Program-made: the position numbers and the translations under genes | The notes under the pieces: model-generated | Told to the model about the DNA's origin: nothing | The model's database searches: none | What the model saw: only the letters and a program-made list of their open reading frames with translations | Assembly: GCA_013619125.1 (NCBI GenBank) | Contig: JABXKS010000084.1 | Span: 62,001 to 126,000, forward strand | Direction of reading: 5' to 3' | DNA: 64,000 bases | Source: Clostridiales bacterium | Lineage (GTDB): Bacteria > Bacillota > Clostridia > Tissierellales > GPF-1 | Shown: positions 1 through 64,000 of the stretch, one piece after another | How the letters are laid out: every line of letters starts with the position of its first letter | How positions within the stretch are numbered: the first letter of the stretch is position 1

Positions 1-2
1 TT

Positions 3-335
3 GATTTGTTGCTACCACTGTTTGAATTCTATGGGATTGAATTGCCAGAGAAACCAGATCTGATTGTGATCCCTGAAACCTTGGAAGAAACATACCAAAT
101 CGGTGTTGAAGCGGAAATCGCCAATATCGCCATGTATGAAAAATTTCTAGCTGATGAATCGCTTCCTGATGACATTGAATCTGTATTCACCCGGTTGATG
201 AATGCTTCCAAAAGCCATCTCAATGCCTTTCAACGTCAAGTAGACCGCGGCATTGGCGGTTTTTCACAATCCGAAAATCGATTTGGCCGCGGAAGACAAA
301 ATTCTTCTTTTCCCCCCTCTCTTTTGATACAATAA
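3..335 (+). CDS. DUF2202 domain protein, 5' end outside the window
   Basis: The reading frame is open to the left edge, so the N-terminus is missing; about 110 C-terminal residues are present. The visible part resembles the four-helix DUF2202 (ferritin-like) family: an acidic helix around EEAEIANIAMY-type residues, then a helix ending in SKSHLNAFQRQV, where the Glu and His residues would sit in the ferritin-like core. The role of the family is not known. It lies 25 bases upstream of the LUD-domain gene on the same strand and may be cotranscribed with it. The family call is by eye and moderate. Confidence 0.6.
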   Translation, partial: DLLLPLFEFYGIELPEKPDLIVIPETLEETYQIGVEAEIANIAMYEKFLADESLPDDIESVFTRLMNASKSHLNAFQRQVDRGIGGFSQSENRFGRGRQNSSFPPSLLIQ

Positions 336-360
336 AGAAAATGAAAGCCGGAGGGGAAAA

Positions 361-1002
361 ATGGATCAAAACACGGAATTTGTCATACAACGTCATATCG
401 AACGAACCTTGGAAAACTTGAAAAAGAACCGAATGAATGGGTATTACGCGGTGAACCAAGAGGATTTGATGGAAATTCTTGATACACTTTGCGAAAGAAA
501 AAGCACCGTATCCGTCGGCGGATCGATGACCCTGTTTGAAACCGGTGTGATCAACTGGCTGCGAGAAGAGGATTTTGAATTTTATGACCGTTACGCGGAA
601 GGTTTGACCAAAGAAGATATTACAGAAATCTATCGAAAAAGTTTTGGCGCGAACTACTATTTCACTAGCACCAATGCTGTAACGGAAGATGGTGAACTGG
701 TGAATATCGATGGAACCGGAAACCGTGTCGCTTCCATGATCTATGGCCCTGACAAAGTGATTGTTATTGTAGGCGTTAACAAATTGGTCAAGGATGAAGC
801 AGCCGCTTGGGAGCGTCTTCGCAATTTTGCAGCCCCTACAAACAGTGTGCGCTTAAACAGAAAGACCCCCTGCGCCGTAACCGGTCAATGTAGCAATTGC
901 AACAGCCCGGAACGTATTTGCGCATCCTACGTGACCATCAAAAGACAGATGAACCCTGATCGCATTCACGTGATCATCGTTGATGAAAGATTGGGATACT
1001 AA
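361..1002 (+). CDS. LUD domain protein (lactate-utilization / YkgG-like)
   Basis: This 213-residue protein starts at the ATG at 361 behind a GGAGGGG ribosome site. It has the LUD layout: an N-terminal helical stretch, a GGSMTLFETGV-type glycine motif near residue 58, a Tyr-Arg-x-Ser segment with the STNAVTEDGELVNIDGTG core, and a Cys-rich C-terminus (CAVTGQCSNCNSPERICASY) typical of single-domain LUD proteins. LUD domains occur in LutB/LutC lactate oxidation and in uncharacterised ferredoxin-linked proteins. There are no lutA/B partners here, so the substrate is unknown. The bidirectional terminator follows the stop by about a dozen bases. Confidence 0.8.
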   Translation: MDQNTEFVIQRHIERTLENLKKNRMNGYYAVNQEDLMEILDTLCERKSTVSVGGSMTLFETGVINWLREEDFEFYDRYAEGLTKEDITEIYRKSFGANYYFTSTNAVTEDGELVNIDGTGNRVASMIYGPDKVIVIVGVNKLVKDEAAAWERLRNFAAPTNSVRLNRKTPCAVTGQCSNCNSPERICASYVTIKRQMNPDRIHVIIVDERLGY

Positions 1003-1013
1003 AACACAACCAT

Positions 1014-1042
1014 GAAAAAAAGCAGCCAGCGGCTGCTTTTTT
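1014..1042. terminator. Bidirectional rho-independent terminator
   Basis: A 7-bp stem AGCAGCC/GGCTGCT with an AGC loop is flanked by an A-run on the left and a T-run on the right. It sits between convergent genes and can serve both. Confidence 0.85.
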
Positions 1043-1054
1043 ATTTGGCTTCAA

Positions 1055-3154
1055 TTAATGAATAGCCACTTCATCCAATTTTTCAAGATCGTACTGCTTG
1101 ATGATATTAATCAGTTTCATAGGATATTTGGGGTCCGTGGCATACCCCGCCCGGCGAATCGCCCAAGCTCCCTGGGTGGAATCATGCATCACTTCCCGAT
1201 ATGGCTCATAACGCGACAGCTCCAGCAAGATTCGCTTGTGGTCCGCCCAGGCTTCATCTACATTGTTGTATGCCCGGAAATCCGCATCCACCCGATAACT
1301 CATCCCACCGTAGACTTCCCAAGTGCTGCATGTCACCGAACCATTGTCCGCAGAACCCTTGATTCCAAAAAGGTTATAGGAGAATTTTCCATTATAGCGA
1401 TCGACCGGCAACCTCTGGCCTGAAGCTGTTTCCAAAATTGCCTGCGCTGTTTGAAGCGCGGCGGACATCCCTGTTTTTTCAAAGGAATTCAGCGCCATAT
1501 TGGACGCGAATGGCAAAAAATCGCTCTTTTCTACTATCGCTTCCGGTCCATATGTTGACTCGCGGTAAATCTTGAAATTCGTGTTACCCGACGTTATTGT
1601 TTTCCCATTATACACGGCTTCCGCATAAACCCTGACCAATCCCGCGTCGAAATCAGTGGCATTGTATCGATAGGTTTCCTCGGGGTTCATCGTCGCAAAA
1701 AGGGTTCTTTTTGCACCGGTCACCCGGTTTACCAAGATATATCGCACCTCGTCCAGTTCCACATTGCTGTCAACAGAAAGCTCCGTCCATTTTGTAATCA
1801 CCTCATCGGGTCCAACCCCATTCAGAATCACCTTCGGACTTCCATCCACCGTCACCCGCACGGGCTCGCTGGTGTGAACAACTCCCTGTACATCCTTTAC
1901 CTTGACAACCAATTCCTTTTCACCCGCCTGGTCCAACCCGGGGAACCATTTAATCTCTCCGTAAGGCAGAGTTTTCATCAACTCCGACTTGCCCGTTTTC
2001 ACATCGCGCAAATAATAGGACGTTTCCGTCACATCAAAATTCCTGGATGCGTAAATAGTTGTGGGCTTTGTAATAGTCTTCCCTGATGAAACGCCCTTCA
2101 ATGCTAGCTTTCGTTCCACTTCAAAAGTTGCCGGCACGCTCGCACTTTCATAAGCTGCTCCACTGCCATCATAGGCGATCACTTGAATTTGATAGTCGCC
2201 GTTATTCTCATAAGTAGGTGTATAGGTATAGGTTCCGTATGGATCCCGCTCCGTGATCATCGTCGCCTTTCCCGTTTCCAGGTTGGTCAGTTTGTAATTA
2301 ACATATTCTGGAAGAAAATTAAAACTCTGATCCATGGTGACCGATTGAACGGTCGCCCCCGCGACCACACCTAGAAGGGCCAACTGGGGCTGAACGTCAA
2401 TTGCTACGAGAATCGCGTCTCCCCCGATAAAATTCCGATTCTTATCCAACAAGGCCAGAGCAAGCACCTTATCGCCCTCGTCTTCCATCTTTGGCCAATA
2501 AGTGATCAGATCGACCGCATCGGTTTCCCTCGCCACAACAAAGCCCTTGGCTGTATCGGGATCCAATAGAATCAGCTGGGTCTCCTTCACCTTGCCGCGA
2601 ATATTGGCAGGAATGGATAAGGCGATTTGGATGCTTCCCGCAATCCGATCCCCCGCCTTCAAAGATACAATCTTCGTTTCATAAAAGTTCTCGATAGCCG
2701 ACTGCTTCCCGGAGTCCACCGTTGCCGTTCTAGTCTCTCCGTCCCATTCAATCCCTACAGAAAGGGCATTGCTCATCAGACGCAATGGAATATAGGCATG
2801 GCCATTGATAATTTTCGGAGACACGTCGCAGAGCTGAACTTGTGCTCCGTCTAAATAAGAAACAAAACGATTGTCGATCCACAACTGAAAGTCGCGGCCT
2901 TCCCGTTCGACATGGACGGTCCGCTTCTCGGCGTCCCAGTCCACATCCGCGCCGATGGCTTCCGCCACATAGCGGATCGGAACTAGCAATCGATCGTTTT
3001 CAATCACCGGATTGGAGATAGCCGTAATATCCTTGCCGTCCACAATCAGATGGACCGGTTCATAGGTCGTTGTCATTGCCGGATTAAGTCCGGCACCCAT
3101 AAAAAATATCACGACTGCGCAAATTCCCTTTGTGAATTGTTTCAAGCTTTTCAT
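1055..3154 (-). CDS. Secreted copper-amine-oxidase-N-like domain protein with C-terminal glucosaminidase
   Basis: The 699-residue product starts at the ATG at 3154 (GGCGGAG upstream); a longer frame to 3385 reads through AT-rich non-coding DNA and is not preferred. A signal peptide covers roughly residues 1-30. Residues about 35-135 match the copper amine oxidase N-terminal-like (stalk) domain, with the repeated LLVPIRYVAEAIGADVDWD and AYIPLRLMSNALSVGIEWD patterns. The middle is a series of beta-sandwich-like modules. The last ~150 residues are a GH73-type N-acetylglucosaminidase, with the probable catalytic Glu in QAILETASG and the NLFGIKG motif. Likely role: cell-wall turnover outside the membrane. 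Confidence 0.85.
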   Translation of the reverse strand: MKSLKQFTKGICAVVIFFMGAGLNPAMTTTYEPVHLIVDGKDITAISNPVIENDRLLVPIRYVAEAIGADVDWDAEKRTVHVEREGRDFQLWIDNRFVSYLDGAQVQLCDVSPKIINGHAYIPLRLMSNALSVGIEWDGETRTATVDSGKQSAIENFYETKIVSLKAGDRIAGSIQIALSIPANIRGKVKETQLILLDPDTAKGFVVARETDAVDLITYWPKMEDEGDKVLALALLDKNRNFIGGDAILVAIDVQPQLALLGVVAGATVQSVTMDQSFNFLPEYVNYKLTNLETGKATMITERDPYGTYTYTPTYENNGDYQIQVIAYDGSGAAYESASVPATFEVERKLALKGVSSGKTITKPTTIYASRNFDVTETSYYLRDVKTGKSELMKTLPYGEIKWFPGLDQAGEKELVVKVKDVQGVVHTSEPVRVTVDGSPKVILNGVGPDEVITKWTELSVDSNVELDEVRYILVNRVTGAKRTLFATMNPEETYRYNATDFDAGLVRVYAEAVYNGKTITSGNTNFKIYRESTYGPEAIVEKSDFLPFASNMALNSFEKTGMSAALQTAQAILETASGQRLPVDRYNGKFSYNLFGIKGSADNGSVTCSTWEVYGGMSYRVDADFRAYNNVDEAWADHKRILLELSRYEPYREVMHDSTQGAWAIRRAGYATDPKYPMKLINIIKQYDLEKLDEVAIH

Positions 3155-3322
3155 TTTTCTCCGCCTTTCCGGTGGGCCAATTGCAAATCCTCTTTCTTTT
3201 ATTATAACCATTCCTGCTCTGCCTAATATTAAACCTTCTGTGAATAAGCTTTCAAAGCTATCACCTCCATCTGCGCGACTGTACGCAGTGATCCGATTCA
3301 ACTTCTTCGCTTGCTCAACCAT

Positions 3323-3351
3323 AAAAAAACAGAATCCGTCTTCAGATTCTG
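3323..3351 (-). terminator. Terminator of the CPGC protein gene
   Basis: On the minus strand, CAGAATC pairs with GATTCTG over an 8-base loop and is followed by seven Ts. It lies about 20 bases after the stop at 3372. Confidence 0.8.
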
Positions 3352-3371
3352 CTTTCTGCTCGTTTGATTCT

Positions 3372-3677
3372 TTATTTAATTCCATCTAAGAGCGCTTGAT
3401 CAATCTCCTCGTCACTGGGAAAATGACTGTGCAAAACCAGCTTTCCGTTAATCGCCAAGGCTGGCAAAAACTTGCCCTCCATCTTTTCATGAAAGTTGCA
3501 TCCGGGACAATATCCCATCATGCACCGGCTCGACACCCCATAGGCTGCCCACAGCTTTGGATCCTGAGAGGTTTTCACTTCCAGATTCAAATCTAATGCC
3601 TTCAATCTGTTTTCTATTGCTTCCTTATAGGCTTCATTCACCGCACAGGCGGATCGAAGCACGACTATTCGATTCAT
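3372..3677 (-). CDS. Small thioredoxin-like protein with CPGC motif
   Basis: This 101-residue protein starts at the ATG at 3677 with GGAGGGTGTT upstream. It begins with a beta strand ending in a Ser-Ala-Cys (RSACAV), has GYCPGCNFHEKM near residue 55, then PALAINGKLVLHSHFPSDEEI, which resembles the cis-Pro and last strand of a thioredoxin fold. The CxxC is therefore not at the usual N-terminal helix position, which makes the fold assignment tentative. It is monocistronic, with its own terminator on one side and the dha operon terminator on the other. Its function is unknown; a thiol-redox or metal-binding role is plausible. Confidence 0.55.
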   Translation of the reverse strand: MNRIVVLRSACAVNEAYKEAIENRLKALDLNLEVKTSQDPKLWAAYGVSSRCMMGYCPGCNFHEKMEGKFLPALAINGKLVLHSHFPSDEEIDQALLDGIK

Positions 3678-3711
3678 AACACCCTCCGTTTCGGCAAGTG
3701 TATCATAAACA

Positions 3712-3746
3712 GAAAAAAAGAATAAGAACCCAAAGGCCCTTATTCT
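3712..3746 (-). terminator. Terminator of the dhaKLM-HPr operon
   Basis: On the minus strand AGAATAAG pairs with CTTATTCT across a 12-base loop and is followed by a run of Ts. The left arm overlaps the HPr stop codon. Confidence 0.85.
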
Positions 3747-4003
3747 CCAAATCCATCTAAAAACATAGCTTCAATCTCTTGAATCAATGTTGTTTCATCT
3801 TGTCCATCGACTCGTATTTCTACTTCTTCTCCTTGACGCACAGCGGTTGTCATCAAAGTGATGATACTTCTGCAATCCACGACCTTTTCCTTCACCTTCA
3901 TATGCACCTGGCTGTCGGAAGATTTGACCACCTTTGCCAACATTCCTGCCGGACGAGCGTGGAATCCCTTTTCATTCAATACCGTAAACTGTTTCGTAAC
4001 CAT
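3740..4003 (-). CDS. HPr-like phosphocarrier of the dihydroxyacetone kinase system
   Basis: This 87-residue protein starts at the ATG at 4003 (AGAGGGGATTAAG upstream). It has the HPr signature FHARPAG with the phosphorylatable His, and CRSIITLM in the place of the regulatory Ser46 helix, then VEIRVDGQDE. It is the last gene of dhaK-dhaL-dhaM-HPr, 11 bases after dhaM. In PTS-dependent Dha kinases, HPr passes phosphate from EI to DhaM; in enterobacteria these are fused domains of DhaM, while here HPr is a separate gene. No EI gene is in the window. Confidence 0.9.
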   Translation of the reverse strand: MVTKQFTVLNEKGFHARPAGMLAKVVKSSDSQVHMKVKEKVVDCRSIITLMTTAVRQGEEVEIRVDGQDETTLIQEIEAMFLDGFGE

Positions 4004-4014
4004 CTTAATCCCCT

Positions 4015-4407
4015 CTAAAACTTGCTGACGCCACGGCTTTCTTCCGCCGCCGCCTTTACTTCTTCCAAACTTCCACCGATGGATGCCGCGACTGAGCAAG
4101 AAATTGCTCCCTCCACGATTGGTGCATCCGCAAGCACAACGCGCGCTCTCAAATCCTCATCCAGGAAATCAAGTGCCGCTTCCGTGCTCATAATCGCGCT
4201 ACCCAAGTCAACCAGCACAACAACGCCGTCTCCTGAATCCGCTTTTTGAATGGATTCCAGAATACGTTGAAAATCTGTCCCAATCTCTCCGCCGGGCAAT
4301 CCGCCCGCCGCCAGAATCTTCGTCTCAGGCGATGCCATCTGCATGCTGAGGTCTCGGATTCCCTGCGCGATCTTTTCACTATGTGATACCAGTACGATCC
4401 CTACCAT
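4015..4407 (-). CDS. dhaM: PTS-dependent dihydroxyacetone kinase phosphotransferase subunit DhaM
   Basis: This 130-residue protein is a single EIIA-Man-like domain. It opens with GIVLVSHSEKIAQGI, where the His of VSHS is the phosphate-accepting residue, and has the VVVLVDLGSAIMSTEAALDF core of the DhaM family. It takes phosphate from HPr and hands it to the ADP bound to DhaL. It lacks the HPr and EI domains found in the enterobacterial protein, consistent with the separate HPr gene next door. It starts at 4407 behind GGAGGAGACT and lies 9 bases after dhaL. Confidence 0.95.
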   Translation of the reverse strand: MVGIVLVSHSEKIAQGIRDLSMQMASPETKILAAGGLPGGEIGTDFQRILESIQKADSGDGVVVLVDLGSAIMSTEAALDFLDEDLRARVVLADAPIVEGAISCSVAASIGGSLEEVKAAAEESRGVSKF

Positions 4408-4416
4408 AGTCTCCTC

Positions 4417-5040
4417 CTACTCAACACTGTCCAAAACTGTTTTTATTAGAAAATAGCTGGATGTTGCGCCCGGATCCTGATGCCCGAGGCTGCGCTCTCC
4501 AAGATAGCTTGCGCGTCCCTTGGTCGCAATAATCGTTTTTGTGTATGCGATACTTTCATCCATCACTGAAAAAATCCTCTGCTTTGTCTCTTCCAAGGAC
4601 AATCCCTCATCTAGTGCATCGGCATAGGCTTCCTTAACGGGAATCAGCAAGTCCAGCATAGTTTTCTCGCCACGCGCTGCTTTTCCGCGGAACTGAACGC
4701 CCTCAACAGCTGCCGTCAATATTTCTAAAGCGTCTTCTTTGTTCAAGTCCGTTTTCCCCTTGGCTGCTTGCGCTGCCTTTAGAAATGCCGTGCCATACAA
4801 TGGACCTGACGCGCCGCCGACCGTTGAAATCAAGGTCATGGCAACCGTCTTTAATACATCACCGCAGTCTTCAGAGGTTTCACCTTCCAACTTCGTTGAG
4901 ACAGCCGCAAATCCCCGCTTCATATTGATGCCATGATCCCCGTCGCCAATCGCGGCGTCAAGATCTGTCAGGTACTGCGCCTCTCGATCGATCACTTGGT
5001 TCATTGCCTGAAGCGTTTGAATTACTTGTTCTGCTTTCAT
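4417..5040 (-). CDS. dhaL: Dihydroxyacetone kinase ADP-binding subunit DhaL
   Basis: This 207-residue protein has the full DhaL layout: the Mg-ADP binding DAAIGDGDHGINMKRG motif (three Asp/His ligands) near residue 30, GGASGPLYGTAFL near 75, TMLDLLIPV, and the C-terminal RASYLGERSLGHQDPGATS. DhaL keeps ADP tightly bound as a cofactor that is rephosphorylated by DhaM and transfers phosphate to the substrate on DhaK. It starts at 5040 (GAAAGGAAG). The 47-base gap to dhaK can form a small hairpin that may tune relative expression. Confidence 0.95.
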   Translation of the reverse strand: MKAEQVIQTLQAMNQVIDREAQYLTDLDAAIGDGDHGINMKRGFAAVSTKLEGETSEDCGDVLKTVAMTLISTVGGASGPLYGTAFLKAAQAAKGKTDLNKEDALEILTAAVEGVQFRGKAARGEKTMLDLLIPVKEAYADALDEGLSLEETKQRIFSVMDESIAYTKTIIATKGRASYLGERSLGHQDPGATSSYFLIKTVLDSVE

Positions 5041-5087
5041 AATTTTCTTCCTTTCGTCAATAGGGATTTACGGCAATCCCGAATCCC

Positions 5088-6083
5088 CTAGATTTGTATA
5101 AATGCCGGTGTTTCTGCCGGTGCGTCCAACAATGCCTTCATTTCATCATCCAATCTCAAAAGTGAAATCGACGCGCCTGCCATTTCGATAGATGTCATAT
5201 AATTACCCACCATTGTCTTATATACTTGAATGCCTTTGGCTTCCAATGCCTCGTGAACACGTCGGTTCATCAAGTACAATTCCATCAAAGGCGTGCCGCC
5301 CAATCCATTCACCAAAACCGCAACTTCTGAATCAGCATAGTCGATATCCGATAGGATCTTCGCTAGCAAATCATCTACCAATTCATCCGCTGGTTTAATT
5401 TCTGCACGGTGTGTGCCTGGTTCACCATGGATTCCAAGACCCATTTCAATCTCATTCTCCGCCAATTCAAAACCTGGCTTGCCTGCCGCCGGTACGGTAC
5501 AAGATGTCAGTGCGACGCCCATAGTACGAACATTGGCAATAACTTTTTCTGCAACAGCTTGCACTTGATCCAAATCCGCGCCTTGCTCCGCTAATGCGCC
5601 TGCAATCTTATGAACAAAGATCGTACCCGCAATACCACGTCGTCCTGTTGTATATAAGCTATCCTGAACAGCAACGTCATCATCAACAACTACATGCTTC
5701 ACAGTGATATCTTCCATCGCCGCCATTTCAGCCGCCATTTCGAAGTTCAAAACATCGCCTGTATAGTTCTTGACCACCAATAAAACGCCTTTGCCGCCGT
5801 CAACTGCCTTGACTGCTTCATATACCTGATCCGGTGTTGGAGATGTAAATACCTCGCCTGCGATGGCACCGTCCAACATGCCCGTTCCTACAAATCCGCC
5901 ATGAGAAGGTTCATGTCCGCTACCACCTCCGGAAACCAAAGCAACTTTACCTGCTACCGGTGCATTTGTTCGAACCAATACTTCAAAACCCTCAACTCGT
6001 CTCACCTGTTTCGGATGCGCCTTAGCGATCCCGTCTAGCATTTCACTTACGATGTTTTCTGGTTGATTGATGATTTTCTTCAT
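5088..6083 (-). CDS. dhaK: Dihydroxyacetone kinase substrate-binding subunit DhaK
   Basis: This 331-residue protein starts at the ATG at 6083 behind AAGGAGGAAACA; the in-frame ATG five codons earlier has no ribosome site. It contains VSGGGSGHEPSHGGFVGTGMLDGA, the substrate pocket, and GLGIHGEPGTHR, whose His forms the covalent hemiaminal with dihydroxyacetone. It is the first gene of the operon and lies behind a sigma-54 promoter. Together with DhaL and DhaM it makes dihydroxyacetone phosphate from PEP-derived phosphate in the cytoplasm. Confidence 0.95.
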   Translation of the reverse strand: MKKIINQPENIVSEMLDGIAKAHPKQVRRVEGFEVLVRTNAPVAGKVALVSGGGSGHEPSHGGFVGTGMLDGAIAGEVFTSPTPDQVYEAVKAVDGGKGVLLVVKNYTGDVLNFEMAAEMAAMEDITVKHVVVDDDVAVQDSLYTTGRRGIAGTIFVHKIAGALAEQGADLDQVQAVAEKVIANVRTMGVALTSCTVPAAGKPGFELAENEIEMGLGIHGEPGTHRAEIKPADELVDDLLAKILSDIDYADSEVAVLVNGLGGTPLMELYLMNRRVHEALEAKGIQVYKTMVGNYMTSIEMAGASISLLRLDDEMKALLDAPAETPAFIQI

Positions 6084-6131
6084 TGTTTCCTCCTTCAATT
6101 TCGGATTTTCGGATGGGTCACTTCTTATAAT

Positions 6132-6147
6132 TGCAAGAACCGTGCCA
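6132..6147 (-). promoter_or_regulatory. Sigma-54 (-24/-12) promoter of dhaKLM-HPr
   Basis: The minus strand reads TGGCACGGTTCTTGCA, a full match to TGGCAC-N5-TTGCA. Transcription would start about 12 bases downstream, near 6121, leaving a leader of about 40 bases before dhaK. Confidence 0.9.
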
Positions 6148-6177
6148 AACGCAAGAATCCCAGAAAATCAACAGTTT

Positions 6178-6210
6178 AAAAAAGCCCTATGCTAAAAATT
6201 CGCATAAGGC
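6178..6210 (-). terminator. Terminator after the sigma-54 activator gene
   Basis: On the minus strand GCCTTATGC pairs with GCATAGGGC with one mismatch, followed by TTTTTT. It separates the activator gene from the dha promoter. Confidence 0.75.
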
Positions 6211-6219
6211 TTGATTTAC

Positions 6220-6236
6220 TTGATAAATTTTATCAG
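6220..6236. promoter_or_regulatory. Probable activator binding site (UAS) of dhaK
   Basis: TTGATAAATTTTATCAG is an 8+8 inverted repeat around one T with one end mismatch. The same palindrome occurs at 9273-9289 ahead of the other sigma-54 promoter. It lies about 80 bases upstream of the -24 element, a normal position for enhancer sites, and overlaps the stop codon of the activator gene itself. Confidence 0.75.
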
Positions 6237-8266
6237 GATGTTTTCTTCTCCAATCCGTACTTCCTCGCCTTCAACGCCACCGTCCGATGGGTAATGCCCA
6301 AGGCTTTGGCTGCCTGGTTATAAGAAGGATAGATTTCCAAGGCTTTTTGAATAATCGCCCGGTCGTATTCTTCCATCGTGGCCAAGCCACGGGAAGCCAA
6401 CTGAATCAATCCATCATCTTGATCTCGTATCGGTTGCAAGAAAGCTGGCAAATCCTCTAGATCGATCGTCTCACCTTCCGACATGGCAATCGCTCGGGTC
6501 ACAATATTCTCAAGTTCTCGAATATTCCCCGGCCAATCATAGCGTTCCAATACTCGCAAGGCCCGCAAACTCATGGTTTTGAGCGCAACATCCTCCGCTT
6601 CACAAATCTTCTCAAGAAAGTGTTCCACGAGTAGTGGAATATCCCCTTGACGCTTTCGAAGCGGTGGCATAGTAACCGGAATTACATTCAATCGATAATA
6701 CAGATCCTCCCGAAATTCGCCCGTCTTCATCATCTCTTCCAAATTGCGATTGGTTGCTGCCATCACCCGAACCTTCACCTGAATGGTCTCATTGCCGCCT
6801 ACCCGCTCAAATTCCTTTTCTTGCAAAACGCGCAGCAATTTCACTTGCATGTCTCGGTTTAAATCTCCAATTTCATCAAGGAAAATCGTTCCCCTGTTCG
6901 ACAATTCGAATTTCCCGATCTTTCTCTGAATTGCACCGGTAAAAGACCCCTTTTCATGTCCGAACAGCTCGCTCTCGATCAGCGTTTCTGGAATTGCCGC
7001 ACAGTTCACACCCACAAAAGGTCCGGTACTTTTCGGACTTGCAGCATGGATCGCACGCGCCAAGATCTCTTTTCCCGTTCCGCTTTCCCCGCGAATCAAT
7101 ACCGTCGCTGAAGATTTAGCGGCTTTTCCAGCCAACCGCAAGGAAGCTTCGATCGCGCTGCTGTGACCGATCACCTGCATAAAGGATTGATGGCGCCCCC
7201 ATTCCTTCTCCATCTCTTCTTGATAAAAAGCCAGCTTATCTTCCGCCATTTGCAGCCGTTCCATCATAATTTTCAAGTCTGTCACTTCCAAATAGGTGGA
7301 AATCACACCTCGTATTTTACCGTCTAGGATAATAGACGCAGCATTCACCACCGCCTTGGTCTCCTCTTCCGTTTCTACCGTAATCCCCAGCTGCTTCTTT
7401 CCGGTTTTAAGGACCGCCCGGTCGGCTTGATGCTGTGGAAATCGATCGATTTTTTGACCCACAATCTCCTGACCGCTCACCTTCCACATCCGCTCGTAGG
7501 CAGAATTCACATAGATAAGCACGCCTCGCTCATCCACCATGGCAACACCATCGTGGACATTTTCCAGGATCAGTTCCAACCGCCCCATCAATACTTTGGT
7601 GGTTTCCAATTCACTGGAGAGGGCTTCAAAACGCGAAATATCTTGAAAAACAGCAACAGCGCCCCGGATCTTCTCATCCACCACAATCGGACTACGATTG
7701 CTGATCACTGTCGTCTTGCCGATCACCTGCTTGACATTCTCCTGGGACACCCCAGTTTTCAACACGCGATCCAATTGAGAATTCTCCAATACCTCAGTAG
7801 CATTCTTGCCGACCATGGCACCCTTCTTCACATTCAGGATCCGCTCGGCAGCCGTGTTGAAATAAGAGATGCGATTCTCGCCATCCACCACAATCAAACC
7901 GCTGGTCAGGCTTTCGAATACCCGTTCTGTAGTCAGGGTGGACTGATTGATAATCTCATCAACCGCGTCATCCGTTTCCAGCAAGGAATTCACTCCTTCC
8001 GCCAAGTAGGCGATCATGGCTTCCACAGCAAGTTCCGCTTTTTCTCCGGTGGCAAAGACAATGGCCGTGTCTCCAGAACGAATCCCCAAGGATGTCAGAC
8101 TCAACATGCTAGTAATGGGAATCTCGGCTTGAAGGCCCAATTTGCTGATATATAGGGTGACCCCGTAAGTACGGTTGATCTTGCTGGCTTGATGGACAAC
8201 GGCAGCCGCTAATCGAGCATGCAAGCCCTTTGCCGTTCGTATCACCAGATGCTTTTCATAGCGCAT
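6233..8266 (-). CDS. Sigma-54-dependent activator with N-terminal HPr domain (DhaR-like role)
   Basis: The 677-residue protein has, in order, an HPr-like domain (1-90) with GLHARLAA and His16 at the phosphorylation position, two PAS-type domains (about 105-215 and 225-335), a sigma-54 AAA+ domain (360-600) and a Fis-type HTH (630-677). Walker A is GESGTGKE at 393-400 and Walker B is IFLDEIGDL at 461-469. The sigma-54 contact loop is GSFTGA (440-445) instead of the usual GAFTGA. The start at 8266 follows GGGGGAGAG. Position and matching upstream sites argue that it activates dhaKLM and the adjacent transporter operon; PTS phosphorylation of His16 is a likely input (inference). Confidence 0.9.
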
Positions 8267-8323
8267 ATTCTCTCCCCCAGTCCTTCTTTTCCACTATTGT
8301 ATCATGACGGGTTTTGCTTGCAA

Positions 8324-8364
8324 ATAAAGACACTGAAGATCGGTTTGATCTTCAGTGTCTTTAT
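8324..8364. terminator. Strong terminator of the small membrane transporter operon
   Basis: A perfect 16-bp inverted repeat (AAAGACACTGAAGATC and its complement) with a 5-base loop ends in T-rich DNA. It follows the minus-strand stop at 8387 and precedes the activator promoter region. Confidence 0.85.
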
Positions 8365-8386
8365 CCGTGTCAGTATCAAGAATGAT

Positions 8387-8716
8387 TTACAGGCAAGACA
8401 AGATAAACCCGCCCAGAATACCGCCGAGAATGGAATAGCCGTAATTGACAGCCCCTTTCGAGAAGCTGTTTCCATCCAATACGCCGGCTACAAACAAGCC
8501 GATGCCTGCCGCCCAAGCCATATCAACCCACGCGCCCTGTTGAATAATAAGTCCTACGCCATGATTGAGGGTCCATGCGGTTCCAACGATAAATCCGGCT
8601 GCCATCCAGCCTCCAATTGCGCCCCAAACATCGACCATTTTACCCCACATCATGTAAATCATAAATGGAAATATAAATCCGCCCGCCATCGTAGTAATAA
8701 TATTTTCAATCGTCAT
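8387..8716 (-). CDS. Small membrane protein, putative glycerol/dihydroxyacetone transporter subunit (Lin0368-like)
   Basis: This 109-residue protein has three to four hydrophobic segments and the sequence pattern WMAAGFIVGTAWTLNHGVGLI followed by GAWVDMAWAAGIG. The neighbouring gene product carries almost the same pattern (NHFVGLINNDGAWVDMAVGIG), so the two are paralogous subunits. Small paired proteins of this kind are found beside dha operons of Firmicutes and are annotated as putative glycerol transporter subunits; that name is from memory and not tested. The operon is preceded by a sigma-54 promoter shared in type with dhaK, which supports a role in uptake of the Dha kinase substrate. Confidence 0.65.
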   Translation of the reverse strand: MTIENIITTMAGGFIFPFMIYMMWGKMVDVWGAIGGWMAAGFIVGTAWTLNHGVGLIIQQGAWVDMAWAAGIGLFVAGVLDGNSFSKGAVNYGYSILGGILGGFILSCL

Positions 8717-8731
8717 CGTAATCCCCCCAAT

Positions 8732-9085
8732 CTATTCCGCGTTCTGGTTCAAGGCTTTTGTCAGGTAATGCGCACAAACGCCCCCGGCAATCCCACCAAT
8801 CAATACAAATGTCAGTGTCGGCAATGCCGCTACAACCGTACTGAAACCTGCGTCAAATCCGCCCCGTGCTGTACCTGCAACGCCAATACCAACGGCCATA
8901 TCGACCCATGCACCATCATTATTAATCAGTCCAACAAAATGATTCATAAACCACATCACACCGATGATGATAAATGCTGCAAACCATCCACCGACCAAGC
9001 CATATGCGCCTGCCAATTCGCCCCAAACGCTCATAACAAACATGCCTGCAATTGCTGCTCCTACAATCGTACCCAAATGTTTCAT
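8732..9085 (-). CDS. Small membrane protein, second transporter subunit
   Basis: The start at 9085 is chosen because GGAGGT lies just upstream and the protein then opens directly with a membrane helix (MKHLGTIVGAAIAGMFV); the longer frame would cover the sigma-54 promoter. The 117-residue product is a paralog of the downstream gene 15 bases away, sharing NH-x-VGLI and GAWVDMA. Four membrane segments are likely, with glycine-rich helices. The two genes probably form a heteromeric permease acting with DhaKLM (inference from the shared promoter type and palindrome). Confidence 0.65.
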   Translation of the reverse strand: MKHLGTIVGAAIAGMFVMSVWGELAGAYGLVGGWFAAFIIIGVMWFMNHFVGLINNDGAWVDMAVGIGVAGTARGGFDAGFSTVVAALPTLTFVLIGGIAGGVCAHYLTKALNQNAE

Positions 9086-9175
9086 GCCCGTACCTCCATA
9101 TTTTCCTATTTTCCCAGTTTCCCATCCGATGGAATCCGTTCGTTCCGGAAACGATTTCCGGTTACTCTCCATTAT

Positions 9176-9191
9176 TGCAATTTCTGTGCCA
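9176..9191 (-). promoter_or_regulatory. Sigma-54 (-24/-12) promoter of the membrane transporter operon
   Basis: The minus strand reads TGGCACAGAAATTGCA, a full match to the -24/-12 consensus. It lies about 90 bases upstream of the start at 9085. Confidence 0.9.
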
Positions 9192-9272
9192 ACTACGTAA
9201 TCGCTGAATTTACTGTCTTGAAACCACCTAAGCGATTTTTTACTGATAATAAACATCAAGAAATTCTTCGCC

Positions 9273-9289
9273 TTGATAAATTTTATCAA
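9273..9289. promoter_or_regulatory. Probable activator binding site (UAS) of the transporter operon
   Basis: TTGATAAATTTTATCAA is a perfect 8+8 inverted repeat around a central T, and nearly identical to 6220-6236. It is about 82 bases upstream of the -24 element. The rest of the 9086-9401 gap holds this promoter and, on the other strand, the leader of the M28 peptidase gene. Confidence 0.8.
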
Positions 9290-9401
9290 TTAAGGTTTCG
9301 TCATATTCCATCTACATTTCGTCGCAAATTTCTCACGAATTAAAAATAATCCTTTTTCTCCTATTTTTATGGATATAAGTAAAGTATAGAAAGGAGAAAC
9401 A

Positions 9402-10838
9402 ATGATGAAACGAAAACAACTCGGGTTTGTCGTCATCCTTCTCGTAATTATTGGCTTGGTATGGATAACCAGACCGTCTACTGAAGTGCCTGACACACCC
9501 GTTCCACTGGCAACTGAATCTTCTACTGAAGTACCCGACACACCCGTTCCACTGGCAACTGAATCTTCTACCGGTATTCCTATACTTGAAGGCGAACCAG
9601 ACAATGATTTCGATGAAATCTCCGCCTTCGCCCTGCTTTCCGACTTGGCAAACGACTACCAGGGACGCATGGCTGGAACAAAAGAAAATCAAGCGGCCGC
9701 CGAATTAATCGGCGCTGAATTCGAAGCTCTCGGACTTCAGGCTCCGTCAGGCGGATACCTGCAACCCTTTAAGGCCATGGTTCCCGTCTTCGGAGACACC
9801 TTTATTCTTGAGGTGAAAGACAGCCAGGGCACGCTGATCAAGTCTTATCGTTTACGTAAAGATTTTGCCTTTGGCACACCCTATTATGCTGGCGGCGGTA
9901 ATGTAGAATCGACATTTCGCGAAATACGCCGTGTTTCAGACGCAAAGGACGATCTGATTGTTTTACACCCCGAGGGTGCCCGTCTTCCCCAACAACAACG
10001 CGACTTGCTAGGACGAGGTGTTCAGGCTGTCATTGCACCAGCCAATTCTCTTCGCGGAGACGAATTTGAATATGTGATCAAGGGCGCCAGCATACGCGAA
10101 CCTGCCAACAAGGGAGGCGAGATGCTGGTTATGGGCTATGTAACACCGGCCGTTTTTGAAGAACTTCTCGCATTCTCCACACAAGACTATCAGCTACATG
10201 TTGTGAATGATCTCGAATTTGAAACCGTCACCCTGCACAATGTGATCGGCATTCTTCCAGGCACGGATTCCTCTCTGCCAGCTCTGGTGATTGGAGGGCA
10301 TTTGGATCATGTTGGCTCCGATCCAAACGGTGTCATCTTTCCCGGGGCTCTGGACAACGCGTCCGGCACTAGCATGGTGGTACAATTGGCAAGAACCATG
10401 GCACTCAAGGAAGAAGAACCGAAGCGTACCCTCGTCTTTGTTGCCTTTAATGGCGAAGAAGTAGGACTCTTGGGCGCTGTCGATTTCCTTAGAAATCCAC
10501 CCATTTCCTCACCATATGAAGTCATCAATTTCGATATGGTGGGCACAGACCCAAGCTATCCCTTGTCCATGGATGGAATCGCACGAGACAGTGAACTCCT
10601 AGAGAAACTTCTAGATACAGCAAGGGCTTGGAATATCCCAACGGATGCTTCCACCACTGGCGAATATGCCAGCGACCATTTGCCGTTTTTGCAATCGGGG
10701 ATCAATGCTTTTACCCTGATCCAGCTGGATATGCAACGAATTCACACCCCGGATGATGATCCCTCAGACATCCATCTAAAGCAGTTCGACAAAATCGGCG
10801 AGATGATGGAAGACTTCATTACTGAATATGCGTATTAA
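9402..10838 (+). CDS. Membrane-anchored M28 family aminopeptidase
   Basis: The 478-residue protein starts at the ATG at 9402 behind AAGGAGAAACA. Residues 7-23 form a signal anchor, followed by a linker that holds two 15-residue repeats. The catalytic domain has the M28 zinc motifs: GGHLDHVG (His-x-Asp), ALDNASGTSMV (bridging Asp), FNGEEVGLLGA (catalytic Glu and Glu ligand), FDMVG (Asp) and the late His in IHTPDDD. A protease-associated-type insertion lies near residues 140-260. It probably hydrolyses peptides outside the membrane. It stands alone, between divergent and convergent neighbours. Confidence 0.9.
   Translation: MMKRKQLGFVVILLVIIGLVWITRPSTEVPDTPVPLATESSTEVPDTPVPLATESSTGIPILEGEPDNDFDEISAFALLSDLANDYQGRMAGTKENQAAAELIGAEFEALGLQAPSGGYLQPFKAMVPVFGDTFILEVKDSQGTLIKSYRLRKDFAFGTPYYAGGGNVESTFREIRRVSDAKDDLIVLHPEGARLPQQQRDLLGRGVQAVIAPANSLRGDEFEYVIKGASIREPANKGGEMLVMGYVTPAVFEELLAFSTQDYQLHVVNDLEFETVTLHNVIGILPGTDSSLPALVIGGHLDHVGSDPNGVIFPGALDNASGTSMVVQLARTMALKEEEPKRTLVFVAFNGEEVGLLGAVDFLRNPPISSPYEVINFDMVGTDPSYPLSMDGIARDSELLEKLLDTARAWNIPTDASTTGEYASDHLPFLQSGINAFTLIQLDMQRIHTPDDDPSDIHLKQFDKIGEMMEDFITEYAY
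9477..9566 (+). repeat. Two tandem 45-bp repeats inside the M28 peptidase gene
   Basis: Units 9477-9521 and 9522-9566 each encode STEVPDTPVPLATES and differ at two third-position bases. They form the Pro/Thr-rich linker between the membrane anchor and the catalytic domain, a likely site of copy-number change. Confidence 0.9.
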
Positions 10839-10841
10839 AAA

Positions 10842-10867
10842 AAGGGTAGCCGCTCGGCTACCCTTTC
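10842..10867. terminator. Bidirectional terminator
   Basis: AAAGGGTAGCCG and CGGCTACCCTTT form a perfect 12-bp stem with a two-base loop between convergent genes. Confidence 0.85.
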
Positions 10868-10914
10868 ATTATTTTTCTCATTCAATTTTCCTTTTCCCAT
10901 ATCTTGTTTTACGC

Positions 10915-11502
10915 TTATCTCTTAATAAATCGAATCCATCCAGTTTCACCGTTCAGCTCCACCTTCTTCAAGTCAAATTCCGCTACTTTTCCTAATTCGG
11001 AAAAGGTTTCATCATCCTGTCTCCGATCCCACTTAGCTCCATACCCCGTTTGTATCATGCCTTTTGGCAATTCAATCTCCAGAGGAAGAATCAGCCCATA
11101 GGTCTCTTCATTAGATTCCCCCATCTGCAGATACCAAAGATGCAATTCTCCGCCCGGTTTTAACACCCGATATGCTTCTTGAAACACCTTCAGATGATCA
11201 TCATGGTGAATATACATCATGGTAAAAAAGATCGTTACCGTATTAAAGGTTTCGTCTAGAAACTGCAGGTCTCGCCCATCCATGACAATCTTCAACTGTT
11301 TTGCCGGGCTCTCTTCCAGCTCCAGCCTGTCTGGATCTATGCCGATGGAATCAGGGTACATCTGTCCAATCACCCCTTCGCCCCCGGCACCGATATCGAG
11401 GATTTTTCCATTCAGCCCCAATCGTCGAAAATCAAGATGATGTCGCGGCAACTCCCGGCTTCTTTCAACAAATTCTTCAACCGTCAATTTCTGTTCTTCC
11501 AT
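10915..11502 (-). CDS. Class I SAM-dependent methyltransferase
   Basis: The start at 11502 is preferred (GGGAGGGAATC upstream), giving 195 residues. Motif I is ILDIGAGGEGVIG, with SIGIDPDRLEL as the acidic strand-2 motif and YRVLKPGGELHLWYLQMG as the post-motif III segment. The fold is complete but the substrate cannot be read from the sequence. It follows the EamA exporter gene on the same strand with a gap of about 100 bases, and ends at a strong terminator. Confidence 0.75.
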   Translation of the reverse strand: MEEQKLTVEEFVERSRELPRHHLDFRRLGLNGKILDIGAGGEGVIGQMYPDSIGIDPDRLELEESPAKQLKIVMDGRDLQFLDETFNTVTIFFTMMYIHHDDHLKVFQEAYRVLKPGGELHLWYLQMGESNEETYGLILPLEIELPKGMIQTGYGAKWDRRQDDETFSELGKVAEFDLKKVELNGETGWIRFIKR

Positions 11503-11605
11503 GATTCCCTCCCAAGTATCCAATCCGTTACAACCTACTTCTTCTAATGGAATCATACCCAAAATAAGTAAATGTCTTCCATCGATTATTGAATCGATGA
11601 ATTCT

Positions 11606-12541
11606 TCAATCAATGGATCTCACGCTCGCACCTTTGTCCTTTGCCGACCGCTGATTCATCCACTCCGACAAGAAGACCGCCAGTATAATACATCCAGCGC
11701 CGATGATTTTTTCCACAGACAGCCTTTCTCCCAGCAAAGTTGTCCCCAAAATCAAGGTGACCAAGGGGATTATGTTGATATACAATGACGATTCGGCCGC
11801 GCCGATAATGCGAAAACTATACACATAAAGATAGTAGGCGATTACTGTCGAACCAATCACTAGAAAAATCAAATGTCCCATCACCATGGGCATTTGAGGA
11901 TCGTTCGCAAACCAACCGATCAAGTCAAATGATTCAAAAAACATACCAGGAACTAAAAACAGACTACCCAAGGTTGTTTGGTAGGTCAGCACCTGCAACG
12001 AACTCATGCGGTGATCCACCTGTGCCGTCAACACCGTATACATCACCCAACCGATGCTGGCAATAAACAAAAACAGGATCCCCCACAAGGTTTCCACGCT
12101 CTGCTGAAATCGCCACTCCGACATCACAGTAAAGTAAATACCCACCGTCGATAGGGAGAAAAGCGCCCACTCCCGAGGCAATATCGGTTGTCTTTGACGT
12201 TTTCGCTCAAACAGCAAGGTCATAAGTGGAATCGCACCCATAATCAAGGCCGATGACGAGGCGTCCAATCGGTCTATGCCCAAGCCTTCGAAGGCATAGT
12301 AAATTGTTATGCCAAAAAAGCCGGTCCAAAACATTGGTTTCAGCCAATGCATTTGAAATCGTGCTTTTGGTTCTTTTAATTTTAATAATATCCAAAGCAC
12401 CGTACTGCCCATGGCAAACCGCAACACATTGGAAGTAATCGGTGGCAACTCTGTAAGTATAATCTTCATATTAATAAATGTAACGCCCCAGATCACCACA
12501 CTAATAATCAAGGCTATCTGCGCTTTTACTCGTTCTGTCAT
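11606..12541 (-). CDS. EamA/DMT family transporter
   Basis: This 311-residue protein has ten hydrophobic helices and two EamA repeats, the first opening ALIISVVIWGVTFINMKI and the second at SIGWVMYTVLTAQ. The C-terminal helix SVEKIIGAGCIILAVFLSEW is typical of drug/metabolite exporters of the RhaT/PecM type. It starts at 12541 behind AAAGGAGAAATACAA. The substrate is unknown; the family often exports amino acids or metabolites. Confidence 0.85.
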   Translation of the reverse strand: MTERVKAQIALIISVVIWGVTFINMKIILTELPPITSNVLRFAMGSTVLWILLKLKEPKARFQMHWLKPMFWTGFFGITIYYAFEGLGIDRLDASSSALIMGAIPLMTLLFERKRQRQPILPREWALFSLSTVGIYFTVMSEWRFQQSVETLWGILFLFIASIGWVMYTVLTAQVDHRMSSLQVLTYQTTLGSLFLVPGMFFESFDLIGWFANDPQMPMVMGHLIFLVIGSTVIAYYLYVYSFRIIGAAESSLYINIIPLVTLILGTTLLGERLSVEKIIGAGCIILAVFLSEWMNQRSAKDKGASVRSID

Positions 12542-12640
12542 TTGTATTTCTCCTTTGTCCCCCTAGTATAGAAGAAGATCTTGAATATCACAAGACTTTT
12601 AACCTTGGCGGGTATATACCTTATAGAAAGGAGAATTTCC

Positions 12641-13759
12641 ATGAAAGCTAATCGAATTATTCCTTGGGTATTAATAGTCTCTGCGATACTCCTAATCTTC
12701 CTTTGGCTCCGATCCTGGGGAACACCGAAATCCATTTCTGATGCAGAAACACCAGTAGCTCCGCCAATGGAAGTCATTCCACCTCCGAGCGGTTCTACTT
12801 TCGATCGATACTACCAAGCCATAGAAAGTGGCGGTGTCTCGCAAGATGGGATTCCGTCTATCGATGCGCCTGATTTTGTTTCAATAAAAGACGCCCAAAT
12901 ATTTATGCAACCCGACGACTGGATCATGATCGCAAGAACACCAAAAGGGATTTTCATCGCCCCTCAGGAGGTGCTTGTCTGGCATGAAATTATCAACATG
13001 CCATGGAACGACACGGAAAACTTTGTATTTTCTTATTGCCCGCTTACTGCAACTGCAATGGGCTTCAAAGGAGAAAATTTGAACTTTGGCACTTCTGGAA
13101 ACCTGTTGAACAGCAATTTGGTTATGTACGATCGATTGAGCAACCAGTACTGGCCGCAAATGCTGGGCAGAAGCATAACCGGGTCGCCACCAGGTTTGGA
13201 ATTGAATCCTCATCCCATCCATTGGAGTACCTGGCGAGACGTGACTGCTTTGAATATCACGGGTAATGTTCTGACAACCAACACCGGTTTTTTGCGAGAA
13301 TACGGCAATGATCCCTACGGTTCCCACGAATTGCGCAGTTCCTATTATTTTAGCGATGCAATCCTCTATCCATTGATGAATGAAACCGATGAATGGTTTT
13401 CGAAAAAGATCATAACAGGATTATTGCTTGGGGAGGATCATTTCGTCACAGATCCTATCGTTCTTCAGAAAGTCGGGTCATACACGTTTCAATGGCAAGA
13501 AGAAACCTACTTGATTTTTTGGGATGATGGATTGCGCACAAGCCGCATTCTCACCATCACACCATACCCAGATCTAACAATTGAAAGCGAAACACGAACC
13601 CTATTTAGCCCAACCGCCTCTTTAACCTGGGACTACGACGGATGGCCGATCGACCACGAAACGCACTTGCAAGCACCTTTCTATTACGACGCATTTTGGT
13701 TTTCGTGGTATGCCTACTTCCCAGACAGCGTCATTCTCGAACTGGAGAATGAATCATGA
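12641..13759 (+). CDS. DUF3179 protein, membrane-anchored, Cys form
   Basis: The start at 12641 follows AAAGGAG and gives 372 residues. Residues 7-24 are a signal anchor. The DUF3179 core begins near residue 70 and includes YCPLTATAMGF with Cys133, then the GTSGNLLNSNLVMYDR and YWPQMLGRSITG segments that mark the family. Most relatives I recall have CPxC at this place; here the second Cys is Thr. Its function is unknown. The gene overlaps the next one by four bases (ATGA), so the two are translationally coupled. A second, cytosolic DUF3179 gene with UGA at the matching Cys is at 58155-59018. Confidence 0.85.
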   Translation: MKANRIIPWVLIVSAILLIFLWLRSWGTPKSISDAETPVAPPMEVIPPPSGSTFDRYYQAIESGGVSQDGIPSIDAPDFVSIKDAQIFMQPDDWIMIARTPKGIFIAPQEVLVWHEIINMPWNDTENFVFSYCPLTATAMGFKGENLNFGTSGNLLNSNLVMYDRLSNQYWPQMLGRSITGSPPGLELNPHPIHWSTWRDVTALNITGNVLTTNTGFLREYGNDPYGSHELRSSYYFSDAILYPLMNETDEWFSKKIITGLLLGEDHFVTDPIVLQKVGSYTFQWQEETYLIFWDDGLRTSRILTITPYPDLTIESETRTLFSPTASLTWDYDGWPIDHETHLQAPFYYDAFWFSWYAYFPDSVILELENES

Positions 13760-14250
13760 AGGAAAAGTGGATCGCCCTATTCAAGGACCATCGATCCCTT
13801 GCGGCGTCAACTCTGCTCAGCTTACTCTTTTTTCTCTTTTATCAAGTAAGCTTAAATCATCTGAGTTTTGGCATTTATAAGACTCGCTGGTATATTTTGC
13901 CTAATGCTTCTGCGCTCTGGAACCGCAGCATCGCCCCCTTCCTTTGGGAGCCCATTGCTGTGATTCAGTTCCCGGGATTACAATGGTTTTTGTCGCCATT
14001 AAACCTCTTGTTGGGCCTGCTTTGTAGACTGGATCAAAAACCACGCAATCCTCTTTTGCGGATCTTGCCGGCTTTCTTAACCGGTTTGGCCTGTTGCGCT
14101 CCGGCATTTTTGATCCCACTGGCTTCCTTGGCCGGCAGTTTCACCTTATTCTTTATTAAAGCTCGAATTTTCTTCGTTCCGCTGACTTTATTATTCTTAG
14201 GGTACGGAATCATTCGTGGTTTCAAACACATGATTATACAAGAAAGCTGA
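13756..14250 (+). CDS. Membrane protein with intramembrane Cys pair, coupled to DUF3179
   Basis: This 164-residue protein overlaps the DUF3179 stop (ATGA). It has about four hydrophobic segments, at 16-33, 63-87, 101-125 and 131-155. The third carries TGLACCAPAFLIPLASLAG, a vicinal Cys pair followed by Pro in a membrane helix. This resembles the CC-x-P arrangement of small redox or metal-handling membrane proteins such as MerT, but the rest of the protein is not MerT-like. I do not recognise the family. Coupling suggests it works with the DUF3179 protein at the membrane. Confidence 0.6.
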   Translation: MKEKWIALFKDHRSLAASTLLSLLFFLFYQVSLNHLSFGIYKTRWYILPNASALWNRSIAPFLWEPIAVIQFPGLQWFLSPLNLLLGLLCRLDQKPRNPLLRILPAFLTGLACCAPAFLIPLASLAGSFTLFFIKARIFFVPLTLLFLGYGIIRGFKHMIIQES

Positions 14251-14278
14251 CGCGTTTGCGCCAGCTTTCTTGTATAAT
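14232..14278. terminator. Long hairpin terminator
   Basis: A 17-bp perfect stem (ATTATACAAGAAAGCTG and its complement) closes a 13-base loop and overlaps the last codons and stop of the upstream gene. The 14279-14396 stretch that follows shows no gene or further structure. Confidence 0.7.
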
Positions 14279-14396
14279 CTGATGAAGATAGGTGATGACC
14301 GATCCATATGGCTGTTAATCCGATACACTCGAACTCTTATTTAGCTTTCGGCTTAGAAACCGCCTTCCAGTTCTTTCTCCACTTCCACTATTCTCT

Positions 14397-15992
14397 CTAC
14401 TCTTTTAAAAGCGTTTTCACTTGCTCATCGGAGAATCCGCCAAATCGCCTAAACGTTTCCAAATCAAGATCCGCAAGATTTACGACTAACTCATTTCGAA
14501 TCGCTAAACGAATCTCGTTTTCCATGGCGCCCAAAACGGCTTTTTTCTCTTGCGTCAGAGAGTCAACATGCTTCGGAAAGTTCGTCTCGCGATACGGCAC
14601 CGCCAAGTAGGGCTCCATAACAACAAAATCATCATTGGCCACATAACCTTCCAATCCATAGGCTTTCTCGTATCGAACTAGCTTTTTGCGCAACCGCATT
14701 CTGGCTGCCTCTTGCGTAGCTGTTGGTTTTTCATGCAAAATATTTGCCGTTTCCTTCGGATCAGCAATCATGTCAAAGAGTTCTTCACGACCGCCGCCAT
14801 AATAGTAATTATATTTGTACCGATGATCACGCAAGCTAACCCAGCGCTTGTTGCCCTTGTTGTGCTCGACATACTGATATTTTCGGTTTTTAAATCCATC
14901 TTGTACAAAAATGCTTTCCCCTGGTAACTTGTGATTCGCTGGATAATCCACACCAGCCACATCCAAGAAGGTTGGCAAAATATCATTCAAGTCAACAAAC
15001 CGATCATCGACCGATCCTGGCTCCACCAGTTTCGGATACCGAACAAGAAATGGAATTTTACTGGATCCGTCATATGGCAAAAACTTCTGATACGTCTCGA
15101 AGTCCCCCAACATCTCCCCGTGGTCCGAAGTGAAAATAATCAAGGTATCATCTAACCGCCCCGTTTCCTCTAAATGCGCAAGGATCCGGCCAATCTGATC
15201 ATCCACAAAGGAAATTGCTGAATAATACAATCGCTTGGCTCGGTCCGCCACTTCCTTTGTCGGGTAATCGGCGATGTGTTTGTTTTCTTCTGCTAATGAG
15301 GATAGCGGTGTTTTCGAAACCGGTCCCGCAGGGATCTGAACTTCGTCATAGGCATGCGCCCACTCTTCGGGTACATCAAAGGGCGGGTGCGGTTCGATAA
15401 AACTGGACCAAATCAAGAATGGGCGGTCTCCCGTATATCCTTCCATGGCTTCAATGGTTCGATCGGCAACCCACGTGGTACCGTGATGCTCGATTGGCAG
15501 CATGGATTGCTGCGGCAGCATGTAGAGTAGATGGCGCACACCATGAAAGCTCCTCAGGTGTCCAAAACCTTGGTTGTGCAGGTACAACGCATAATCGTCG
15601 TCCTCCAAATTATCCGGAATTTCTTCCATGGTCAGCATGCGGTCAAATCCGTTGTGTCTTCTGCAAGGCTGAAAGTGCATCTTACCAATTGCCGTCGATC
15701 CATATCCTGCATTGGTTAATAACTCCGGAAAGGTGGGCAAGTCAGAAGGCATCTGAATCGAGTTGTCAAAATAATTGTCATCAAATCCATGATGTTTCGC
15801 CGACAAGCCAGAAACAATGTTATGCCTCGCTGGAATACAGACCGGATTCGGTGAATAGGCGTTTCGAAACAAACACCCCTCCCCGACCAAACGGTCCAAA
15901 TTCGGCGTTTTCATATGAGAGAATCCAGCAGCATTGATCGTATCAAATCGCTGCTGATCCGTTGTAATCAATAAAATATTCGGTCTATCCAT
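14397..15992 (-). CDS. Cys-type sulfatase
   Basis: This 531-residue protein of the type I sulfatase family opens with NILLITTDQQRFDTINAAGF (metal-binding Asp pair). It has VCIPARHNIVSG, in which Cys52 of the C-x-P-x-R motif would be converted to formylglycine. Later motifs are TAIGKMHFQ, FTSDHGEMLGDF (metal Asp and His) and KIPFLVRYP. Length and layout fit arylsulfatase, choline-sulfatase or phosphonate-monoester-hydrolase relatives. No signal peptide is visible, so it is probably cytosolic. It overlaps the ABC permease gene by eight bases and is the last gene of the importer operon. Confidence 0.9.
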   Translation of the reverse strand: MDRPNILLITTDQQRFDTINAAGFSHMKTPNLDRLVGEGCLFRNAYSPNPVCIPARHNIVSGLSAKHHGFDDNYFDNSIQMPSDLPTFPELLTNAGYGSTAIGKMHFQPCRRHNGFDRMLTMEEIPDNLEDDDYALYLHNQGFGHLRSFHGVRHLLYMLPQQSMLPIEHHGTTWVADRTIEAMEGYTGDRPFLIWSSFIEPHPPFDVPEEWAHAYDEVQIPAGPVSKTPLSSLAEENKHIADYPTKEVADRAKRLYYSAISFVDDQIGRILAHLEETGRLDDTLIIFTSDHGEMLGDFETYQKFLPYDGSSKIPFLVRYPKLVEPGSVDDRFVDLNDILPTFLDVAGVDYPANHKLPGESIFVQDGFKNRKYQYVEHNKGNKRWVSLRDHRYKYNYYYGGGREELFDMIADPKETANILHEKPTATQEAARMRLRKKLVRYEKAYGLEGYVANDDFVVMEPYLAVPYRETNFPKHVDSLTQEKKAVLGAMENEIRLAIRNELVVNLADLDLETFRRFGGFSDEQVKTLLKE

Positions 15993-16896
15993 GGTTGATC
16001 CCTCGCTTCATTTTTCGTTCTTTGACCATCGCCATTACAACTAACGTCAAAACTGTAACCACATAGGGCAGCATTTGAATCAGTTGCGGCGGAAAGCCAT
16101 ATAATTGCGCACGCATCGTCACTGCATCTGAAAAACTGAATAAGGCAGTTCCCCAAAAGGTGCCAATCGGTGCCGCGTTTCCAAAGTTTGATGCCGCCAT
16201 GGCAACAAAGCCCCGGCCATTGGTCATATTATCGGTAAACATCGTCAGCTGTCCCAAGGAAAGATAAGCGCCTCCCAAACCGCAAAGCATGCCACTCACT
16301 GTCAACACCCAGCACTTCAAGCGATAAACGCCTACCCCAGCTGTTTCAACCGCCATGGGATTGGGTCCTGTCGCTCGAATGCGCAAGCCAATCTTCGTAC
16401 GGTACAAAACCACGTGGGTGACAACCACTAAAAGCAAAGCCAAATATACAAAGACAGATAGATTTGAAAAGGCGGATAAAATCGGAATTTCATCTAAAAA
16501 TGCCAATCGCACTTTCGGAAGCCCAACAATCCTTTGCGACGAGAACGCGCCGCGCACACCAAAGAGAAGATTCATAAAGTATTTCGTAATACCAAGAGCG
16601 AACATGTTGATTGCAACCGAAATAACAATATTATCCGCCTTAAATTTCAAGTGAAATACGGCAAAAGCAAAACCCATCAAACCGCAGAAGATCACAGTCA
16701 CAAGCACCGCAATCATGGCTGAACCCGTATAATAACTGACGGCAACCGCCACAAAAGCCCCAATCAGCATAAAGCCTTCAAGACCCAAGTTCACCAATTT
16801 AATGCGTTGGGTAAGCAATCCGCCCAAGCTCGCAAAAAGTATCGCAGGCAACAGTCGCAGTGTCGTTTCCAATACCATTGTCATCATATCCATCAA
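15985..16896 (-). CDS. BMP-type nucleoside ABC transporter permease 2
   Basis: This 303-residue membrane protein has about eight helices and the NupQ/YufQ-like sequence LVNLGLEGFMLIGAFVAVAVSYYTG, followed by KADNIVISVAINMFALGITKY and a central GLRIRATGPNPMAVETAGV cytoplasmic loop with the ATPase-contact motif. It overlaps permease 1 by four bases and the sulfatase by eight, so the operon is tightly coupled. It forms the membrane channel with permease 1. Confidence 0.9.
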   Translation of the reverse strand: MMDMMTMVLETTLRLLPAILFASLGGLLTQRIKLVNLGLEGFMLIGAFVAVAVSYYTGSAMIAVLVTVIFCGLMGFAFAVFHLKFKADNIVISVAINMFALGITKYFMNLLFGVRGAFSSQRIVGLPKVRLAFLDEIPILSAFSNLSVFVYLALLLVVVTHVVLYRTKIGLRIRATGPNPMAVETAGVGVYRLKCWVLTVSGMLCGLGGAYLSLGQLTMFTDNMTNGRGFVAMAASNFGNAAPIGTFWGTALFSFSDAVTMRAQLYGFPPQLIQMLPYVVTVLTLVVMAMVKERKMKRGINHG

Positions 16897-17969
16897 GCAA
16901 CTCCCTCCTTAGATTGAGAAGGTTTCTTCTCCTGCTTTTTTATTCCTTTTCTTTTCTTCCACGCAAAATCAGCGGCAATAAAAATAATCATAATTGCCTG
17001 AATCGATGTAACCAGATCTCGAGAAATGTTTGTAAAGATCTCCATCTGAATGGCGCCATTGTTCAATGCCCCGAAGAAGATCGCGGTAATAATACACGCC
17101 AAAGGATTGGTTCTCGCCAACAGTGCAACGGTAATTCCCGAATAACCAAATCCCGGAGAAAAGCCACTGATATATCGATGGCTGACACCCAATACCTGTT
17201 CCGCTCCTGCCAACCCCGCAATCGCACCGCTGATCATCACGACAATCAGTGTCTTCTTCGCTGCATCAACACCCATATACTCTGTAAAGCCCGAGTTGAT
17301 TCCCGCTGCGCGGCTTTCATAGCCGAACTGCGTTTTGAACAACAATATATAGAGAAAAATTGCCAACAAAATCGCGATGACGAAACCAAAATTCAGGTCG
17401 ATCATCTCCCCCGCCAATTTCGGTAAAAACACCTTTTCACTCACCTTGTAGGTTGCTCCGAAGGATAGCTCTCCCTTGAAAGGATATGTCGCCAAGTAAT
17501 CCGAGAATAATTGTGCGATATTGTTAAACATAATGTAGGTAATAAAAACACCAATGTTATATCTAATTTTCAATATTGCCGGTAGAATAGCCCAAAGCAT
17601 CCCCGCCATCATCGCTGCTCCAATACACAAAATAATATGAAGGAAGCCTGGCATGTCAGGCGCATACACACCTACCAAAGCTGCTGCGATCGCGCCAAAA
17701 TACAATTGCCCTTCAAGACCAATATTAAAGACACCGGCACGAAAGGCATACGCCGCACCCAAACCAGTGAATAATAGCGGTGTTGCATAAGCCAGGCTTG
17801 TTGTAATTCCCTGCCAAGAACCAAAGGCTCCTTTGAAAAGGATCGAATAGGCTTCTATAGGAGAAGTGCCCGTTGGAATAATCAAAATTGCACCGATTAA
17901 CAAGGAAACAAAGATCGCAAACAAAGGTTTGCCAATATTTTTTATTATAGTTTCAACTCTACGATTCAT
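16893..17969 (-). CDS. BMP-type nucleoside ABC transporter permease 1
   Basis: The start at 17969 (ACAGGAGATTGG upstream) gives 358 residues; a TTG two codons earlier is less likely. It is the larger NupP/YufP-like permease, with FNIGLEGQLYFGAIAAALVG, ILKIRYNIGVFITYIMFNNIAQLFSDY, and the ESRAAGINSGFTEYMGV coupling loop. A basic tail rich in Lys closes the protein. The start overlaps the end of the ATPase gene by 11 bases. Confidence 0.9.
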   Translation of the reverse strand: MNRRVETIIKNIGKPLFAIFVSLLIGAILIIPTGTSPIEAYSILFKGAFGSWQGITTSLAYATPLLFTGLGAAYAFRAGVFNIGLEGQLYFGAIAAALVGVYAPDMPGFLHIILCIGAAMMAGMLWAILPAILKIRYNIGVFITYIMFNNIAQLFSDYLATYPFKGELSFGATYKVSEKVFLPKLAGEMIDLNFGFVIAILLAIFLYILLFKTQFGYESRAAGINSGFTEYMGVDAAKKTLIVVMISGAIAGLAGAEQVLGVSHRYISGFSPGFGYSGITVALLARTNPLACIITAIFFGALNNGAIQMEIFTNISRDLVTSIQAIMIIFIAADFAWKKRKGIKKQEKKPSQSKEGVA

Positions 17970-19500
17970 ATCCAATCTCCTGTCTCTTAGAGCCTGCCAT
18001 ATACAGCCCCAATTCTTCCTTGCTGATCTCGCCTGCCTTTACATGACAAACGATCTCTCCTTCAAAGAGCACTACAATCGTATCACTCAGTGCAAAAATC
18101 TCATCCAGGTCCGAAGAGATCAGCAACCCCGCCGTATCCTCGTTTCGAAGATCAATGATATAGTTATGAATAAAGCTGATCGCTCCAATATCTACACCTC
18201 GTGTCGGTTCCGCCGCAATCAAGAGTTTCGGTTTCTGCACAAATGTCTCTCTTGCGATCACAACCTTTTGTTGATTCCCTCCAGATAATGCACTAACCTT
18301 GGTTCGATGACTCGGCGTTCGAATGTCAAACCGCTCAATCATCTTTATGGCATTTTCGTTCATCTGACTTTCGTTGATAAAATGAAGAAATCCAACTTTC
18401 TTTACAAACTGATGTAAAATATGGTAGCCTGCAATACTATTTTCAGCTACGGACCACTCCATGCACAATCCCTCTTTTTTCCGATCTGCGGGCATATAGC
18501 TGATCCCTTTCAACAATCGTTCACGGCGTTTAACCTTTGTGAAATCCTCTCCAAAATATGTAATCTCGCCAGAATTGGGTAATATCTGTCCCGAAATGGT
18601 CTGAGCCAAAGCCTGTTGCCCATTCCCGGAGATTCCAGCTACGCCGATAATTTCTCCCTGATGAATTGAAAGATTAATATTCTTCAATAATTTACGACCC
18701 TTATGATCGCTGCAATTCACATTGGACAGACGAATTACTTGCTCACCGTCTTTTTTCTCACGGTCTCGAATCGGCGGAATCTCTTTTCCCACCATTAGCT
18801 CGGCCAGGGCATATTTATTTGTATCTCTCGTTTTTACCTGTCCTACAACTTTCCCACGTCGCATCACAATAATAAAATCAGAGACTCGAATCACTTCGTC
18901 CAACTTATGGGTGATAAAAACAAAGGTCTTTCCCATTGCCGAAATCCGTTCAATATTATTAAAAAGCTCGTCCGTTTCCTGTGGCGTTAAAACCGCTGTC
19001 GGCTCGTCCAGAATCAGAATATCTGCACCACGATACAATACCTTGATGATCTCCACCTTTTGCTGCATCCCAACCGGAAGATCTCCAACTAAAGCATCCA
19101 AAGGAATCGGCATGCCATTTTTCTCCATCAAATCATTAATTTCTTTTCTCGCTTGCTCATAATCGATAAACTGAGACTTACCCGGTTCTCTTCCCAAAAT
19201 AATGTTTTCAAGCACTGAGATTTCTTCCACCAACATAAAATGCTGATGTACCATTCCTATCTTTTCATTCAATGCGTCCAAGCTGGAATGAAACTCAACT
19301 GTTTTCCCATTGATTCGAATTTCCCCGGAATCAGGACGAAGCAACCCATATAGAATATTCATCAAAGTCGATTTGCCTGCACCATTTTCACCGACCAAGC
19401 ATATTACAGAGCCTTTTGCCACCTGGATGGAGACATGGTCGTTGGCCAACGTGCCCGGAAATTCTTTGCAAATATCAATCATTTCAATTGCTAATCCCAT
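17959..19500 (-). CDS. BMP-type nucleoside ABC transporter ATPase (two ABC domains)
   Basis: The 513-residue protein holds two ABC cassettes. The first has Walker A VGENGAGKST near residue 36, GDLPVGMQQKVEI as signature and ILILDEPTAVLTP as Walker B. The second has a degenerate Walker A (GVAGISGNGQQAL), a signature LSGGNQQKVVIARE and LLIAAEPTRGVDIG. This pairing of one good and one degenerate site is the rule for the NupO/RbsA/YufO group. It starts at 19500 and powers import through the two permeases. Confidence 0.93.
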   Translation of the reverse strand: MGLAIEMIDICKEFPGTLANDHVSIQVAKGSVICLVGENGAGKSTLMNILYGLLRPDSGEIRINGKTVEFHSSLDALNEKIGMVHQHFMLVEEISVLENIILGREPGKSQFIDYEQARKEINDLMEKNGMPIPLDALVGDLPVGMQQKVEIIKVLYRGADILILDEPTAVLTPQETDELFNNIERISAMGKTFVFITHKLDEVIRVSDFIIVMRRGKVVGQVKTRDTNKYALAELMVGKEIPPIRDREKKDGEQVIRLSNVNCSDHKGRKLLKNINLSIHQGEIIGVAGISGNGQQALAQTISGQILPNSGEITYFGEDFTKVKRRERLLKGISYMPADRKKEGLCMEWSVAENSIAGYHILHQFVKKVGFLHFINESQMNENAIKMIERFDIRTPSHRTKVSALSGGNQQKVVIARETFVQKPKLLIAAEPTRGVDIGAISFIHNYIIDLRNEDTAGLLISSDLDEIFALSDTIVVLFEGEIVCHVKAGEISKEELGLYMAGSKRQEIGYES

Positions 19501-19551
19501 TTGGTCATTCTCCTTCTTTCCTCATTCAACCATATCGTCGTTTTATATATG

Positions 19552-19583
19552 GGGGGGCGTGCGAAAGATCCCGCACGCCCCCC
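19552..19583 (-). other. Very stable GC hairpin between bmp and the ABC ATPase gene
   Basis: GGGGGGCGTGCG and its exact complement form a 12-bp stem over an 8-base loop, in the 101-base gap within the operon. On the transcribed strand no T-run follows, so it is more likely an mRNA-stabilising or partial-stop element that gives more binding protein than transporter. Confidence 0.7.
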
Positions 19584-19601
19584 GTCTTTTCTTTCCCTTA
19601 T

Positions 19602-20627
19602 TTACTGCTCAAATACGTCTGTTACTTGGATGGTTCCATTCTCAATTTCTTGACGAATTATTTCAATGTTTTCTAAAACTTCCGCTGGAATTATGTCTTT
19701 CGTGTAGGTCATTTCACTCAAACTAACTCCATCTTCCGCAACGCCGTATACATGAACGCCTGCAGCAAAAGTTTCCTCTTTGACTTGCTTGACGAAATCA
19801 TAAACCGCAACATCAACGCGCTTGATCATGCTTGTCAAAATCTTGCCTTCCGCAATATAATCCTGATCCTGATCAACACCAATGGCATATACGCCTTCGT
19901 TTTCTTTCACTGCTGAGAACAAGCCTTCCCCGGTTTTTCCCGCCACATGATAAATGATATCCGCGCCTTCATTGATCAATTGCAGTGCGAACTCTTTTCC
20001 CTTGTTTGGGTCCGAAAAAGACCCTACATAGGTTGAAATCACGGTTACATCCGAATCCGCATGTTTTGCCCCTTCTTCGAAGCCAACAACAAATCGCTTG
20101 ATTGCCGGAATGTCCATGCCGCCGATCACTCCAATAGTACCCGACTCCGTCATCTGTGCTGCCAATGCACCTGCTAAATAGCTTCCCTCATGATCACTGA
20201 ATTTGGCTACTGCCAAATTATCGGCTTCCGTTTTTAGATTCACGCCACCGAATTTCACATCTGGGTAATTCGGCATCACTGTTTCCAATGCATCCGCCCA
20301 GTCATTGCCTAAAACCATCACAAAATCATAGTCCAAACTTGCCGCTGTCTTTAAAGATTGTAAGTAATCAGCTGAGGATTGAGGCTCAATCACCTTAATC
20401 TCCGCACCCAGCTCTTCTTCCGCTCGTTTCAGTCCGGCGAATCCCGCATCATTAAATGACCGATCACCCAAACCACCCGCCGATGTCAATAAAACCACCT
20501 TCACATGGTTATCGTTTTCCTGATGCGTAGCTTCTGTCTCTGTAGCCGAGTCACCTTGTGAACATCCCGCAAACATGGATACACTCAACAATACCACCAA
20601 AAGTAACGCTAATAATTTCTTCATCAT
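19602..20627 (-). CDS. BMP family substrate-binding lipoprotein (BmpA/PnrA-like)
   Basis: The 341-residue protein starts at 20627 behind GGAGGATGG. It has a lipoprotein signal with lipobox MFAGC near residue 21, followed by the BMP/PnrA fold: LTSAGGLGDRSFNDAGFAGLKRAEEEL, YDFVMVLGNDWADAL, GVIGGMDIPAIKRFVVGFEEGAKH and IIYHVAGKTGEGLF. In characterised members this fold binds purine nucleosides. It is the first gene of the five-gene importer-sulfatase operon. The linked sulfatase makes the true ligand uncertain. Confidence 0.92.
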   Translation of the reverse strand: MMKKLLALLLVVLLSVSMFAGCSQGDSATETEATHQENDNHVKVVLLTSAGGLGDRSFNDAGFAGLKRAEEELGAEIKVIEPQSSADYLQSLKTAASLDYDFVMVLGNDWADALETVMPNYPDVKFGGVNLKTEADNLAVAKFSDHEGSYLAGALAAQMTESGTIGVIGGMDIPAIKRFVVGFEEGAKHADSDVTVISTYVGSFSDPNKGKEFALQLINEGADIIYHVAGKTGEGLFSAVKENEGVYAIGVDQDQDYIAEGKILTSMIKRVDVAVYDFVKQVKEETFAAGVHVYGVAEDGVSLSEMTYTKDIIPAEVLENIEIIRQEIENGTIQVTDVFEQ

Positions 20628-20711
20628 CCATCCTCCACTCTCATTTGATTACTGCCATTGTATTGGAATCCCGGTTAGCGTAATAGGAAATTTTGCATGT
20701 TGTTAAAGAAA

Positions 20712-20747
20712 AGCAAAAAGCCACGACCTGTTTTGTCATGACTTTCC
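20712..20747 (-). terminator. Terminator of the Crp/Fnr gene
   Basis: On the minus strand AAAGTCATGAC pairs, using G-U pairs, with GTCGTGGCTTT and is followed by TTTTTGCTTTT. It lies 7 bases after the Crp/Fnr stop. Confidence 0.75.
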
Positions 20748-20753
20748 TTCCCG

Positions 20754-21470
20754 CTATTCCATTAAAAGCTCTTCCTTATACAGTCGCAAATGCATATACT
20801 GCTCATGATTGATATATATTTTCCCTCGTCGGATATTGATATAATCTCGTTTCTTCAATGCTTCCAAATTGTAATTGATCGATCGAATGGACATGGAGAT
20901 AAAATCGCCGATCATCTCCCGGGTTTCGTTGATCTTCACATCCCCTAAAAATCCCTTTTCATAACTGGTTCGATACAGGTCATAACTGTATATCAAATAG
21001 GAGACGATATTCGCCATGGATGAATATTTTTTGCATTCGATATGCTTGCGAATAGTGCCGTGAAGCCGATTGATAATATTCTTCACCAAAAGATTGTAAA
21101 ACTCAGGATATTGCACCATCCAACTACGCAAATCCTCTTTCGTGATTTTCAGCACGACTACATCGGTTAAAGTACGAATGTCCGCCTCCCGAGATACCAC
21201 TTGCTCCCCTAGCAATTCGGAAAGACCGATCACATCATACTCAGAAATCTTGTAATAACAATACTCCTCACCATTTTCCAATATATTGAAAATTCCGCAG
21301 ATCCCAGATACAATCAGATACGCATAATTGGTGGCATGCTCTTCTCGCTTGATCATTGTTACGTCCTGGGGATAATGGGATATTTGTATCTTTTTGATAT
21401 CTTCATCTGAAAACTTCTGAAACAATTTCTGCAATTCCGGATGTTCCAACAGCAATTTCTGAAATTCCAT
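20754..21470 (-). CDS. Crp/Fnr family transcription regulator
   Basis: This 238-residue protein has an N-terminal cyclic-nucleotide-binding-like barrel (residues about 20-125, YLIVSGICGIFNILENGEEYCYY), a dimer helix, and a C-terminal winged HTH (KINETREMIGDFISMSIRSINYNLEALKKRDYI). The barrel lacks an obvious cAMP-binding Arg-Ser pair, so the ligand is unknown. It lies between the importer-sulfatase operon and the divergent sulfatase-maturase gene, and probably controls both. Its own promoter is readable (21540-21568). Confidence 0.88.
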   Translation of the reverse strand: MEFQKLLLEHPELQKLFQKFSDEDIKKIQISHYPQDVTMIKREEHATNYAYLIVSGICGIFNILENGEEYCYYKISEYDVIGLSELLGEQVVSREADIRTLTDVVVLKITKEDLRSWMVQYPEFYNLLVKNIINRLHGTIRKHIECKKYSSMANIVSYLIYSYDLYRTSYEKGFLGDVKINETREMIGDFISMSIRSINYNLEALKKRDYINIRRGKIYINHEQYMHLRLYKEELLME

Positions 21471-21528
21471 TGTCTCCCCCTTTGCATGGAGTACCCACCC
21501 AACACGACTCTATACTAAATCCAACGTT

Positions 21529-21568
21529 ACGATATCGTCATTATAACTGGTTTTCTCTTTTCGCACAA
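21529..21568 (-). promoter_or_regulatory. Promoter of the Crp/Fnr gene with overlapping palindrome
   Basis: On the minus strand TTGTGC (21563-21568) and TATAAT (21540-21545) are 17 bases apart. Right after the -10 box, at 21529-21538, is the perfect palindrome ACGATATCGT, placed at the expected start of transcription. It may be an autoregulation site. Confidence 0.65.
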
Positions 21569-21643
21569 TCATGCAAAATGGCAGCTTCTCTTTTCAAAAA
21601 TTCTGGTATGATAGAATCACCGTATGAAAGAGAGGAAAATCGA

Positions 21644-22759
21644 ATGTCCATATCCTTTTTAATTAAACCTGCTTCCAGCAGTTGCAATATGCGTTGCACC
21701 TATTGTTTCTACGCCGATGTATCCGAGCATCGAGAGACCCAGAATTTCGGAATTATGAGCGAGGAAACCGCCGAGGTTGTTATTACACGCGCCTTTGAAG
21801 CCGCTAAACGACAAATCACCTTTGCATTCCAGGGTGGCGAACCGACCCTAGCCGGTCTCGATTTCTTTGAAAATTGGGTGCGACTTACGCAAAAGCACAA
21901 TACAAATAACCTGCCCGTGCACTTTGCCATTCAAACCAACGGCTTGGTGATCGACCAAGAGTGGGCAAAGTTTTTTCACACCAATCAGTTTCTGGTCGGC
22001 ATCTCTCTAGACGGTCCGAAAGAGATCCACGACCACTACCGCATTTTGGCTGACGGCAAAGGCAGCTACAAGCAGGTCATGCAGGGAACGACTTGGTTGG
22101 AAAAGGAAGACGTTGAGTTCAACATACTCTCTGTGGTCAATCAAACTGTCGCCAAGCACCCAACCAAGGTCTACAATTTCTTTAAAAAGCAAGGATTCAA
22201 GTATCTGCAGTTTATCCCTTGCCTCGATGAATTGGGACAGGTTCAGGGCACCAATCCTCTGTCCGTCACTTCGGAGCGCTACGGCAAGTTCTTGGTCCAA
22301 CTTTTTGATTTATGGTATCGGGATTGGAAATCCGGCAGTCCAGTCAGCATTCGCATGTTCGACAATATCCTACAGATTCTTCTAACCGGACGCCCCGAAA
22401 GCTGCGATATGAATGGTTACTGCACGGTCAATGCCGTTGTGGAAGCCGACGGCTCCGTCTATCCCTGTGATTTCTATGTAACCGATTTATGGAAACTGGG
22501 GAACCTTCACGATTCGTCCCTGGCTGAGCTTTCTCAAATTCCACTGGCCACCGCCTTTGTTCAGGAATCTTTGCATACCGACCCAACCTGCGAAACATGT
22601 CCCCATTACCAAATTTGTCGTGGCGGCTGCAAGCGGCATAAGGAACCAAAGATTAACGGTCAGTATCAGGCAAATATTTTTTGTTCCGCCTACAAAGAAT
22701 TCTACGACGCCACCGCGTCACGCTTTATGGAAATCGCTCGAATGGAATCAAGACGATAA
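21644..22759 (+). CDS. Anaerobic sulfatase-maturating enzyme (radical SAM, anSME)
   Basis: The start at 21644 follows GAGAGG and gives 371 residues. The radical SAM motif is CNMRCTYC, with Cys14, Cys18 and Cys21, followed by FQGGEPTLAG and the QTNG strand. The C-terminal SPASM region holds the extra cluster ligands, including YCTVNAVVEADGSVYPCDFY and CETCPHYQICRGGCKRH. It oxidises the target Cys (or Ser) of sulfatases to formylglycine without oxygen. Its substrate is very likely Cys52 of the sulfatase at 14397-15992, about 6 kb away across the divergent regulator. Confidence 0.93.
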   Translation: MSISFLIKPASSSCNMRCTYCFYADVSEHRETQNFGIMSEETAEVVITRAFEAAKRQITFAFQGGEPTLAGLDFFENWVRLTQKHNTNNLPVHFAIQTNGLVIDQEWAKFFHTNQFLVGISLDGPKEIHDHYRILADGKGSYKQVMQGTTWLEKEDVEFNILSVVNQTVAKHPTKVYNFFKKQGFKYLQFIPCLDELGQVQGTNPLSVTSERYGKFLVQLFDLWYRDWKSGSPVSIRMFDNILQILLTGRPESCDMNGYCTVNAVVEADGSVYPCDFYVTDLWKLGNLHDSSLAELSQIPLATAFVQESLHTDPTCETCPHYQICRGGCKRHKEPKINGQYQANIFCSAYKEFYDATASRFMEIARMESRR

Positions 22760-22794
22760 AAAAAAGCACAGGTTCAAAGTCGAATCTGTGCTTC
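22758..22794. terminator. Bidirectional terminator
   Basis: AAGCACAG and CTGTGCTT pair across a 14-base loop with an A-run before and T-rich DNA after, between convergent genes. Confidence 0.75.
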
Positions 22795-22800
22795 TCTTTT

Positions 22801-23540
22801 CTATTTGTTATCGTTTGGCATGTCCGGCATTTGCGGCATTCCGAATCCACCCTCCATGGGGATCTCGATAAAAACGACATCCTCTGGTGGCATAAACAAG
22901 GAGTCGTCCAAGTCGATATCAACTTCCAACTTTGTGACATCGGAGCGCATCATCAACGCATCATTCACAAACAGCTCATAACGAATCGGATAAGCGTACT
23001 CTTCTGAGTACCACATCTTCACGACTGCCTGTTCTATATTTTCATGGAGATCATTGAATTCGATGTAAATTGCCTTTTCTCCGTTTAACTCTCTCGATCC
23101 CGGTCCATGACAGCCTCTACATTCCCATGAACAATCTTCATTCCCTGTTTGCTTCCTTCGGCATATTGATAGGTAACTCCCTCTTCAGCCTGCAGAATCA
23201 TAATCTGCTTCTGCCCGTCCGGAAGCTCCATCTCCGTTCTTACATTTTCGCCCTTTTGATAGACGATTGATTTCGATTGAAACCCTTCAGGACCGAGAAT
23301 TTCCGTTTCCACCACCATGGTATCAAAGATTCTAGGCTGTAGTTTGCCAAGCAAATCCAACGGTGACACGACTTCTTCCGGCTCCGAAACCTCTTCTGCC
23401 GGCTCTTCCACAACTTCATCCTGTTCCATCGGCTCTTCCACAATCACTTCGGTCGCCTTTTCCTCTGGCGCTTCCGATGAACAGCCTGATAAACAAAGAA
23501 TAGTCAACAGAATCAACGCAACCATCCTTCTCTTCTTCAT
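22801..23540 (-). pseudogene. LolA-like lipoprotein gene interrupted by a 2-base frameshift
   Basis: The start at 23540 has GAGAGG upstream. A lipoprotein signal ends at LCLSGC, followed by a Glu-rich linker. The frame stops at 23085, right after the dinucleotide run GAGAGAG (23089-23095). Removing one GA lets the protein run on through ELNGEKAIYIEFNDLHENIE and KMWYSEEYAYPIRYELF to the stop at 22801, about 245 residues in all. The joined protein looks like a LolA/LppX-type beta-sandwich lipoprotein (IFDTMVVETEI, WYSEEYAYPIRYE, FMPPEDV). Whether this is phase variation, decay or a sequencing slip cannot be told from one sequence. Confidence 0.8.
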
Positions 23541-23714
23541 TCTTTTCATCCTCTCTTTAAACACTTTCAACCAAACACCTTTTCCATCTCTACTATTTCT
23601 CTTCACCACATCTATACCCGCAAAGTTTTTGAACCACAGTCATAGAAGTTCTCATTTTTCAACCCTATTCGACGAAAAACTGGAAGCAGTTTAAGAAGCT
23701 CAGCTTCTTCAAGC

Positions 23715-23752
23715 AAAAAAAAGCACAGCAATCAATAATTTGATCGCTGCGC
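23715..23752 (-). terminator. Terminator of ilvE
   Basis: On the minus strand GCGCAGCGATCAA pairs with TTGATTGCTGTGC (two G-U pairs) and is followed by eight Ts. Confidence 0.85.
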
Positions 23753-23762
23753 GTATCCGGTT

Positions 23763-24818
23763 TTAAAAAATTGTGATCCACTCAAAGGGATCTTCGATTG
23801 TGCCATATTGAATACCTGTAATGGTCTCATATAGCTTTTTCGTCAAAGAACCGATTTTCATTCGATTGATCTCAATGGTATCGCCTTTATAGGTTAAAGA
23901 ACCGATTGGAGAGATAACTGCCGCAGTACCGGTGGCAAACACCTCTTCTAGAAGCCCTCTTCGTTCCGCTGCATAAACCTCATCAATGGTCATGCGTCGC
24001 TCATCCACTTCAAAACCCCACTCTCGCATAATCTGAATCGCAGTGTTTCGAGTAATGCCTGGTAGAATGGTGCCTTCCAGTGGCGCCGTAACAATTCGAC
24101 CATCAATCTTGAAAAAGGCATTGCTAGTGCCTACCTCCTCCACGTATTTCTTTTCTTTTCCATCTAGCCACAACACTTGGGAATACCCGGCCGCTCTCGC
24201 TTTTTCAAAAGCTTTGATGCTGGCCGCGTAGTTTCCACCTGTTTTTGCCTCTCCCGTGCCACCTACTGCCGCTCGGATATATTCATCCTCTACATAGATT
24301 TTGGTCGGATTCATGCCTTCCGGATAATACGCACCTACAGGCGAAAGGATCACCATCAGCTTATACTGTGATGCCGCGCGAACTCCCAAGAATGGATCGA
24401 TCGCAAACATAAACGGACGTACATATAAAGAGGTTTCCGGTTTTGTTGGAATCCAGTCCCGCTCCAAATCAACCAGGGTTTTAATGGCATCAAAAACAAA
24501 ATCCACATCAATTGCCGGCATGCCCATACGATCATTTGACCGGTTCAAACGTGCCAAATTGTCCTTTACACGGAACATGCGAACGTCGCCGTTATCCGCT
24601 TTGTACGCCTTGAGTCCTTCAAATGTCTCTTGACCATAATGGAAAACCATCGCCGACGGTTCTAGAGAAATGGGACCGTATGGCTCAATTCGGGGATCAA
24701 TCCAGCCTTTTCCCTCTTCATAGTCCATCATAAACATGTAATCCGTGAAAATTGTACCAAATCCCAAATTCGAAAAATCCGGTTTATCCTTCAGTATTTC
24801 TCTCTTGATGATTTTCAT
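23763..24818 (-). CDS. ilvE: Branched-chain amino acid aminotransferase
   Basis: The start at 24818 follows GGAGGGTGAAA and gives 351 residues, the usual length for the BCAT of Firmicutes. Typical segments are FGTIFTDYMFMMDYEEGKGW, HYGQETFEGLKAYK, GTGEAKTGGNYAASIKAFEKA (the Lys that binds PLP), EVGTSNAFFKIDGRIVTAPL and GTAAVISPIGSL. It makes or degrades Leu, Ile and Val by transamination with 2-oxoglutarate. It overlaps the AI-2E family permease gene by 35 bases, so the two are cotranscribed. Confidence 0.93.
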   Translation of the reverse strand: MKIIKREILKDKPDFSNLGFGTIFTDYMFMMDYEEGKGWIDPRIEPYGPISLEPSAMVFHYGQETFEGLKAYKADNGDVRMFRVKDNLARLNRSNDRMGMPAIDVDFVFDAIKTLVDLERDWIPTKPETSLYVRPFMFAIDPFLGVRAASQYKLMVILSPVGAYYPEGMNPTKIYVEDEYIRAAVGGTGEAKTGGNYAASIKAFEKARAAGYSQVLWLDGKEKKYVEEVGTSNAFFKIDGRIVTAPLEGTILPGITRNTAIQIMREWGFEVDERRMTIDEVYAAERRGLLEEVFATGTAAVISPIGSLTYKGDTIEINRMKIGSLTKKLYETITGIQYGTIEDPFEWITIF

Positions 24819-25911
24819 TTTCACCCTCCATTTCATAATCTGGACGCAACGCGCGTCTACGTTCCGCCTCCTCATCCACAAGCCATTTAAAGAATACCGC
24901 AGCAGGAACACTCAAGAATATCCCCAATAATCCCGCTACATAACCACCTACCGTCACTGCCGCTAAAACCCATACCGGACGAACACCCACTCGATCGCTC
25001 AGAATCAAGGGACTTAATATCAAACCATCCACTTGCTGGGCCGCCAAAATTGCAATTACGACGATTACAACTTCTCGGATCCCAATAGAAACAGTAATGG
25101 CAATCGCCAATAGCCCTGCCAGCAAAGAGCCAATGTAGGGAATCATATTTCCAACCCCGGCAAGCATGCCAATGACTGCCGCATAAGGAACCTTAAAGAT
25201 TGCCAACGCAATCCCGACCAGAAAACCCATCACCATGGATGCCAATAACTTTCCAACAAAATACTGAACAAAACAATCATCTGCTTTTTTGAGCGCTTTC
25301 GTCCAAAAAACTTTTCTTTCTGGCTCCATAAAAGCATCACTCCACTGATTAAAGGTGGACAGCAACTCTTCTTTATCTGCAAGCATATACAAACCCAGTA
25401 CCAAAGCAATCATCAGTGTCGCCACACTAGACGTAAAGTTCACTAGTGTAGAAAATCCCTGGCTTAAAGATGCACCCGAGAAAAATCCCGCTGAACTCAT
25501 CAGTTTCTCGAACGAAACCTGAATGGTCAAAACGGCAGAATCGATCAAAGGAATGCCCAATTTCGCAATCCACGCCCGTGCTTCCGCATTAATTTCGGAC
25601 AAGCGATCACCTGCAAACAACTCACTCAAGCTTTGAAAGCTTTCGGACAATCCTGGAACCACAAACGTCACAATCAGCACGATCACCAAGACCAGCACCG
25701 CCAGTGTCGTCAACATGCTTACTTTCCTTCCCCACTTCAGCTTTTGCATGGGTATTCTCACTAAAGTATCTAGCAAATATGCAATAAATGCGGCATTCAA
25801 CAACAGTCCGACAACCTTTAAACCCGTCTCCAATATCGGATATCGGTAAAATAAAATTAAAGTTGCTACCGCAATAAGTATCCATCTGTAAAGTTTTTTC
25901 TGCATTTTCAT
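24784..25911 (-). CDS. AI-2E family (PerM) membrane protein
   Basis: This 375-residue protein starts at 25911 behind AAAGGAGTACATAA. It has two N-terminal helices, a helix at about 60-85, a long extracytoplasmic segment, then the family C-terminal block of helices including GKLLASMVMGFLVGIALAIF, AGVGNMIPYIGSLLAGLLA and VDGLILSPLILSDRVGVRPVW. Family members export or exchange small molecules or Na+/H+; the AI-2 link is only one case. Its overlap with ilvE may hint at a role in amino acid or keto acid handling, but that is inference. Confidence 0.85.
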   Translation of the reverse strand: MKMQKKLYRWILIAVATLILFYRYPILETGLKVVGLLLNAAFIAYLLDTLVRIPMQKLKWGRKVSMLTTLAVLVLVIVLIVTFVVPGLSESFQSLSELFAGDRLSEINAEARAWIAKLGIPLIDSAVLTIQVSFEKLMSSAGFFSGASLSQGFSTLVNFTSSVATLMIALVLGLYMLADKEELLSTFNQWSDAFMEPERKVFWTKALKKADDCFVQYFVGKLLASMVMGFLVGIALAIFKVPYAAVIGMLAGVGNMIPYIGSLLAGLLAIAITVSIGIREVVIVVIAILAAQQVDGLILSPLILSDRVGVRPVWVLAAVTVGGYVAGLLGIFLSVPAAVFFKWLVDEEAERRRALRPDYEMEGENENHQERNTEG

Positions 25912-25973
25912 TTATGTACTCCTTTAGTTCAATCTTCTACTTATAGTGTACCACAAGTTTCCATTTCAAATAA

Positions 25974-25999
25974 AAAAAGCGGGGAATTCCCCGCTTTAA
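25974..25999 (-). terminator. Terminator of the deo operon
   Basis: AAAGCGGGGAATTCCCCGCTTT is self-complementary and is followed on the minus strand by TTTT. It overlaps the pdp stop codon. Confidence 0.9.
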
Positions 26000-27318
26000 A
26001 ACTTGATGGTTTCATCGGATCTGACGATCCCTTTAATCAACTTCGGCGACTCCGCCGATTCTGAAATGCCATAGGCTTTTCTCAGTCTCGCCGTTGCCTC
26101 TTCAACCTTCGCTTCATCGTTGACATGAAGCACTGCCAGGGCTTCTCCCGCTTCAACAGGATCGCCGATTTTTTTCTTCAAAAGAATTCCAACAGCCAAA
26201 TCGATTTTCGAAGCTTTCGTTTCACGGCCAGCTCCAAGCAGCAGTCCGGCAATTCCCACACTCTCCGCTTCAATACTGGAGACAACGCCTGATTGCGTGG
26301 CCAGTACCGGAATCTCCCTCGCTGCAGTTGGCAGACGATCCGGATTTTTCACCCACTCAGGATCACCGCCCTGCGCTTCAACAAAATCGGCAAATTTTTG
26401 AAGTCCGGCACCCGATGCAATGATCTCTTCCAAGATAACTCTTGCTTCGGTGTCCGTTGCCGCCTTCTCACCTAAAACCAGCATTTGGCTCGCCAAAGTT
26501 AGGCACAGCTCTCTTAAATCCTCCGGTCCTTTGCCATTTAACACATCAATGGCTTCCTTGACTTCCAAGGCATTACCAATGGCATAACCCAAAGGTTGAT
26601 CCATATCAGTGACAACAGCAATCGTATTGCGTTTGGTGTGGGTTCCAATATCCACCATGGCTCGCGCCAAAGCAAAGGAATCTTCTTCTGTTTTCATAAA
26701 CGCACCGCTGCCGGTTTTTACATCCAAAACAATAGCGTCAGCCCCGGAAGCAATCTTCTTACTCATAATACTCCCTGCAATCAACGATAAATTGTCAACC
26801 GTTGCCGTTACGTCCCGAAGGGCATACAGCTTTTTGTCTGCTGGAGCCAGGTTTGCTGTTTGACCTGCTAGCGCAATACCAATTTCGTTTACATTTCCAA
26901 TAAACTTCTCAATCGGCAGATCCACTTGGAAACCTGCGAAGGATTCTAATTTATCAATAGTTCCCCCGGTATGACCCAAGCCCCGGCCGGACATTTTGGC
27001 TACCGGCACTCCTGCCGCCGCCACAATGGGACCGACGATCAAGGTTGTTGTATCGCCAACACCACCCGTGCTGTGCTTATCAACCTTGATTCCATGAATC
27101 GACGATAAGTCCATAATCTCTCCACTCTCCACCATGGCTTGCGTCAATTCTGCCGTCTCCCGTGTGTTCATCTTTTGAAAATATATTGCCATCATCAAGG
27201 CGGAAACCTGGTAATCCGGAATCTCGCCGTTGGTATAGCCTTCTATAAAGAAGTTAATCTCTTCGGTTGTCAGTTCTCCACCGTTTCGTTTTTTCATAAT
27301 GATATCGTACATTCTCAT
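25996..27318 (-). CDS. pdp: Pyrimidine-nucleoside phosphorylase
   Basis: This 440-residue protein has the family-3 nucleoside phosphorylase signature [18 protein letters not shown] near residue 110, with [19 protein letters not shown] just before it for phosphate binding, and [31 protein letters not shown]. It cleaves uridine and thymidine or deoxyuridine with phosphate. It is the last gene of lacI-deoC-cdd-pdp, with a 4-base gap to cdd. DeoA is the alternative name; the length and N-terminus fit the Firmicutes pdp form. Confidence 0.95.
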
Positions 27319-27322
27319 ATTG

Positions 27323-27727
27323 TTATTCTCCCTTCGCTTCTGCTAAATCTTCTGGCCCAAAGCTATAAGGCAACAATTCGGACAATCGATGTTCACGAAC
27401 TTCCGTTTCCGATTTTACAATAATCACCAATAAATCAGGAGCAAATTCCCGCATCATTTGGCGGCACACTCCGCACGGATAGGTCCAATCCCCATCGCCC
27501 GTAACTGCAATCGCCTCAAATTCAAGCTCTCCTTCCGAAACCGCTTTGGCAATGGCTACGCGTTCGGCACAAATTGTAGGTGAATAAGATGCCGATTCAA
27601 CATTGCAGCCCGTAAAGACTTTCCCCGATTTCGTTAACAAGGCAGCGCCCACATGGAAATTTGAATACGGAACATATGCTAGTTTTTGCGCTTCCAGCGC
27701 TTGTTTCGCCAATGCCTGAACGTTCAT
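27323..27727 (-). CDS. cdd: Cytidine deaminase
   Basis: The 134-residue homotetrameric-type enzyme has [13 protein letters not shown], then [10 protein letters not shown] with the catalytic Glu and first zinc Cys, and PCGVCRQMM with the other two zinc Cys. It deaminates cytidine and deoxycytidine to the uridine forms, which pdp then cleaves. It lies 9 bases after deoC and 4 before pdp. Confidence 0.95.
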
Positions 27728-27736
27728 TTTAACCTC

Positions 27737-28402
27737 CTAGTATCCTGTTGACTCGTTATTCGTACCTTCTACAATTGCAATAGAAGCGCTGGCGCCAATT
27801 CTAGATGCACCTGCCTCAATCATCTTTTCTACATCTTCTCTTGTTCGAACCCCACCGGATGCTTTTACACCCAAATCAGGTCCAACGATTTTTCTCATCA
27901 ATGCGATATCCGCCACAGTGGCACCACCCGTCGAGAAACCAGTGGACGTTTTCACAAAGTCCGCACCGGCGCGTACCGCTGCTTCGCATGCAGCTACCTT
28001 TTCTTCATCCGTCAGCAGACATGTTTCAAGAATCACCTTCACCAATGCTGGCTTAGCAGCTTTCACAACAGCATGAATATCGGCTTCCACCAATTCTAGA
28101 TTGCCGTCTTTCAATGCACCCACATTAATGACCATATCCACTTCGTCTGCGCCCTTCTCAACGGCGATTTTTGCTTCAAAAGCCTTCGCTTCAGTAATCA
28201 TCGCCCCCAATGGGAATCCAACCACTACGCAGGTTTTCACATCGCTGTCCGCCAATTGCTTTGCCACAAATTCCACATGACAAGTATTCACGCAAACTGA
28301 CGCAAAATCATACTCCAAGGCTTCCTTGCATACGCGCTCAACCTCTGCTCGTGTTACATTCGCCTTCAAAATTGTGTGATCAATCATTTTATTCAATCTC
28401 AT
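27737..28402 (-). CDS. deoC: Deoxyribose-phosphate aldolase
   Basis: The start at 28402 (AAGGGGTAAAGAAA upstream) gives 221 residues. The enzyme opens [18 protein letters not shown] and has [35 protein letters not shown] with the Schiff-base Lys, [15 protein letters not shown] and [13 protein letters not shown] with the second active-site Lys. It splits deoxyribose 5-phosphate into glyceraldehyde 3-phosphate and acetaldehyde. It follows the LacI gene by 33 bases. Confidence 0.96.
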
Positions 28403-28435
28403 TTTCTTTACCCCTTTTTTCATCAAATTTCCGCT

Positions 28436-29452
28436 CTATTTTAGGTTTGCTTCCGATCCCCTCAAAGAAAGATCCGGTCGCAAAACCGTATGTGCTGTCT
28501 CAAGTTTTTCATTTTCCAATCGCTGAATCAATCGCTTCATTGCCAACTCGCCCACTTCAACTGTATGCGCATCCACCGTAGAACAATTCATACCGATCAA
28601 ATTCAAGGTTTCCAGTTGATCAAAACCAATGAAGGCCAAATCTTGTGGAATTTTCATTCTTAATTCACTGACGGCTCGCATCATCCCCAACACCATCTGG
28701 TTGCTGCTCACAAAAAGTGCCGATGGCCGTTTCTTACGCGTCAACATTTCTTTGGTTAAGTGATAGGCTTTCTCATGACCGTAATCACCGAAAAGAATAT
28801 CTTCATCATAGGAGACCAATCCACATTCCGTCATGGCATCTTGAAATCCACGAAGGCGTTCCATCGCCGGCCTTGATGACAATTTTCCAGTCAAGATTCC
28901 GATTCGTTTGTGTCCGGCTTGAACCAATGCGATCGTGGCGTCATGCGCTCCTTGGTAATGATCGATAAACACACCGTCGAACTCATCATACTTAACATGT
29001 CCATCAAGCAAAACAATTGGAATGTGGTGCGCCCGCATCCATCGCAAATGTTCGAGACTCTTTTTCTCCTTTGCAGGGGTTGCTACAATCAACAAGCCCT
29101 CGATTCTCTGCTCCTGAAAAGCCTGCAGAGCAAGTTGTTCTTTTTCATTATTCTCGTCTGAATCCACCAATAGCAACCGATACCCCTCTTTATCTGCCAC
29201 ACGGGTTACCCCTTTGATCATTTCAGCAAAAAATGGGTTGTTAATGTCCGGTACAATCACCCCAATGGTGTTCGACCGTTTATTGGATAGGCTTCGCGCA
29301 ATGGCGCTCGGCGAATAATTCAGTTCCTCGATCACCGCCAATACGCGAGTTCGAGTCTCTTCCTTCACATACCCAGAATCATTTAACACTCGAGATACGG
29401 TTGAACGAGACACCTGTGCCGCTTTGGCAATATCCTTGATTGTCGCTGGCAT
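28436..29452 (-). CDS. LacI family regulator of the deo operon
   Basis: The start at 29452 follows TTGGAGGATATA and gives 338 residues. The HTH is TIKDIAKAAQVSRSTVSRVLND and the hinge helix is YSPSAIARSLSNKRS; the effector domain follows with GVIVPDINNPFFAEMIKGV and IGFDQLETLNLIGM. As the first gene of the operon it would repress itself and deoC-cdd-pdp through the palindrome at 29552-29565, with a nucleoside or sugar phosphate as inducer (inference). Its role parallels that of CytR/DeoR-type repressors of other bacteria. Confidence 0.92.
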   Translation of the reverse strand: MPATIKDIAKAAQVSRSTVSRVLNDSGYVKEETRTRVLAVIEELNYSPSAIARSLSNKRSNTIGVIVPDINNPFFAEMIKGVTRVADKEGYRLLLVDSDENNEKEQLALQAFQEQRIEGLLIVATPAKEKKSLEHLRWMRAHHIPIVLLDGHVKYDEFDGVFIDHYQGAHDATIALVQAGHKRIGILTGKLSSRPAMERLRGFQDAMTECGLVSYDEDILFGDYGHEKAYHLTKEMLTRKKRPSALFVSSNQMVLGMMRAVSELRMKIPQDLAFIGFDQLETLNLIGMNCSTVDAHTVEVGELAMKRLIQRLENEKLETAHTVLRPDLSLRGSEANLK

Positions 29453-29491
29453 TATATCCTCCAAACGTTTTCCTCACAAGGTTCTAAACCT

Positions 29492-29510
29492 CCGGGCGCC
29501 GCGCGCCCGG
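29492..29510 (-). other. GC-rich hairpin in the leader of the deo operon
   Basis: CCGGGCGC and GCGCCCGG form an 8-bp stem over a CGC loop inside otherwise AT-rich leader DNA, between the likely start of transcription (near 29561) and the lacI start. No T-run follows. Confidence 0.55.
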
Positions 29511-29551
29511 GGGCATAGAAGGAGTAATGAAAATTTGAAATACCGGTGTTG

Positions 29552-29565
29552 TGGGACCGGTCCCA
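29552..29565. promoter_or_regulatory. LacI-type operator of the deo operon
   Basis: TGGGACCGGTCCCA is a perfect 14-bp palindrome with a central CG, the typical architecture of LacI-family operators. It lies immediately downstream of the -10 box, so bound repressor would block initiation. Confidence 0.8.
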
Positions 29566-29567
29566 TA

Positions 29568-29596
29568 ATTATATCTTACTTTTTTTCAAATTGCAA
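29568..29596 (-). promoter_or_regulatory. Sigma-A promoter of the lacI-deoC-cdd-pdp operon
   Basis: On the minus strand TTGCAA (29591-29596) and TATAAT (29568-29573) are exactly 17 bases apart. Confidence 0.8.
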
Positions 29597-29709
29597 ACGC
29601 TCTCTACCATTCAAAAATTTAATCAAAATTTCATCTTTATTTTATATCCCGTTCAGGTTTCTCTCCTATACTAGACTCATAGAAAGAAATGAATCTTAGG
29701 AGGATTATC

Positions 29710-29922
29710 ATGTTCGAATTATTAATCGGTGCTTTAATATTTTTTGTTGTACTAAAAGTATTATTCTCATTAGGCTTTGGCCTATTGCGGGCAGGAATTG
29801 CCATAGTAGGATTTTTTCTACTCTTTCTGCTTCTACCCATTGGATTGGGGTTATTGCTTCCCATCATCATTGTAGGCGGAGTTTTCTATCTGCTCTTCGC
29901 CCTCTTGGCTGCCATTTTCTAA
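29710..29922 (+). CDS. Small hydrophobic membrane protein
   Basis: The start at 29710 follows TTAGGAGGATTATC and gives 70 residues, almost entirely hydrophobic: two helices at about 3-30 and 35-68 with Gly and Leu runs and few charges. I do not recognise the family; it resembles short phage-shock or envelope-stress membrane peptides in composition only. It is monocistronic with its own terminator and faces the divergent deo operon. Confidence 0.65.
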   Translation: MFELLIGALIFFVVLKVLFSLGFGLLRAGIAIVGFFLLFLLLPIGLGLLLPIIIVGGVFYLLFALLAAIF

Positions 29923-29942
29923 CACTTCCCATACAAAACAGA

Positions 29943-29987
29943 AGAAACCCAGAGCCGATTGATCAACCAATCAGCCCTGGGTTTCTT
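29943..29987. terminator. Bidirectional terminator
   Basis: AAGAAACCCAG and CTGGGTTTCTT pair, with a further inner GATTG/CAATC stem, between convergent genes. Confidence 0.8.
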
Positions 29988-29995
29988 ATTGATTG

Positions 29996-31211
29996 CTAAC
30001 TCTTCTGAAACCACAGGATTACACGAAAACCCGATTCTCTGTTTTCTGCAACCGCTTCGCCTCCATGCTGTTCCATAATCCGTTGAACTATGGCAAGTCC
30101 TAACCCCGTTTGGCCAAGATTACCCTTTTCAAAGCGAGTGAAGATCGACTGAAGCTGTGAATCTAAAACACCCGGCCCGTCATCTTCCACATAGATTCCA
30201 ATTCGCTTCTCTTCAACCTGCACACCCAATTCTATCTCCATTTTTGCATATCGCAAGGCATTCGATATCAAATTCCCAATCGCCTGGCGAAACCGTTCTT
30301 CATCCATCTCCACCCACTCATCTGTGAGTGGTTTACATCGAATCGTCAATCCATTTTGAGCCGCAACAGGCGCGTATCGCTGATAAGTGCCGCGCAATAG
30401 TTGCTCCACACTCACTCGTTCGAGTGCAATTGCCCTCCGGAAGAATCACACCTTCTTGAATCCCCTCCGCATACCCCCGAATCGTCATCAGTGGGGTTTT
30501 TAGTTCATGGGAGATATTAGAAAACAGAATCTCGCGATTATGTTCATTCTCTTCAATGGTTTCCCGCAACGCGTCAAACGCATGCGACAAGACCTCAATT
30601 TCATCATCCGCTTCTTCCACCGGCTTAGTCATGCCTTTTTTTGCAGAATACACCAGCATCCGTTTTTTTAAATCTCGAATCGGACGGCTAATTCGGCGTT
30701 GCAACAAACCTGCCAACAGCAAGGTAAAAGGCAAGGCAAACAGAAATCCAAACACTCCCGCTCGCCAGCTTATTTTCATCGCCTGATTCAATTCTTCAAT
30801 TCGATAATACACATACATCGTTCCCTTGAATTTCGGTCGTTCGATCTCCTGCTTGACTAAAATCATATCATCCGGCTTGTTACCATTGCGCACATCCAAG
30901 AGCAGTTGTTTCGCCTCTGCATCATCTTCGCTGTATACAATTCGATTTTCATCGCTGACCAAGATCAAATTCGAGTCCAAAAGCAAACTCAATTCTGCAG
31001 GATCACGGTTGATTCTCCGCTTTTCCCCCGCCAAAATACGCGCGAGGAGCGTATCGTTCTCCCTCAAATAGGTCGCTTCTTTTCTGAGGTCCAGCCTCGC
31101 TTCCTCGTAATAGGTGCGCCGGGCAATGACACCAAAAGCAATCGAGGACAACAAAAAAAAGATCAGCAGAATCAAAACGAAGCTCCATGAAATACGCTTA
31201 CTAATCTTCAT
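29996..31211 (-). pseudogene. Sensor histidine kinase gene disrupted by an internal deletion and frameshift
   Basis: The gene starts at 31211, overlapping the response regulator by 11 bases. The first part is normal: membrane helices at about 8-30 and 145-168, HAMP-like region, and H box SNISHELKTPLMTIRGYAEG. The frame is lost near 30420-30455 and the original frame ends at 30333. A second frame picks up with ERVSVEQLLRGTYQRY, the N box NLISNALRYAK, DDGPGV and GLGLAIVQRIM to the stop at 29996. Compared with normal kinases about 35-45 residues, the second helix of the phosphoacceptor domain, are absent. As written it cannot make an active kinase. Confidence 0.85.
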
Positions 31212-31893
31212 GTCCACCATCCATTCGATATCCAAATCCCCACACCGTGACGATCTCCGCCTGTGCATCCACCGCTCTCATCTTTTTTCGGATACGTTTA
31301 ATAAGATCATCGATCATTCGAGTATCTCCCAAATGGTCATAATGCCAAATCTGCTCAATCAAATGTTCGCGAGAAAAGGAGATATTTGGATGCAACGCAA
31401 AGAAATGAAGCAACAAGTACTCATTATTGGTCAAAGGCAAGATGGTTTCCCCCACCTTCGCTTCCCGCTTTGCCTCGTCAACCATAAGATCGCGCACTCG
31501 TAGCGCTTTCCCTTTCGGCACTCCGGCTGATTCCATGCGCTTAAAGATGATTTTTAGCCGTACAACCAATTCTCTAGGGCTAAACGGCTTTGATAAATAA
31601 TCATCGGCGCCCAATTCCAAGCCCAAAATCCGATCAATCGCCTCATCCTTTGCAGATACAAAAACAATGGGTAACTCACTGGTCTGACGGATCAGTTTGC
31701 ACAACTCAAGGCCGTCCATCTTCCCCGGCATCATAATATCCAGGATCATGACATCTGGCTCTTGGTGCGCAAACGCATCAGCCGCTGCTGCAGCGTTGGA
31801 GAAAACCTCCACTCCATAGCCTTCCTTCTCCAGATAAGACCGAATCAATTCCCGTATATTTCGTTCATCATCAACAACAAAAACTCGTTTCAT
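31201..31893 (-). CDS. OmpR/PhoB family response regulator
   Basis: This 230-residue protein has a receiver domain with the acidic pair DDE at residues 8-10, the phosphorylatable Asp in PDVMILDIMMPGKMDG, and FVSAKDEAIDRILGLELGADDYLSKPFSPRELVVR with the conserved Lys. The winged HTH effector (residues about 130-228) has LLLHFFALHPNISFSREHLIEQIW and DTRMIDDLIKRIRKK. It is the intact partner of the broken kinase downstream, so it may now be driven by another kinase or by small-molecule phosphate. Confidence 0.93.
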   Translation of the reverse strand: MKRVFVVDDERNIRELIRSYLEKEGYGVEVFSNAAAAADAFAHQEPDVMILDIMMPGKMDGLELCKLIRQTSELPIVFVSAKDEAIDRILGLELGADDYLSKPFSPRELVVRLKIIFKRMESAGVPKGKALRVRDLMVDEAKREAKVGETILPLTNNEYLLLHFFALHPNISFSREHLIEQIWHYDHLGDTRMIDDLIKRIRKKMRAVDAQAEIVTVWGFGYRMDGGHED

Positions 31894-31962
31894 ACAAGCC
31901 TCCTACATTCAGTCTACCATAGGATTGATTGATTTCTCTGAGCCAGATGTGGAAATTCCATG

Positions 31963-31993
31963 AAAAAATCGCCGAAGATATGCTCCGGCGATT
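31963..31993 (-). terminator. Terminator of the secreted coiled-coil protein gene
   Basis: On the minus strand AATCGCCG and CGGCGATT form an 8-bp stem with a 10- to 11-base loop followed by TTTT. Confidence 0.75.
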
Positions 31994-32006
31994 GCTTATC
32001 GATCTC

Positions 32007-32660
32007 CTACAAGCTTAAAAATAGCTCGTATCGTTGTTCATGCAAATCGGTTCGTGTTTCCATTTCATCCAGAATGTCTTCCAAAATTTCGGCAATCGCG
32101 TCTTCATCTGCCGCCGTAACCGCTGCTTTCAACTCCTCGCGAATCTCTTTTCCATCTTCTCTTTCCAATTTCAGCTGTTCTTGAATCGTATTTAGTGATG
32201 CACGCATGGCGTCATCCACCCCAAGGATCTCATCAAAGTTCTCTTGGCGCCATTCTTTCATGGCTTCAACCGCTTCCTCGCGAGTCGCTTCGCCATTTTT
32301 CACTTTCTCTCGCCATTCATTCGCCAAGGCTTTGCCTTCCACTCTCGACGCTTCGAAAGCCTCTTCGTGAGTCTCTTTCAAATTCTCTCGCAGCTCCTTA
32401 ATCTCTTCTCTAAGTTCTTTACCATCTTCTAAATTGCTCTCAAAGGCATCCAATTCACCCGGCAAATAGTTTTCAAAGAGTTGCTCTAACCGCTCTGCCG
32501 TTTGCCCGGGGTTTCGTCCCTCTCGTTTCGTCCGCTCGATGCGTGCACGCCCCAAGTCGAACTTCTTTTCACGTACCGGTGCTGATTCGTCGGCAAAGGC
32601 CATGGTTGCCGAACCCGCGATCAATCCACCTACTACTATTGCAACAATCCACTTTTTCAT
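32007..32660 (-). CDS. Secreted, highly charged helical protein
   Basis: This 217-residue protein starts at 32660 behind AAAAGGAGGAAAG. It has a Sec signal peptide cut after AFADE near residue 24. The rest is strongly helical and charged, rich in Glu, Lys and Arg, with heptad-like stretches (ELREEIKELRENLKETHEE, REDGKEIREELKAAV), so an extended coiled coil is likely. No catalytic motif is visible and I do not recognise the family. It lies just upstream of the response regulator gene on the same strand but has its own terminator. Confidence 0.7.
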   Translation of the reverse strand: MKKWIVAIVVGGLIAGSATMAFADESAPVREKKFDLGRARIERTKREGRNPGQTAERLEQLFENYLPGELDAFESNLEDGKELREEIKELRENLKETHEEAFEASRVEGKALANEWREKVKNGEATREEAVEAMKEWRQENFDEILGVDDAMRASLNTIQEQLKLEREDGKEIREELKAAVTAADEDAIAEILEDILDEMETRTDLHEQRYELFLSL

Positions 32661-32784
32661 CTTCTTTCCTCCTTTTAAGATCCCGCCCTGCCTTTACAGC
32701 ATAGCGGGTCGTTGTTTCTACATTTGCAGTTTATCAAGCAGATATGGAGGATTCTTGGTAGAGATGTGTAAATTTGATGGAAAT

Positions 32785-32815
32785 GAAAAAAGACCCATTC
32801 ACAATGAACGGATCC
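32785..32815 (-). terminator. Terminator of the riboflavin operon
   Basis: On the minus strand GATCCGTTCA pairs with TGAATGGGTC (two G-U pairs) around TTG and is followed by TTTTTT. Confidence 0.8.
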
Positions 32816-32838
32816 CTTTTAGAGCTTTATCGCTGTCT

Positions 32839-33303
32839 TTATTGAAAGCTTTTATTTAAGTTGGCCATCTCGATGGCCGCGACTGCTGCTTCAAACCCTT
32901 TGTTGCCCGATTTCAAGCCCGCACGGTTTGCTGCTTGATCGATCGTATCAACGGTTAATACCCCGAAGATTACCGGCATTTCAAACTCGAGGTTCAAGAC
33001 TGCTACACCCTTGGTGACTTCTCCAGATACATATTCAAAGTGCGGTGTTTCTCCCCGAATGACAGCACCCAAGGCAATGATCGCGTCAAAGCGGCCGGTC
33101 TTCGCCATTCGTTTCGCCATCAATGGAATCTCGAAAGCACCCGGTACGCGCACCAATTCCACATCTTGCTCATTTCCCCCGTGGCGTTTGATAGCATCCA
33201 TCGCACCACCCAATAATCGTTCCCCAATCATATCGTTGAAACGAGCGACAACAATCCCAATTTTTAAGTTTTCTGCTGTTAAATTTCCTTCCCATACTTT
33301 CAT
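32839..33303 (-). CDS. ribH: 6,7-dimethyl-8-ribityllumazine synthase
   Basis: This 154-residue protein has the lumazine synthase core: [58 protein letters not shown] and [19 protein letters not shown] with the catalytic region. It condenses the ribityl pyrimidine from RibD with the butanone phosphate from RibBA and forms icosahedral shells in relatives. Its start overlaps the ribBA stop by four bases. It is the last gene of the riboflavin operon. Confidence 0.97.
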
Positions 33304-34508
33304 GCCATTTCCTCCTTCATGTGTAAGATGTGACCCATTCGATCACGTTTCGTTGCCAAATATTTATGATTCTGCGCCTGGTCGAATCCTTCGATCTGCA
33401 CGCGTTCACATACCTTGACGCCTTCAATCACCATGCCGTCGATCTTCTCCGGATTGTTGGTCATCAAGCGAATCTCTGTAGCTCCCAGGTCCTTCAGAAT
33501 CTGAGCGCCAACCCAGTACTCTCGTGCGTCTTCCTCAAATCCCAAGGCGAGATTGGCATCTACCGTATCCATCCCAGCATCCTGCAGGGCATAGGCACGA
33601 ACCTTATTTTTCAGACCAATTCCACGGCCTTCCTGTCGAAGATACACCAAGGCCCCTTCGCCTTCCGCTTCAATTTGAGATAACGCACGACCCAGTTGGT
33701 CTCCACAATCACAGCGCAAGGATCCAAATGCATCGCCTGTGAGGCATTCTGAATGAACACGAACCAGCGGTGTTTTACCGGAAAAATCCGTTCCTTTTAC
33801 CAAAGCGGCATGATCCTCACCCGTGCGTGGGTCTACATAGCTGATCATGGTGAAAGTACCGTATTTCGTTGGCATTTTCGCTTCCGACACGCGGATGATT
33901 TTTTGCTCGGTTGCTTCCCGATACGCAATCAAATCTGCAATGGAAACCAGCAAGAGTTCATGTTTTTGAGCGAATTCAATCAGCTCCGGCAATCTTGCCA
34001 TGGTTCCGTCATCCTTCATGATTTCACAGATTACACCGGCAGGAGAAAGTCCTGCAAGCCGAGCAAAATCCACGGCTGCCTCGGTATGTCCGTCACGTTC
34101 CAACACACCGCCGTTTTTAGCGCGCAACGGGAAGATATGTCCCGGTCGCGTAAAGTCTGTCGGTACCGCCGTCGGATCTGCCAAACGCTGTAGCGTTCTC
34201 GCTCTTTCCGCTGCCGAAATACCTGTAATAGATGTGCGATCGTCTACACTCACGGTAAATGCCGTTTCTTTAGGATCCGTGCTGTTTACAACCATCTGCG
34301 GAATCTCAAGCTCAACCAAGCGTTTGGCTCCCATCGGCGCGCAGATCAGCCCTTTGCCGTATGACGCCATAAAATTTACGTCATCAGATGTCACTTTTCC
34401 CATGGCCATTAGCAAATCACCCTCGTTCTCACGGTTCTCGTCATCCACAACCACCAACATTTTTCCCTCTGCGATTGCTTGAATTGCATCTTCTATCTTT
34501 GCAAACAT
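33300..34508 (-). CDS. ribBA: Bifunctional DHBP synthase / GTP cyclohydrolase II
   Basis: The 402-residue protein joins a RibB domain (1-~200: [47 protein letters not shown]) to a RibA domain (~205-402: [24 protein letters not shown] with the zinc Cys set, [14 protein letters not shown], and [12 protein letters not shown]). It feeds both branches of riboflavin synthesis from ribulose 5-phosphate and GTP. It starts at 34508 behind AAGGGGGAG, 12 bases after ribE. Confidence 0.97.
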
Positions 34509-34520
34509 ATTTTCTCCCCC

Positions 34521-35177
34521 TTAGGCTTTCTGTAGAAATGCGCCCCAATTCATTTTGGGTTCCGACGCTTCCTGATTCGTAAATTCGCTAGTTTGGGCCA
34601 CATACTGATAGATATATTTTCCGATCATATCGGTTTCCAGATTCACCGGATCTCCGATGCGGATCTGTCCCAATGTTGTTTCCGAGCGGGTGTGCCCCAC
34701 CAGCGAAACCCAAAAGGATGTAGCTGTACAAGACGCAATCGTCAGACTGATGCCTTGAATCGTGATGGATCCTTTTTCAATCAGCATCTTGCCCGCCGAT
34801 TCATCAATGGAGACTTCCACCAAAATCGCGTTGCCTTCCGGCCGCATGGTCAAAATCTTTCCAATTGAATCCACATGCCCAGACACCAGATGTCCACCCA
34901 ATCGGTCTTGCAATCGCAAGGCCGGCTCCAAGTTCAAGGGACTGCCAGGTTTTAAGGATATGAAGGCGGTCCGCCTCATGGTTTCCGGCATGACATCCGC
35001 GCAAAATCCTCGATCAGAAAAATCTGAGATGGTTAAACAAACGCCGTTTGTTGCGATGCTATCCCCCAGCTGGCTAATTTCTTTCATCTTCGGTGCTGTA
35101 ATCCATAATCGAACACCATTTTGCTTATTTTCAATCCGTTCCAGTTTGCCTATTTCCTGAATAATTCCCGTAAACAC
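34521..35177 (-). CDS. ribE: Riboflavin synthase, alpha chain
   Basis: The 218-residue protein starts with GTG at 35177, whose G is shared with the ribD stop codon. It begins MFTGIIQEIGKLERI, as almost all members do, and has two homologous lumazine-binding barrels, each with a DSIATNGVCLTI or KGSITIQGISLTI type motif and a GGHLVSGHVDSIG segment. It converts two lumazines to riboflavin plus the pyrimidine. The C-terminal tail after residue 195 is a little longer than usual. Confidence 0.96.
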   Translation of the reverse strand: MFTGIIQEIGKLERIENKQNGVRLWITAPKMKEISQLGDSIATNGVCLTISDFSDRGFCADVMPETMRRTAFISLKPGSPLNLEPALRLQDRLGGHLVSGHVDSIGKILTMRPEGNAILVEVSIDESAGKMLIEKGSITIQGISLTIASCTATSFWVSLVGHTRSETTLGQIRIGDPVNLETDMIGKYIYQYVAQTSEFTNQEASEPKMNWGAFLQKA

Positions 35178-36271
35178 TACGCTTTCACCCTCCCTCTGAT
35201 CATTAGATCATGGCCGACCTGGCGAATATCTGTAAATTCCAAGTTCAAACAATCGGCCAGAACAGGGATTCCAATTCCTTCAACCGCTGTTTTTGCATTC
35301 TTGCCCCCCACGATCTTCGGTGCCATAAACAACACCACTTCCTGCACCAATCCCGCATGTAGCATTGCTGCATTCAAACTGCCGCCACTTTCTAAAAGAA
35401 CGCTGGCAACGCCTCGCCTGCCGAGTTTATCAAACAAGTCCCGCAAGTTTAAATGTCCATCATTTTCTGTTACCGTCAAAATTTCCACTCCCAGTTGAGA
35501 GACCCTCACTTCTTCTCTTATAGTTCTCGCAGCTTTTTCATTCATCACCCATAGCGTTTTGGCTGCCTCGTCCGCCAGGACATGATGGGTTCGAGGCAAC
35601 ACCCCGTTTCTGTCTAGCACCACCCGAATTGGTTGGGAAACCTCCCCTTCCAATCGGGTTGTCAACCGCGGATTATCCGCAAGCGCAGTGCCAGTACCCA
35701 CAAGAACTGCATCCATTTCATGACGCATGCGATGCACTTCTTTTCTCGCATCCACTCCGGTAATCCATTGAGAATCACCAGTTTCGGTTCCCGTCTTTCC
35801 ATCCATGGTCACAGCCGTTTTCATCACACAATAGGGCGTTTGGTGAGTGATGTAATGTATAAAGCTCCGATTCAAATCTTTTGCTTCTTCTTCCATCAAT
35901 CCGACCTCGACTGCAATTCCAGCCTTCCGGATCCGTTGGATTCCCCGACCCGCAATCTTGGGATTCGGGTCTTCCATGGCAACCACTACCCGCGCTAGTT
36001 TGTGACGGATAATCGCATCGGCACAGGGTGGCGTTTTTCCGAAATGAGAACAGGGTTCAAGGTTCACATACAGGGTCGCGCCCTCAGCCCGCTTCCCGGC
36101 AACAGCCAAAGCTGCCGCTTCTGCGTGGAGGCCACCGAACTTGGCATGCCACCCTTCGGCGATCACTTCGCCATTCTTGATAATCACACAACCCACCATC
36201 GGGTTGGGTGATACCCAGCCTGCTCCCTGTTTAGCCAACTCTAATGTGCGTTTCATCCAATGTTGATCCAT
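35177..36271 (-). CDS. ribD: Bifunctional riboflavin deaminase-reductase
   Basis: This 364-residue protein has an N-terminal deaminase with the zinc motifs HAEAAALAVAGKRAEGATLYVNLEPCSHFGKTPPCADAI, and a C-terminal reductase with AVTMDGKTGTETGDSQWI, LVGTGTALADNPRLT and LLESGGSLNAAML. It carries out the second and third steps from GTP. It starts at 36271 behind GTGGGAGGAATACC and is first in the operon, about 150 bases after the riboswitch terminator. Confidence 0.97.
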   Translation of the reverse strand: MDQHWMKRTLELAKQGAGWVSPNPMVGCVIIKNGEVIAEGWHAKFGGLHAEAAALAVAGKRAEGATLYVNLEPCSHFGKTPPCADAIIRHKLARVVVAMEDPNPKIAGRGIQRIRKAGIAVEVGLMEEEAKDLNRSFIHYITHQTPYCVMKTAVTMDGKTGTETGDSQWITGVDARKEVHRMRHEMDAVLVGTGTALADNPRLTTRLEGEVSQPIRVVLDRNGVLPRTHHVLADEAAKTLWVMNEKAARTIREEVRVSQLGVEILTVTENDGHLNLRDLFDKLGRRGVASVLLESGGSLNAAMLHAGLVQEVVLFMAPKIVGGKNAKTAVEGIGIPVLADCLNLEFTDIRQVGHDLMIRGRVKA

Positions 36272-36418
36272 GGTATTCCTCCCACTGAATTCTGCCCTGA
36301 ACCTTGTTCAAGACAGACAATCTTCGTTTTACAGCATGCTAGCAGATTGAACCCTCCGCCTTTTATCAGCAAGTTGAACCTTTGCTGATAGCTGAGCGAA
36401 GATCTATTCATCCGTAAT

Positions 36419-36450
36419 AAAAAAAGCCCTGAAACAAAAGTTTCAGGGCT
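36419..36450 (-). terminator. Riboswitch-controlled terminator ahead of ribD
   Basis: On the minus strand AGCCCTGAAAC and GTTTCAGGGCT form a perfect 11-bp stem over TTTT, followed by seven Ts. It sits about 90 bases downstream of the FMN aptamer and about 150 before ribD, as expected for transcription attenuation. Confidence 0.88.
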
Positions 36451-36539
36451 CTAACAACATACTCTTCGTCAAAGTTTTGACGATTCCACAACTACGAATC
36501 ATTCGATCGAATAGTCGAAAACGAATAACACGGTTGTGT

Positions 36540-36647
36540 TTCTTCTTCCATCCAGACTGTACTGTCGGTTCTGGAATTACACCAGATCAGCTTGCGCTCG
36601 CGGACTATCACCGCCGGTCGGGAATTTCACCCTGCCCTGAAGAATAT
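36540..36647 (-). ncRNA. FMN riboswitch (RFN element)
   Basis: On the minus strand the conserved blocks appear in order: TTCAGGGCAGGGTGAAATTC, CCGACCGGCGGTGAT, AGTCCGCGAGC, then GGTGTAATTCCAGAACCGAC, AGTACAGTCTGGATGG and AAGAAGA closing P1. All family-specific joining bases I can recall are present. FMN binding would favour the downstream terminator and shut off ribD-ribE-ribBA-ribH. Confidence 0.97.
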
Positions 36648-36664
36648 TCAATTGATTTAAATCT

Positions 36665-36694
36665 AGTATATATTGTTTGATATCAAACTGTCAA
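36665..36694 (-). promoter_or_regulatory. Sigma-A promoter of the riboflavin operon
   Basis: On the minus strand TTGACA (36689-36694) and TATACT (36665-36670) are 18 bases apart. The spacer consists largely of the perfect palindrome GTTTGATATCAAAC (36675-36688). The start of transcription would be about 10 bases before the aptamer. Confidence 0.8.
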
Positions 36695-36698
36695 CAAT

Positions 36699-36745
36699 AC
36701 TGTTAAATATTTTCCAATCTCTTTTTTATTGGAATATTTAACAGT
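36699..36745. repeat. Long inverted repeat upstream of the riboflavin promoter
   Basis: ACTGTTAAATATT and its exact complement flank an inner CCAAT/ATTGG pair and a T-rich loop. It lies just upstream of the -35 box. The remainder of the gap up to 36865 shows no gene. Confidence 0.7.
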
Positions 36746-36865
36746 TTAGCTAACAATCCTCAAGATATAATGTAATTGCTGCTTCAAATCCCCTTATGCG
36801 TTTAGAGGGGATTTAACAGCATGGATGGTTTTTCGGAAATAATTTTCATCCCAGCTCTCATCCCT

Positions 36866-36907
36866 CAAAAAAAGAACCCAATCTTCCAGAAAGAAATTTG
36901 GGTTCTT
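36866..36907 (-). terminator. Terminator of the first GNAT gene
   Basis: On the minus strand AAGAACCCAA and TTGGGTTCTT pair across a 16-base loop and are followed by seven Ts. Confidence 0.85.
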
Positions 36908-36917
36908 GCATATTCTC

Positions 36918-37625
36918 TTATTTCAGTTTGAGCCAATGCACCTTCCGTTCCTCTTGAAAACCCAACTTTTTTGCCAATCGAATGGATGACGTGTTCTCCT
37001 CTTCAATATGCACAAAAGGAATCTTCCCTACGTGTTTCACTCGACGAATCATCTCGCAGGTTAAGGCAACGGCATAGCCACGACTGCGATAGTCCGGCAG
37101 TACATGCAAGAATCCAATAGCACCGTCGTCATGGGTCATCACCCAGGCAACCAAATGCCCGTCTTGTCGAATGCCAATGGCAGGTCCCTTTTGAATCATT
37201 TCGCGAATATACAAGGTTGATGTAAAATTCGCATATTTGCCATGACGAAATATCCACTCTGCATCTTCGATGGACAAAGGGGTAATCGGTGCATTGATAA
37301 CTGGAACTTCTTTGGCTTCCGGATAAGAAAACTTGATGCATGAAAGTTTCCAATCCAGGGTACCTTCGGCCTCGACCAGCGGCACCATCCAATCTTCCAA
37401 AATCGCAAAATACTTCTCATTAATCAATTCCCCCAAAAGACTACGAAACTCGTCCTTGGAGTTACTGCTGATGTAATTCCACTCGTGATCGCTCTTCCCG
37501 CGCACGCGGATGGTATCGCCTACCTGATCCACTCGATCTACCGGATAGGATTCAATAAAATTAATGACGTTAATATTCTTTTTTTCGTCTCGTCTCAGTT
37601 TTCGCACCAATTCCTTTTGATTCAT
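36918..37625 (-). CDS. GNAT family acetyltransferase (paralog A)
   Basis: This 235-residue protein starts at 37625 behind AGGAGGGGTCGCC. The C-terminal half is a GNAT domain with HLVAWVMTHDDGAIGFLHVL, then the acetyl-CoA loop YRSRGYAVALT and VHIEEENTSSIRLAKKLGF. The N-terminal half is a second alpha/beta domain, as in GLYAT/FR47-like enzymes. It is divergent from paralog B (37780-38520), which shares the same two-domain build. The substrate is unknown. Confidence 0.85.
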   Translation of the reverse strand: MNQKELVRKLRRDEKKNINVINFIESYPVDRVDQVGDTIRVRGKSDHEWNYISSNSKDEFRSLLGELINEKYFAILEDWMVPLVEAEGTLDWKLSCIKFSYPEAKEVPVINAPITPLSIEDAEWIFRHGKYANFTSTLYIREMIQKGPAIGIRQDGHLVAWVMTHDDGAIGFLHVLPDYRSRGYAVALTCEMIRRVKHVGKIPFVHIEEENTSSIRLAKKLGFQEERKVHWLKLK

Positions 37626-37779
37626 GGCGACCCCTCCTTTTTCTATAGTTTACCATAGATTTCCGTCTTGCCCGCGAGCAAATCCTATCTTATACTGAAA
37701 ACAAAGGCAAACAGATTGGCGTCAACGATTCATCCATGCAATGGTAGGACCGATTAATAAAAAAGGGTACGGTGATTTA

Positions 37780-38520
37780 ATGAAAAACTTCCAGTGTAAC
37801 GCACTCCATCTCAAGAACCTATTTATAAAACATCCTCTTGAAACTCTCTCTATCCAATATATTATAAAAAACAAGTCCAAGCTCCTTTGTTTCACGGACT
37901 CGGCAGAAAACCCAAGGGGCATTCTGATTCAAAGTGGCTACCTGCATTATGCTTTTGCTGAAGACACGTCTTTTATCGATGAAATCATTGCACATTTCCA
38001 AAATCAAGGCGACTACGGTTTTGCAGGGATACCCCGTGAGATTGCATCGGCACTTTGCGAACGCTATGAGGTGGAATGGTCCAACCCTTGCACCGCGTAC
38101 ACCCTAAATGAAGTCGATTATCACCCCGAACATCAAGTACATGCCACACAGCCGCTACGGCTTGAAGATGCTGAACTAGTAGATCGATACTATCCCTATC
38201 GCGGGGACCACACTCTCAAGATGATCCAGGACGATATCAAAAACCGTCCGTCGGCCGGCATCTTTATAGGTGATAAACCCGTGGCCTGGGCGCTCCAGCA
38301 CCCCGACGGCACCATCGGCATGATGCATACCTTGGAAGATCATCGCCACAAAGGATATGCCCGAGACACCACCTTCGGCATGATCAAGGCACTTCTCGAG
38401 CAAGGCGAGGTTCCCATCGTGCAGATTGCCGACACCAACATCGCATCCCAGGTTTTGGCAAAATCATGCGGGTTTGTTCCCTTCAGCACCGCCGACTGGT
38501 TCGGCATCATCGTCAAATAA
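37780..38520 (+). CDS. GNAT family acetyltransferase (paralog B)
   Basis: The start at 37780 follows a weak GGTGAT; an in-frame ATG at 37741 has no ribosome site. The 246-residue protein has GDKPVAWALQHPDGTIGMMHTL, the loop HRHKGYARDTTFGMI and VQIADTNIASQVLAKSCGF, matching paralog A block for block. The N-terminal half is again a GLYAT-like domain. The two genes stand back to back, which suggests duplication by inversion. It is 96 bases upstream of the alcohol dehydrogenase gene on the same strand. Confidence 0.8.
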   Translation: MKNFQCNALHLKNLFIKHPLETLSIQYIIKNKSKLLCFTDSAENPRGILIQSGYLHYAFAEDTSFIDEIIAHFQNQGDYGFAGIPREIASALCERYEVEWSNPCTAYTLNEVDYHPEHQVHATQPLRLEDAELVDRYYPYRGDHTLKMIQDDIKNRPSAGIFIGDKPVAWALQHPDGTIGMMHTLEDHRHKGYARDTTFGMIKALLEQGEVPIVQIADTNIASQVLAKSCGFVPFSTADWFGIIVK

Positions 38521-38616
38521 CAAAATCATCCCATGATCCGCCAAGATTTTGAATCGAGTCCAGACCCTACTTGCGATACGATAAGAGCAGGATATTCGAT
38601 CTGCAAGGAGGATCCT

Positions 38617-39759
38617 ATGAAATTTCAATCGAAAACAGAAATCCACTATGGAAAAAATTCCATTCGCTACTTGGAAGAACTCAACGCAAAACGCGCTTTT
38701 GTTGTTGCCGACCAGCTGATGGTTCAATTAAATATGGTGAAAATGGTCACCGACATTTTAGACGCACGTTCCATACCCTACGAAATTTTTTCGGAGGTGG
38801 AACCCAATCCGTCTCTGGAAACCGTTAAAAAGGGATTGGACTGCATCATCGCAACCAAGCCCGACTTAATGATCGCGGTGGGCGGCGGTTCTGTGATCGA
38901 CGCGGCCAAAGCCATTATGTATTTCTGCATCAAGACCAAGGAACAATTGATTGAACGGGACGCCATTCGAAAACCGTGGTTTATTGCCATTCCCACCACC
39001 AGCGGAACCGGATCGGAAGTCACCGCCTTTTCTGTGGTGACAGACTCTCAGAAACAGGTGAAAATCCCCTTAGTCAGCGATACGATGATCCCGGACGCAG
39101 CCATTCTAGATCCGGAATTCACACGAACGGTACCGCCATTTGTGACGGCGGATACAGGCATGGATGTACTGGCTCATGCTCTGGAAGCCTATGTGTCGAA
39201 GGATGCGACAGACTTTACAGACATCTATGCAAAAAAGGCCGTCAAGGAGGTATTCACCTATCTGGAGCGTACCTTTAAAAACGGAAACGATATGGAAGCG
39301 CGGCAAAAGATGCAGGCGGCTTCCTGCATGGCGGGCATCGGATTCACCAATGCAGGACTGGGTGTCAATCACAGCCTGGCCCACGCCGTCGGTGGATTGT
39401 TCAAGGTTTCCCATGGACGGGCCAACGCTATTTTGTTGCCAACGGTCATCGCCTACAATGCCCGAGTGGGCAATCCCATCCACTCTGTAGCAACAAGATA
39501 TGCGACCCTTGCAAGGGAATTGGGATTCCCGGCATCCACCGATCAGGAAGGCGTACTCAGTCTGATTGCAGCGGTAACGTATCTGAACCAACAATTGGAA
39601 ATTCCAAGCGGGTTTGAAGAATTGGGCATCGATCCAAGTGCTTACAGAGCGCAAATCGATACCATGACGAAAAATGCCATGGCAGACACCTGCACCCCGA
39701 CCAACCCGCGGAAACCGCAACCAGAAGATCTAAAAGCTTTGCTGGTGCAAAGTTTATAA
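38617..39759 (+). CDS. Iron-containing alcohol dehydrogenase
   Basis: The start at 38617 follows AAGGAGGATCCT and gives 380 residues. The NAD-binding half has DLMIAVGGGSVIDAAKAIMYF and IPTTSGTGSEVTAFSV. The iron site is made by the Asp of DTGMD, MDVLAHALEAYVS (His), and GVNHSLAHAVGGLFKVSHGRANAI (two His). Closest in feel to 1,3-propanediol, butanol or 4-hydroxybutyrate dehydrogenases of group III; the substrate cannot be read from the sequence. A link with the dha region 30 kb away is possible but not shown. Confidence 0.92.
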   Translation: MKFQSKTEIHYGKNSIRYLEELNAKRAFVVADQLMVQLNMVKMVTDILDARSIPYEIFSEVEPNPSLETVKKGLDCIIATKPDLMIAVGGGSVIDAAKAIMYFCIKTKEQLIERDAIRKPWFIAIPTTSGTGSEVTAFSVVTDSQKQVKIPLVSDTMIPDAAILDPEFTRTVPPFVTADTGMDVLAHALEAYVSKDATDFTDIYAKKAVKEVFTYLERTFKNGNDMEARQKMQAASCMAGIGFTNAGLGVNHSLAHAVGGLFKVSHGRANAILLPTVIAYNARVGNPIHSVATRYATLARELGFPASTDQEGVLSLIAAVTYLNQQLEIPSGFEELGIDPSAYRAQIDTMTKNAMADTCTPTNPRKPQPEDLKALLVQSL

Positions 39760-39783
39760 CCTTATTAGCCATGAACACCCCAT

Positions 39784-39816
39784 AAAAACAGCCGCCTCGA
39801 TTGAGACGGCTGTTTG
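39784..39816. terminator. Bidirectional terminator
   Basis: AAACAGCCG and CGGCTGTTT pair around a short inner stem, between the convergent dehydrogenase and TauE genes. Confidence 0.85.
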
Positions 39817-39823
39817 CTTTAAA

Positions 39824-40582
39824 TTAAAGAATCGCCATGTTCTTGATGATCGTCAACACCAGACCGAATAGAATCAGAAAAGCGCCTACCAACTTATTGG
39901 ATTGTTCAACGCTTACGCGATTCGCAATGCCCGAGGCAAGGACGGCACCGCCAACACCCGTAAAGACCGCAACAAAGAGCAACAGCCAATCGGTTCCACC
40001 AATCACAATATGTCCCACCGCCCCCGTAAATGCGGTCGCCGTCATAATTAACACAGAGGTGCCAACCGCCGTTTTCACATCATATTGCAAAACACGCGTC
40101 AGAATCATTAACATCATCACTCCGCCGCCAGCGCCAATATAACCGCAAATCGTACCAATCAACGCACCAAATAAAATCGACTTGACGCGCTTGTACTTGA
40201 CCTGATCCGGCACTGATTTCCCATTCTCCTTTTTAAAGAAGAAGCGGAAGCCCAAAAAGATGGCAAACACATTCATCATAGAACCCATTCCAGAGTTATC
40301 AGTTTGCGCTGAAAAATATGAAGCGATCAATGTAAACACCAGCACGGTACCACTCATCAACAAGCCATTTCTAATTTCAATGTTTCCATTCTCATAATAG
40401 GTTTTTGCACTAAATGCACTGGCCAGCACATCACTTGCCAAGGCAATTCCCACCGCCATATATGCATCCATCCCTAAAATAGTCGTTAATACAGGGACCA
40501 TAACCGCAGCCGCGCTTAAACCCACCAGTCCCGTTGCAATTCCTGCAAAGAAAGCCGCAAATCCCGTTATAAGCACACTCAT
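39824..40582 (-). CDS. TauE/SafE family sulfite or organosulfonate exporter
   Basis: This 252-residue protein has about eight helices and the family repeats GFAAFFAGIATGLVGLSAAAVMVPVL and GALIGTICGYIGAGGGVMMLMIL, each with Gly-rich turns. Members export sulfite, sulfonates or similar anions. It overlaps the MarR gene by four bases (ATGA) and is therefore controlled with it; a MarR-regulated exporter fits a detoxification role. The start at 40582 follows GGAGGATATCAAG. Confidence 0.88.
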   Translation of the reverse strand: MSVLITGFAAFFAGIATGLVGLSAAAVMVPVLTTILGMDAYMAVGIALASDVLASAFSAKTYYENGNIEIRNGLLMSGTVLVFTLIASYFSAQTDNSGMGSMMNVFAIFLGFRFFFKKENGKSVPDQVKYKRVKSILFGALIGTICGYIGAGGGVMMLMILTRVLQYDVKTAVGTSVLIMTATAFTGAVGHIVIGGTDWLLLFVAVFTGVGGAVLASGIANRVSVEQSNKLVGAFLILFGLVLTIIKNMAIL

Positions 40583-41019
40583 TTCTTGATATCCTCCGGT
40601 ATATTGCTTTCAAGTTTTTCTAATAAAGCCTGCAATTCCCGAAATTCATCCGCACTTACCCCTTTGAAAATCTCAGCTAATATTGCCCGTTGCCGACCGG
40701 CAAACGTTTCAATCAAACCAGTCTTATCAGCGCAAATAGAAAGTTCATAGTTACGCCTATCGCTCGCGGCTTCTGATCTGATATAACCCTTTTCCTTAAG
40801 CCGTTTGACATTTTGGCTCACATATCCCTTAGAAAATCCGCGAATGATTGTAATCTCCTTCGCCTGCTTCACCTCTGGATTATTATGCAAAAACAGAGTC
40901 AACTTGCCCTCCGAAAGACTCAGTCCTACCTCAGCGGCCGCTTTCTCAAGTTCTTGATTGTAAAATTTAGAAAGATGATTGGCAATCTTCAACCACCTGC
41001 TATCTGTATAATCTTCCAT
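40579..41019 (-). CDS. MarR family regulator
   Basis: This 146-residue protein has the MarR winged HTH: KLTLFLHNNPEVKQAKEITIIRGFSKGYVSQNVKRLKEKGYIRS, followed by the wing EAASDRRNYELSI and a C-terminal dimer helix. It starts at 41019 behind GGGAGGACGAAC. The double palindrome 13 bases upstream of the start is its likely operator. It is the first gene of the MarR-TauE pair. Confidence 0.93.
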   Translation of the reverse strand: MEDYTDSRWLKIANHLSKFYNQELEKAAAEVGLSLSEGKLTLFLHNNPEVKQAKEITIIRGFSKGYVSQNVKRLKEKGYIRSEAASDRRNYELSICADKTGLIETFAGRQRAILAEIFKGVSADEFRELQALLEKLESNIPEDIKK

Positions 41020-41032
41020 GTTCGTCCTCCCG

Positions 41033-41084
41033 AATTAGTTTACCCCTAAACCATACCATTTGACGGTTTAGGGGTAAACTAATT
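41033..41084. promoter_or_regulatory. Paired MarR operators around the marR promoter
   Basis: Two 20-base arms, 41033-41052 and 41065-41084, are exact inverted copies separated by 12 bases. Each arm holds its own palindrome: GTTTACCCCTAAAC (41037-41050) and GTTTAGGGGTAAAC (41066-41079). On the minus strand TTTACC and TATGGT, 17 bases apart, make a plausible promoter with one operator over the -35 box and the other just after the -10 box. Confidence 0.82.
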
Positions 41085-41279
41085 TTCCAATAACTTTTTA
41101 TAAACAATCCATAAACGAATGACCTCATCCAATCAGATTCTCCGCTTCTCAAATAAAGCTTCTCCAACCACTTCGTGCTCATTTTTTCATATTTTAAGCA
41201 CCCAGTGGCGTTCTGTTGAACCTTCATCCTGTGAGGCGTATACTGATGACAAGAAATGATTCCAAGGAGGTTAATATTC

Positions 41280-41726
41280 ATGGGGAGAAAAACAAATATA
41301 ACAAATCTAAGTCTGCGCTTTATCCTGATCACCCTGAGCGTCGTTGGCGTTTTTGCCCTTCTATTCTTTGCAACAACTGGCATAGACAAGTATATGAGTA
41401 TGACTTTTAACGTATTGCCTAGACTCGCATTTAATCTTTCTACAGGGTTTCTAATCGGTCTCTTCTTTTCAAAAGACGTAATCATCAAACACATTCGCCA
41501 TCGAAACGCCAAGAAAATGATTGATTGGAATCATCTTTTTGTTTTCATCGACTTGCTGCTGATCGTCATTCTATTTTTAACTACCTGGGATGTAAGACGT
41601 CTCTTCTTGTTGATTGATCCTACGTTCGATTTCTTTCTGTTTCTTCCCATGTTGCTCGGTTATTTCCTGCCGAGAATCTGGAAAGAAGACTCTGCTCGAA
41701 TTAAAAAAATCGCTCCGACAATCTAG
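41280..41726 (+). CDS. Hypothetical membrane protein
   Basis: The start at 41280 follows AAGGAGGTTAATATTC and gives 148 residues with about four hydrophobic segments, at 13-33, 45-60, 78-98 and 108-126. A basic loop (KHIRHRNAKKM) sits between helices 2 and 3. I do not recognise the family and no catalytic residues stand out. It is monocistronic; the stop lies in the loop of the terminator. The opposite-strand frame at 41000-41512 is its shadow. Confidence 0.6.
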   Translation: MGRKTNITNLSLRFILITLSVVGVFALLFFATTGIDKYMSMTFNVLPRLAFNLSTGFLIGLFFSKDVIIKHIRHRNAKKMIDWNHLFVFIDLLLIVILFLTTWDVRRLFLLIDPTFDFFLFLPMLLGYFLPRIWKEDSARIKKIAPTI

Positions 41727-41739
41727 TCGGAGCGATTTC
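41703..41739. terminator. Bidirectional terminator
   Basis: AAATCGCTCCGAC and GTCGGAGCGATTT form a 13-bp perfect stem between convergent genes. Confidence 0.88.
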
Positions 41740-42416
41740 TATTCATCCATCGTCTTATTGATATTTTCATATCCCGTACGATTTATTATGATTTTTCCCT
41801 TTACAATCTTAATGAGTCCCTCTCTCTTCAAATCATCGACACCACGCTGCACACTTCTCAGGCTGATTCCCAACTCATCTGCAATCTGTTGCCTCGCCTT
41901 CGGAATCCGCAAGTTCTCTTGCTCTGCTTCCACATACTCTTTTAGCAAAAATTTCTTTAAGAGATAAATACTTGGAAAATAGTTTCGCTCCCCAGCCCTC
42001 GAAGAGGCGTCGTGAAGACGCCTTGCCAAAACCTTCAGGAGAATAATGGCTGCATGAGGATCATGCTGAATCCATTCCCAAAAGTCCTCTGTCGTCACAA
42101 GTAAAAAGCGGCATGCAGTCTTGGTTCTCACTGTTGCGGCTGAATTCGTCTCACCGGCCAGTACTTCCTGCTCCCCAATCAATTGAAATCCCTTGGCTTT
42201 CCCAAAGACATAAAGGTATCCTTCTTTGAATTCTGCCAACACATCGCATTCCCCTTCACAGAGAATATAGACATGTTCCATGGGCTCTGACTTATGGAAA
42301 ATATTCACATTAGCTGAAACACGCTTAATATGGCACCGTTCCCTGATTCCATCAGGAATATCCCGAAGCAAATCCTGTAACTCCGCCGACTCCTTTTTGA
42401 TTTCCTCAACCCGCAT
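41739..42416 (-). CDS. Crp/Fnr family transcription regulator
   Basis: The start at 42416 follows GGAGGGGTGG and gives 225 residues. The effector barrel includes VYILCEGECDVLAEFKEGYLYVFGKAKGF and LIGEQEVLAGETNSAATVRTKTACRFL. The HTH is IPKARQQIADELGISLRSVQRGVDDLKREGLI. It lacks the Cys set of oxygen-sensing Fnr. It lies 108 bases before, and on the same strand as, nothing but its own terminator; the nearest upstream gene is the YczE-like gene with a terminator between, so its targets are not clear. Confidence 0.88.
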   Translation of the reverse strand: MRVEEIKKESAELQDLLRDIPDGIRERCHIKRVSANVNIFHKSEPMEHVYILCEGECDVLAEFKEGYLYVFGKAKGFQLIGEQEVLAGETNSAATVRTKTACRFLLVTTEDFWEWIQHDPHAAIILLKVLARRLHDASSRAGERNYFPSIYLLKKFLLKEYVEAEQENLRIPKARQQIADELGISLRSVQRGVDDLKREGLIKIVKGKIIINRTGYENINKTMDE

Positions 42417-42494
42417 AAACCACCCCTCCATTCAAACAATCAAATAAAATCCTTGTATATTTATTGTGGTCGAAGGAAAGTGTTCTGTCAATTA

Positions 42495-42528
42495 AAAACC
42501 CTGCTTCGCTTTCGCGAAACAGGGTTCT
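42495..42528 (-). terminator. Terminator of the YczE-like gene
   Basis: AACCCTG/CAGGGTT and an inner TTCGC/GCGAA stem form a hairpin; on the minus strand a TTTTTAATT tract follows. Confidence 0.8.
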
Positions 42529-42538
42529 CACTCAAATA

Positions 42539-43174
42539 TTATGCACGTACTTGGAGTCTCTTTTTGTTATTGAGCAGATCAAGCGTCATTCCGATGATCC
42601 TCCCTGTTGTCAACGTAACCACAATAGTACCAACATTGATAAGACCCAATCCATTATGTGTGAGTAGGCTGACTGCTACGGCCGCCACAAGAAAGGACAG
42701 GTCTGAATACACCTTCGCTGTCGCAATGCTGGTTTTAAATAATTTTTTGATGGCAAATTGATACTCTTCCACAGGCGAGATGATTCCGCTGAATATCAAC
42801 AGGCTGATGCCCATTCCCGCCAATACGATCATCGAGAGGAATACAGTCAATCGAAGTACAATGGATTGATAAGTGACATCTCCTGCCAGCAACACATAAA
42901 AAAAGTCGATAAAGCTGCCGAACATAAGAGAAACAATCAAAGCGCTCCAATTGAATTTCTTCTTTTTTGAAACAATCATGTTGAACAAAATGAAAATAAA
43001 TCCGGTGGTCCAACTGAATATACCCATGGTCCACCCCGTTGCTTCTGCAAGATTGCCCAACAAGCCATTATAGGCGTTCAATCCAAAATTGGCTTTAATC
43101 GACATCACGATTGAAAATGAGGCTACAATCACGCCCAAAATGGATATGATCCATTGTTTTGTTAATTCTTTCAT
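42539..43174 (-). CDS. YczE/YitT-like membrane protein
   Basis: This 211-residue protein has five hydrophobic segments. It opens with a helix, then SIKANFGLNAYNGLLGNLAEATGWTMG, which is the pattern of the YczE/YyaS/YitT family (a membrane helix, then an amphipathic N-rich turn). A C-terminal helix GTIVVTLTTGRIIGMTLDLL repeats the family's Gly-rich motif. Its function is unknown. It follows deoD by 35 bases and shares its terminator, so it is probably in one transcript with purine salvage and might handle a nucleobase (inference). Confidence 0.75.
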   Translation of the reverse strand: MKELTKQWIISILGVIVASFSIVMSIKANFGLNAYNGLLGNLAEATGWTMGIFSWTTGFIFILFNMIVSKKKKFNWSALIVSLMFGSFIDFFYVLLAGDVTYQSIVLRLTVFLSMIVLAGMGISLLIFSGIISPVEEYQFAIKKLFKTSIATAKVYSDLSFLVAAVAVSLLTHNGLGLINVGTIVVTLTTGRIIGMTLDLLNNKKRLQVRA

Positions 43175-43209
43175 ATTTTATCCTCACTTCATCGAAACAC
43201 CTTCGTTGC

Positions 43210-43923
43210 TTACTCAGCCATTTCCAGTGCAATTTCCATCATCTTGGTGAAAGCTGTTTGTCGCTCTTCCGAAGTTGTCTCTTCTCTTGTTAATGCATGG
43301 TCCGAAACAGTCAATAAACATGCTGCTTTCTTGTTTAATAGCTTCGCATTGGCGCAAAGTCCGAAGAATTCCATCTCCATTGCGATAATTTCTTTTTCTT
43401 CGTAGATTTTCTTGCGTGCTTCACTCGGTTGCGCATAGAAAACATCGCCTGAGCTGACACAGCCTTTTGTTACAGGAATATCCAAACGGTTTGCGATCGC
43501 TTCCAACTTTCCAGTCAATTCCGCATCCGCCTCGAAAACATCCTCTTCATATCCAGCCAATTCCCGGCCGTAGGTAGACGCGCTGTAACAGCTAGTCGCT
43601 AGAACAACATCATACAGATCCAAATCCATGGTGTTTGCGCCACAAGAACCAATTCTGATAATACTCTCAACGCCATAAAATGCGTAAAGCTCATAAGAGT
43701 AAATTCCAACCGAAGGAATCCCCATGCCATGGCCCATAACTGATATTTCTCGTCCCTTGTAGGTTCCCGTATAGCCCAGCATGCCGCGGACTCCATTAAA
43801 TTGCTTCGCATCCTCTAAGAATGTTTCGGCAATAAATTTCGCACGCAATGGATCTCCTGGCATCAGAACGGTTTTTGCAACTTCGCCCATCTTTGCTTCA
43901 ATATGTGGTGTAGGTATACTCAT
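43210..43923 (-). CDS. deoD: Purine-nucleoside phosphorylase, DeoD type (copy 1)
   Basis: The start at 43923 follows AGGAGGAAATGA and gives 237 residues. It has PTPHIEAKMGEVAKTVLMPGDPLRAKFIAETFL with the phosphate Arg, MGHGMGIPSVGIYSYELY, IIRIGSCGA, AMEMEFFGLCANAK with the ribose-binding Met-Glu pair, and LTVSDHALTREETTSEERQ with the catalytic Asp. It cleaves purine nucleosides with phosphate. A second copy (47808-48524) lies 4 kb away; the two share most of these blocks. Confidence 0.95.
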   Translation of the reverse strand: MSIPTPHIEAKMGEVAKTVLMPGDPLRAKFIAETFLEDAKQFNGVRGMLGYTGTYKGREISVMGHGMGIPSVGIYSYELYAFYGVESIIRIGSCGANTMDLDLYDVVLATSCYSASTYGRELAGYEEDVFEADAELTGKLEAIANRLDIPVTKGCVSSGDVFYAQPSEARKKIYEEKEIIAMEMEFFGLCANAKLLNKKAACLLTVSDHALTREETTSEERQTAFTKMMEIALEMAE

Positions 43924-44041
43924 TTCATTTCCTCCTAGGTTTTCAATCAATTTTATATTTTGAATTTTTGTTCATACAGGTAGTGCAAGTATAGCGGAAA
44001 AAAAAGAAATAAAAAATGCCATATGTCACTTTTGTCAAAAG

Positions 44042-44078
44042 AAAAAAATCGCCTCAGCATAAAAGCTGAAGCAATTTT
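44042..44078 (-). terminator. Terminator of the lacI-ade-ThuA operon
   Basis: On the minus strand ATTGCTTCAGC and GCTGAGGCGAT pair over TTTTAT and are followed by TTTTTTT. Confidence 0.85.
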
Positions 44079-44079
44079 A

Positions 44080-44823
44080 TTATTTGCACATCCAGTCCAT
44101 CATGTTGACCCAGAATGTTTTGTAATGTTCCCAGTTCACAAACTCAGGCGGTGCCCAATGTGGCGAGCAATCCGAAGTGAAGACTGAAGTCTTACCTTTG
44201 CCAACTTCTCGAATCGCTACAAATGGATCACCATTCACAGTTGCCAGCACTTGACCCTCTACAATTGCTTTCGTCTGATTGTAACCCAAAAATGCCGGCC
44301 ACTCCTTTGGAATTCCGTTGAAAATCTCATGATCCGATTCAATCACTGGAATCACACCTTGCGGGTTCTCCATACGGTCATCGCGATCGAACATAGCAAC
44401 CGGTAAAATCTCCGCTACCGCTGTGTGATTGTATTGCCCCTTGGCGTCGATTCCCATAAAAGTCAGGTACCCGCCCACCATACAAAGAGATCCGCCCTCT
44501 TGCACATAGTCCGCAATCACATTCAATCGATTTGGACGCGCTTGGCTTCTCATAAAGGTATCCGTCGGCAATAGTAGTGTGTTGGCGCCAATGTCAGACA
44601 AGATTACCGCGTCATACTCATTCAGCTCTTCCACTGTGTATGGGAATGCTTCTCCTGCTATATGGTTAGGTAAGAACGTTACCTCGTAACCGCCGCCTTC
44701 TAAGGCGTCTCTCAACCATTTGATTCCTTCTTCATATACGGAAGTCGTAAAGGAATCGAATCCCTTGACATGGGTTGTATGGCTCATCCATGATTCACCT
44801 GCAATTAATACTTTTTTACTCAT
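44080..44823 (-). CDS. ThuA / glutamine-amidotransferase-like protein
   Basis: The start at 44823 follows AGAAGGAGGAAAAAG and gives 247 residues. The fold is class I amidotransferase-like: VLIAGESWMSHTTHVKGFDSF at the start, LNEYDAVILSDIGANTLLL, VQEGGSLCMVGGYLTFMGIDA at the place of the nucleophile elbow, and a late FTSDCSPHWAPPEFVNWEHY. The Cys of SLCMVGG could be a nucleophile. The substrate is unknown. Overlap with ade by eight bases and the lacI gene upstream place it in purine or nucleoside use. Confidence 0.75.
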   Translation of the reverse strand: MSKKVLIAGESWMSHTTHVKGFDSFTTSVYEEGIKWLRDALEGGGYEVTFLPNHIAGEAFPYTVEELNEYDAVILSDIGANTLLLPTDTFMRSQARPNRLNVIADYVQEGGSLCMVGGYLTFMGIDAKGQYNHTAVAEILPVAMFDRDDRMENPQGVIPVIESDHEIFNGIPKEWPAFLGYNQTKAIVEGQVLATVNGDPFVAIREVGKGKTSVFTSDCSPHWAPPEFVNWEHYKTFWVNMMDWMCK

Positions 44824-46576
44824 AACTTTTTCCTCCTTCTTCAAACAATGGAATCCAAGACTGATGAATCACATCCACCAACCCCATATCCGTTAATCGT
44901 ATCTCCGGGATCACTGGCAAAGAAAAAGCCGCTACCTGAATGATCGGAGATACTGCGTTAATACCAAAACTTATAATGGTTTCTTTCAAATGCCTTGTTT
45001 CTTCTGCCATCTCGCCTAGCCCTTTTTTCGACATCAGACCAGCAATGGGAAGTTCCACCATGGCAATCTGTTTCCCGCCTTTGACACAGACAATACCGCC
45101 ACCGGATGCAACCAACGCTTCCGCAGCAATCTTCATATCACGAGGATCCTTTCCAACGACAACCAAGTTATGGCAGTCATGAGAAACCGTGCTGGCAATC
45201 GCTCCTTCTTTCAAGCCAAATCCTTGAATGACTCCAATCGACCGATTTCCATTGACGCCATGGCGTTCAAAAACCGCTAACCGGCAGAACTCTTCTTCGC
45301 CCAATTTCACATTTCCAGCTTCAACGGCAAATTCGCGAACCACCCGTTTTGTTAAAATATGATTCTCAGGTGTATAGGCGATCACATTCATCTCCACCTG
45401 TTCGCCCATTGCCGAAATCTCAAAGTCATTTTCCGTGATCGGACGGTCCAAGTGAACAGAGTTTCGCTCCTCCACTTCATGGGTTGGCACTGCCACTTCC
45501 ACTGTCATTTCACCCAATTTTGCCGTTAGTTTTCCAGCAACAAAGACTTCATCCACCACAAAGGTGTTTAAATCTTCCACAAGAATCAAATCAGCCCGTT
45601 TCCCGGGCGTCAAAATCCCTCGATCATGAAGCCGCAAGAGCCGCGCCCCATGGATGGTAGCCATGCGCAGAATCTCCATAGGCGGCATGCCCAATTCAAT
45701 GGCCCGCCGTATCCCATGATCCAAATGTCCTTCCCGCAACAAATCATCAGGCTCCCGATCATCACTGCATAGTGTGGTTGTATCTGGATACCTAAGTTCC
45801 TTGATCACAGGCACCAAAGCTTCCAAATCATGAACGATGGAGCTTTCTCTGCACTCAAGCACCATACCGGCACGCAATTTCTCCCGGGCTTCGTCTATAT
45901 ACGAGGTTTCATGATCCGACTCAATGCCTGCACTCAAATATGCAGACAATCCTCTGCCCAATAAAGACGGGGCATGCCCCTGCACAAAGAGATTTTTATC
46001 GATCCCGGCTGAAACAATCCCACTCATCCGCTCACTCTGATCGAGAACGCCCACAAAGTCCATGACCTCGCCAATTCCAATCATACGCTTGCGCTTAAGC
46101 ATCTCTTTGATCTCCATTGGACCAAAGGCAGCCCCAGCCGTTTCCATTCCCGGCACCGACGGCACACAGGATGGCGCTAAAACAAAAACGCTCATGGGAA
46201 TCCCTTCACTGGCTTTCAAAATATAGTCCACGCCAGCTGTTCCCAATACATTGGCAATCTCATGGGGATCGCAAGCAATCGTTGTGGTCCCGCGAGGGAC
46301 GATGGCCTCGGCAAAATGTGCCGGATTCATCATGCTGCTCTCGATATGCACATGGGTATCAATCAATCCCGGCAGGGCATGCTTGCCCTTTGCGTCGTAA
46401 ACCATTTTCCCTTCCAGTCCGCCCTCTCCTGGCTGAGTCACATGGGCGATCTTTCCATCTGAAAGTCCAATCTCTGCCGGATAAACTTCCCGGGTAATCA
46501 AATTTACATATTGCACGTTCTGAATCACAAGGTCAAAGGGAATCTCGCCCTTTGCCGCTTGTATCACTTTATTCAT
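44816..46576 (-). CDS. ade: Adenine deaminase
   Basis: This 586-residue amidohydrolase has ALPGLIDTHVHIESSMMNPAHF with the first metal His pair, GTTTIACDPHEIANVLGTAG, FVQGHAPSLLGRGLSAYLSAGIESDHE and TLCSDDREPDDLLREGHLDH. The C-terminal domain includes GSTVSHDCHN-type and VCVKGGKQIAMVELPIAGLMS segments specific to adenine deaminase. It turns adenine into hypoxanthine and ammonia. Its start codon overlaps the lacI stop (TAATG) and it overlaps the ThuA-like gene. Confidence 0.95.
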   Translation of the reverse strand: MNKVIQAAKGEIPFDLVIQNVQYVNLITREVYPAEIGLSDGKIAHVTQPGEGGLEGKMVYDAKGKHALPGLIDTHVHIESSMMNPAHFAEAIVPRGTTTIACDPHEIANVLGTAGVDYILKASEGIPMSVFVLAPSCVPSVPGMETAGAAFGPMEIKEMLKRKRMIGIGEVMDFVGVLDQSERMSGIVSAGIDKNLFVQGHAPSLLGRGLSAYLSAGIESDHETSYIDEAREKLRAGMVLECRESSIVHDLEALVPVIKELRYPDTTTLCSDDREPDDLLREGHLDHGIRRAIELGMPPMEILRMATIHGARLLRLHDRGILTPGKRADLILVEDLNTFVVDEVFVAGKLTAKLGEMTVEVAVPTHEVEERNSVHLDRPITENDFEISAMGEQVEMNVIAYTPENHILTKRVVREFAVEAGNVKLGEEEFCRLAVFERHGVNGNRSIGVIQGFGLKEGAIASTVSHDCHNLVVVGKDPRDMKIAAEALVASGGGIVCVKGGKQIAMVELPIAGLMSKKGLGEMAEETRHLKETIISFGINAVSPIIQVAAFSLPVIPEIRLTDMGLVDVIHQSWIPLFEEGGKSYE

Positions 46577-47589
46577 TACGCTTCTCCTTTCTTCACACTC
46601 ACACTATCTCGAATCACCAATTCCGGCTCAAACATGATGCTCTCCGTTGGCTGAACGCCCGATTGAATCCAAGAAACAATCTGCTTAACAGCCTTCTGCC
46701 CCATTTTTGTATTGGGCTGATGGATTGTGGTTAGCGGTGGTATCATTGCCTGTGAAATCATCAAATCATCAAATCCAACGATAGACAGGTCGGCTGGAAT
46801 TTGAATACCCTCTTCATAGCACGCCTTGTACGCGCCATAGGCCATCCAATCATTGGCAATAAAACAGGCTGTAATTCCCCTGCCTTTCAAACTCCTAATA
46901 CCCACTTCTCCGCCGGTCATTTGATAATCGCCTTCCACCACCCATTGTGGATTCGGACTGATCTTCGCTTCTTCTAAAGCATCCAAGTATCCTTGATATC
47001 GCTCCATTGCAGACATATTTTTTAACGGACCTGTGATACAACCTATCTTACGATGTCCCGCCTCAATCAGATGCTTGGTTGCCAGGTATGCGCCCTTATG
47101 ATTTTCAAATCCAACGCTCGCCTCTGTTTGATCAGTTCCTCGCCGATCCAAAAAAATCAATGGCTTTTTAAACTCCTTCAGGATTCGCCGTTCGGCATGC
47201 TCAACCACGGCAGCGGAGACCAAGATCACGCCATCTACATTTTGCTTGCGCAAGAGTTGTAAATATTCCGCTTCTTTCTCCTGATTCTCATCCGTATTGC
47301 AAAGAATGACTCGAAATCCCGCCTTGCTTGCCGCATCCTCAATTCCACGTGCCATGGTGGCAAAGTAGGGATTGGTAATGTCGGGAATGAGAAGCCCCAA
47401 GGTATAGGTCTGCTTGGTGATCATGCTTCGGGCAATCCCATTGGGCACATATTGCTGCTCTTCAATGATTTGCAACACTCGTGCTCTGGTTTCCGCTCCT
47501 ATGGATTTATCCTTCCCATTGATCACCATCGATACAGTCGTAATCGATACTCCCGCCAACTTGGCAATCTCTTTCATCGTGACGCTCAT
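46576..47589 (-). CDS. LacI family regulator (purine salvage)
   Basis: The start at 47589 follows CAGGAGGTGAGCCG and gives 337 residues. The HTH is TMKEIAKLAGVSITTVSMVINGKDKSIG and the hinge is YVPNGIARSMITKQT; the effector domain has LLIPDITNPYFATMARGIEDAA and IVGFDDLMISQAMIPPLTTIHQP. It is the first gene of an operon with ade and the ThuA-like gene, and is divergent from deoD copy 2. The operator at 47619-47630 lies between them. Confidence 0.92.
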   Translation of the reverse strand: MSVTMKEIAKLAGVSITTVSMVINGKDKSIGAETRARVLQIIEEQQYVPNGIARSMITKQTYTLGLLIPDITNPYFATMARGIEDAASKAGFRVILCNTDENQEKEAEYLQLLRKQNVDGVILVSAAVVEHAERRILKEFKKPLIFLDRRGTDQTEASVGFENHKGAYLATKHLIEAGHRKIGCITGPLKNMSAMERYQGYLDALEEAKISPNPQWVVEGDYQMTGGEVGIRSLKGRGITACFIANDWMAYGAYKACYEEGIQIPADLSIVGFDDLMISQAMIPPLTTIHQPNTKMGQKAVKQIVSWIQSGVQPTESIMFEPELVIRDSVSVKKGEA

Positions 47590-47618
47590 CGGCTCACCTC
47601 CTGAATAAATCGTTTTAG

Positions 47619-47630
47619 TAAAACGTTTTA
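47619..47630. promoter_or_regulatory. LacI-type operator between lacI-ade and deoD copy 2
   Basis: TAAAACGTTTTA is a perfect 12-bp palindrome with the central CG of LacI-family sites, 30 bases upstream of the lacI start. Core similarity to CAAACGTTTTC at 29462-29472 near the other lacI start is noted. Confidence 0.75.
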
Positions 47631-47807
47631 TCAACATCTTCATTCTATTCTCTCGCTTGTTTAGTGTCAACTATTTTTTTACTCACAACGGCTCCCCTGT
47701 GGACGATGGTCCCCTATCAATGATAAAGACATGCAAAACCCAGAAAATAAGGGTACACTATTAGGGAAAGGTTTTCACGAAATACAAATTTGAAAGGAGA
47801 AAAACTT

Positions 47808-48524
47808 ATGAATATCCCAACACCACATATTGGCGTCAGTGAACAAGGCGTTATTGCAAAGACCGTTTTAATGCCCGGAGATCCGCTTCGCGCGAAGTTT
47901 ATCGCCGACACATTTTTAGAGAATCCAGTACAATTCAATCATGTGCGAGGCATGTTAGGCTTTACAGGGACCTACAACGGAAAGAAGATCTCCGTTATGG
48001 GATCCGGCATGGGCATGCCGAGCATCGGTATCTATTCCTTCGAATTATTTGAATTCTACGGTGTAGAGAACATTATCCGCATCGGTTCTTGCGGCGCCTA
48101 TACCGACGAGCTGGAATTATATGATGTTATCCTGGCAACAGATGCCTATAGTGAATCTGCTTACGCAAAGGTGCAAAGCGGATCTGAAGACGATGTGATG
48201 CTTCCTTCACCAGAGCTGAACGAGAAGCTTGAAGGCTTTGCTAAAGAACTGGAAATCGAGCTGCACAAATGCCGTATCCATTCCAATGATGTCTTCTACA
48301 ACGGACAAGAAGGCTACTTCGAAATGGTGCGCGACAAGCATGGCTGTAAAGCGGTTGAAATGGAATCCTTCGCCCTATTTGCCAATGCTAAAACCACCGG
48401 CAAGAAAGCTGCCTGCCTATTGACGGTTTCAGACTCCTTGGTCACACACAAGGTAACCACGGCCGAAGAGCGACAAAACGCTTTTACAGAAATGATGAAA
48501 ATCGCGCTGGAAATGGCAGAATAA
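47808..48524 (+). CDS. deoD: Purine-nucleoside phosphorylase, DeoD type (copy 2)
   Basis: The start at 47808 follows GAAAGGAGAAAAACTT and gives 238 residues. Blocks are PTPHIGVSEQGVIAKTVLMPGDPLRAKFIADTFL, MGSGMGMPSIGIYSFELF, IIRIGSCGAYTDELELYDVI, AVEMESFALFANAK and LTVSDSLVTHKVTTAEERQ. Compared with copy 1 the pocket differs (FVQ-side His to HKV region, extra NGQEGYFEMVRDKHGC), so the copies may differ in base preference. It is divergent from lacI-ade and ends at a strong terminator. Confidence 0.95.
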   Translation: MNIPTPHIGVSEQGVIAKTVLMPGDPLRAKFIADTFLENPVQFNHVRGMLGFTGTYNGKKISVMGSGMGMPSIGIYSFELFEFYGVENIIRIGSCGAYTDELELYDVILATDAYSESAYAKVQSGSEDDVMLPSPELNEKLEGFAKELEIELHKCRIHSNDVFYNGQEGYFEMVRDKHGCKAVEMESFALFANAKTTGKKAACLLTVSDSLVTHKVTTAEERQNAFTEMMKIALEMAE

Positions 48525-48561
48525 CCATCAGCAAATTCATTTGAAACTTTGATCGAACAGA

Positions 48562-48596
48562 AAAAAACCCGGAATCTTCACGATTCCGGGTTTTTT
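48562..48596. terminator. Bidirectional terminator
   Basis: AAAAAACCCGGAATC and GATTCCGGGTTTTTT form a 15-bp perfect stem with a TTCAC loop, between convergent genes. Confidence 0.9.
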
Positions 48597-48619
48597 GTAT
48601 ACTGATGTCTGCTGATGAA

Positions 48620-50419
48620 TTATTTTCCTGTTACTACATTTTCACCGGCAATTCGACCGAATACAGTGATATCGGAAATTGCACAAGTACCCACACGATT
48701 GTTTCCGTGAACACTTCCTGTAACCTCACCTGCTGCATATAGACTCGGAATGATGTTTCCTTCCGTATCAAGCACATGAGCATCTGTATCAATCATAACG
48801 CCACCCATTGTATGGTGAACAGAAACGATACCTTTAAGAATGAACCAAGGACCTTCATTCATTGGCACCATGGCAGTTGTGCGTCCAAATTCCAGATCCA
48901 CGCCCTCTGTCATGTATGTATTGTAGTTATCCATTGTGTTTACTAGGTTTTCTGCATTGATTTCGAAGTATTCTGCAACCTCTTCAAGTGTATCCGCTTT
49001 AAAGTAAACGCCGCCATCCAAACATTTTGCGTACTCATCTGCAAATTTTTCTTCCATGTTCAGTCGGTCTGCAACCTCTTGGTTGTAGATTGCGTAAACA
49101 GCACCTTCTTGCGCCAAAATCGCTTCGGCACGCACATCGCGCATACCCATCTCATTCACAAATCGATTTCCATCAATATTCACATAGATCAGGCCTTCAC
49201 CGCTCCAGCTTGGCGCTTCAATTCCGTAGAAGACGCCTGTCATTGGATTGTTGAATGGGTAAAGCTGAATATGCTCCATTCCCTCAAGCTGTGCACCAAT
49301 TCTCTCTGCCATCAAAATGCCGTCGCCGACGATCGCTGGAGAGTTTGTTGTCTGTACAGACTCATCCAATGTTGGCCAGCGTTTGTTGTATTGCTCACGC
49401 ATCTCGATGTTTGCGCCAAAACCGCCAGCCGCAAGAACAACACCTTTGTCCGCTGTGAATGTCGCTGTGCTTTCCCCAGCTGAAACTTGAACACCGATGA
49501 CTCGGCCTTCTTCATTCTGGATCAATTCTTCCGCTTTTGTGTTATACATGATTTGTACGCCAAGTTCTTCTGCTTTTGCAACGAGTGGAGTGATCATGCC
49601 CGCGCCAAGTTCAATCGGCTCAACGGCACGAGGTACACTATGTCCGCCTTCATGAACCAGATAATCCTGGTATTCAACACCCACATAATCTCGCAACCAA
49701 AGAGCAGCATCCAACGCGTTGTTTACTACTGTATCAACCATTTCTTTGCGAGCAAGCATTCCGCCGCCTTCCCACATTTCTTTAGCGAACTGCTCGTTGC
49801 TGTCTTCGATTCCTTTTTCATCCTGAAGCCAGTTTCCCGCACAAGCAAGTTCTGCATAAGAGAGAAGCGTGTTTCCGCCTGCAAACGGCATTTTTTCGAT
49901 TATAACAACATTTTCAGCGCCGCTTAATTTCGCTTTGATCGCCGCTGAAAGACCAGCACCACCGGCACCGATTACAACAACATCGTATTCAGCATCTTCA
50001 ATTGCAATCTGAGCCGCAGCTGTTTCGCTTTTGATCTGTAGTGTCGAAACATCTACACCAGCCGCTTCAAGAGCCGCTGTAACCGCAGCAATAACACCGT
50101 TTGAAGCGTTTGTTGCACCAGTAATTGTATCAACTGCAAGAGTCTGTCCTGCAATGATTGCCGCAGGAATGTCTTTCAGGGGCGCATCCGCCAAACCTGC
50201 TGTCTCTGCGTGTTCTTTCACGATAATTTCAGAGATCTCTGAATCCGTTAAAACAACATCAACAACAATATCACCATTGTTCCCTTTTCCTACACCCTCG
50301 TAAGTCCCTGCTGTAAATTTTCCAGCAGCCTCTACAGGATTGCTTTCCGTTTTAGCAGCACAGGCAACCATCGTAAATGCCATAAGTGTCGCTAATAAGA
50401 TACATAAAAATTTCTTCAT
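48620..50419 (-). CDS. Secreted FMN-bind/FAD flavoprotein reductase (fumarate/urocanate reductase type)
   Basis: The start at 50419 is preferred because the earlier ATG at 50425 sits too close to GGGGAG; it gives 599 residues. It has a lipoprotein signal (lipobox near Cys20), an FMN-binding domain (about 38-120) with DTITGAT, whose last Thr (103) would carry covalent FMN set by ApbE, and a FAD-binding domain from about 148 (DVVVIGAGGAGLSAAIKA) to the end, with VHHTMGGVMID and NNRVGTCAISDITVFGRIAG. These are marks of extracytoplasmic flavoprotein reductases that respire fumarate, urocanate or similar acids. The actual acceptor is unknown. No apbE is in the window. Confidence 0.88.
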   Translation of the reverse strand: MKKFLCILLATLMAFTMVACAAKTESNPVEAAGKFTAGTYEGVGKGNNGDIVVDVVLTDSEISEIIVKEHAETAGLADAPLKDIPAAIIAGQTLAVDTITGATNASNGVIAAVTAALEAAGVDVSTLQIKSETAAAQIAIEDAEYDVVVIGAGGAGLSAAIKAKLSGAENVVIIEKMPFAGGNTLLSYAELACAGNWLQDEKGIEDSNEQFAKEMWEGGGMLARKEMVDTVVNNALDAALWLRDYVGVEYQDYLVHEGGHSVPRAVEPIELGAGMITPLVAKAEELGVQIMYNTKAEELIQNEEGRVIGVQVSAGESTATFTADKGVVLAAGGFGANIEMREQYNKRWPTLDESVQTTNSPAIVGDGILMAERIGAQLEGMEHIQLYPFNNPMTGVFYGIEAPSWSGEGLIYVNIDGNRFVNEMGMRDVRAEAILAQEGAVYAIYNQEVADRLNMEEKFADEYAKCLDGGVYFKADTLEEVAEYFEINAENLVNTMDNYNTYMTEGVDLEFGRTTAMVPMNEGPWFILKGIVSVHHTMGGVMIDTDAHVLDTEGNIIPSLYAAGEVTGSVHGNNRVGTCAISDITVFGRIAGENVVTGK

Positions 50420-50521
50420 TTTCATTTCTCCCCTACATTATTTTCGCCAACACTTTATTTGTCCGATAAAGCTTGTTATAATAATAACATTCTCGAGTTT
50501 TTTTGTATTTGCATAGAGTCT

Positions 50522-50597
50522 TCATGTTTTTACACTTTACACTCACATCAAGCAGGAAGTTTATAAAATCCCATCATCTTTTTGCACTTTGCGTTCA
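50522..50597 (+). promoter_or_regulatory. Two 24-bp direct repeats in the reductase/kinase divergent region
   Basis: Copies at 50522-50545 and 50574-50597 share TCAT, TTTTT, CACTTT and a late TCA at matching positions and start 52 bases apart, close to five DNA turns. The second ends where the -35 of the kinase promoter would be: TATAAT is at 50615-50620 with no good -35 box. This is the layout of AraC-type activator sites, and the downstream regulator is of that type. Confidence 0.65.
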
Positions 50598-50674
50598 TCA
50601 CGGTGAAAAAAAGATATAATATGATTCAGAAAGTGATACGACTAGTTACAGATAACTTCTCAGAGGGGAAAACA

Positions 50675-52300
50675 ATGTCTATTAAACATAAAATCGTATT
50701 GATCATAACGATCTGTCTATTATCTTCATTTCTCATATTTTACGCCACAACCGTTTCCAGCGTAAGAACGGAAAACACAAGAGCCACCACCGAACAGACC
50801 AGTATTCTCATCGACTCCAAATCACGTGAAATCGGTCTTCGCTTATTTAACGTGATCAGTGAATTTAGGCTATTGTCTCAAATGCCTGCCTTTAAATCGA
50901 TGGACATGCGGGTCACCATTCCGTATATTAATAACATCACGAATATGAAAAGCGAAACTTTTGGTGAAACAGCTGATTTATTTGCCTATGGCGCGCTGAA
51001 CGGCAAAAGCTGGGTAAACGGTGAGCAAACATTTGAGTTGATCACTCGAAAGGAATTTCTGAAAATAAAAAATTCCACATCGGAATACATTGTATCTCAA
51101 CCGAAGAAGGTTGAATACCTGAACTCTGATGTGGTCCTCATCTATTATCCGATCATCAACTACAAAGAACTGAAAGAAACCTTGTTTATCGGCGGAATTA
51201 AAGTCGATAAACTGAGCGAATTGATGCGCCAGATTGACGTTTACGGTGGAAGGTCTTGGATCATGAACTCCGAAGGCTTGGTTTATACCATGAATCCGAT
51301 CGAGTTTTCCCATGTGATGAGTTTTGAAGACAAGAAAAATTTGCTTACCAAGATCAATCCCATCCAGTCGGGAATTATCGATATGGATGACAGCACCATT
51401 TTCTATTCTCCTGTGCCGTATTCTCAAAACTGGATCCTATGCACTGAAATTGACAACGCCACCATGTTTGCCAACACCAACAAAATCACAAAAGACATGC
51501 AACTTATTGTGCTCATTATGATTCTCTTAGGTACGATCATCGCCTATGCGGCATCTGTCAGCATTGTTAAACCAATCAACAATCTTCAACAAAAGATGAT
51601 CCATGTAAAATCAGGCAACTTGAATGCCTATTATACAGATAAAGGCAAAAATGAAATCTATTATTTGGGTCAAACTTACAACCTGATGCTGGACACCATA
51701 AAAGAATTATTCAATAAAATAACTGCAACCGAAGAACAAAAGCGCAAAGCCTATTTACAAGTTTTGCAGGCACAAATCAATCCCCATTTTTTATACAACA
51801 CGCTTGCCTCTTTAAAATGGCTTTCCCAGAAACAAGGTGCTGATGATGTTGCAGAATATATTGACAGCCTCTCCAACTTTTTTAGAATTTCCTTAAGCGA
51901 CGGTGCTGAAACAATCACCTTGCGCAATGAAATCCTTCATGCAGAAAGTTATTTGAAAATCCAACATTTCCGGTACAGTGAAAAAGTTTTCTATGAATTT
52001 TATGTCAATGAAGATTTGCTTTCCATATTGGTTCCAAAACTGATTCTACAGCCCCTTATTGAAAATTCCATCGTGACCGATGACGGAATCGGAATGACCA
52101 AAGAACGTCTAACACAAGTCAGAACCAATTTGGAGAACAATATTTCCGAAGATAATTTCGGACTCAACAATATTTCGCAGCGATTAAAACTTCATTATGC
52201 AGAAAAATCCGAGTTCAATATTCAAAGCAGTTTCCATCAAGGAACTTCCATTGAATTAGTCATTCCTTGTCATAAAACCGAAGGAGAAAATGATGTATAA
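50675..52300 (+). CDS. YesM/LytS-type sensor histidine kinase with a shortened ATPase domain
   Basis: The start at 50675 follows AGAGGGGAAAACA and gives 541 residues. There are membrane helices at about 8-28 and 280-302 around an extracytoplasmic sensor, a HAMP segment, and the H box QINPHFLYNTLASLKWLS. The ATPase part has PKLILQPLIENSI directly joined to VTDDGIGMTKERL. In relatives about 25-30 residues lie between these motifs, so the N box and G1 box are joined by an apparent in-frame deletion. The later NFGLNNISQRLKLHY is present. ATP binding may be impaired. It overlaps the regulator gene and is divergent from the reductase. Confidence 0.85.
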   Translation: MSIKHKIVLIITICLLSSFLIFYATTVSSVRTENTRATTEQTSILIDSKSREIGLRLFNVISEFRLLSQMPAFKSMDMRVTIPYINNITNMKSETFGETADLFAYGALNGKSWVNGEQTFELITRKEFLKIKNSTSEYIVSQPKKVEYLNSDVVLIYYPIINYKELKETLFIGGIKVDKLSELMRQIDVYGGRSWIMNSEGLVYTMNPIEFSHVMSFEDKKNLLTKINPIQSGIIDMDDSTIFYSPVPYSQNWILCTEIDNATMFANTNKITKDMQLIVLIMILLGTIIAYAASVSIVKPINNLQQKMIHVKSGNLNAYYTDKGKNEIYYLGQTYNLMLDTIKELFNKITATEEQKRKAYLQVLQAQINPHFLYNTLASLKWLSQKQGADDVAEYIDSLSNFFRISLSDGAETITLRNEILHAESYLKIQHFRYSEKVFYEFYVNEDLLSILVPKLILQPLIENSIVTDDGIGMTKERLTQVRTNLENNISEDNFGLNNISQRLKLHYAEKSEFNIQSSFHQGTSIELVIPCHKTEGENDV

Positions 52301-53024
52301 AATACTGATTGCTGATGATGAAAGCATCATCAGAAATAATATTGAAAACCTTCTTCACCCATTCAGCCAAATTTTCGATACTATTATAACCGCCGAAGAC
52401 GGTTTGGATGCTCTCTTTAAAATCAAAGAATTCAGTCCACAAATCGTTTTATTCGATATTAACATGCCTTTTCTTAACGGTCTTGATGCAATCAAAAAAA
52501 TCCGCCAATCCGATCCAGAATTAATCATTATTATTATCTCCGGCTACAGTAAATTCGAGTATGCCAAAGAGGCGATTGCCAATCAAGTTTTCTCCTATAT
52601 GCTGAAACCCATCAACGAAATAGAATTCAATTCGACCATACAGTCTGCCCTCGATTGTCTCGAAGGCAAATGTGCCAAGACTAAGCCGAAAAAAAAATCG
52701 CAAACCACCGAAAATCAAGTAATCAACTATCTGATCAATCATCTTTCCGATACTAACTTAAACGTAAACACGGTCTGCAGTCATTTTCATCTAAGCTGTT
52801 CAAGCTTCGCCCGACTCATTAAGAAACAAACCGGCTATCATTTTACCGATTATCTAACAAAAATTCGAATGGAAAATGCCACTCATTTACTTGAAAACAA
52901 CGACGAGCTTTCTATCAAGGAAATATCCGCACAATCTGGATATAGCAACCAGCATTATTTCAGCCGAGCCTTTAAAAACTATACAGGGGTGTCACCTAAA
53001 CAATACAAAAACAGCATATGCTAG
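52293..53024 (+). CDS. AraC-type response regulator (YesN-like)
   Basis: Two ATGs at 52290 and 52293 follow GAAGGAG; the second has better spacing. The 243-residue protein has a receiver (ILIADDESIIRNNIE, PQIVLFDINMPFLNGLDAI with the Asp, IIISGYSKFEYAKEAI, YMLKPINEIEF) and a C-terminal AraC pair of HTHs with INYLINHLSDTNLNVNTVCSHF and EISAQSGYSNQHYFSRAFKNYTGVSPKQYK. The linker holds a Lys-rich run. It overlaps the kinase by eight bases. Its likely targets are the secreted reductase and its own operon through the direct repeats. Confidence 0.92.
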   Translation: MYKILIADDESIIRNNIENLLHPFSQIFDTIITAEDGLDALFKIKEFSPQIVLFDINMPFLNGLDAIKKIRQSDPELIIIIISGYSKFEYAKEAIANQVFSYMLKPINEIEFNSTIQSALDCLEGKCAKTKPKKKSQTTENQVINYLINHLSDTNLNVNTVCSHFHLSCSSFARLIKKQTGYHFTDYLTKIRMENATHLLENNDELSIKEISAQSGYSNQHYFSRAFKNYTGVSPKQYKNSIC

Positions 53025-53091
53025 CATTTCACAATGCATCTCCCTGCTTCCTAAAACCAATCTTGAACATGGGTTTGACTCGCATTAAAAA

Positions 53092-53129
53092 CTAGAAAGC
53101 AGACATCTTTTATCATGCCTGCTTTCTAG
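53092..53129 (-). terminator. Terminator of the HAM1-HD gene
   Basis: CTAGAAAGCAG and CTGCTTTCTAG form an 11-bp perfect stem; on the minus strand TTTTT follows. Confidence 0.82.
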
Positions 53130-53160
53130 GGTTCCGTTCAAAATTGCCTATTAAGTTTTC

Positions 53161-54360
53161 TTATTCTCCCAGTTCTTCGCGAATGGCGGCAATACATCCT
53201 TCCATCCATCGAATCTTTCCTTGGAAAATTTGTTTACCCGTTTCGGTTTTTAATCGCCGCGCTTCTAGACGCACCTCGGGAAAATACCGCAAGATCCTGC
53301 CATAAGCATCCTCGTATCGAGCGTCACGATTTTCCATCGCCTCACTCATAGCATCCAACAAGATGGCAAGGGCGCCCTTTTCATCCAGGGTATCAGCATC
53401 CATCAAAACTTTCAGTTCCAAAGGAATTACAAGGTTCTCCTCTTCCTTCCTGCTGTGATTCCGAATCAGGCTAATGACAAGCTCCGATTTATGATAGGAA
53501 TGAAGAGCAAAAAATTGCTCTGCCTTTTCGGCCGCCACTTCCGCATGGGGATGGTCCGGTTCGTACCCACAGTCATGAAGCCAAGTCGCCAATTCGATCA
53601 CTTCCCAGTCGCCGCCTTCTTTTTCATGAATCCGCTTTGCCCAGGAAAACACCCGTTTGGTGTGATCCCATCGATCCCGAAAACTGCGATTCAAGCGATC
53701 TCGCATAGGCATACTAATCATCTCCGCCTTGGCAAATTGCCTCGCTTTCCCGCAGATTGTCGACGCGTCCAGATGCATGGTTAGAAAGTTGAACACTCGG
53801 CGGTCAAAACGGTTGCTTTTTTCCAATCGCTGTTCCGCCGTAATCTCCGATTTGTATTGATTCAGTTCCGGATCAATCTGCAAGGCGCTGATGGGTTGAC
53901 CAGGAATGCGCACCTCACTTGCCTCCGCCGTTAAGAAGGTTTCTTCCCGGTATTCCTTTTCAACCAGTGTCCCCGTTTCGTCGATCAAGGCGATGCCGTC
54001 CATCCAAAAACCAGGAGATCGGCCGCCCAAAGAGAGCAACAGGTTGCGGTAATGGGCCAACATCTCCTCATCATTCAACTCCACACCGTTTACGCGGCGC
54101 ACAAACACTCCCGGTTGATCATGAGGAGGCAATTTATCCAAATACAATCCTGAATCAACGGCAAAGGTGGGAATCCCAGCTGCCAGGTAAAAGGATTTTG
54201 CCTTCAGTCTTGCATTCTCCGCGGGCGTTTGCCCCGTCTCTTCCACAGCCACGTGAATCCCAAGAACTTCCGGACCAACAATTTCAATGCTTGATTCTTG
54301 AAAAATCGCTTGAAGCCGTTTCAGTTTTCCAGGATTATTGGTGCCGTACAATACTTGCAT
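53161..54360 (-). CDS. HAM1-like NTP pyrophosphatase fused to an HD-domain phosphohydrolase
   Basis: The 399-residue protein starts at 54360 behind GAAGGAGGCATAAG. Residues 1-~190 are a HAM1/RdgB-type domain: TNNPGKLKRLQAIF at the start, ENARLKAKSFYLAAG, FAVDSGLYLDKLP and a FVRRVNG segment. Residues ~205-399 are an HD domain: RDRWDHTKRVFSWAKRI with the first His, LATWLHDCGYEPDHPHAEVAA with the HD pair, and VLMDADTLDEKG with the late Asp. The joint suggests a housecleaning enzyme with two nucleotide hydrolase activities. It is two bases after the HelD-like gene. RdgB alone is usually about 200 residues. Confidence 0.82.
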   Translation of the reverse strand: MQVLYGTNNPGKLKRLQAIFQESSIEIVGPEVLGIHVAVEETGQTPAENARLKAKSFYLAAGIPTFAVDSGLYLDKLPPHDQPGVFVRRVNGVELNDEEMLAHYRNLLLSLGGRSPGFWMDGIALIDETGTLVEKEYREETFLTAEASEVRIPGQPISALQIDPELNQYKSEITAEQRLEKSNRFDRRVFNFLTMHLDASTICGKARQFAKAEMISMPMRDRLNRSFRDRWDHTKRVFSWAKRIHEKEGGDWEVIELATWLHDCGYEPDHPHAEVAAEKAEQFFALHSYHKSELVISLIRNHSRKEEENLVIPLELKVLMDADTLDEKGALAILLDAMSEAMENRDARYEDAYGRILRYFPEVRLEARRLKTETGKQIFQGKIRWMEGCIAAIREELGE

Positions 54361-54361
54361 C

Positions 54362-56503
54362 TTATGCCTCCTTCAGAGCATCCATCCATTCGTTCGTTCC
54401 TCCTAAGTGTAACATATGAAGGGCACGAGTAGAGGCTACATACAGTTGGCGAAGGTGCAGATCCTCTTCCGGCCAGCTCCCCTTTGTCGGCTCGTATATC
54501 AACACCCCATCAAACTCCAATCCCTTGGCAACCCGCACGGGTAAAACAACCAATCCACCCTGATATTCCGGATCGTTTTCATGGAGGAGCTGCACCTCTG
54601 GAATTTCTTCTATCAAAGTTTCATGCACCCATTCCGCTTCCTCCCAGGTTCGGGTTACCACCGCAATCGTCTGAAGTCCGCCGCTTTGCCAGTCTCGAAT
54701 TCGCTTGGCAAAATCTGTAACCAAGGACTTCTGCGATTCGTACGTCTGGCGTGTAACGTCCTCGCCATGACGCAACAGCACCTGCACTTTTCCAACCGTG
54801 GATTGCTTCAAACTTGCCAATACCTGATTGGCGATGGACATGATCTCTGTCGTGGATCGATAACAGGTTTCCAAAGTTTGATAGGAAACATCCGTATCGG
54901 GAAATACCGGTCCCCAGATCTCTTTCCAATCGGTAATCCCTCTGGTTGCCGAGATTTGCTGCGCCACATCTCCCACAATGGTGAAAGAATTTCCCTTGGA
55001 AATCCGTTTTAAGGTTTCCATCTGAAGCGGACTGTAATCCTGCGCCTCATCGATGACCACATGACGCAGAGTTTCAGAATCTTTTTTGCCCCACAGCAAC
55101 TGATGCAGCAAGAATAAAATCGGCAAATCTTCTCTGGTGCGTTCCGATTCAAATCGAATCTGCTCCCGCTCCTCTTCCGTAAAACACCCAATGCTCTTAA
55201 AATATAGTTCCGATTGGGACCGCCAGATCTCTTCCACTTCCATAGCGGATAGTGTTGGCCATCGCTTCAAAGTCTTCCTCAACTCTCGGCGGCCGTCTTT
55301 TTTCATAGCCTCCATCCAGGCATCCCGTTCGGTATATGTTTTCGTTTCGTTCTCCTGAATCTCCCATGTCCATTCCTCATAGGTTTCGTCCCGTCTTGCA
55401 TTCCATTGATCGCGAATATGCTTTTTCACCCGCTCATATCGAGCACCTATCGGCAAATAGGCGTATTCCTTATGAAAAATCTCTTCGATTTCTTCTGCAG
55501 AAAAAAGGCAGATATCCTGAAAACAGAGATTTTCCTTCGGCAGCACCAAATTGGGCAAGGCGGCAACCACTGCCTCCATGACCTGAATCCACCGAAGATC
55601 TCCCTTCAGCTTTCCACAAATCCCTTCCTGATGCCAATGAGGGTAATCAGTCAATTCCATACGCTTCAAGACGACTTCCTCATAGGTGCCCTGTTGAATT
55701 TGATCAACCCCCAATTCCGGCAATACTTCTTGGATATAGGTCAAGAAAAGATGGTTGGGGACAAGAAGTAGGATCGAATCGGGAGGAAGTTCCTCCTGAT
55801 AGGTATATAAAAGATAGGCAATTCGATGAAGAAGGATGGTCGTCTTTCCGGATCCGGCAACCCCCTGAGTTAACACCACTCGATTCTTTTCCGCTCGAAT
55901 CACCCCATCTTGTTCCTCTTGAATCGTCGAAACAATATCCTTTAAGCGATTGTCTTTCTTTTGCCATAGGGCTTTCTGCAAAAACTCATCCATGGGGGTC
56001 AAATCCTTGTCAAAGATATTCAACAACTGCCGCGCTTCAATTTCATATTGCCGCTTAAGTTGAAGTTCCCCCGTCACCAAGCCCTCGGGAGCCTTAAACA
56101 TCACCTCACCCAACTCGCCGCGATAATAGAGGCTCGCCATAGGTGCTCGCCAATCCAAAATTAGCCTCGTGCCGTCCTTAGGGTTTTCCACCCCTACTCG
56201 GCCAATATAAAAAACCTCAATCTCCTTGTTTCCATCATCCAAAAAGTCGATCCTCGCGAAATACGGTTTATCGCCAGACCGCTCCAACATCCCATGTTCC
56301 CGGGCAGCCATCTCATACAAATGAGCGGAAATTTCATACTCGTTGCTATATCCGCCGCCGCCACTCTTCCTCAAACGTTGCAGCTTTCCACCTCGCTCTT
56401 CGACTTCTTCAACAAGAATTTTCGTCCGTTGATCCCAAATGGCAATCGTCCTTTTCAATTGTTTTCGTTCTTCCTTATAATCAGGGTGATTATTCGCTTG
56501 CAT
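54362..56503 (-). CDS. HelD-like UvrD/Rep superfamily helicase
   Basis: The 713-residue protein starts at 56503 behind GAGAGGAGGACGCGGG. The N-terminal coiled coil (1-~60) and IGRVGVENPKDGTRLILDWRAPMASLYY pattern are the marks of the HelD group rather than PcrA. Motifs: Walker A VAGSGKTT near residue 218, VVIDEAQDYSPLQM (motif II), FTIVGDVAQQIS (motif III), LETCYRSTTEI and PVRVAKGLEFDGVLIYEP. HelD removes and recycles stalled RNA polymerase. It is in an operon with the HAM1-HD gene. Confidence 0.9.
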   Translation of the reverse strand: MQANNHPDYKEERKQLKRTIAIWDQRTKILVEEVEERGGKLQRLRKSGGGGYSNEYEISAHLYEMAAREHGMLERSGDKPYFARIDFLDDGNKEIEVFYIGRVGVENPKDGTRLILDWRAPMASLYYRGELGEVMFKAPEGLVTGELQLKRQYEIEARQLLNIFDKDLTPMDEFLQKALWQKKDNRLKDIVSTIQEEQDGVIRAEKNRVVLTQGVAGSGKTTILLHRIAYLLYTYQEELPPDSILLLVPNHLFLTYIQEVLPELGVDQIQQGTYEEVVLKRMELTDYPHWHQEGICGKLKGDLRWIQVMEAVVAALPNLVLPKENLCFQDICLFSAEEIEEIFHKEYAYLPIGARYERVKKHIRDQWNARRDETYEEWTWEIQENETKTYTERDAWMEAMKKDGRRELRKTLKRWPTLSAMEVEEIWRSQSELYFKSIGCFTEEEREQIRFESERTREDLPILFLLHQLLWGKKDSETLRHVVIDEAQDYSPLQMETLKRISKGNSFTIVGDVAQQISATRGITDWKEIWGPVFPDTDVSYQTLETCYRSTTEIMSIANQVLASLKQSTVGKVQVLLRHGEDVTRQTYESQKSLVTDFAKRIRDWQSGGLQTIAVVTRTWEEAEWVHETLIEEIPEVQLLHENDPEYQGGLVVLPVRVAKGLEFDGVLIYEPTKGSWPEEDLHLRQLYVASTRALHMLHLGGTNEWMDALKEA

Positions 56504-56697
56504 CCCGCGTCCTCCTCTCGTTTCTTGGAAGCCTAGTGTATCAAAAAAACGAGTCTATTTAAAATCGGTTGTAGAAGCATCCAATGCTTCGATAAGACAA
56601 CACGCTTCTTCCCTTCGCTTATGCTCTCGAAATCAAAGTTTTTCTTGCCAATTTGATGTTTTTATTATAACCTGTTATATGAAGTATATCCAAAAAT

Positions 56698-56722
56698 CAA
56701 AGGAGCTCAGACGAGCTCCTTT
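56698..56722. terminator. Terminator of the YciI-DUF3179-nucleotidyltransferase-methyltransferase operon
   Basis: AAAGGAGCTC and GAGCTCCTTT form a 10-bp stem with a 4-base loop; T-rich DNA follows on both strands. The 56504-56697 part of the gap carries no other visible element. Confidence 0.75.
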
Positions 56723-56736
56723 TTTGTGTCTTTTTT

Positions 56737-57411
56737 TCACTCCTTCGGCTTACTTGCCACCAAAACAGCATTCGTTGTGGTCCTGTAAATCACCCGCACC
56801 GGATCGAATCCAACGCTTTTTAAAAGCATGACCTGCCTCTCAACCGTAAAGGGAATATCCAAATGAAATTTCCCAATTTCCGCTCCCTCGTAATTCTCAA
56901 CCTGCTCATAGTAACGTGCCAAGGCCGCTACTTCTGCATCAGATGAAACCATATAATCTCCTTCGATATATATGCCGCCCAGCTTCACAGCGTCAAATAT
57001 CTTTTGATAGATCTTTCTCTTCTCACTGATAAAGAAATGATGCATGGTCATGGAAGAGAGAATTACCTCATACTCTGATTTGCCCAATGGATCTGTCACA
57101 TAAGAGCCTCTCGCCCATTGAATCCGCTCCCCAAAGGTTCGGTGAGCCTTGGCGCCTTCTTGTATCATCTCATCAGATATATCCATCCCCTTGATCAAAG
57201 CTTGAGGCGCCGCCGCCAAGAGGTATGGAAATTCCAATCCAGTCCCGCAACCCAAATCAAGGAGTTGAAACTTATCGCCTCTCCCCTCGACGGGTTTTGC
57301 CAAAGCCTGGTAGTACTTGTCAAAATCCTGAATGTTTTCTCGCATATGCTGATCATAACCTTTGGCACGTGCATCAAAGAATGATGCCATTTCCTCAATT
57401 TTCTCTTTCAC
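56737..57411 (-). CDS. Class I SAM-dependent methyltransferase
   Basis: The 224-residue protein starts with GTG at 57411 with GAGCGAGGATAA upstream; an ATG seven codons later has a poorer site. Motif I is LLDLGCGTGLEFPYLLAA, GMDISDEMIQEGA is the acidic strand, and VILSSMTMHHFFISEKRKIY and FDAVKLGGIYIEGDYM follow. It resembles tRNA/small-molecule methyltransferases with a leading FFDARAKGYDQHM. It is directly adjacent to the upstream gene (stop at 57412) and is last in the operon with the candidate selenoprotein. Confidence 0.82.
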   Translation of the reverse strand: MKEKIEEMASFFDARAKGYDQHMRENIQDFDKYYQALAKPVEGRGDKFQLLDLGCGTGLEFPYLLAAAPQALIKGMDISDEMIQEGAKAHRTFGERIQWARGSYVTDPLGKSEYEVILSSMTMHHFFISEKRKIYQKIFDAVKLGGIYIEGDYMVSSDAEVAALARYYEQVENYEGAEIGKFHLDIPFTVERQVMLLKSVGFDPVRVIYRTTTNAVLVASKPKE

Positions 57412-58158
57412 TTATCCTCGCTCCCTCAATTCAGCCATCCAGTCCATCGCTTCCTGAAATTTGATCTCAAGTTCTTCCGGCGATCCAATAAAAAAGAAGG
57501 GCTCTAATCGTGCGATGACGGTTTCCGGTAAATCATAATACAGGTATCGACTTTGAAAATTATATCGAAATGGGCTGTAGCGAATCCGAATAAGTTCCAC
57601 CAAGGCTTTTTGGATAAATCCCTGAAAGAAGGCCATGGCTTCCATATGATTTCCGCGATGGATCTCCTTTTCCACTAGAATGCGGTACAGATCAACCTTC
57701 TGGATCAGTTCCTCCACTCGCACCTCCAGCTTTTCTTTCCATGCGTGAGCTTCAATAGGTGCTACCTGCGTAATCCCGTCCTTATCAAAGTGGACAGGAA
57801 TATCGCCATGGATTTCCCGTTCCAAGAACTTAGTTGGCGCATCGGGTGCTACAATCGCTACCTCAATCACATGATAGGGACTCATCCCTTCCAATCGATA
57901 TACCTTTTGCAAAACCCCAGGCCATCCCCCACTGGGTCCCAAGGAAGAATCGATAGGCGCAATCCCTTGCAGCGCTTTTTCGATCGCTGTAAACAAGAGA
58001 TCGGTAGCGCCCTCTTTCCCCTCGATGACAATATCCAAATCCGACCACTCGTCAATGCGATGGAAAGCAACAGATCCGCATTCCCACATGGCTCGCGCTT
58101 CTTTCATCGGTTCCAATTGCTCAGCAATTTTTTTTAGTATTTCATCTCGATTGATCAT
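57412..58158 (-). CDS. Nucleotidyltransferase-fold protein (aminoglycoside adenylyltransferase-like)
   Basis: The start at 58158 lies in the ATGA overlap with the DUF3179 stop and gives 248 residues. The N-terminal part has CGSVAFHRIDEWSDLDIVIEG, the GS...DxD nucleotidyltransferase motif with both metal Asp residues. The middle has LEVAIV-type strand and the C-terminal half is helical with a VELIRIRYSPFRYNFQSRYLYYDLP segment, as in minimal nucleotidyltransferases plus a substrate-binding domain. The substrate is unknown; resistance to an aminoglycoside is possible but not shown. Confidence 0.75.
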   Translation of the reverse strand: MINRDEILKKIAEQLEPMKEARAMWECGSVAFHRIDEWSDLDIVIEGKEGATDLLFTAIEKALQGIAPIDSSLGPSGGWPGVLQKVYRLEGMSPYHVIEVAIVAPDAPTKFLEREIHGDIPVHFDKDGITQVAPIEAHAWKEKLEVRVEELIQKVDLYRILVEKEIHRGNHMEAMAFFQGFIQKALVELIRIRYSPFRYNFQSRYLYYDLPETVIARLEPFFFIGSPEELEIKFQEAMDWMAELRERG

Positions 58159-59018
58159 GGCTCCTCCGAAAAAATTTCCGCCTGAGGAAATGTCGCAACA
58201 AACCCATACCATAGAGAATGCACCTGCAAGATCTCTTTCTCTTTTCCTTCCGATTGCACTTCCGCTACTGGGATCTTAGTTTCCGGATGAATCCGGATCA
58301 ATAGAGAAATTCCCTGCCAGGTTTCCTGAATGGCTCTTGATTCTAAGCTCCGCTCGGGATAAAACTTTGCTTCCTTCCCATGCCAAATGCCAAGTCCCAT
58401 TTCCAACGCGTCCAATCGCTGATCCGTACGTTTGAATTGACGTTGAAACATTGGCGGCAACCATTTATTTTGAATGGCCATTCGCATGACATGTGTCGTC
58501 CAATTTCGCCACCACGAAAGCTTAGAAATCGCAACCTGCGCGTTCGGATATTCTTTTTCCACCAGATCCGCGCGGGTATGCAAAAGAGGGCGCACTACCA
58601 ATTTTTCTCCAAGAAATTCTCCTCGTATACATTCGCCGGTAATATGATCCCAATAGGACTGGGTTTCAAGATCCGCAAGCAAAGACAAGCCCTGATACAA
58701 TCCATAAGCGGCAAAGGTTAGCTTTCGATCGCGCACAATGGGCGTCATCCAGACACCCGTGTTGCAGGCCGGTCAGAAGGACACCATCCAGGGCTTTTCC
58801 CCAATCATGCCTTGGGCAACATGATGATAGGTCATCTGCCGCGTTAAAAGCACCAGAGAAGAGTCGTTGATTTTCGCGTGCAAAACCGGTTCTTGGGCTT
58901 CCACCCATCCCTTTTCGATGGCTTCTGAAAGCAACAAATACCGGGTCACTTCAAATGGTTCAAAGGCAGGATGATCCTTTATATTTGCCATTGCCGGGTC
59001 AAACGTTTCCATTCCCAT
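58155..59018 (-). CDS. DUF3179 protein, candidate selenoprotein (in-frame UGA as Sec82)
   Basis: The start at 59018 follows AATAAGGAGGAAACTC. The frame runs to one UGA (58773-58775), then on in the same frame to 58155, giving 287 residues if UGA is read as selenocysteine. Around it the sequence is WMVSF-U-PACNTG, matching FSYC-PLTATA of the window's other DUF3179 protein (Cys133) and the CPxC of the family. After it come LTFAAYGLYQGLSLLADLETQSYWDHITGECIRG-like blocks of the same fold (cf. SNLVMYDR, YWPQMLGRSITG). A SECIS-like hairpin follows at once. There is no signal peptide, unlike the paralog. Overlaps: 20 bases with YciI, 4 with the nucleotidyltransferase. A plain nonsense mutation is the alternative. 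Confidence 0.8.
58740..58758 (-). promoter_or_regulatory. SECIS-like hairpin after the in-frame UGA
   Basis: On the minus strand GGGTGTC and GACGCCC form a 7-bp stem (one G-U) over a TGGAT loop with G at position two. The loop begins 21 bases after the UGA. A CAC/GTG pair with a 3-base bulge extends it. Known bacterial SECIS elements have a loop 16-37 bases after UGA with a G in the first two loop bases. Confidence 0.7.
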
Positions 59019-59304
59019 GAGTTTCCTCCTTATTCCATTCACTATTTAAAACCACAGACCATTCATAGATCTGAAACATATACTTTCCCGATGCAAATAG
59101 CGGATCGAGTCTGGCCCACTCTTTTGCTTCTTTTAAGGAATTGGCTTCAAAGACAACCATGCCACCGGTATCACCAACAAACCCACCAGCCATCATGGAC
59201 CTTTCTTCGGCAGACCGCTCCATAAAGCGCAGATGCGCTTGAAACTCCTTCTCCGTTAATTTTTCTTTCCCTGTCTTTTGGTCGAATCGTACAAATCGTG
59301 TCAT
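58999..59304 (-). CDS. YciI-like (YCII domain) protein
   Basis: This 101-residue protein starts at 59304 behind GGAGGACGAGG. It has the YCII pattern: EFQAHLRFMERSAEERSMMAGGFVGDTGGMVVFEANSLKEAKEWARLDPLFASGKYMFQIYEW, with the conserved His and Asp in the HLRF and RLDP positions that form the putative active site. Some relatives act as dehydrochlorinases or in small-molecule turnover; most are unknown. It is the first gene of the four-gene overlapping operon. Confidence 0.82.
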   Translation of the reverse strand: MTRFVRFDQKTGKEKLTEKEFQAHLRFMERSAEERSMMAGGFVGDTGGMVVFEANSLKEAKEWARLDPLFASGKYMFQIYEWSVVLNSEWNKEETHGNGNV

Positions 59305-59538
59305 CCTCGTCCTCCAGTATTATTTTACCATATTCATCACTTTTCAATCTAGGAACCAAAAAAACGACCCCTTCCACTTAAACAACAAAGATCGCCTTCT
59401 CCGTTAATTTTTCCAGTCAAAAAATTTGATAGTGTTATCATCACAATAATTTTCTCGTATTATATATTTTTACACCGATTTTGTCAGGTCCTCTTCTTTT
59501 AGTGGTAAAATAGTACTAGAAACAGAAAGGAGCCGCAT

Positions 59539-60186
59539 ATGTTATCTTTCAAAGAACCTGTCAACTCTATTACGCACCTCATCGGTGCGGTTCTCTCAGC
59601 AGCCGGACTTACCTGGATGATCGTTAAATCTGTTCTCCATCAAAATCCGTTGCAATTAACCAGCGCTTTGATCTTTGGAATCAGCATGATTTTGCTATAC
59701 AGCGCCTCTTCCATCTATCATGCCGTCAAATCCTCGAAGCATGTGGAAACGATTTTAAGAAAAATCGATCATTCCATGATCCTTGTCCTGATTGCCGGCA
59801 CCTATACGCCAGTTTGCCTATTGGCGCTTCCGCGCCCCACGGGACTGATTCTTTTGGCTGTTTTATGGACCCAGACGGTCGCGGGCATATTCTTTCGGGT
59901 CTTCTTCCTGAATGCGCCCCGCTGGCTCTACACCAGCTTCTATGTCCTAATGGGCTGGGCTGCCATCTTCTTTATGCCGTCGATCTATCAAAATATCGCA
60001 CTACAGGGATTTGTTCTCCTGATTGTGGGCGGCACCCTGTATACGATCGGCGCGGTGATTTACGCCGTCAAACCCAAATGGATGACACTTCCACATTTTG
60101 GCTTCCATGAGATTTTTCATCTCTTTATTTTGGGCGGGAGTCTCTCACACTTTATTATGATCTCACGGTATTTATTAATCGGATAA
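59539..60186 (+). CDS. Hemolysin III / PAQR family membrane protein
   Basis: This 215-residue protein starts at 59539 behind AAAGGAGCCGCAT. It has seven hydrophobic segments and the family motifs FKEPVNSITHLIGAVLS, LYSASSIYHAV, LRKIDHSMILVLIAGTYTPV and HFGFHEIFHLFILGGSLSHF. The three His and Asp residues in these motifs would bind zinc, as in PAQR/adiponectin-receptor-like hydrolases. It is probably involved in membrane lipid or fluidity control. The 59305-59538 gap before it contains AT-rich promoter DNA and nothing else that I can name. Confidence 0.9.
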   Translation: MLSFKEPVNSITHLIGAVLSAAGLTWMIVKSVLHQNPLQLTSALIFGISMILLYSASSIYHAVKSSKHVETILRKIDHSMILVLIAGTYTPVCLLALPRPTGLILLAVLWTQTVAGIFFRVFFLNAPRWLYTSFYVLMGWAAIFFMPSIYQNIALQGFVLLIVGGTLYTIGAVIYAVKPKWMTLPHFGFHEIFHLFILGGSLSHFIMISRYLLIG

Positions 60187-60197
60187 ACCCACGAAAC

Positions 60198-60242
60198 AGA
60201 ACAGGCATTCAGCGGTATTTACCCTCTGAACGCCTGTTTTTA
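60198..60242. terminator. Bidirectional terminator
   Basis: ACAGGCATTCAG and CTGAACGCCTGT pair with one mismatch over a 13-base loop, with T-rich DNA after, between convergent genes. Confidence 0.75.
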
Positions 60243-60518
60243 TTTTTTCTTCTTTTTCACAATCTCAACCGTTACCTCATCAATCACTTCCGCCATGCAA
60301 GCCAATCGAATCCCATCGGCAATTTCCTTCTTGCTCAATTCTTTTTTCTCTTCCTTGGTAAGGGCTTTCAATTCCCCCGCCAAAACACGTACCTTACACT
60401 TGCCGCATTTGCCCTTCTCGCAAGGTGCCTTGATCTTGATTTGGTTTTCCTTCGCAACTTCCAAAATCGTTTTTCCCTTTTCCCCTTCTGTTTCTTGCCG
60501 AAAGATTACCTTCATCAT
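60240..60518 (-). CDS. 2Fe-2S ferredoxin-like protein
   Basis: This 92-residue protein starts at the tandem ATGs at 60518/60515 behind GAAGGGGCGAG. It has the plant-type cluster motif APCEKGKCGKCKV (Cys-x4-Cys-x2-Cys) and the fourth Cys in RLACMAEV, inside a beta-grasp domain. A Lys-rich tail (KKKKK) ends the protein. Proteins of this size serve as electron carriers or as the activating domain of corrinoid enzymes (RamA/ASKHA type); here it is alone. It may be cotranscribed with plsY. Confidence 0.85.
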   Translation of the reverse strand: MMKVIFRQETEGEKGKTILEVAKENQIKIKAPCEKGKCGKCKVRVLAGELKALTKEEKKELSKKEIADGIRLACMAEVIDEVTVEIVKKKKK

Positions 60519-60577
60519 ACTCGCCCCTTCTTTTATCCGTACACTAAATAGCGGGTTCTGTTAAAATCCAACTTCGC

Positions 60578-61150
60578 TCAATGTCTCCATTTTTCCCTAT
60601 AATTCCTGATATTGTCCCTGAAGGCGTATAAAAAGATCGCGTCCAACGCAATGAAAAGAAAGATGGTTTCACATGCGTAGTCCGCTGCAAGTAACACCAA
60701 GGGCAGGATGAACAGCGCGATCAGGACGGAAATCGTACGTTTTTTCACAAAGACAAGCACAACGCCGCTAATGGCCAAAATATAGATTACGATCATAGGG
60801 GCATGCAGAAGCACTGCCCCTAGAGCCGTGGACAGCCCCTTACCGCCTTTGAACTGCAACTGGAAGGGAAAGACATGTCCCGCAATCACAGCAAATATGC
60901 AAACAAGAGTCGCAGTATCGCCAATCTTTAGAGTCTGGCACAACACCATGGCCACAACCCCTTTCAGAAAGTCTCCCGCAAAGGTTATGATAAACCCCAT
61001 ATTTCCAGCAATCCGGCTCACATTGGTCGCTCCGGTGACATTGGTGCCGATGGTCCTAATGTCCTGCTTGTAGAAGATGCGCGTGAAATAGTACCCGGTG
61101 TTCACACATCCCAGCAGATAGCTCAGCACAACCACAATCAAATTCTTCAA
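60578..61150 (-). CDS. plsY: Glycerol-3-phosphate acyltransferase PlsY
   Basis: The start is TTG at 61150 with AAGGAGCG upstream, giving 190 residues. The protein has LSYLLGCVNTGYYFTRIFY, DIRTIGTNVTGATNVSRIAG and GHVFPFQLQFKGGKGLSTALGAVL, the three cytoplasmic motifs for acyl phosphate and glycerol 3-phosphate, between about seven membrane segments. It makes lysophosphatidic acid, the first membrane-lipid step. Compared with most PlsY, GSxxxG around the second motif reads GTNVTG, which may be a subtle variant. Confidence 0.9.
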   Translation of the reverse strand: MKNLIVVVLSYLLGCVNTGYYFTRIFYKQDIRTIGTNVTGATNVSRIAGNMGFIITFAGDFLKGVVAMVLCQTLKIGDTATLVCIFAVIAGHVFPFQLQFKGGKGLSTALGAVLLHAPMIVIYILAISGVVLVFVKKRTISVLIALFILPLVLLAADYACETIFLFIALDAIFLYAFRDNIRNYREKWRH

Positions 61151-61193
61151 AAGGAACGCTCCTTCCGTTGAATATTTCGTTCCAATCGTGCAC

Positions 61194-62717
61194 TTAACTA
61201 TTACTTTTGATCAGCAAGGTCCTTCGATATGCCTTTCGAAATGGAGAGGAAGCGCGTCTGGCCGAAACAATTTCCAATTCAATGGGTTCTTCACTGCCTG
61301 CCGTCAAAATCAAGGAACGATCCGTCAGGCTAGCGCTAAAGGTTGTCACCCGGCTGTCCTCCGCACGGTCCAACTGTTCCGCAATCATCAAGATTACGCT
61401 CAATTGCTCCACACGCTGCTTCTCTTCTGTATTCATATACCCAGAAAATTGACGAATCGATTGATGAAGCTTTCGATCAACCCGATGGCTACCCGCAATC
61501 CAGGCAACCTGAACCAATTCCCGATGGGTAAGCCCATAGATATTGGTGTTTAATGTCAAATAAAAACTATGATCCTGATGATTAAAATAATCGATCCGCA
61601 TCCCGATATCATGCAGTCTAATCGCCGCGCGAAGCAAATCTCCATCACGTTTTGAAAAATGATAAACAGGCTGTAGTACCTCAACCATCACCTGTGTCAA
61701 TCGATCCAATTGGTTGAGATGATGATCGCTTTCATGATACCTCTTTACCATATTGGAAAGGCTGTGGGACAAAACATTCTCCGCAACTACCGGTTTCTCC
61801 ATCATTTTAAAATACGCCTCGTAGAAAATTCCTTCCCGCACCCCATTACCACTGATAATGATCTCTTTGGGTTTCAAGCGCTTGATGACTCGTTCAATGG
61901 GAACAATCCCGCCAACAATAACTTCCGCTCGCTCCGCGCTGATCCCCTTTGCTTTTTGCCTTTCCTTTCTCGACATCCCCCATAGGTCTTCCACCCATTC
62001 CAGGGTTTCCTTCCTCTCCAAAACATAACCATGGATTCGTTGTATGCTGTTTCTCGTGGCAGAGCGATCCAATTTCGCAATGCTTCGCCAGGTTCCACCC
62101 AAGCCAACAATAGGCAATCCGTCGACCTCATCTAGCCACTCAATCTCATCCAGCGCCCGATCAAATCGATCCTTGGCTTCATGAATGCCTTTTTGCGAGA
62201 CTTCCCCTTCCGGAAAAAACGATTCCGTCAGCAAGACGGCTCCCAGAGGAAGGCTAACCGCCTTTTTCAATTGGCGATTCTCAATCCATGCCAGCTCCGT
62301 ACTTCCCCCGCCTATATCCATCAAAACAAAATTCTCCAACTGCAGGGTATTCACAACCCCCAAGTAATCGTAATACGCTTCCTTTTCTCCCGAGATGATT
62401 TGCAGTTCCCAATTCGTTTCTTCTCGAACCAGATCTAAGAAGACATCGCGATTCTTCGCCTGGCGAACGGCTGCAGTTGCTACCGCGTGAATCTCGTCCA
62501 CTTGGTGAACCCCAGCCAATTTTTTAAACATGCTCAATGCTGATTTTGTCCGCTCCATGGCTTGGGGACTCAAGTGCGCATCCTCGCTCATCCCTTCGCT
62601 TAAGCGTACCATGCTCTTTGCCTGCTCGACCATATGATAGGAATGATCTTGTTCTACCCAAATAATGCTCATCCGTACAGAGTTGGATCCCAAGTCGACA
62701 ATTCCAATTCGCTTCAT
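61194..62717 (-). CDS. ppx: Exopolyphosphatase / GppA family protein
   Basis: This 507-residue protein has the ASKHA ATPase-fold N-terminal half: GIVDLGSNSVRMSIIWV, IHAVATAAVRQAKNRDVFL, GGGSTELAWIE and IVGLGGTWRSIAKLD, and a C-terminal HD-type half with RLHDIGMRIDYFNHQDHS and LTHRELVQVAWIAG. It starts at 62717 behind AAAGGAGTAGGAC and overlaps ppk by four bases (ATGA), so degradation and synthesis of polyphosphate are coupled in one operon. GppA-like pppGpp hydrolysis is possible as well. Confidence 0.93.
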   Translation of the reverse strand: MKRIGIVDLGSNSVRMSIIWVEQDHSYHMVEQAKSMVRLSEGMSEDAHLSPQAMERTKSALSMFKKLAGVHQVDEIHAVATAAVRQAKNRDVFLDLVREETNWELQIISGEKEAYYDYLGVVNTLQLENFVLMDIGGGSTELAWIENRQLKKAVSLPLGAVLLTESFFPEGEVSQKGIHEAKDRFDRALDEIEWLDEVDGLPIVGLGGTWRSIAKLDRSATRNSIQRIHGYVLERKETLEWVEDLWGMSRKERQKAKGISAERAEVIVGGIVPIERVIKRLKPKEIIISGNGVREGIFYEAYFKMMEKPVVAENVLSHSLSNMVKRYHESDHHLNQLDRLTQVMVEVLQPVYHFSKRDGDLLRAAIRLHDIGMRIDYFNHQDHSFYLTLNTNIYGLTHRELVQVAWIAGSHRVDRKLHQSIRQFSGYMNTEEKQRVEQLSVILMIAEQLDRAEDSRVTTFSASLTDRSLILTAGSEEPIELEIVSARRASSPFRKAYRRTLLIKSNS

Positions 62718-64000
62718 GTCCTACTCCTTTCCATCAATTCACCAATAAAACAAGCCTGTGAATCCAGGGCGCCTTTTTCACGAGATAGCGGCCGATAAGT
62801 GCCGTCTGACTTCAGTCGATGCGCGCGATTCTCATCCTGCCATTGCAAGCGCATCCAGCCCTTGATGCTCTCGATCGCAAAGGGCGATGTGACAGGAAAC
62901 ATCAACTCTACTCGCCGATTCAGATTTCTGGGCATCCAGTCGGCACTGGAAAGATAAAGCTTCTCCCAGGAGCCTGTTGAAAAACAAAAGACCCTCTGAT
63001 GTTCAAGAAACCGACCCACAATACTCTTTACATGGATATTCTCGCTTACACCTTTCAAGCCAGGCCGCAAACAACAAATTCCCCTAACGAGGCAATCAAC
63101 CTCGACTCCGGCTTTTGATGCCTCATAGAGGGCTTCAATCATATGAGTGTCGACCAGAGAATTCATTTTCAAGAAGATCCAGGCCGCTTCTCCTCGCTTT
63201 GCAGATCGTATGCACTCGGCAATCCGGTCCATCAAGGTTGTTCGAAGAGTGAAAGGCGCTACCGCCAAAGACGTAAATTCCGGAATCTTCATAGAACCCG
63301 TAATATAGTGAAACATGCGGCTGACATCCTGCGCCATCTCCGAGTTTGCCGTAAAGTACCCGAAATCCGTATACAGTTTTGCCGTCACTTCATTATAATT
63401 TCCTGTTCCCAGATGCAGATAGGTCCTCAATCCGTCGTCTTCCTGGCGAATTACCACGATTGCCTTGGTATGCACCTTCTGAATGGGATGGCCATAGATC
63501 ACTTGGCATCCAGCCTCTTCCAGAGTGCGCGCCCAGCGAATGTTGTTCTCCTCATCAAACCGCGCCCTGAGTTCAATCACCACGGTTACCTGCTTTCCAT
63601 TCAGCGCCGCCTGACGCAAGGCCTCGACCACCGATGATTGATCACTCACCCGGTATAGGGTTTGCTGAATGGCAATCACTTGCGGGTCCTGGACAGCTTG
63701 CTCCAAGAACCGTATAACCGGATCAAATTTTTCATAGGGTACCATATGAATCCGATCCTGCTTTCGGATCGCTTCAAACACATCTCCCTTCCACCATTCC
63801 TTCTCCGCAGCCTCAAAGACTTGAAAATGACCTTGCTCGCCCTCTTCCATCCGATTCCATCGGTTCAAACATGTCAAATCCAAAGGGACTTCCACTTCAA
63901 TAAAGTCTCGTGGTTTCACGCCCAAGTATTGCGTCAAAAACGCGATCGCCCAGTCCTGTTTGCCCTCAATTTCCACCCGAATAATTCGACCGTTTTCTCG
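62714..64000 (-). CDS. ppk: Polyphosphate kinase, C-terminal part (5' end outside the window)
   Basis: The frame is open at the right edge. About 428 residues of the C-terminal catalytic halves are seen: IHMVPYEKFDPVIRFLEQAVQDP, QQTLYRVSDQSSVVEALRQAALNGK, VVIELRARFDEENNIRWARTLEEAGC, KVHTKAIVVIRQED with the phosphorylated His, YLHLGTGNYNEVTAKLYTDFGYFT and FCFSTGSWEKLYLSSADWMPRNLNRRVELMFPV. These match Ppk1. It makes polyphosphate from ATP. Gene order ppk-ppx with overlap is common. Confidence 0.95.
   Translation of the reverse strand, partial: RENGRIIRVEIEGKQDWAIAFLTQYLGVKPRDFIEVEVPLDLTCLNRWNRMEEGEQGHFQVFEAAEKEWWKGDVFEAIRKQDRIHMVPYEKFDPVIRFLEQAVQDPQVIAIQQTLYRVSDQSSVVEALRQAALNGKQVTVVIELRARFDEENNIRWARTLEEAGCQVIYGHPIQKVHTKAIVVIRQEDDGLRTYLHLGTGNYNEVTAKLYTDFGYFTANSEMAQDVSRMFHYITGSMKIPEFTSLAVAPFTLRTTLMDRIAECIRSAKRGEAAWIFLKMNSLVDTHMIEALYEASKAGVEVDCLVRGICCLRPGLKGVSENIHVKSIVGRFLEHQRVFCFSTGSWEKLYLSSADWMPRNLNRRVELMFPVTSPFAIESIKGWMRLQWQDENRAHRLKSDGTYRPLSREKGALDSQACFIGELMERSRT

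Follow-up and report, generated by a model that had tools for sequence, protein, structure and literature searches.

A short DUF3179 gene of a Clostridiales bacterium with an in-frame UGA very probably read as selenocysteine

The window, i.e. the whole stretch of DNA analysed here, comprises 64,000 nucleotides of contig JABXKS010000084.1 (positions 62,001 to 126,000; assembly GCA_013619125.1) of a Clostridiales bacterium. It carries two genes of the DUF3179 family, one of which is interrupted by an in-frame UGA and lies in a run of genes on the minus strand. The features required for the analysis are as follows (window coordinates):

58155..59018, minus strand: short-form DUF3179 gene, very probably selenocysteine (Sec)-containing; 288 codons, i.e. 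287 residues and a stop
58773..58775, minus strand: in-frame UGA, very probably read as Sec; residue 82, motif U-P-A-C, in the column of the family's first Cys
58740..58758, minus strand: candidate bacterial SECIS hairpin, GGGUGUC-UGGAU-GACGCCC; the loop starts 21 nt after the UGA
59025..59030, minus strand: ribosome-binding site AGGAGG, strong, ahead of the ATG, assigned from the sequence
58999..59304, minus strand: upstream overlapping gene with a YCII-related domain (PF03795, 37.3 bits)
57412..58158, minus strand: downstream nucleotidyltransferase-like gene (motif GSx..DxDIV, read by eye), its start overlapping the DUF3179 stop
56737..57411, minus strand: class-I SAM methyltransferase gene (PF13649 and related), the last of the run
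12581..13759, plus strand: second DUF3179 gene, full-length, with an N-terminal membrane segment and the Cys form CPLT (PF11376, 206 bits)

Translation of the minus strand from 59018 to 58155 confirmed a single frame broken only by the TGA at 58775-58773 (codon 82), as the initial annotation had stated; the terminal codon is also TGA. This terminal codon overlaps the next ATG as ATGA (58158-58155), and the same ATGA is found in both sister genomes, which places the true stop at 58155. When the internal TGA was read as U, residues 17-259 matched the PF11376 (DUF3179) profile with 98 bits against a cut-off of 27, and no NCBIfam model was found that names the protein. In alignments with homologues the UGA falls on the first Cys column of the CxxC motif (C-P-x-C in the family), so that the proposed replacement of a conserved Cys by Sec, giving UxxC, was borne out, as was the reported C followed by P-L-T in the same column of the second DUF3179 protein of the window. 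Cys or Sec occur only at residues 82, 85 and 130, and C130 is invariant in the short DUF3179 branch. With the N-terminus read by eye and the Pfam match starting at residue 17, no N-terminal signal or membrane segment was recognized in this protein, which agrees with the earlier suggestion of a cytosolic member; its sequence indicates that it is probably cytosolic. The genome contains only these two DUF3179 genes.

The YCII-related neighbour is common to both sister genomes, and the nucleotidyltransferase-like gene has no Pfam match. In sister genome G001 (L025, about 2350-2480) most of the nucleotidyltransferase gene is deleted and short pieces of its beginning and its end survive; the DUF3179 gene and its UGA are kept there despite this loss. 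Elsewhere in the window, an FMN riboswitch precedes riboflavin genes (36536-36648, minus strand, 118 bits).

Homologues were searched among 199 genomes of relatives, the window's own included. Matches to the UGA-containing protein were confined to the three genomes of the genus, the UGA is present in all three, and the proteins are 78-83% identical. For the codons behind the UGA, dN and dS were 0.08 and 1.11 between the window gene and its counterpart in sister genome G002, and 0.10 and 0.84 between G002 and G001; because dN is far below dS, these codons are very likely translated. The 11 codons directly after the UGA are identical in the window gene and G002 and show two synonymous differences from G001, while beyond them at least half of the codons differ from those of G002 and G001. 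The UGA thus stands at the Cys position of homologues and is kept between species, as is used for the recognition of selenoproteins. Relatives with TGC or TGT at this position and decay elsewhere in the gene had been named beforehand as evidence against such a reading; instead, the close relatives keep TGA and the remainder of the gene is free of decay.

The candidate SECIS hairpin consists of a 7 bp stem and the 5-nt loop UGGAU and folds in the window gene and in both sister genes. Its folding energy is -11.5 kcal/mol for the hairpin alone and -13.0 kcal/mol for 40 nt. It lies within the published limits of the bSECIS model (PMC13188914) on stem length and loop size, on G in the first two loop positions, and on spacing and energy. 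Within the open reading frames (ORFs) of the window, 0.7% of codons are followed by a 7-bp hairpin at the same spacing, and since a hairpin fitting the model with an energy of -7.5 kcal/mol or lower follows about 1.7%, a single hairpin is modest evidence.

Further UGA-containing DUF3179 genes were found outside the genus. A genome scan led to Marinithermofilum abyssi, which has three tandem DUF3179 genes, two with Cys and one with UGA; the tandem copies are 48-56% identical to one another. DUF3179 occurs in nine of the ten genomes of its family, Thermoactinomycetaceae, and within the order (42 genomes searched) the short branch is confined to those nine, with 20 near-full-length copies. Eight of these, in six genomes, carry TGA, always in the same column and as UxxC, and often adjoin Cys copies. 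Its presence in each of the three genomes of the genus, and in eight genes from a second family, shows that the UGA is not due to chance. Across the homologues, the column holds Cys in most, Ser in two and never Trp. The eight Thermoactinomycetaceae genes share a hairpin of the type GGRACYA-GUM-UGGUUCC at 22 nt, unlike the window's hairpin in sequence and at nearly the same place. Taken together, a hairpin (7-8 bp) follows the UGA in 11/11 UGA genes, compared with one of 6 bp or more in 2/19 Cys or Ser genes (Fisher p 1.4e-6, kinship ignored). The Cys genes, e.g. the window's second copy and the Marinithermofilum tandem copies, belong to the same family and have the motif at the same position as the UGA gene; they differ in that a Cys codon replaces the UGA, and 17 of the 19 non-UGA genes are devoid of the hairpin. 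The two exceptions are L061 of Marinithermofilum abyssi (minus strand, 1381-2220), with a SECIS-like hairpin (7 bp) 22 nt after the Cys codon, and a gene of G601 (L053:253-1053), with one of 6 bp at 21 nt; both genes seem either to have switched recently from Sec or to be ready for it. At G602:C32:73466-73734 (L099, L102), one more DUF3179 copy survives in broken form.

Among Thermoactinomycetaceae, selB is present in all six UGA genomes, and the three genomes devoid of selB have no UGA copy (p 0.033, hypergeometric sum, kinship ignored); G598 is selB-positive, yet has a Cys copy only. By parsimony the Sec state requires five changes on the tree, at least two of which are forced by well-supported branches.

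The genome of the window (3.4 Mb, 98% complete, 130 contigs) was searched for selA, selB, selC and selD, the absence of which would have spoken against Sec, and all four were found. selA (552 bits, over the cut-off) shares a small contig with selB. The latter is seen as two pieces because an assembly run of N lies between them; a broken selB was rejected, as selB of both sister genomes scores over the cut-off and contains no stop. The tRNA-Sec has the anticodon UCA (TCA in DNA). selD carries an in-frame TGA of its own (SG-U-G), followed by a bSECIS-like hairpin (L041; G000:C58:9-731), and probably encodes a Sec-containing SelD.

These computations converge on the reading of the UGA as Sec at residue 82, which we hold with high confidence. 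Through its hairpin, 21 nt after the UGA, the mRNA would recruit SelB with Sec-tRNA(UCA), and the Sec inserted as residue 82 would complete a U82-P-A-C85 pair in this protein, which is probably cytosolic. U82 and C85 may form a reversible selenenylsulphide, and C130 is perhaps a third redox residue. From the presence of U-x-x-C and its replacement by C-x-x-C in relatives, a selenol/thiol redox role can be proposed, and with modest confidence we regard the protein as a selenol/thiol oxidoreductase; the neighbouring genes do not indicate a substrate or partner, and no solved homologue suggests a reaction.

For the same pair a different function, compatible with Sec insertion, was considered, namely metal or metalloid binding by U-x-x-C, or peroxidase activity, in place of thiol-disulphide exchange. 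Published lists of Sec-containing proteins do include metal-handling families (PMC9312934; PMC13188914), and models of both DUF3179 types resemble Rieske domains, a scaffold for redox and metal chemistry. The window protein (pLDDT 89) and a full-length DUF3179 protein (L034, pLDDT 84) were modelled with AlphaFold2 and the models matched against PDB structures; the top matches of both were nearly all Rieske proteins. Residues 50-150 of the window protein matched Rieske domains with Z 7.2 and rmsd 2.4 over 91-93 residues, and the two halves of the full-length model (residues 20-160 and 185-303) reached Z values of up to 8.6 and 9.4; Foldseek E-values were weak (0.03-0.08 at best). However, the window protein, in which Cys and Sec are limited to residues 82, 85 and 130, has neither the C-x-H nor the C-x-x-H ligand pair, both of which are kept without exception in the aligned true Rieske proteins, and no metal gene is found among the neighbours. 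A metal-binding or peroxidase function therefore appears rather unlikely, though it deserves to be kept in mind.

The halves of the full-length protein represent an internal duplication (hhalign probability 98%, E 5e-14, 118 columns), and the C/U-x-x-C motif is restricted to the first half. In predicted models each DUF3179 half resembles Rieske ferredoxins (Z 7-9.4), which differ by their C-x-H...C-x-x-H cluster ligands; a DUF3179-Rieske profile comparison gave no sequence link, and sequence searches of the PDB with DUF3179 gave no relative. The link to Rieske proteins is accordingly a lead from predicted models. It is doubtful, but conceivable, that DUF3179 is a duplicated Rieske-like domain in which the [2Fe-2S] ligands were lost and a Cys/Sec-x-x-Cys redox pair arose in the first half, Sec and Cys having replaced each other several times in a single bacterial family.

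If the UGA were not read as Sec, it could be a true stop or a sequencing error, the gene being either a pseudogene or, with translation starting at the ATG of position 58748, the source of a 197-residue product only. TGA is indeed a usual stop, ending 10 of the 53 long ORFs of the window, and the 3′ ORF starts with an ATG. Against this, the UGA occupies the same codon in three species with conservation on both sides, which extends to codons 83-90, behind the UGA and ahead of the next ATG, and UGA genes of another family share the column. With the UGA kept in three genus genomes and purifying selection acting behind it, a pseudogene or sequencing error was rejected, and a true stop is very improbable. 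A general code change, or suppression independent of SECIS, could also have the UGA read as another amino acid, e.g. Trp, and the frame would stay open, as under any sense reading of TGA. The probability of this is negligible, given that TGA ordinarily acts as a stop in this genome, also at the end of the DUF3179 gene itself (a code change was rejected on the TGA-terminated window ORFs), that Trp never occurs in the column, and that tRNA-Sec(UCA) is present and the hairpin tracks the UGA state.

The Sec reading agrees with earlier listings of the family. The initial annotation had proposed a candidate new selenoprotein family, and this claim fails because DUF3179 is already contained in published lists of predicted selenoproteins. 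The DUF3179 selenoprotein of Zhang and Gladyshev belongs to the same Pfam family and has Sec at the same position, the first of the CxxC/T motif, as is seen in U-P-A-C of the window protein. The 2007 study by these authors reportedly concerned a deltaproteobacterial worm symbiont. Compared by published description only, the window-type genes differ in that they occur in Bacillota, are short, have no signal or membrane segment and show a reduced second half. Reviews of 2022 and 2026 list DUF3179 (PF11376) with the motif UxxC/T among predicted prokaryotic selenoproteins (PMC9312934 Table 1; PMC13188914 Table 1), and both credit Zhang and Gladyshev 2007; MBW1804167.1 and MDJ0986319.1 are listed as representatives. 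In a literature search of limited coverage no paper on Sec in Thermoactinomycetaceae and just three mentioning DUF3179 were found, and the short Bacillota branch may be undescribed. What seems to be new is this short branch, the repeated switching between Sec and Cys, and the Rieske-like structural lead.

In the genome of the window, UGA serves as both stop and Sec codon, and for this reason a gene finder blind to Sec cuts the DUF3179 protein to an ORF of 89 or 197 residues. The Rieske-like model provides this functionally uncharacterized domain with a structural hypothesis that can be tested; if true, a metal-cluster electron-transfer scaffold would have been turned into a selenothiol enzyme. 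The Thermoactinomycetaceae set represents a natural experiment on the exchange of Sec and Cys and on the origin or decay of SECIS hairpins.
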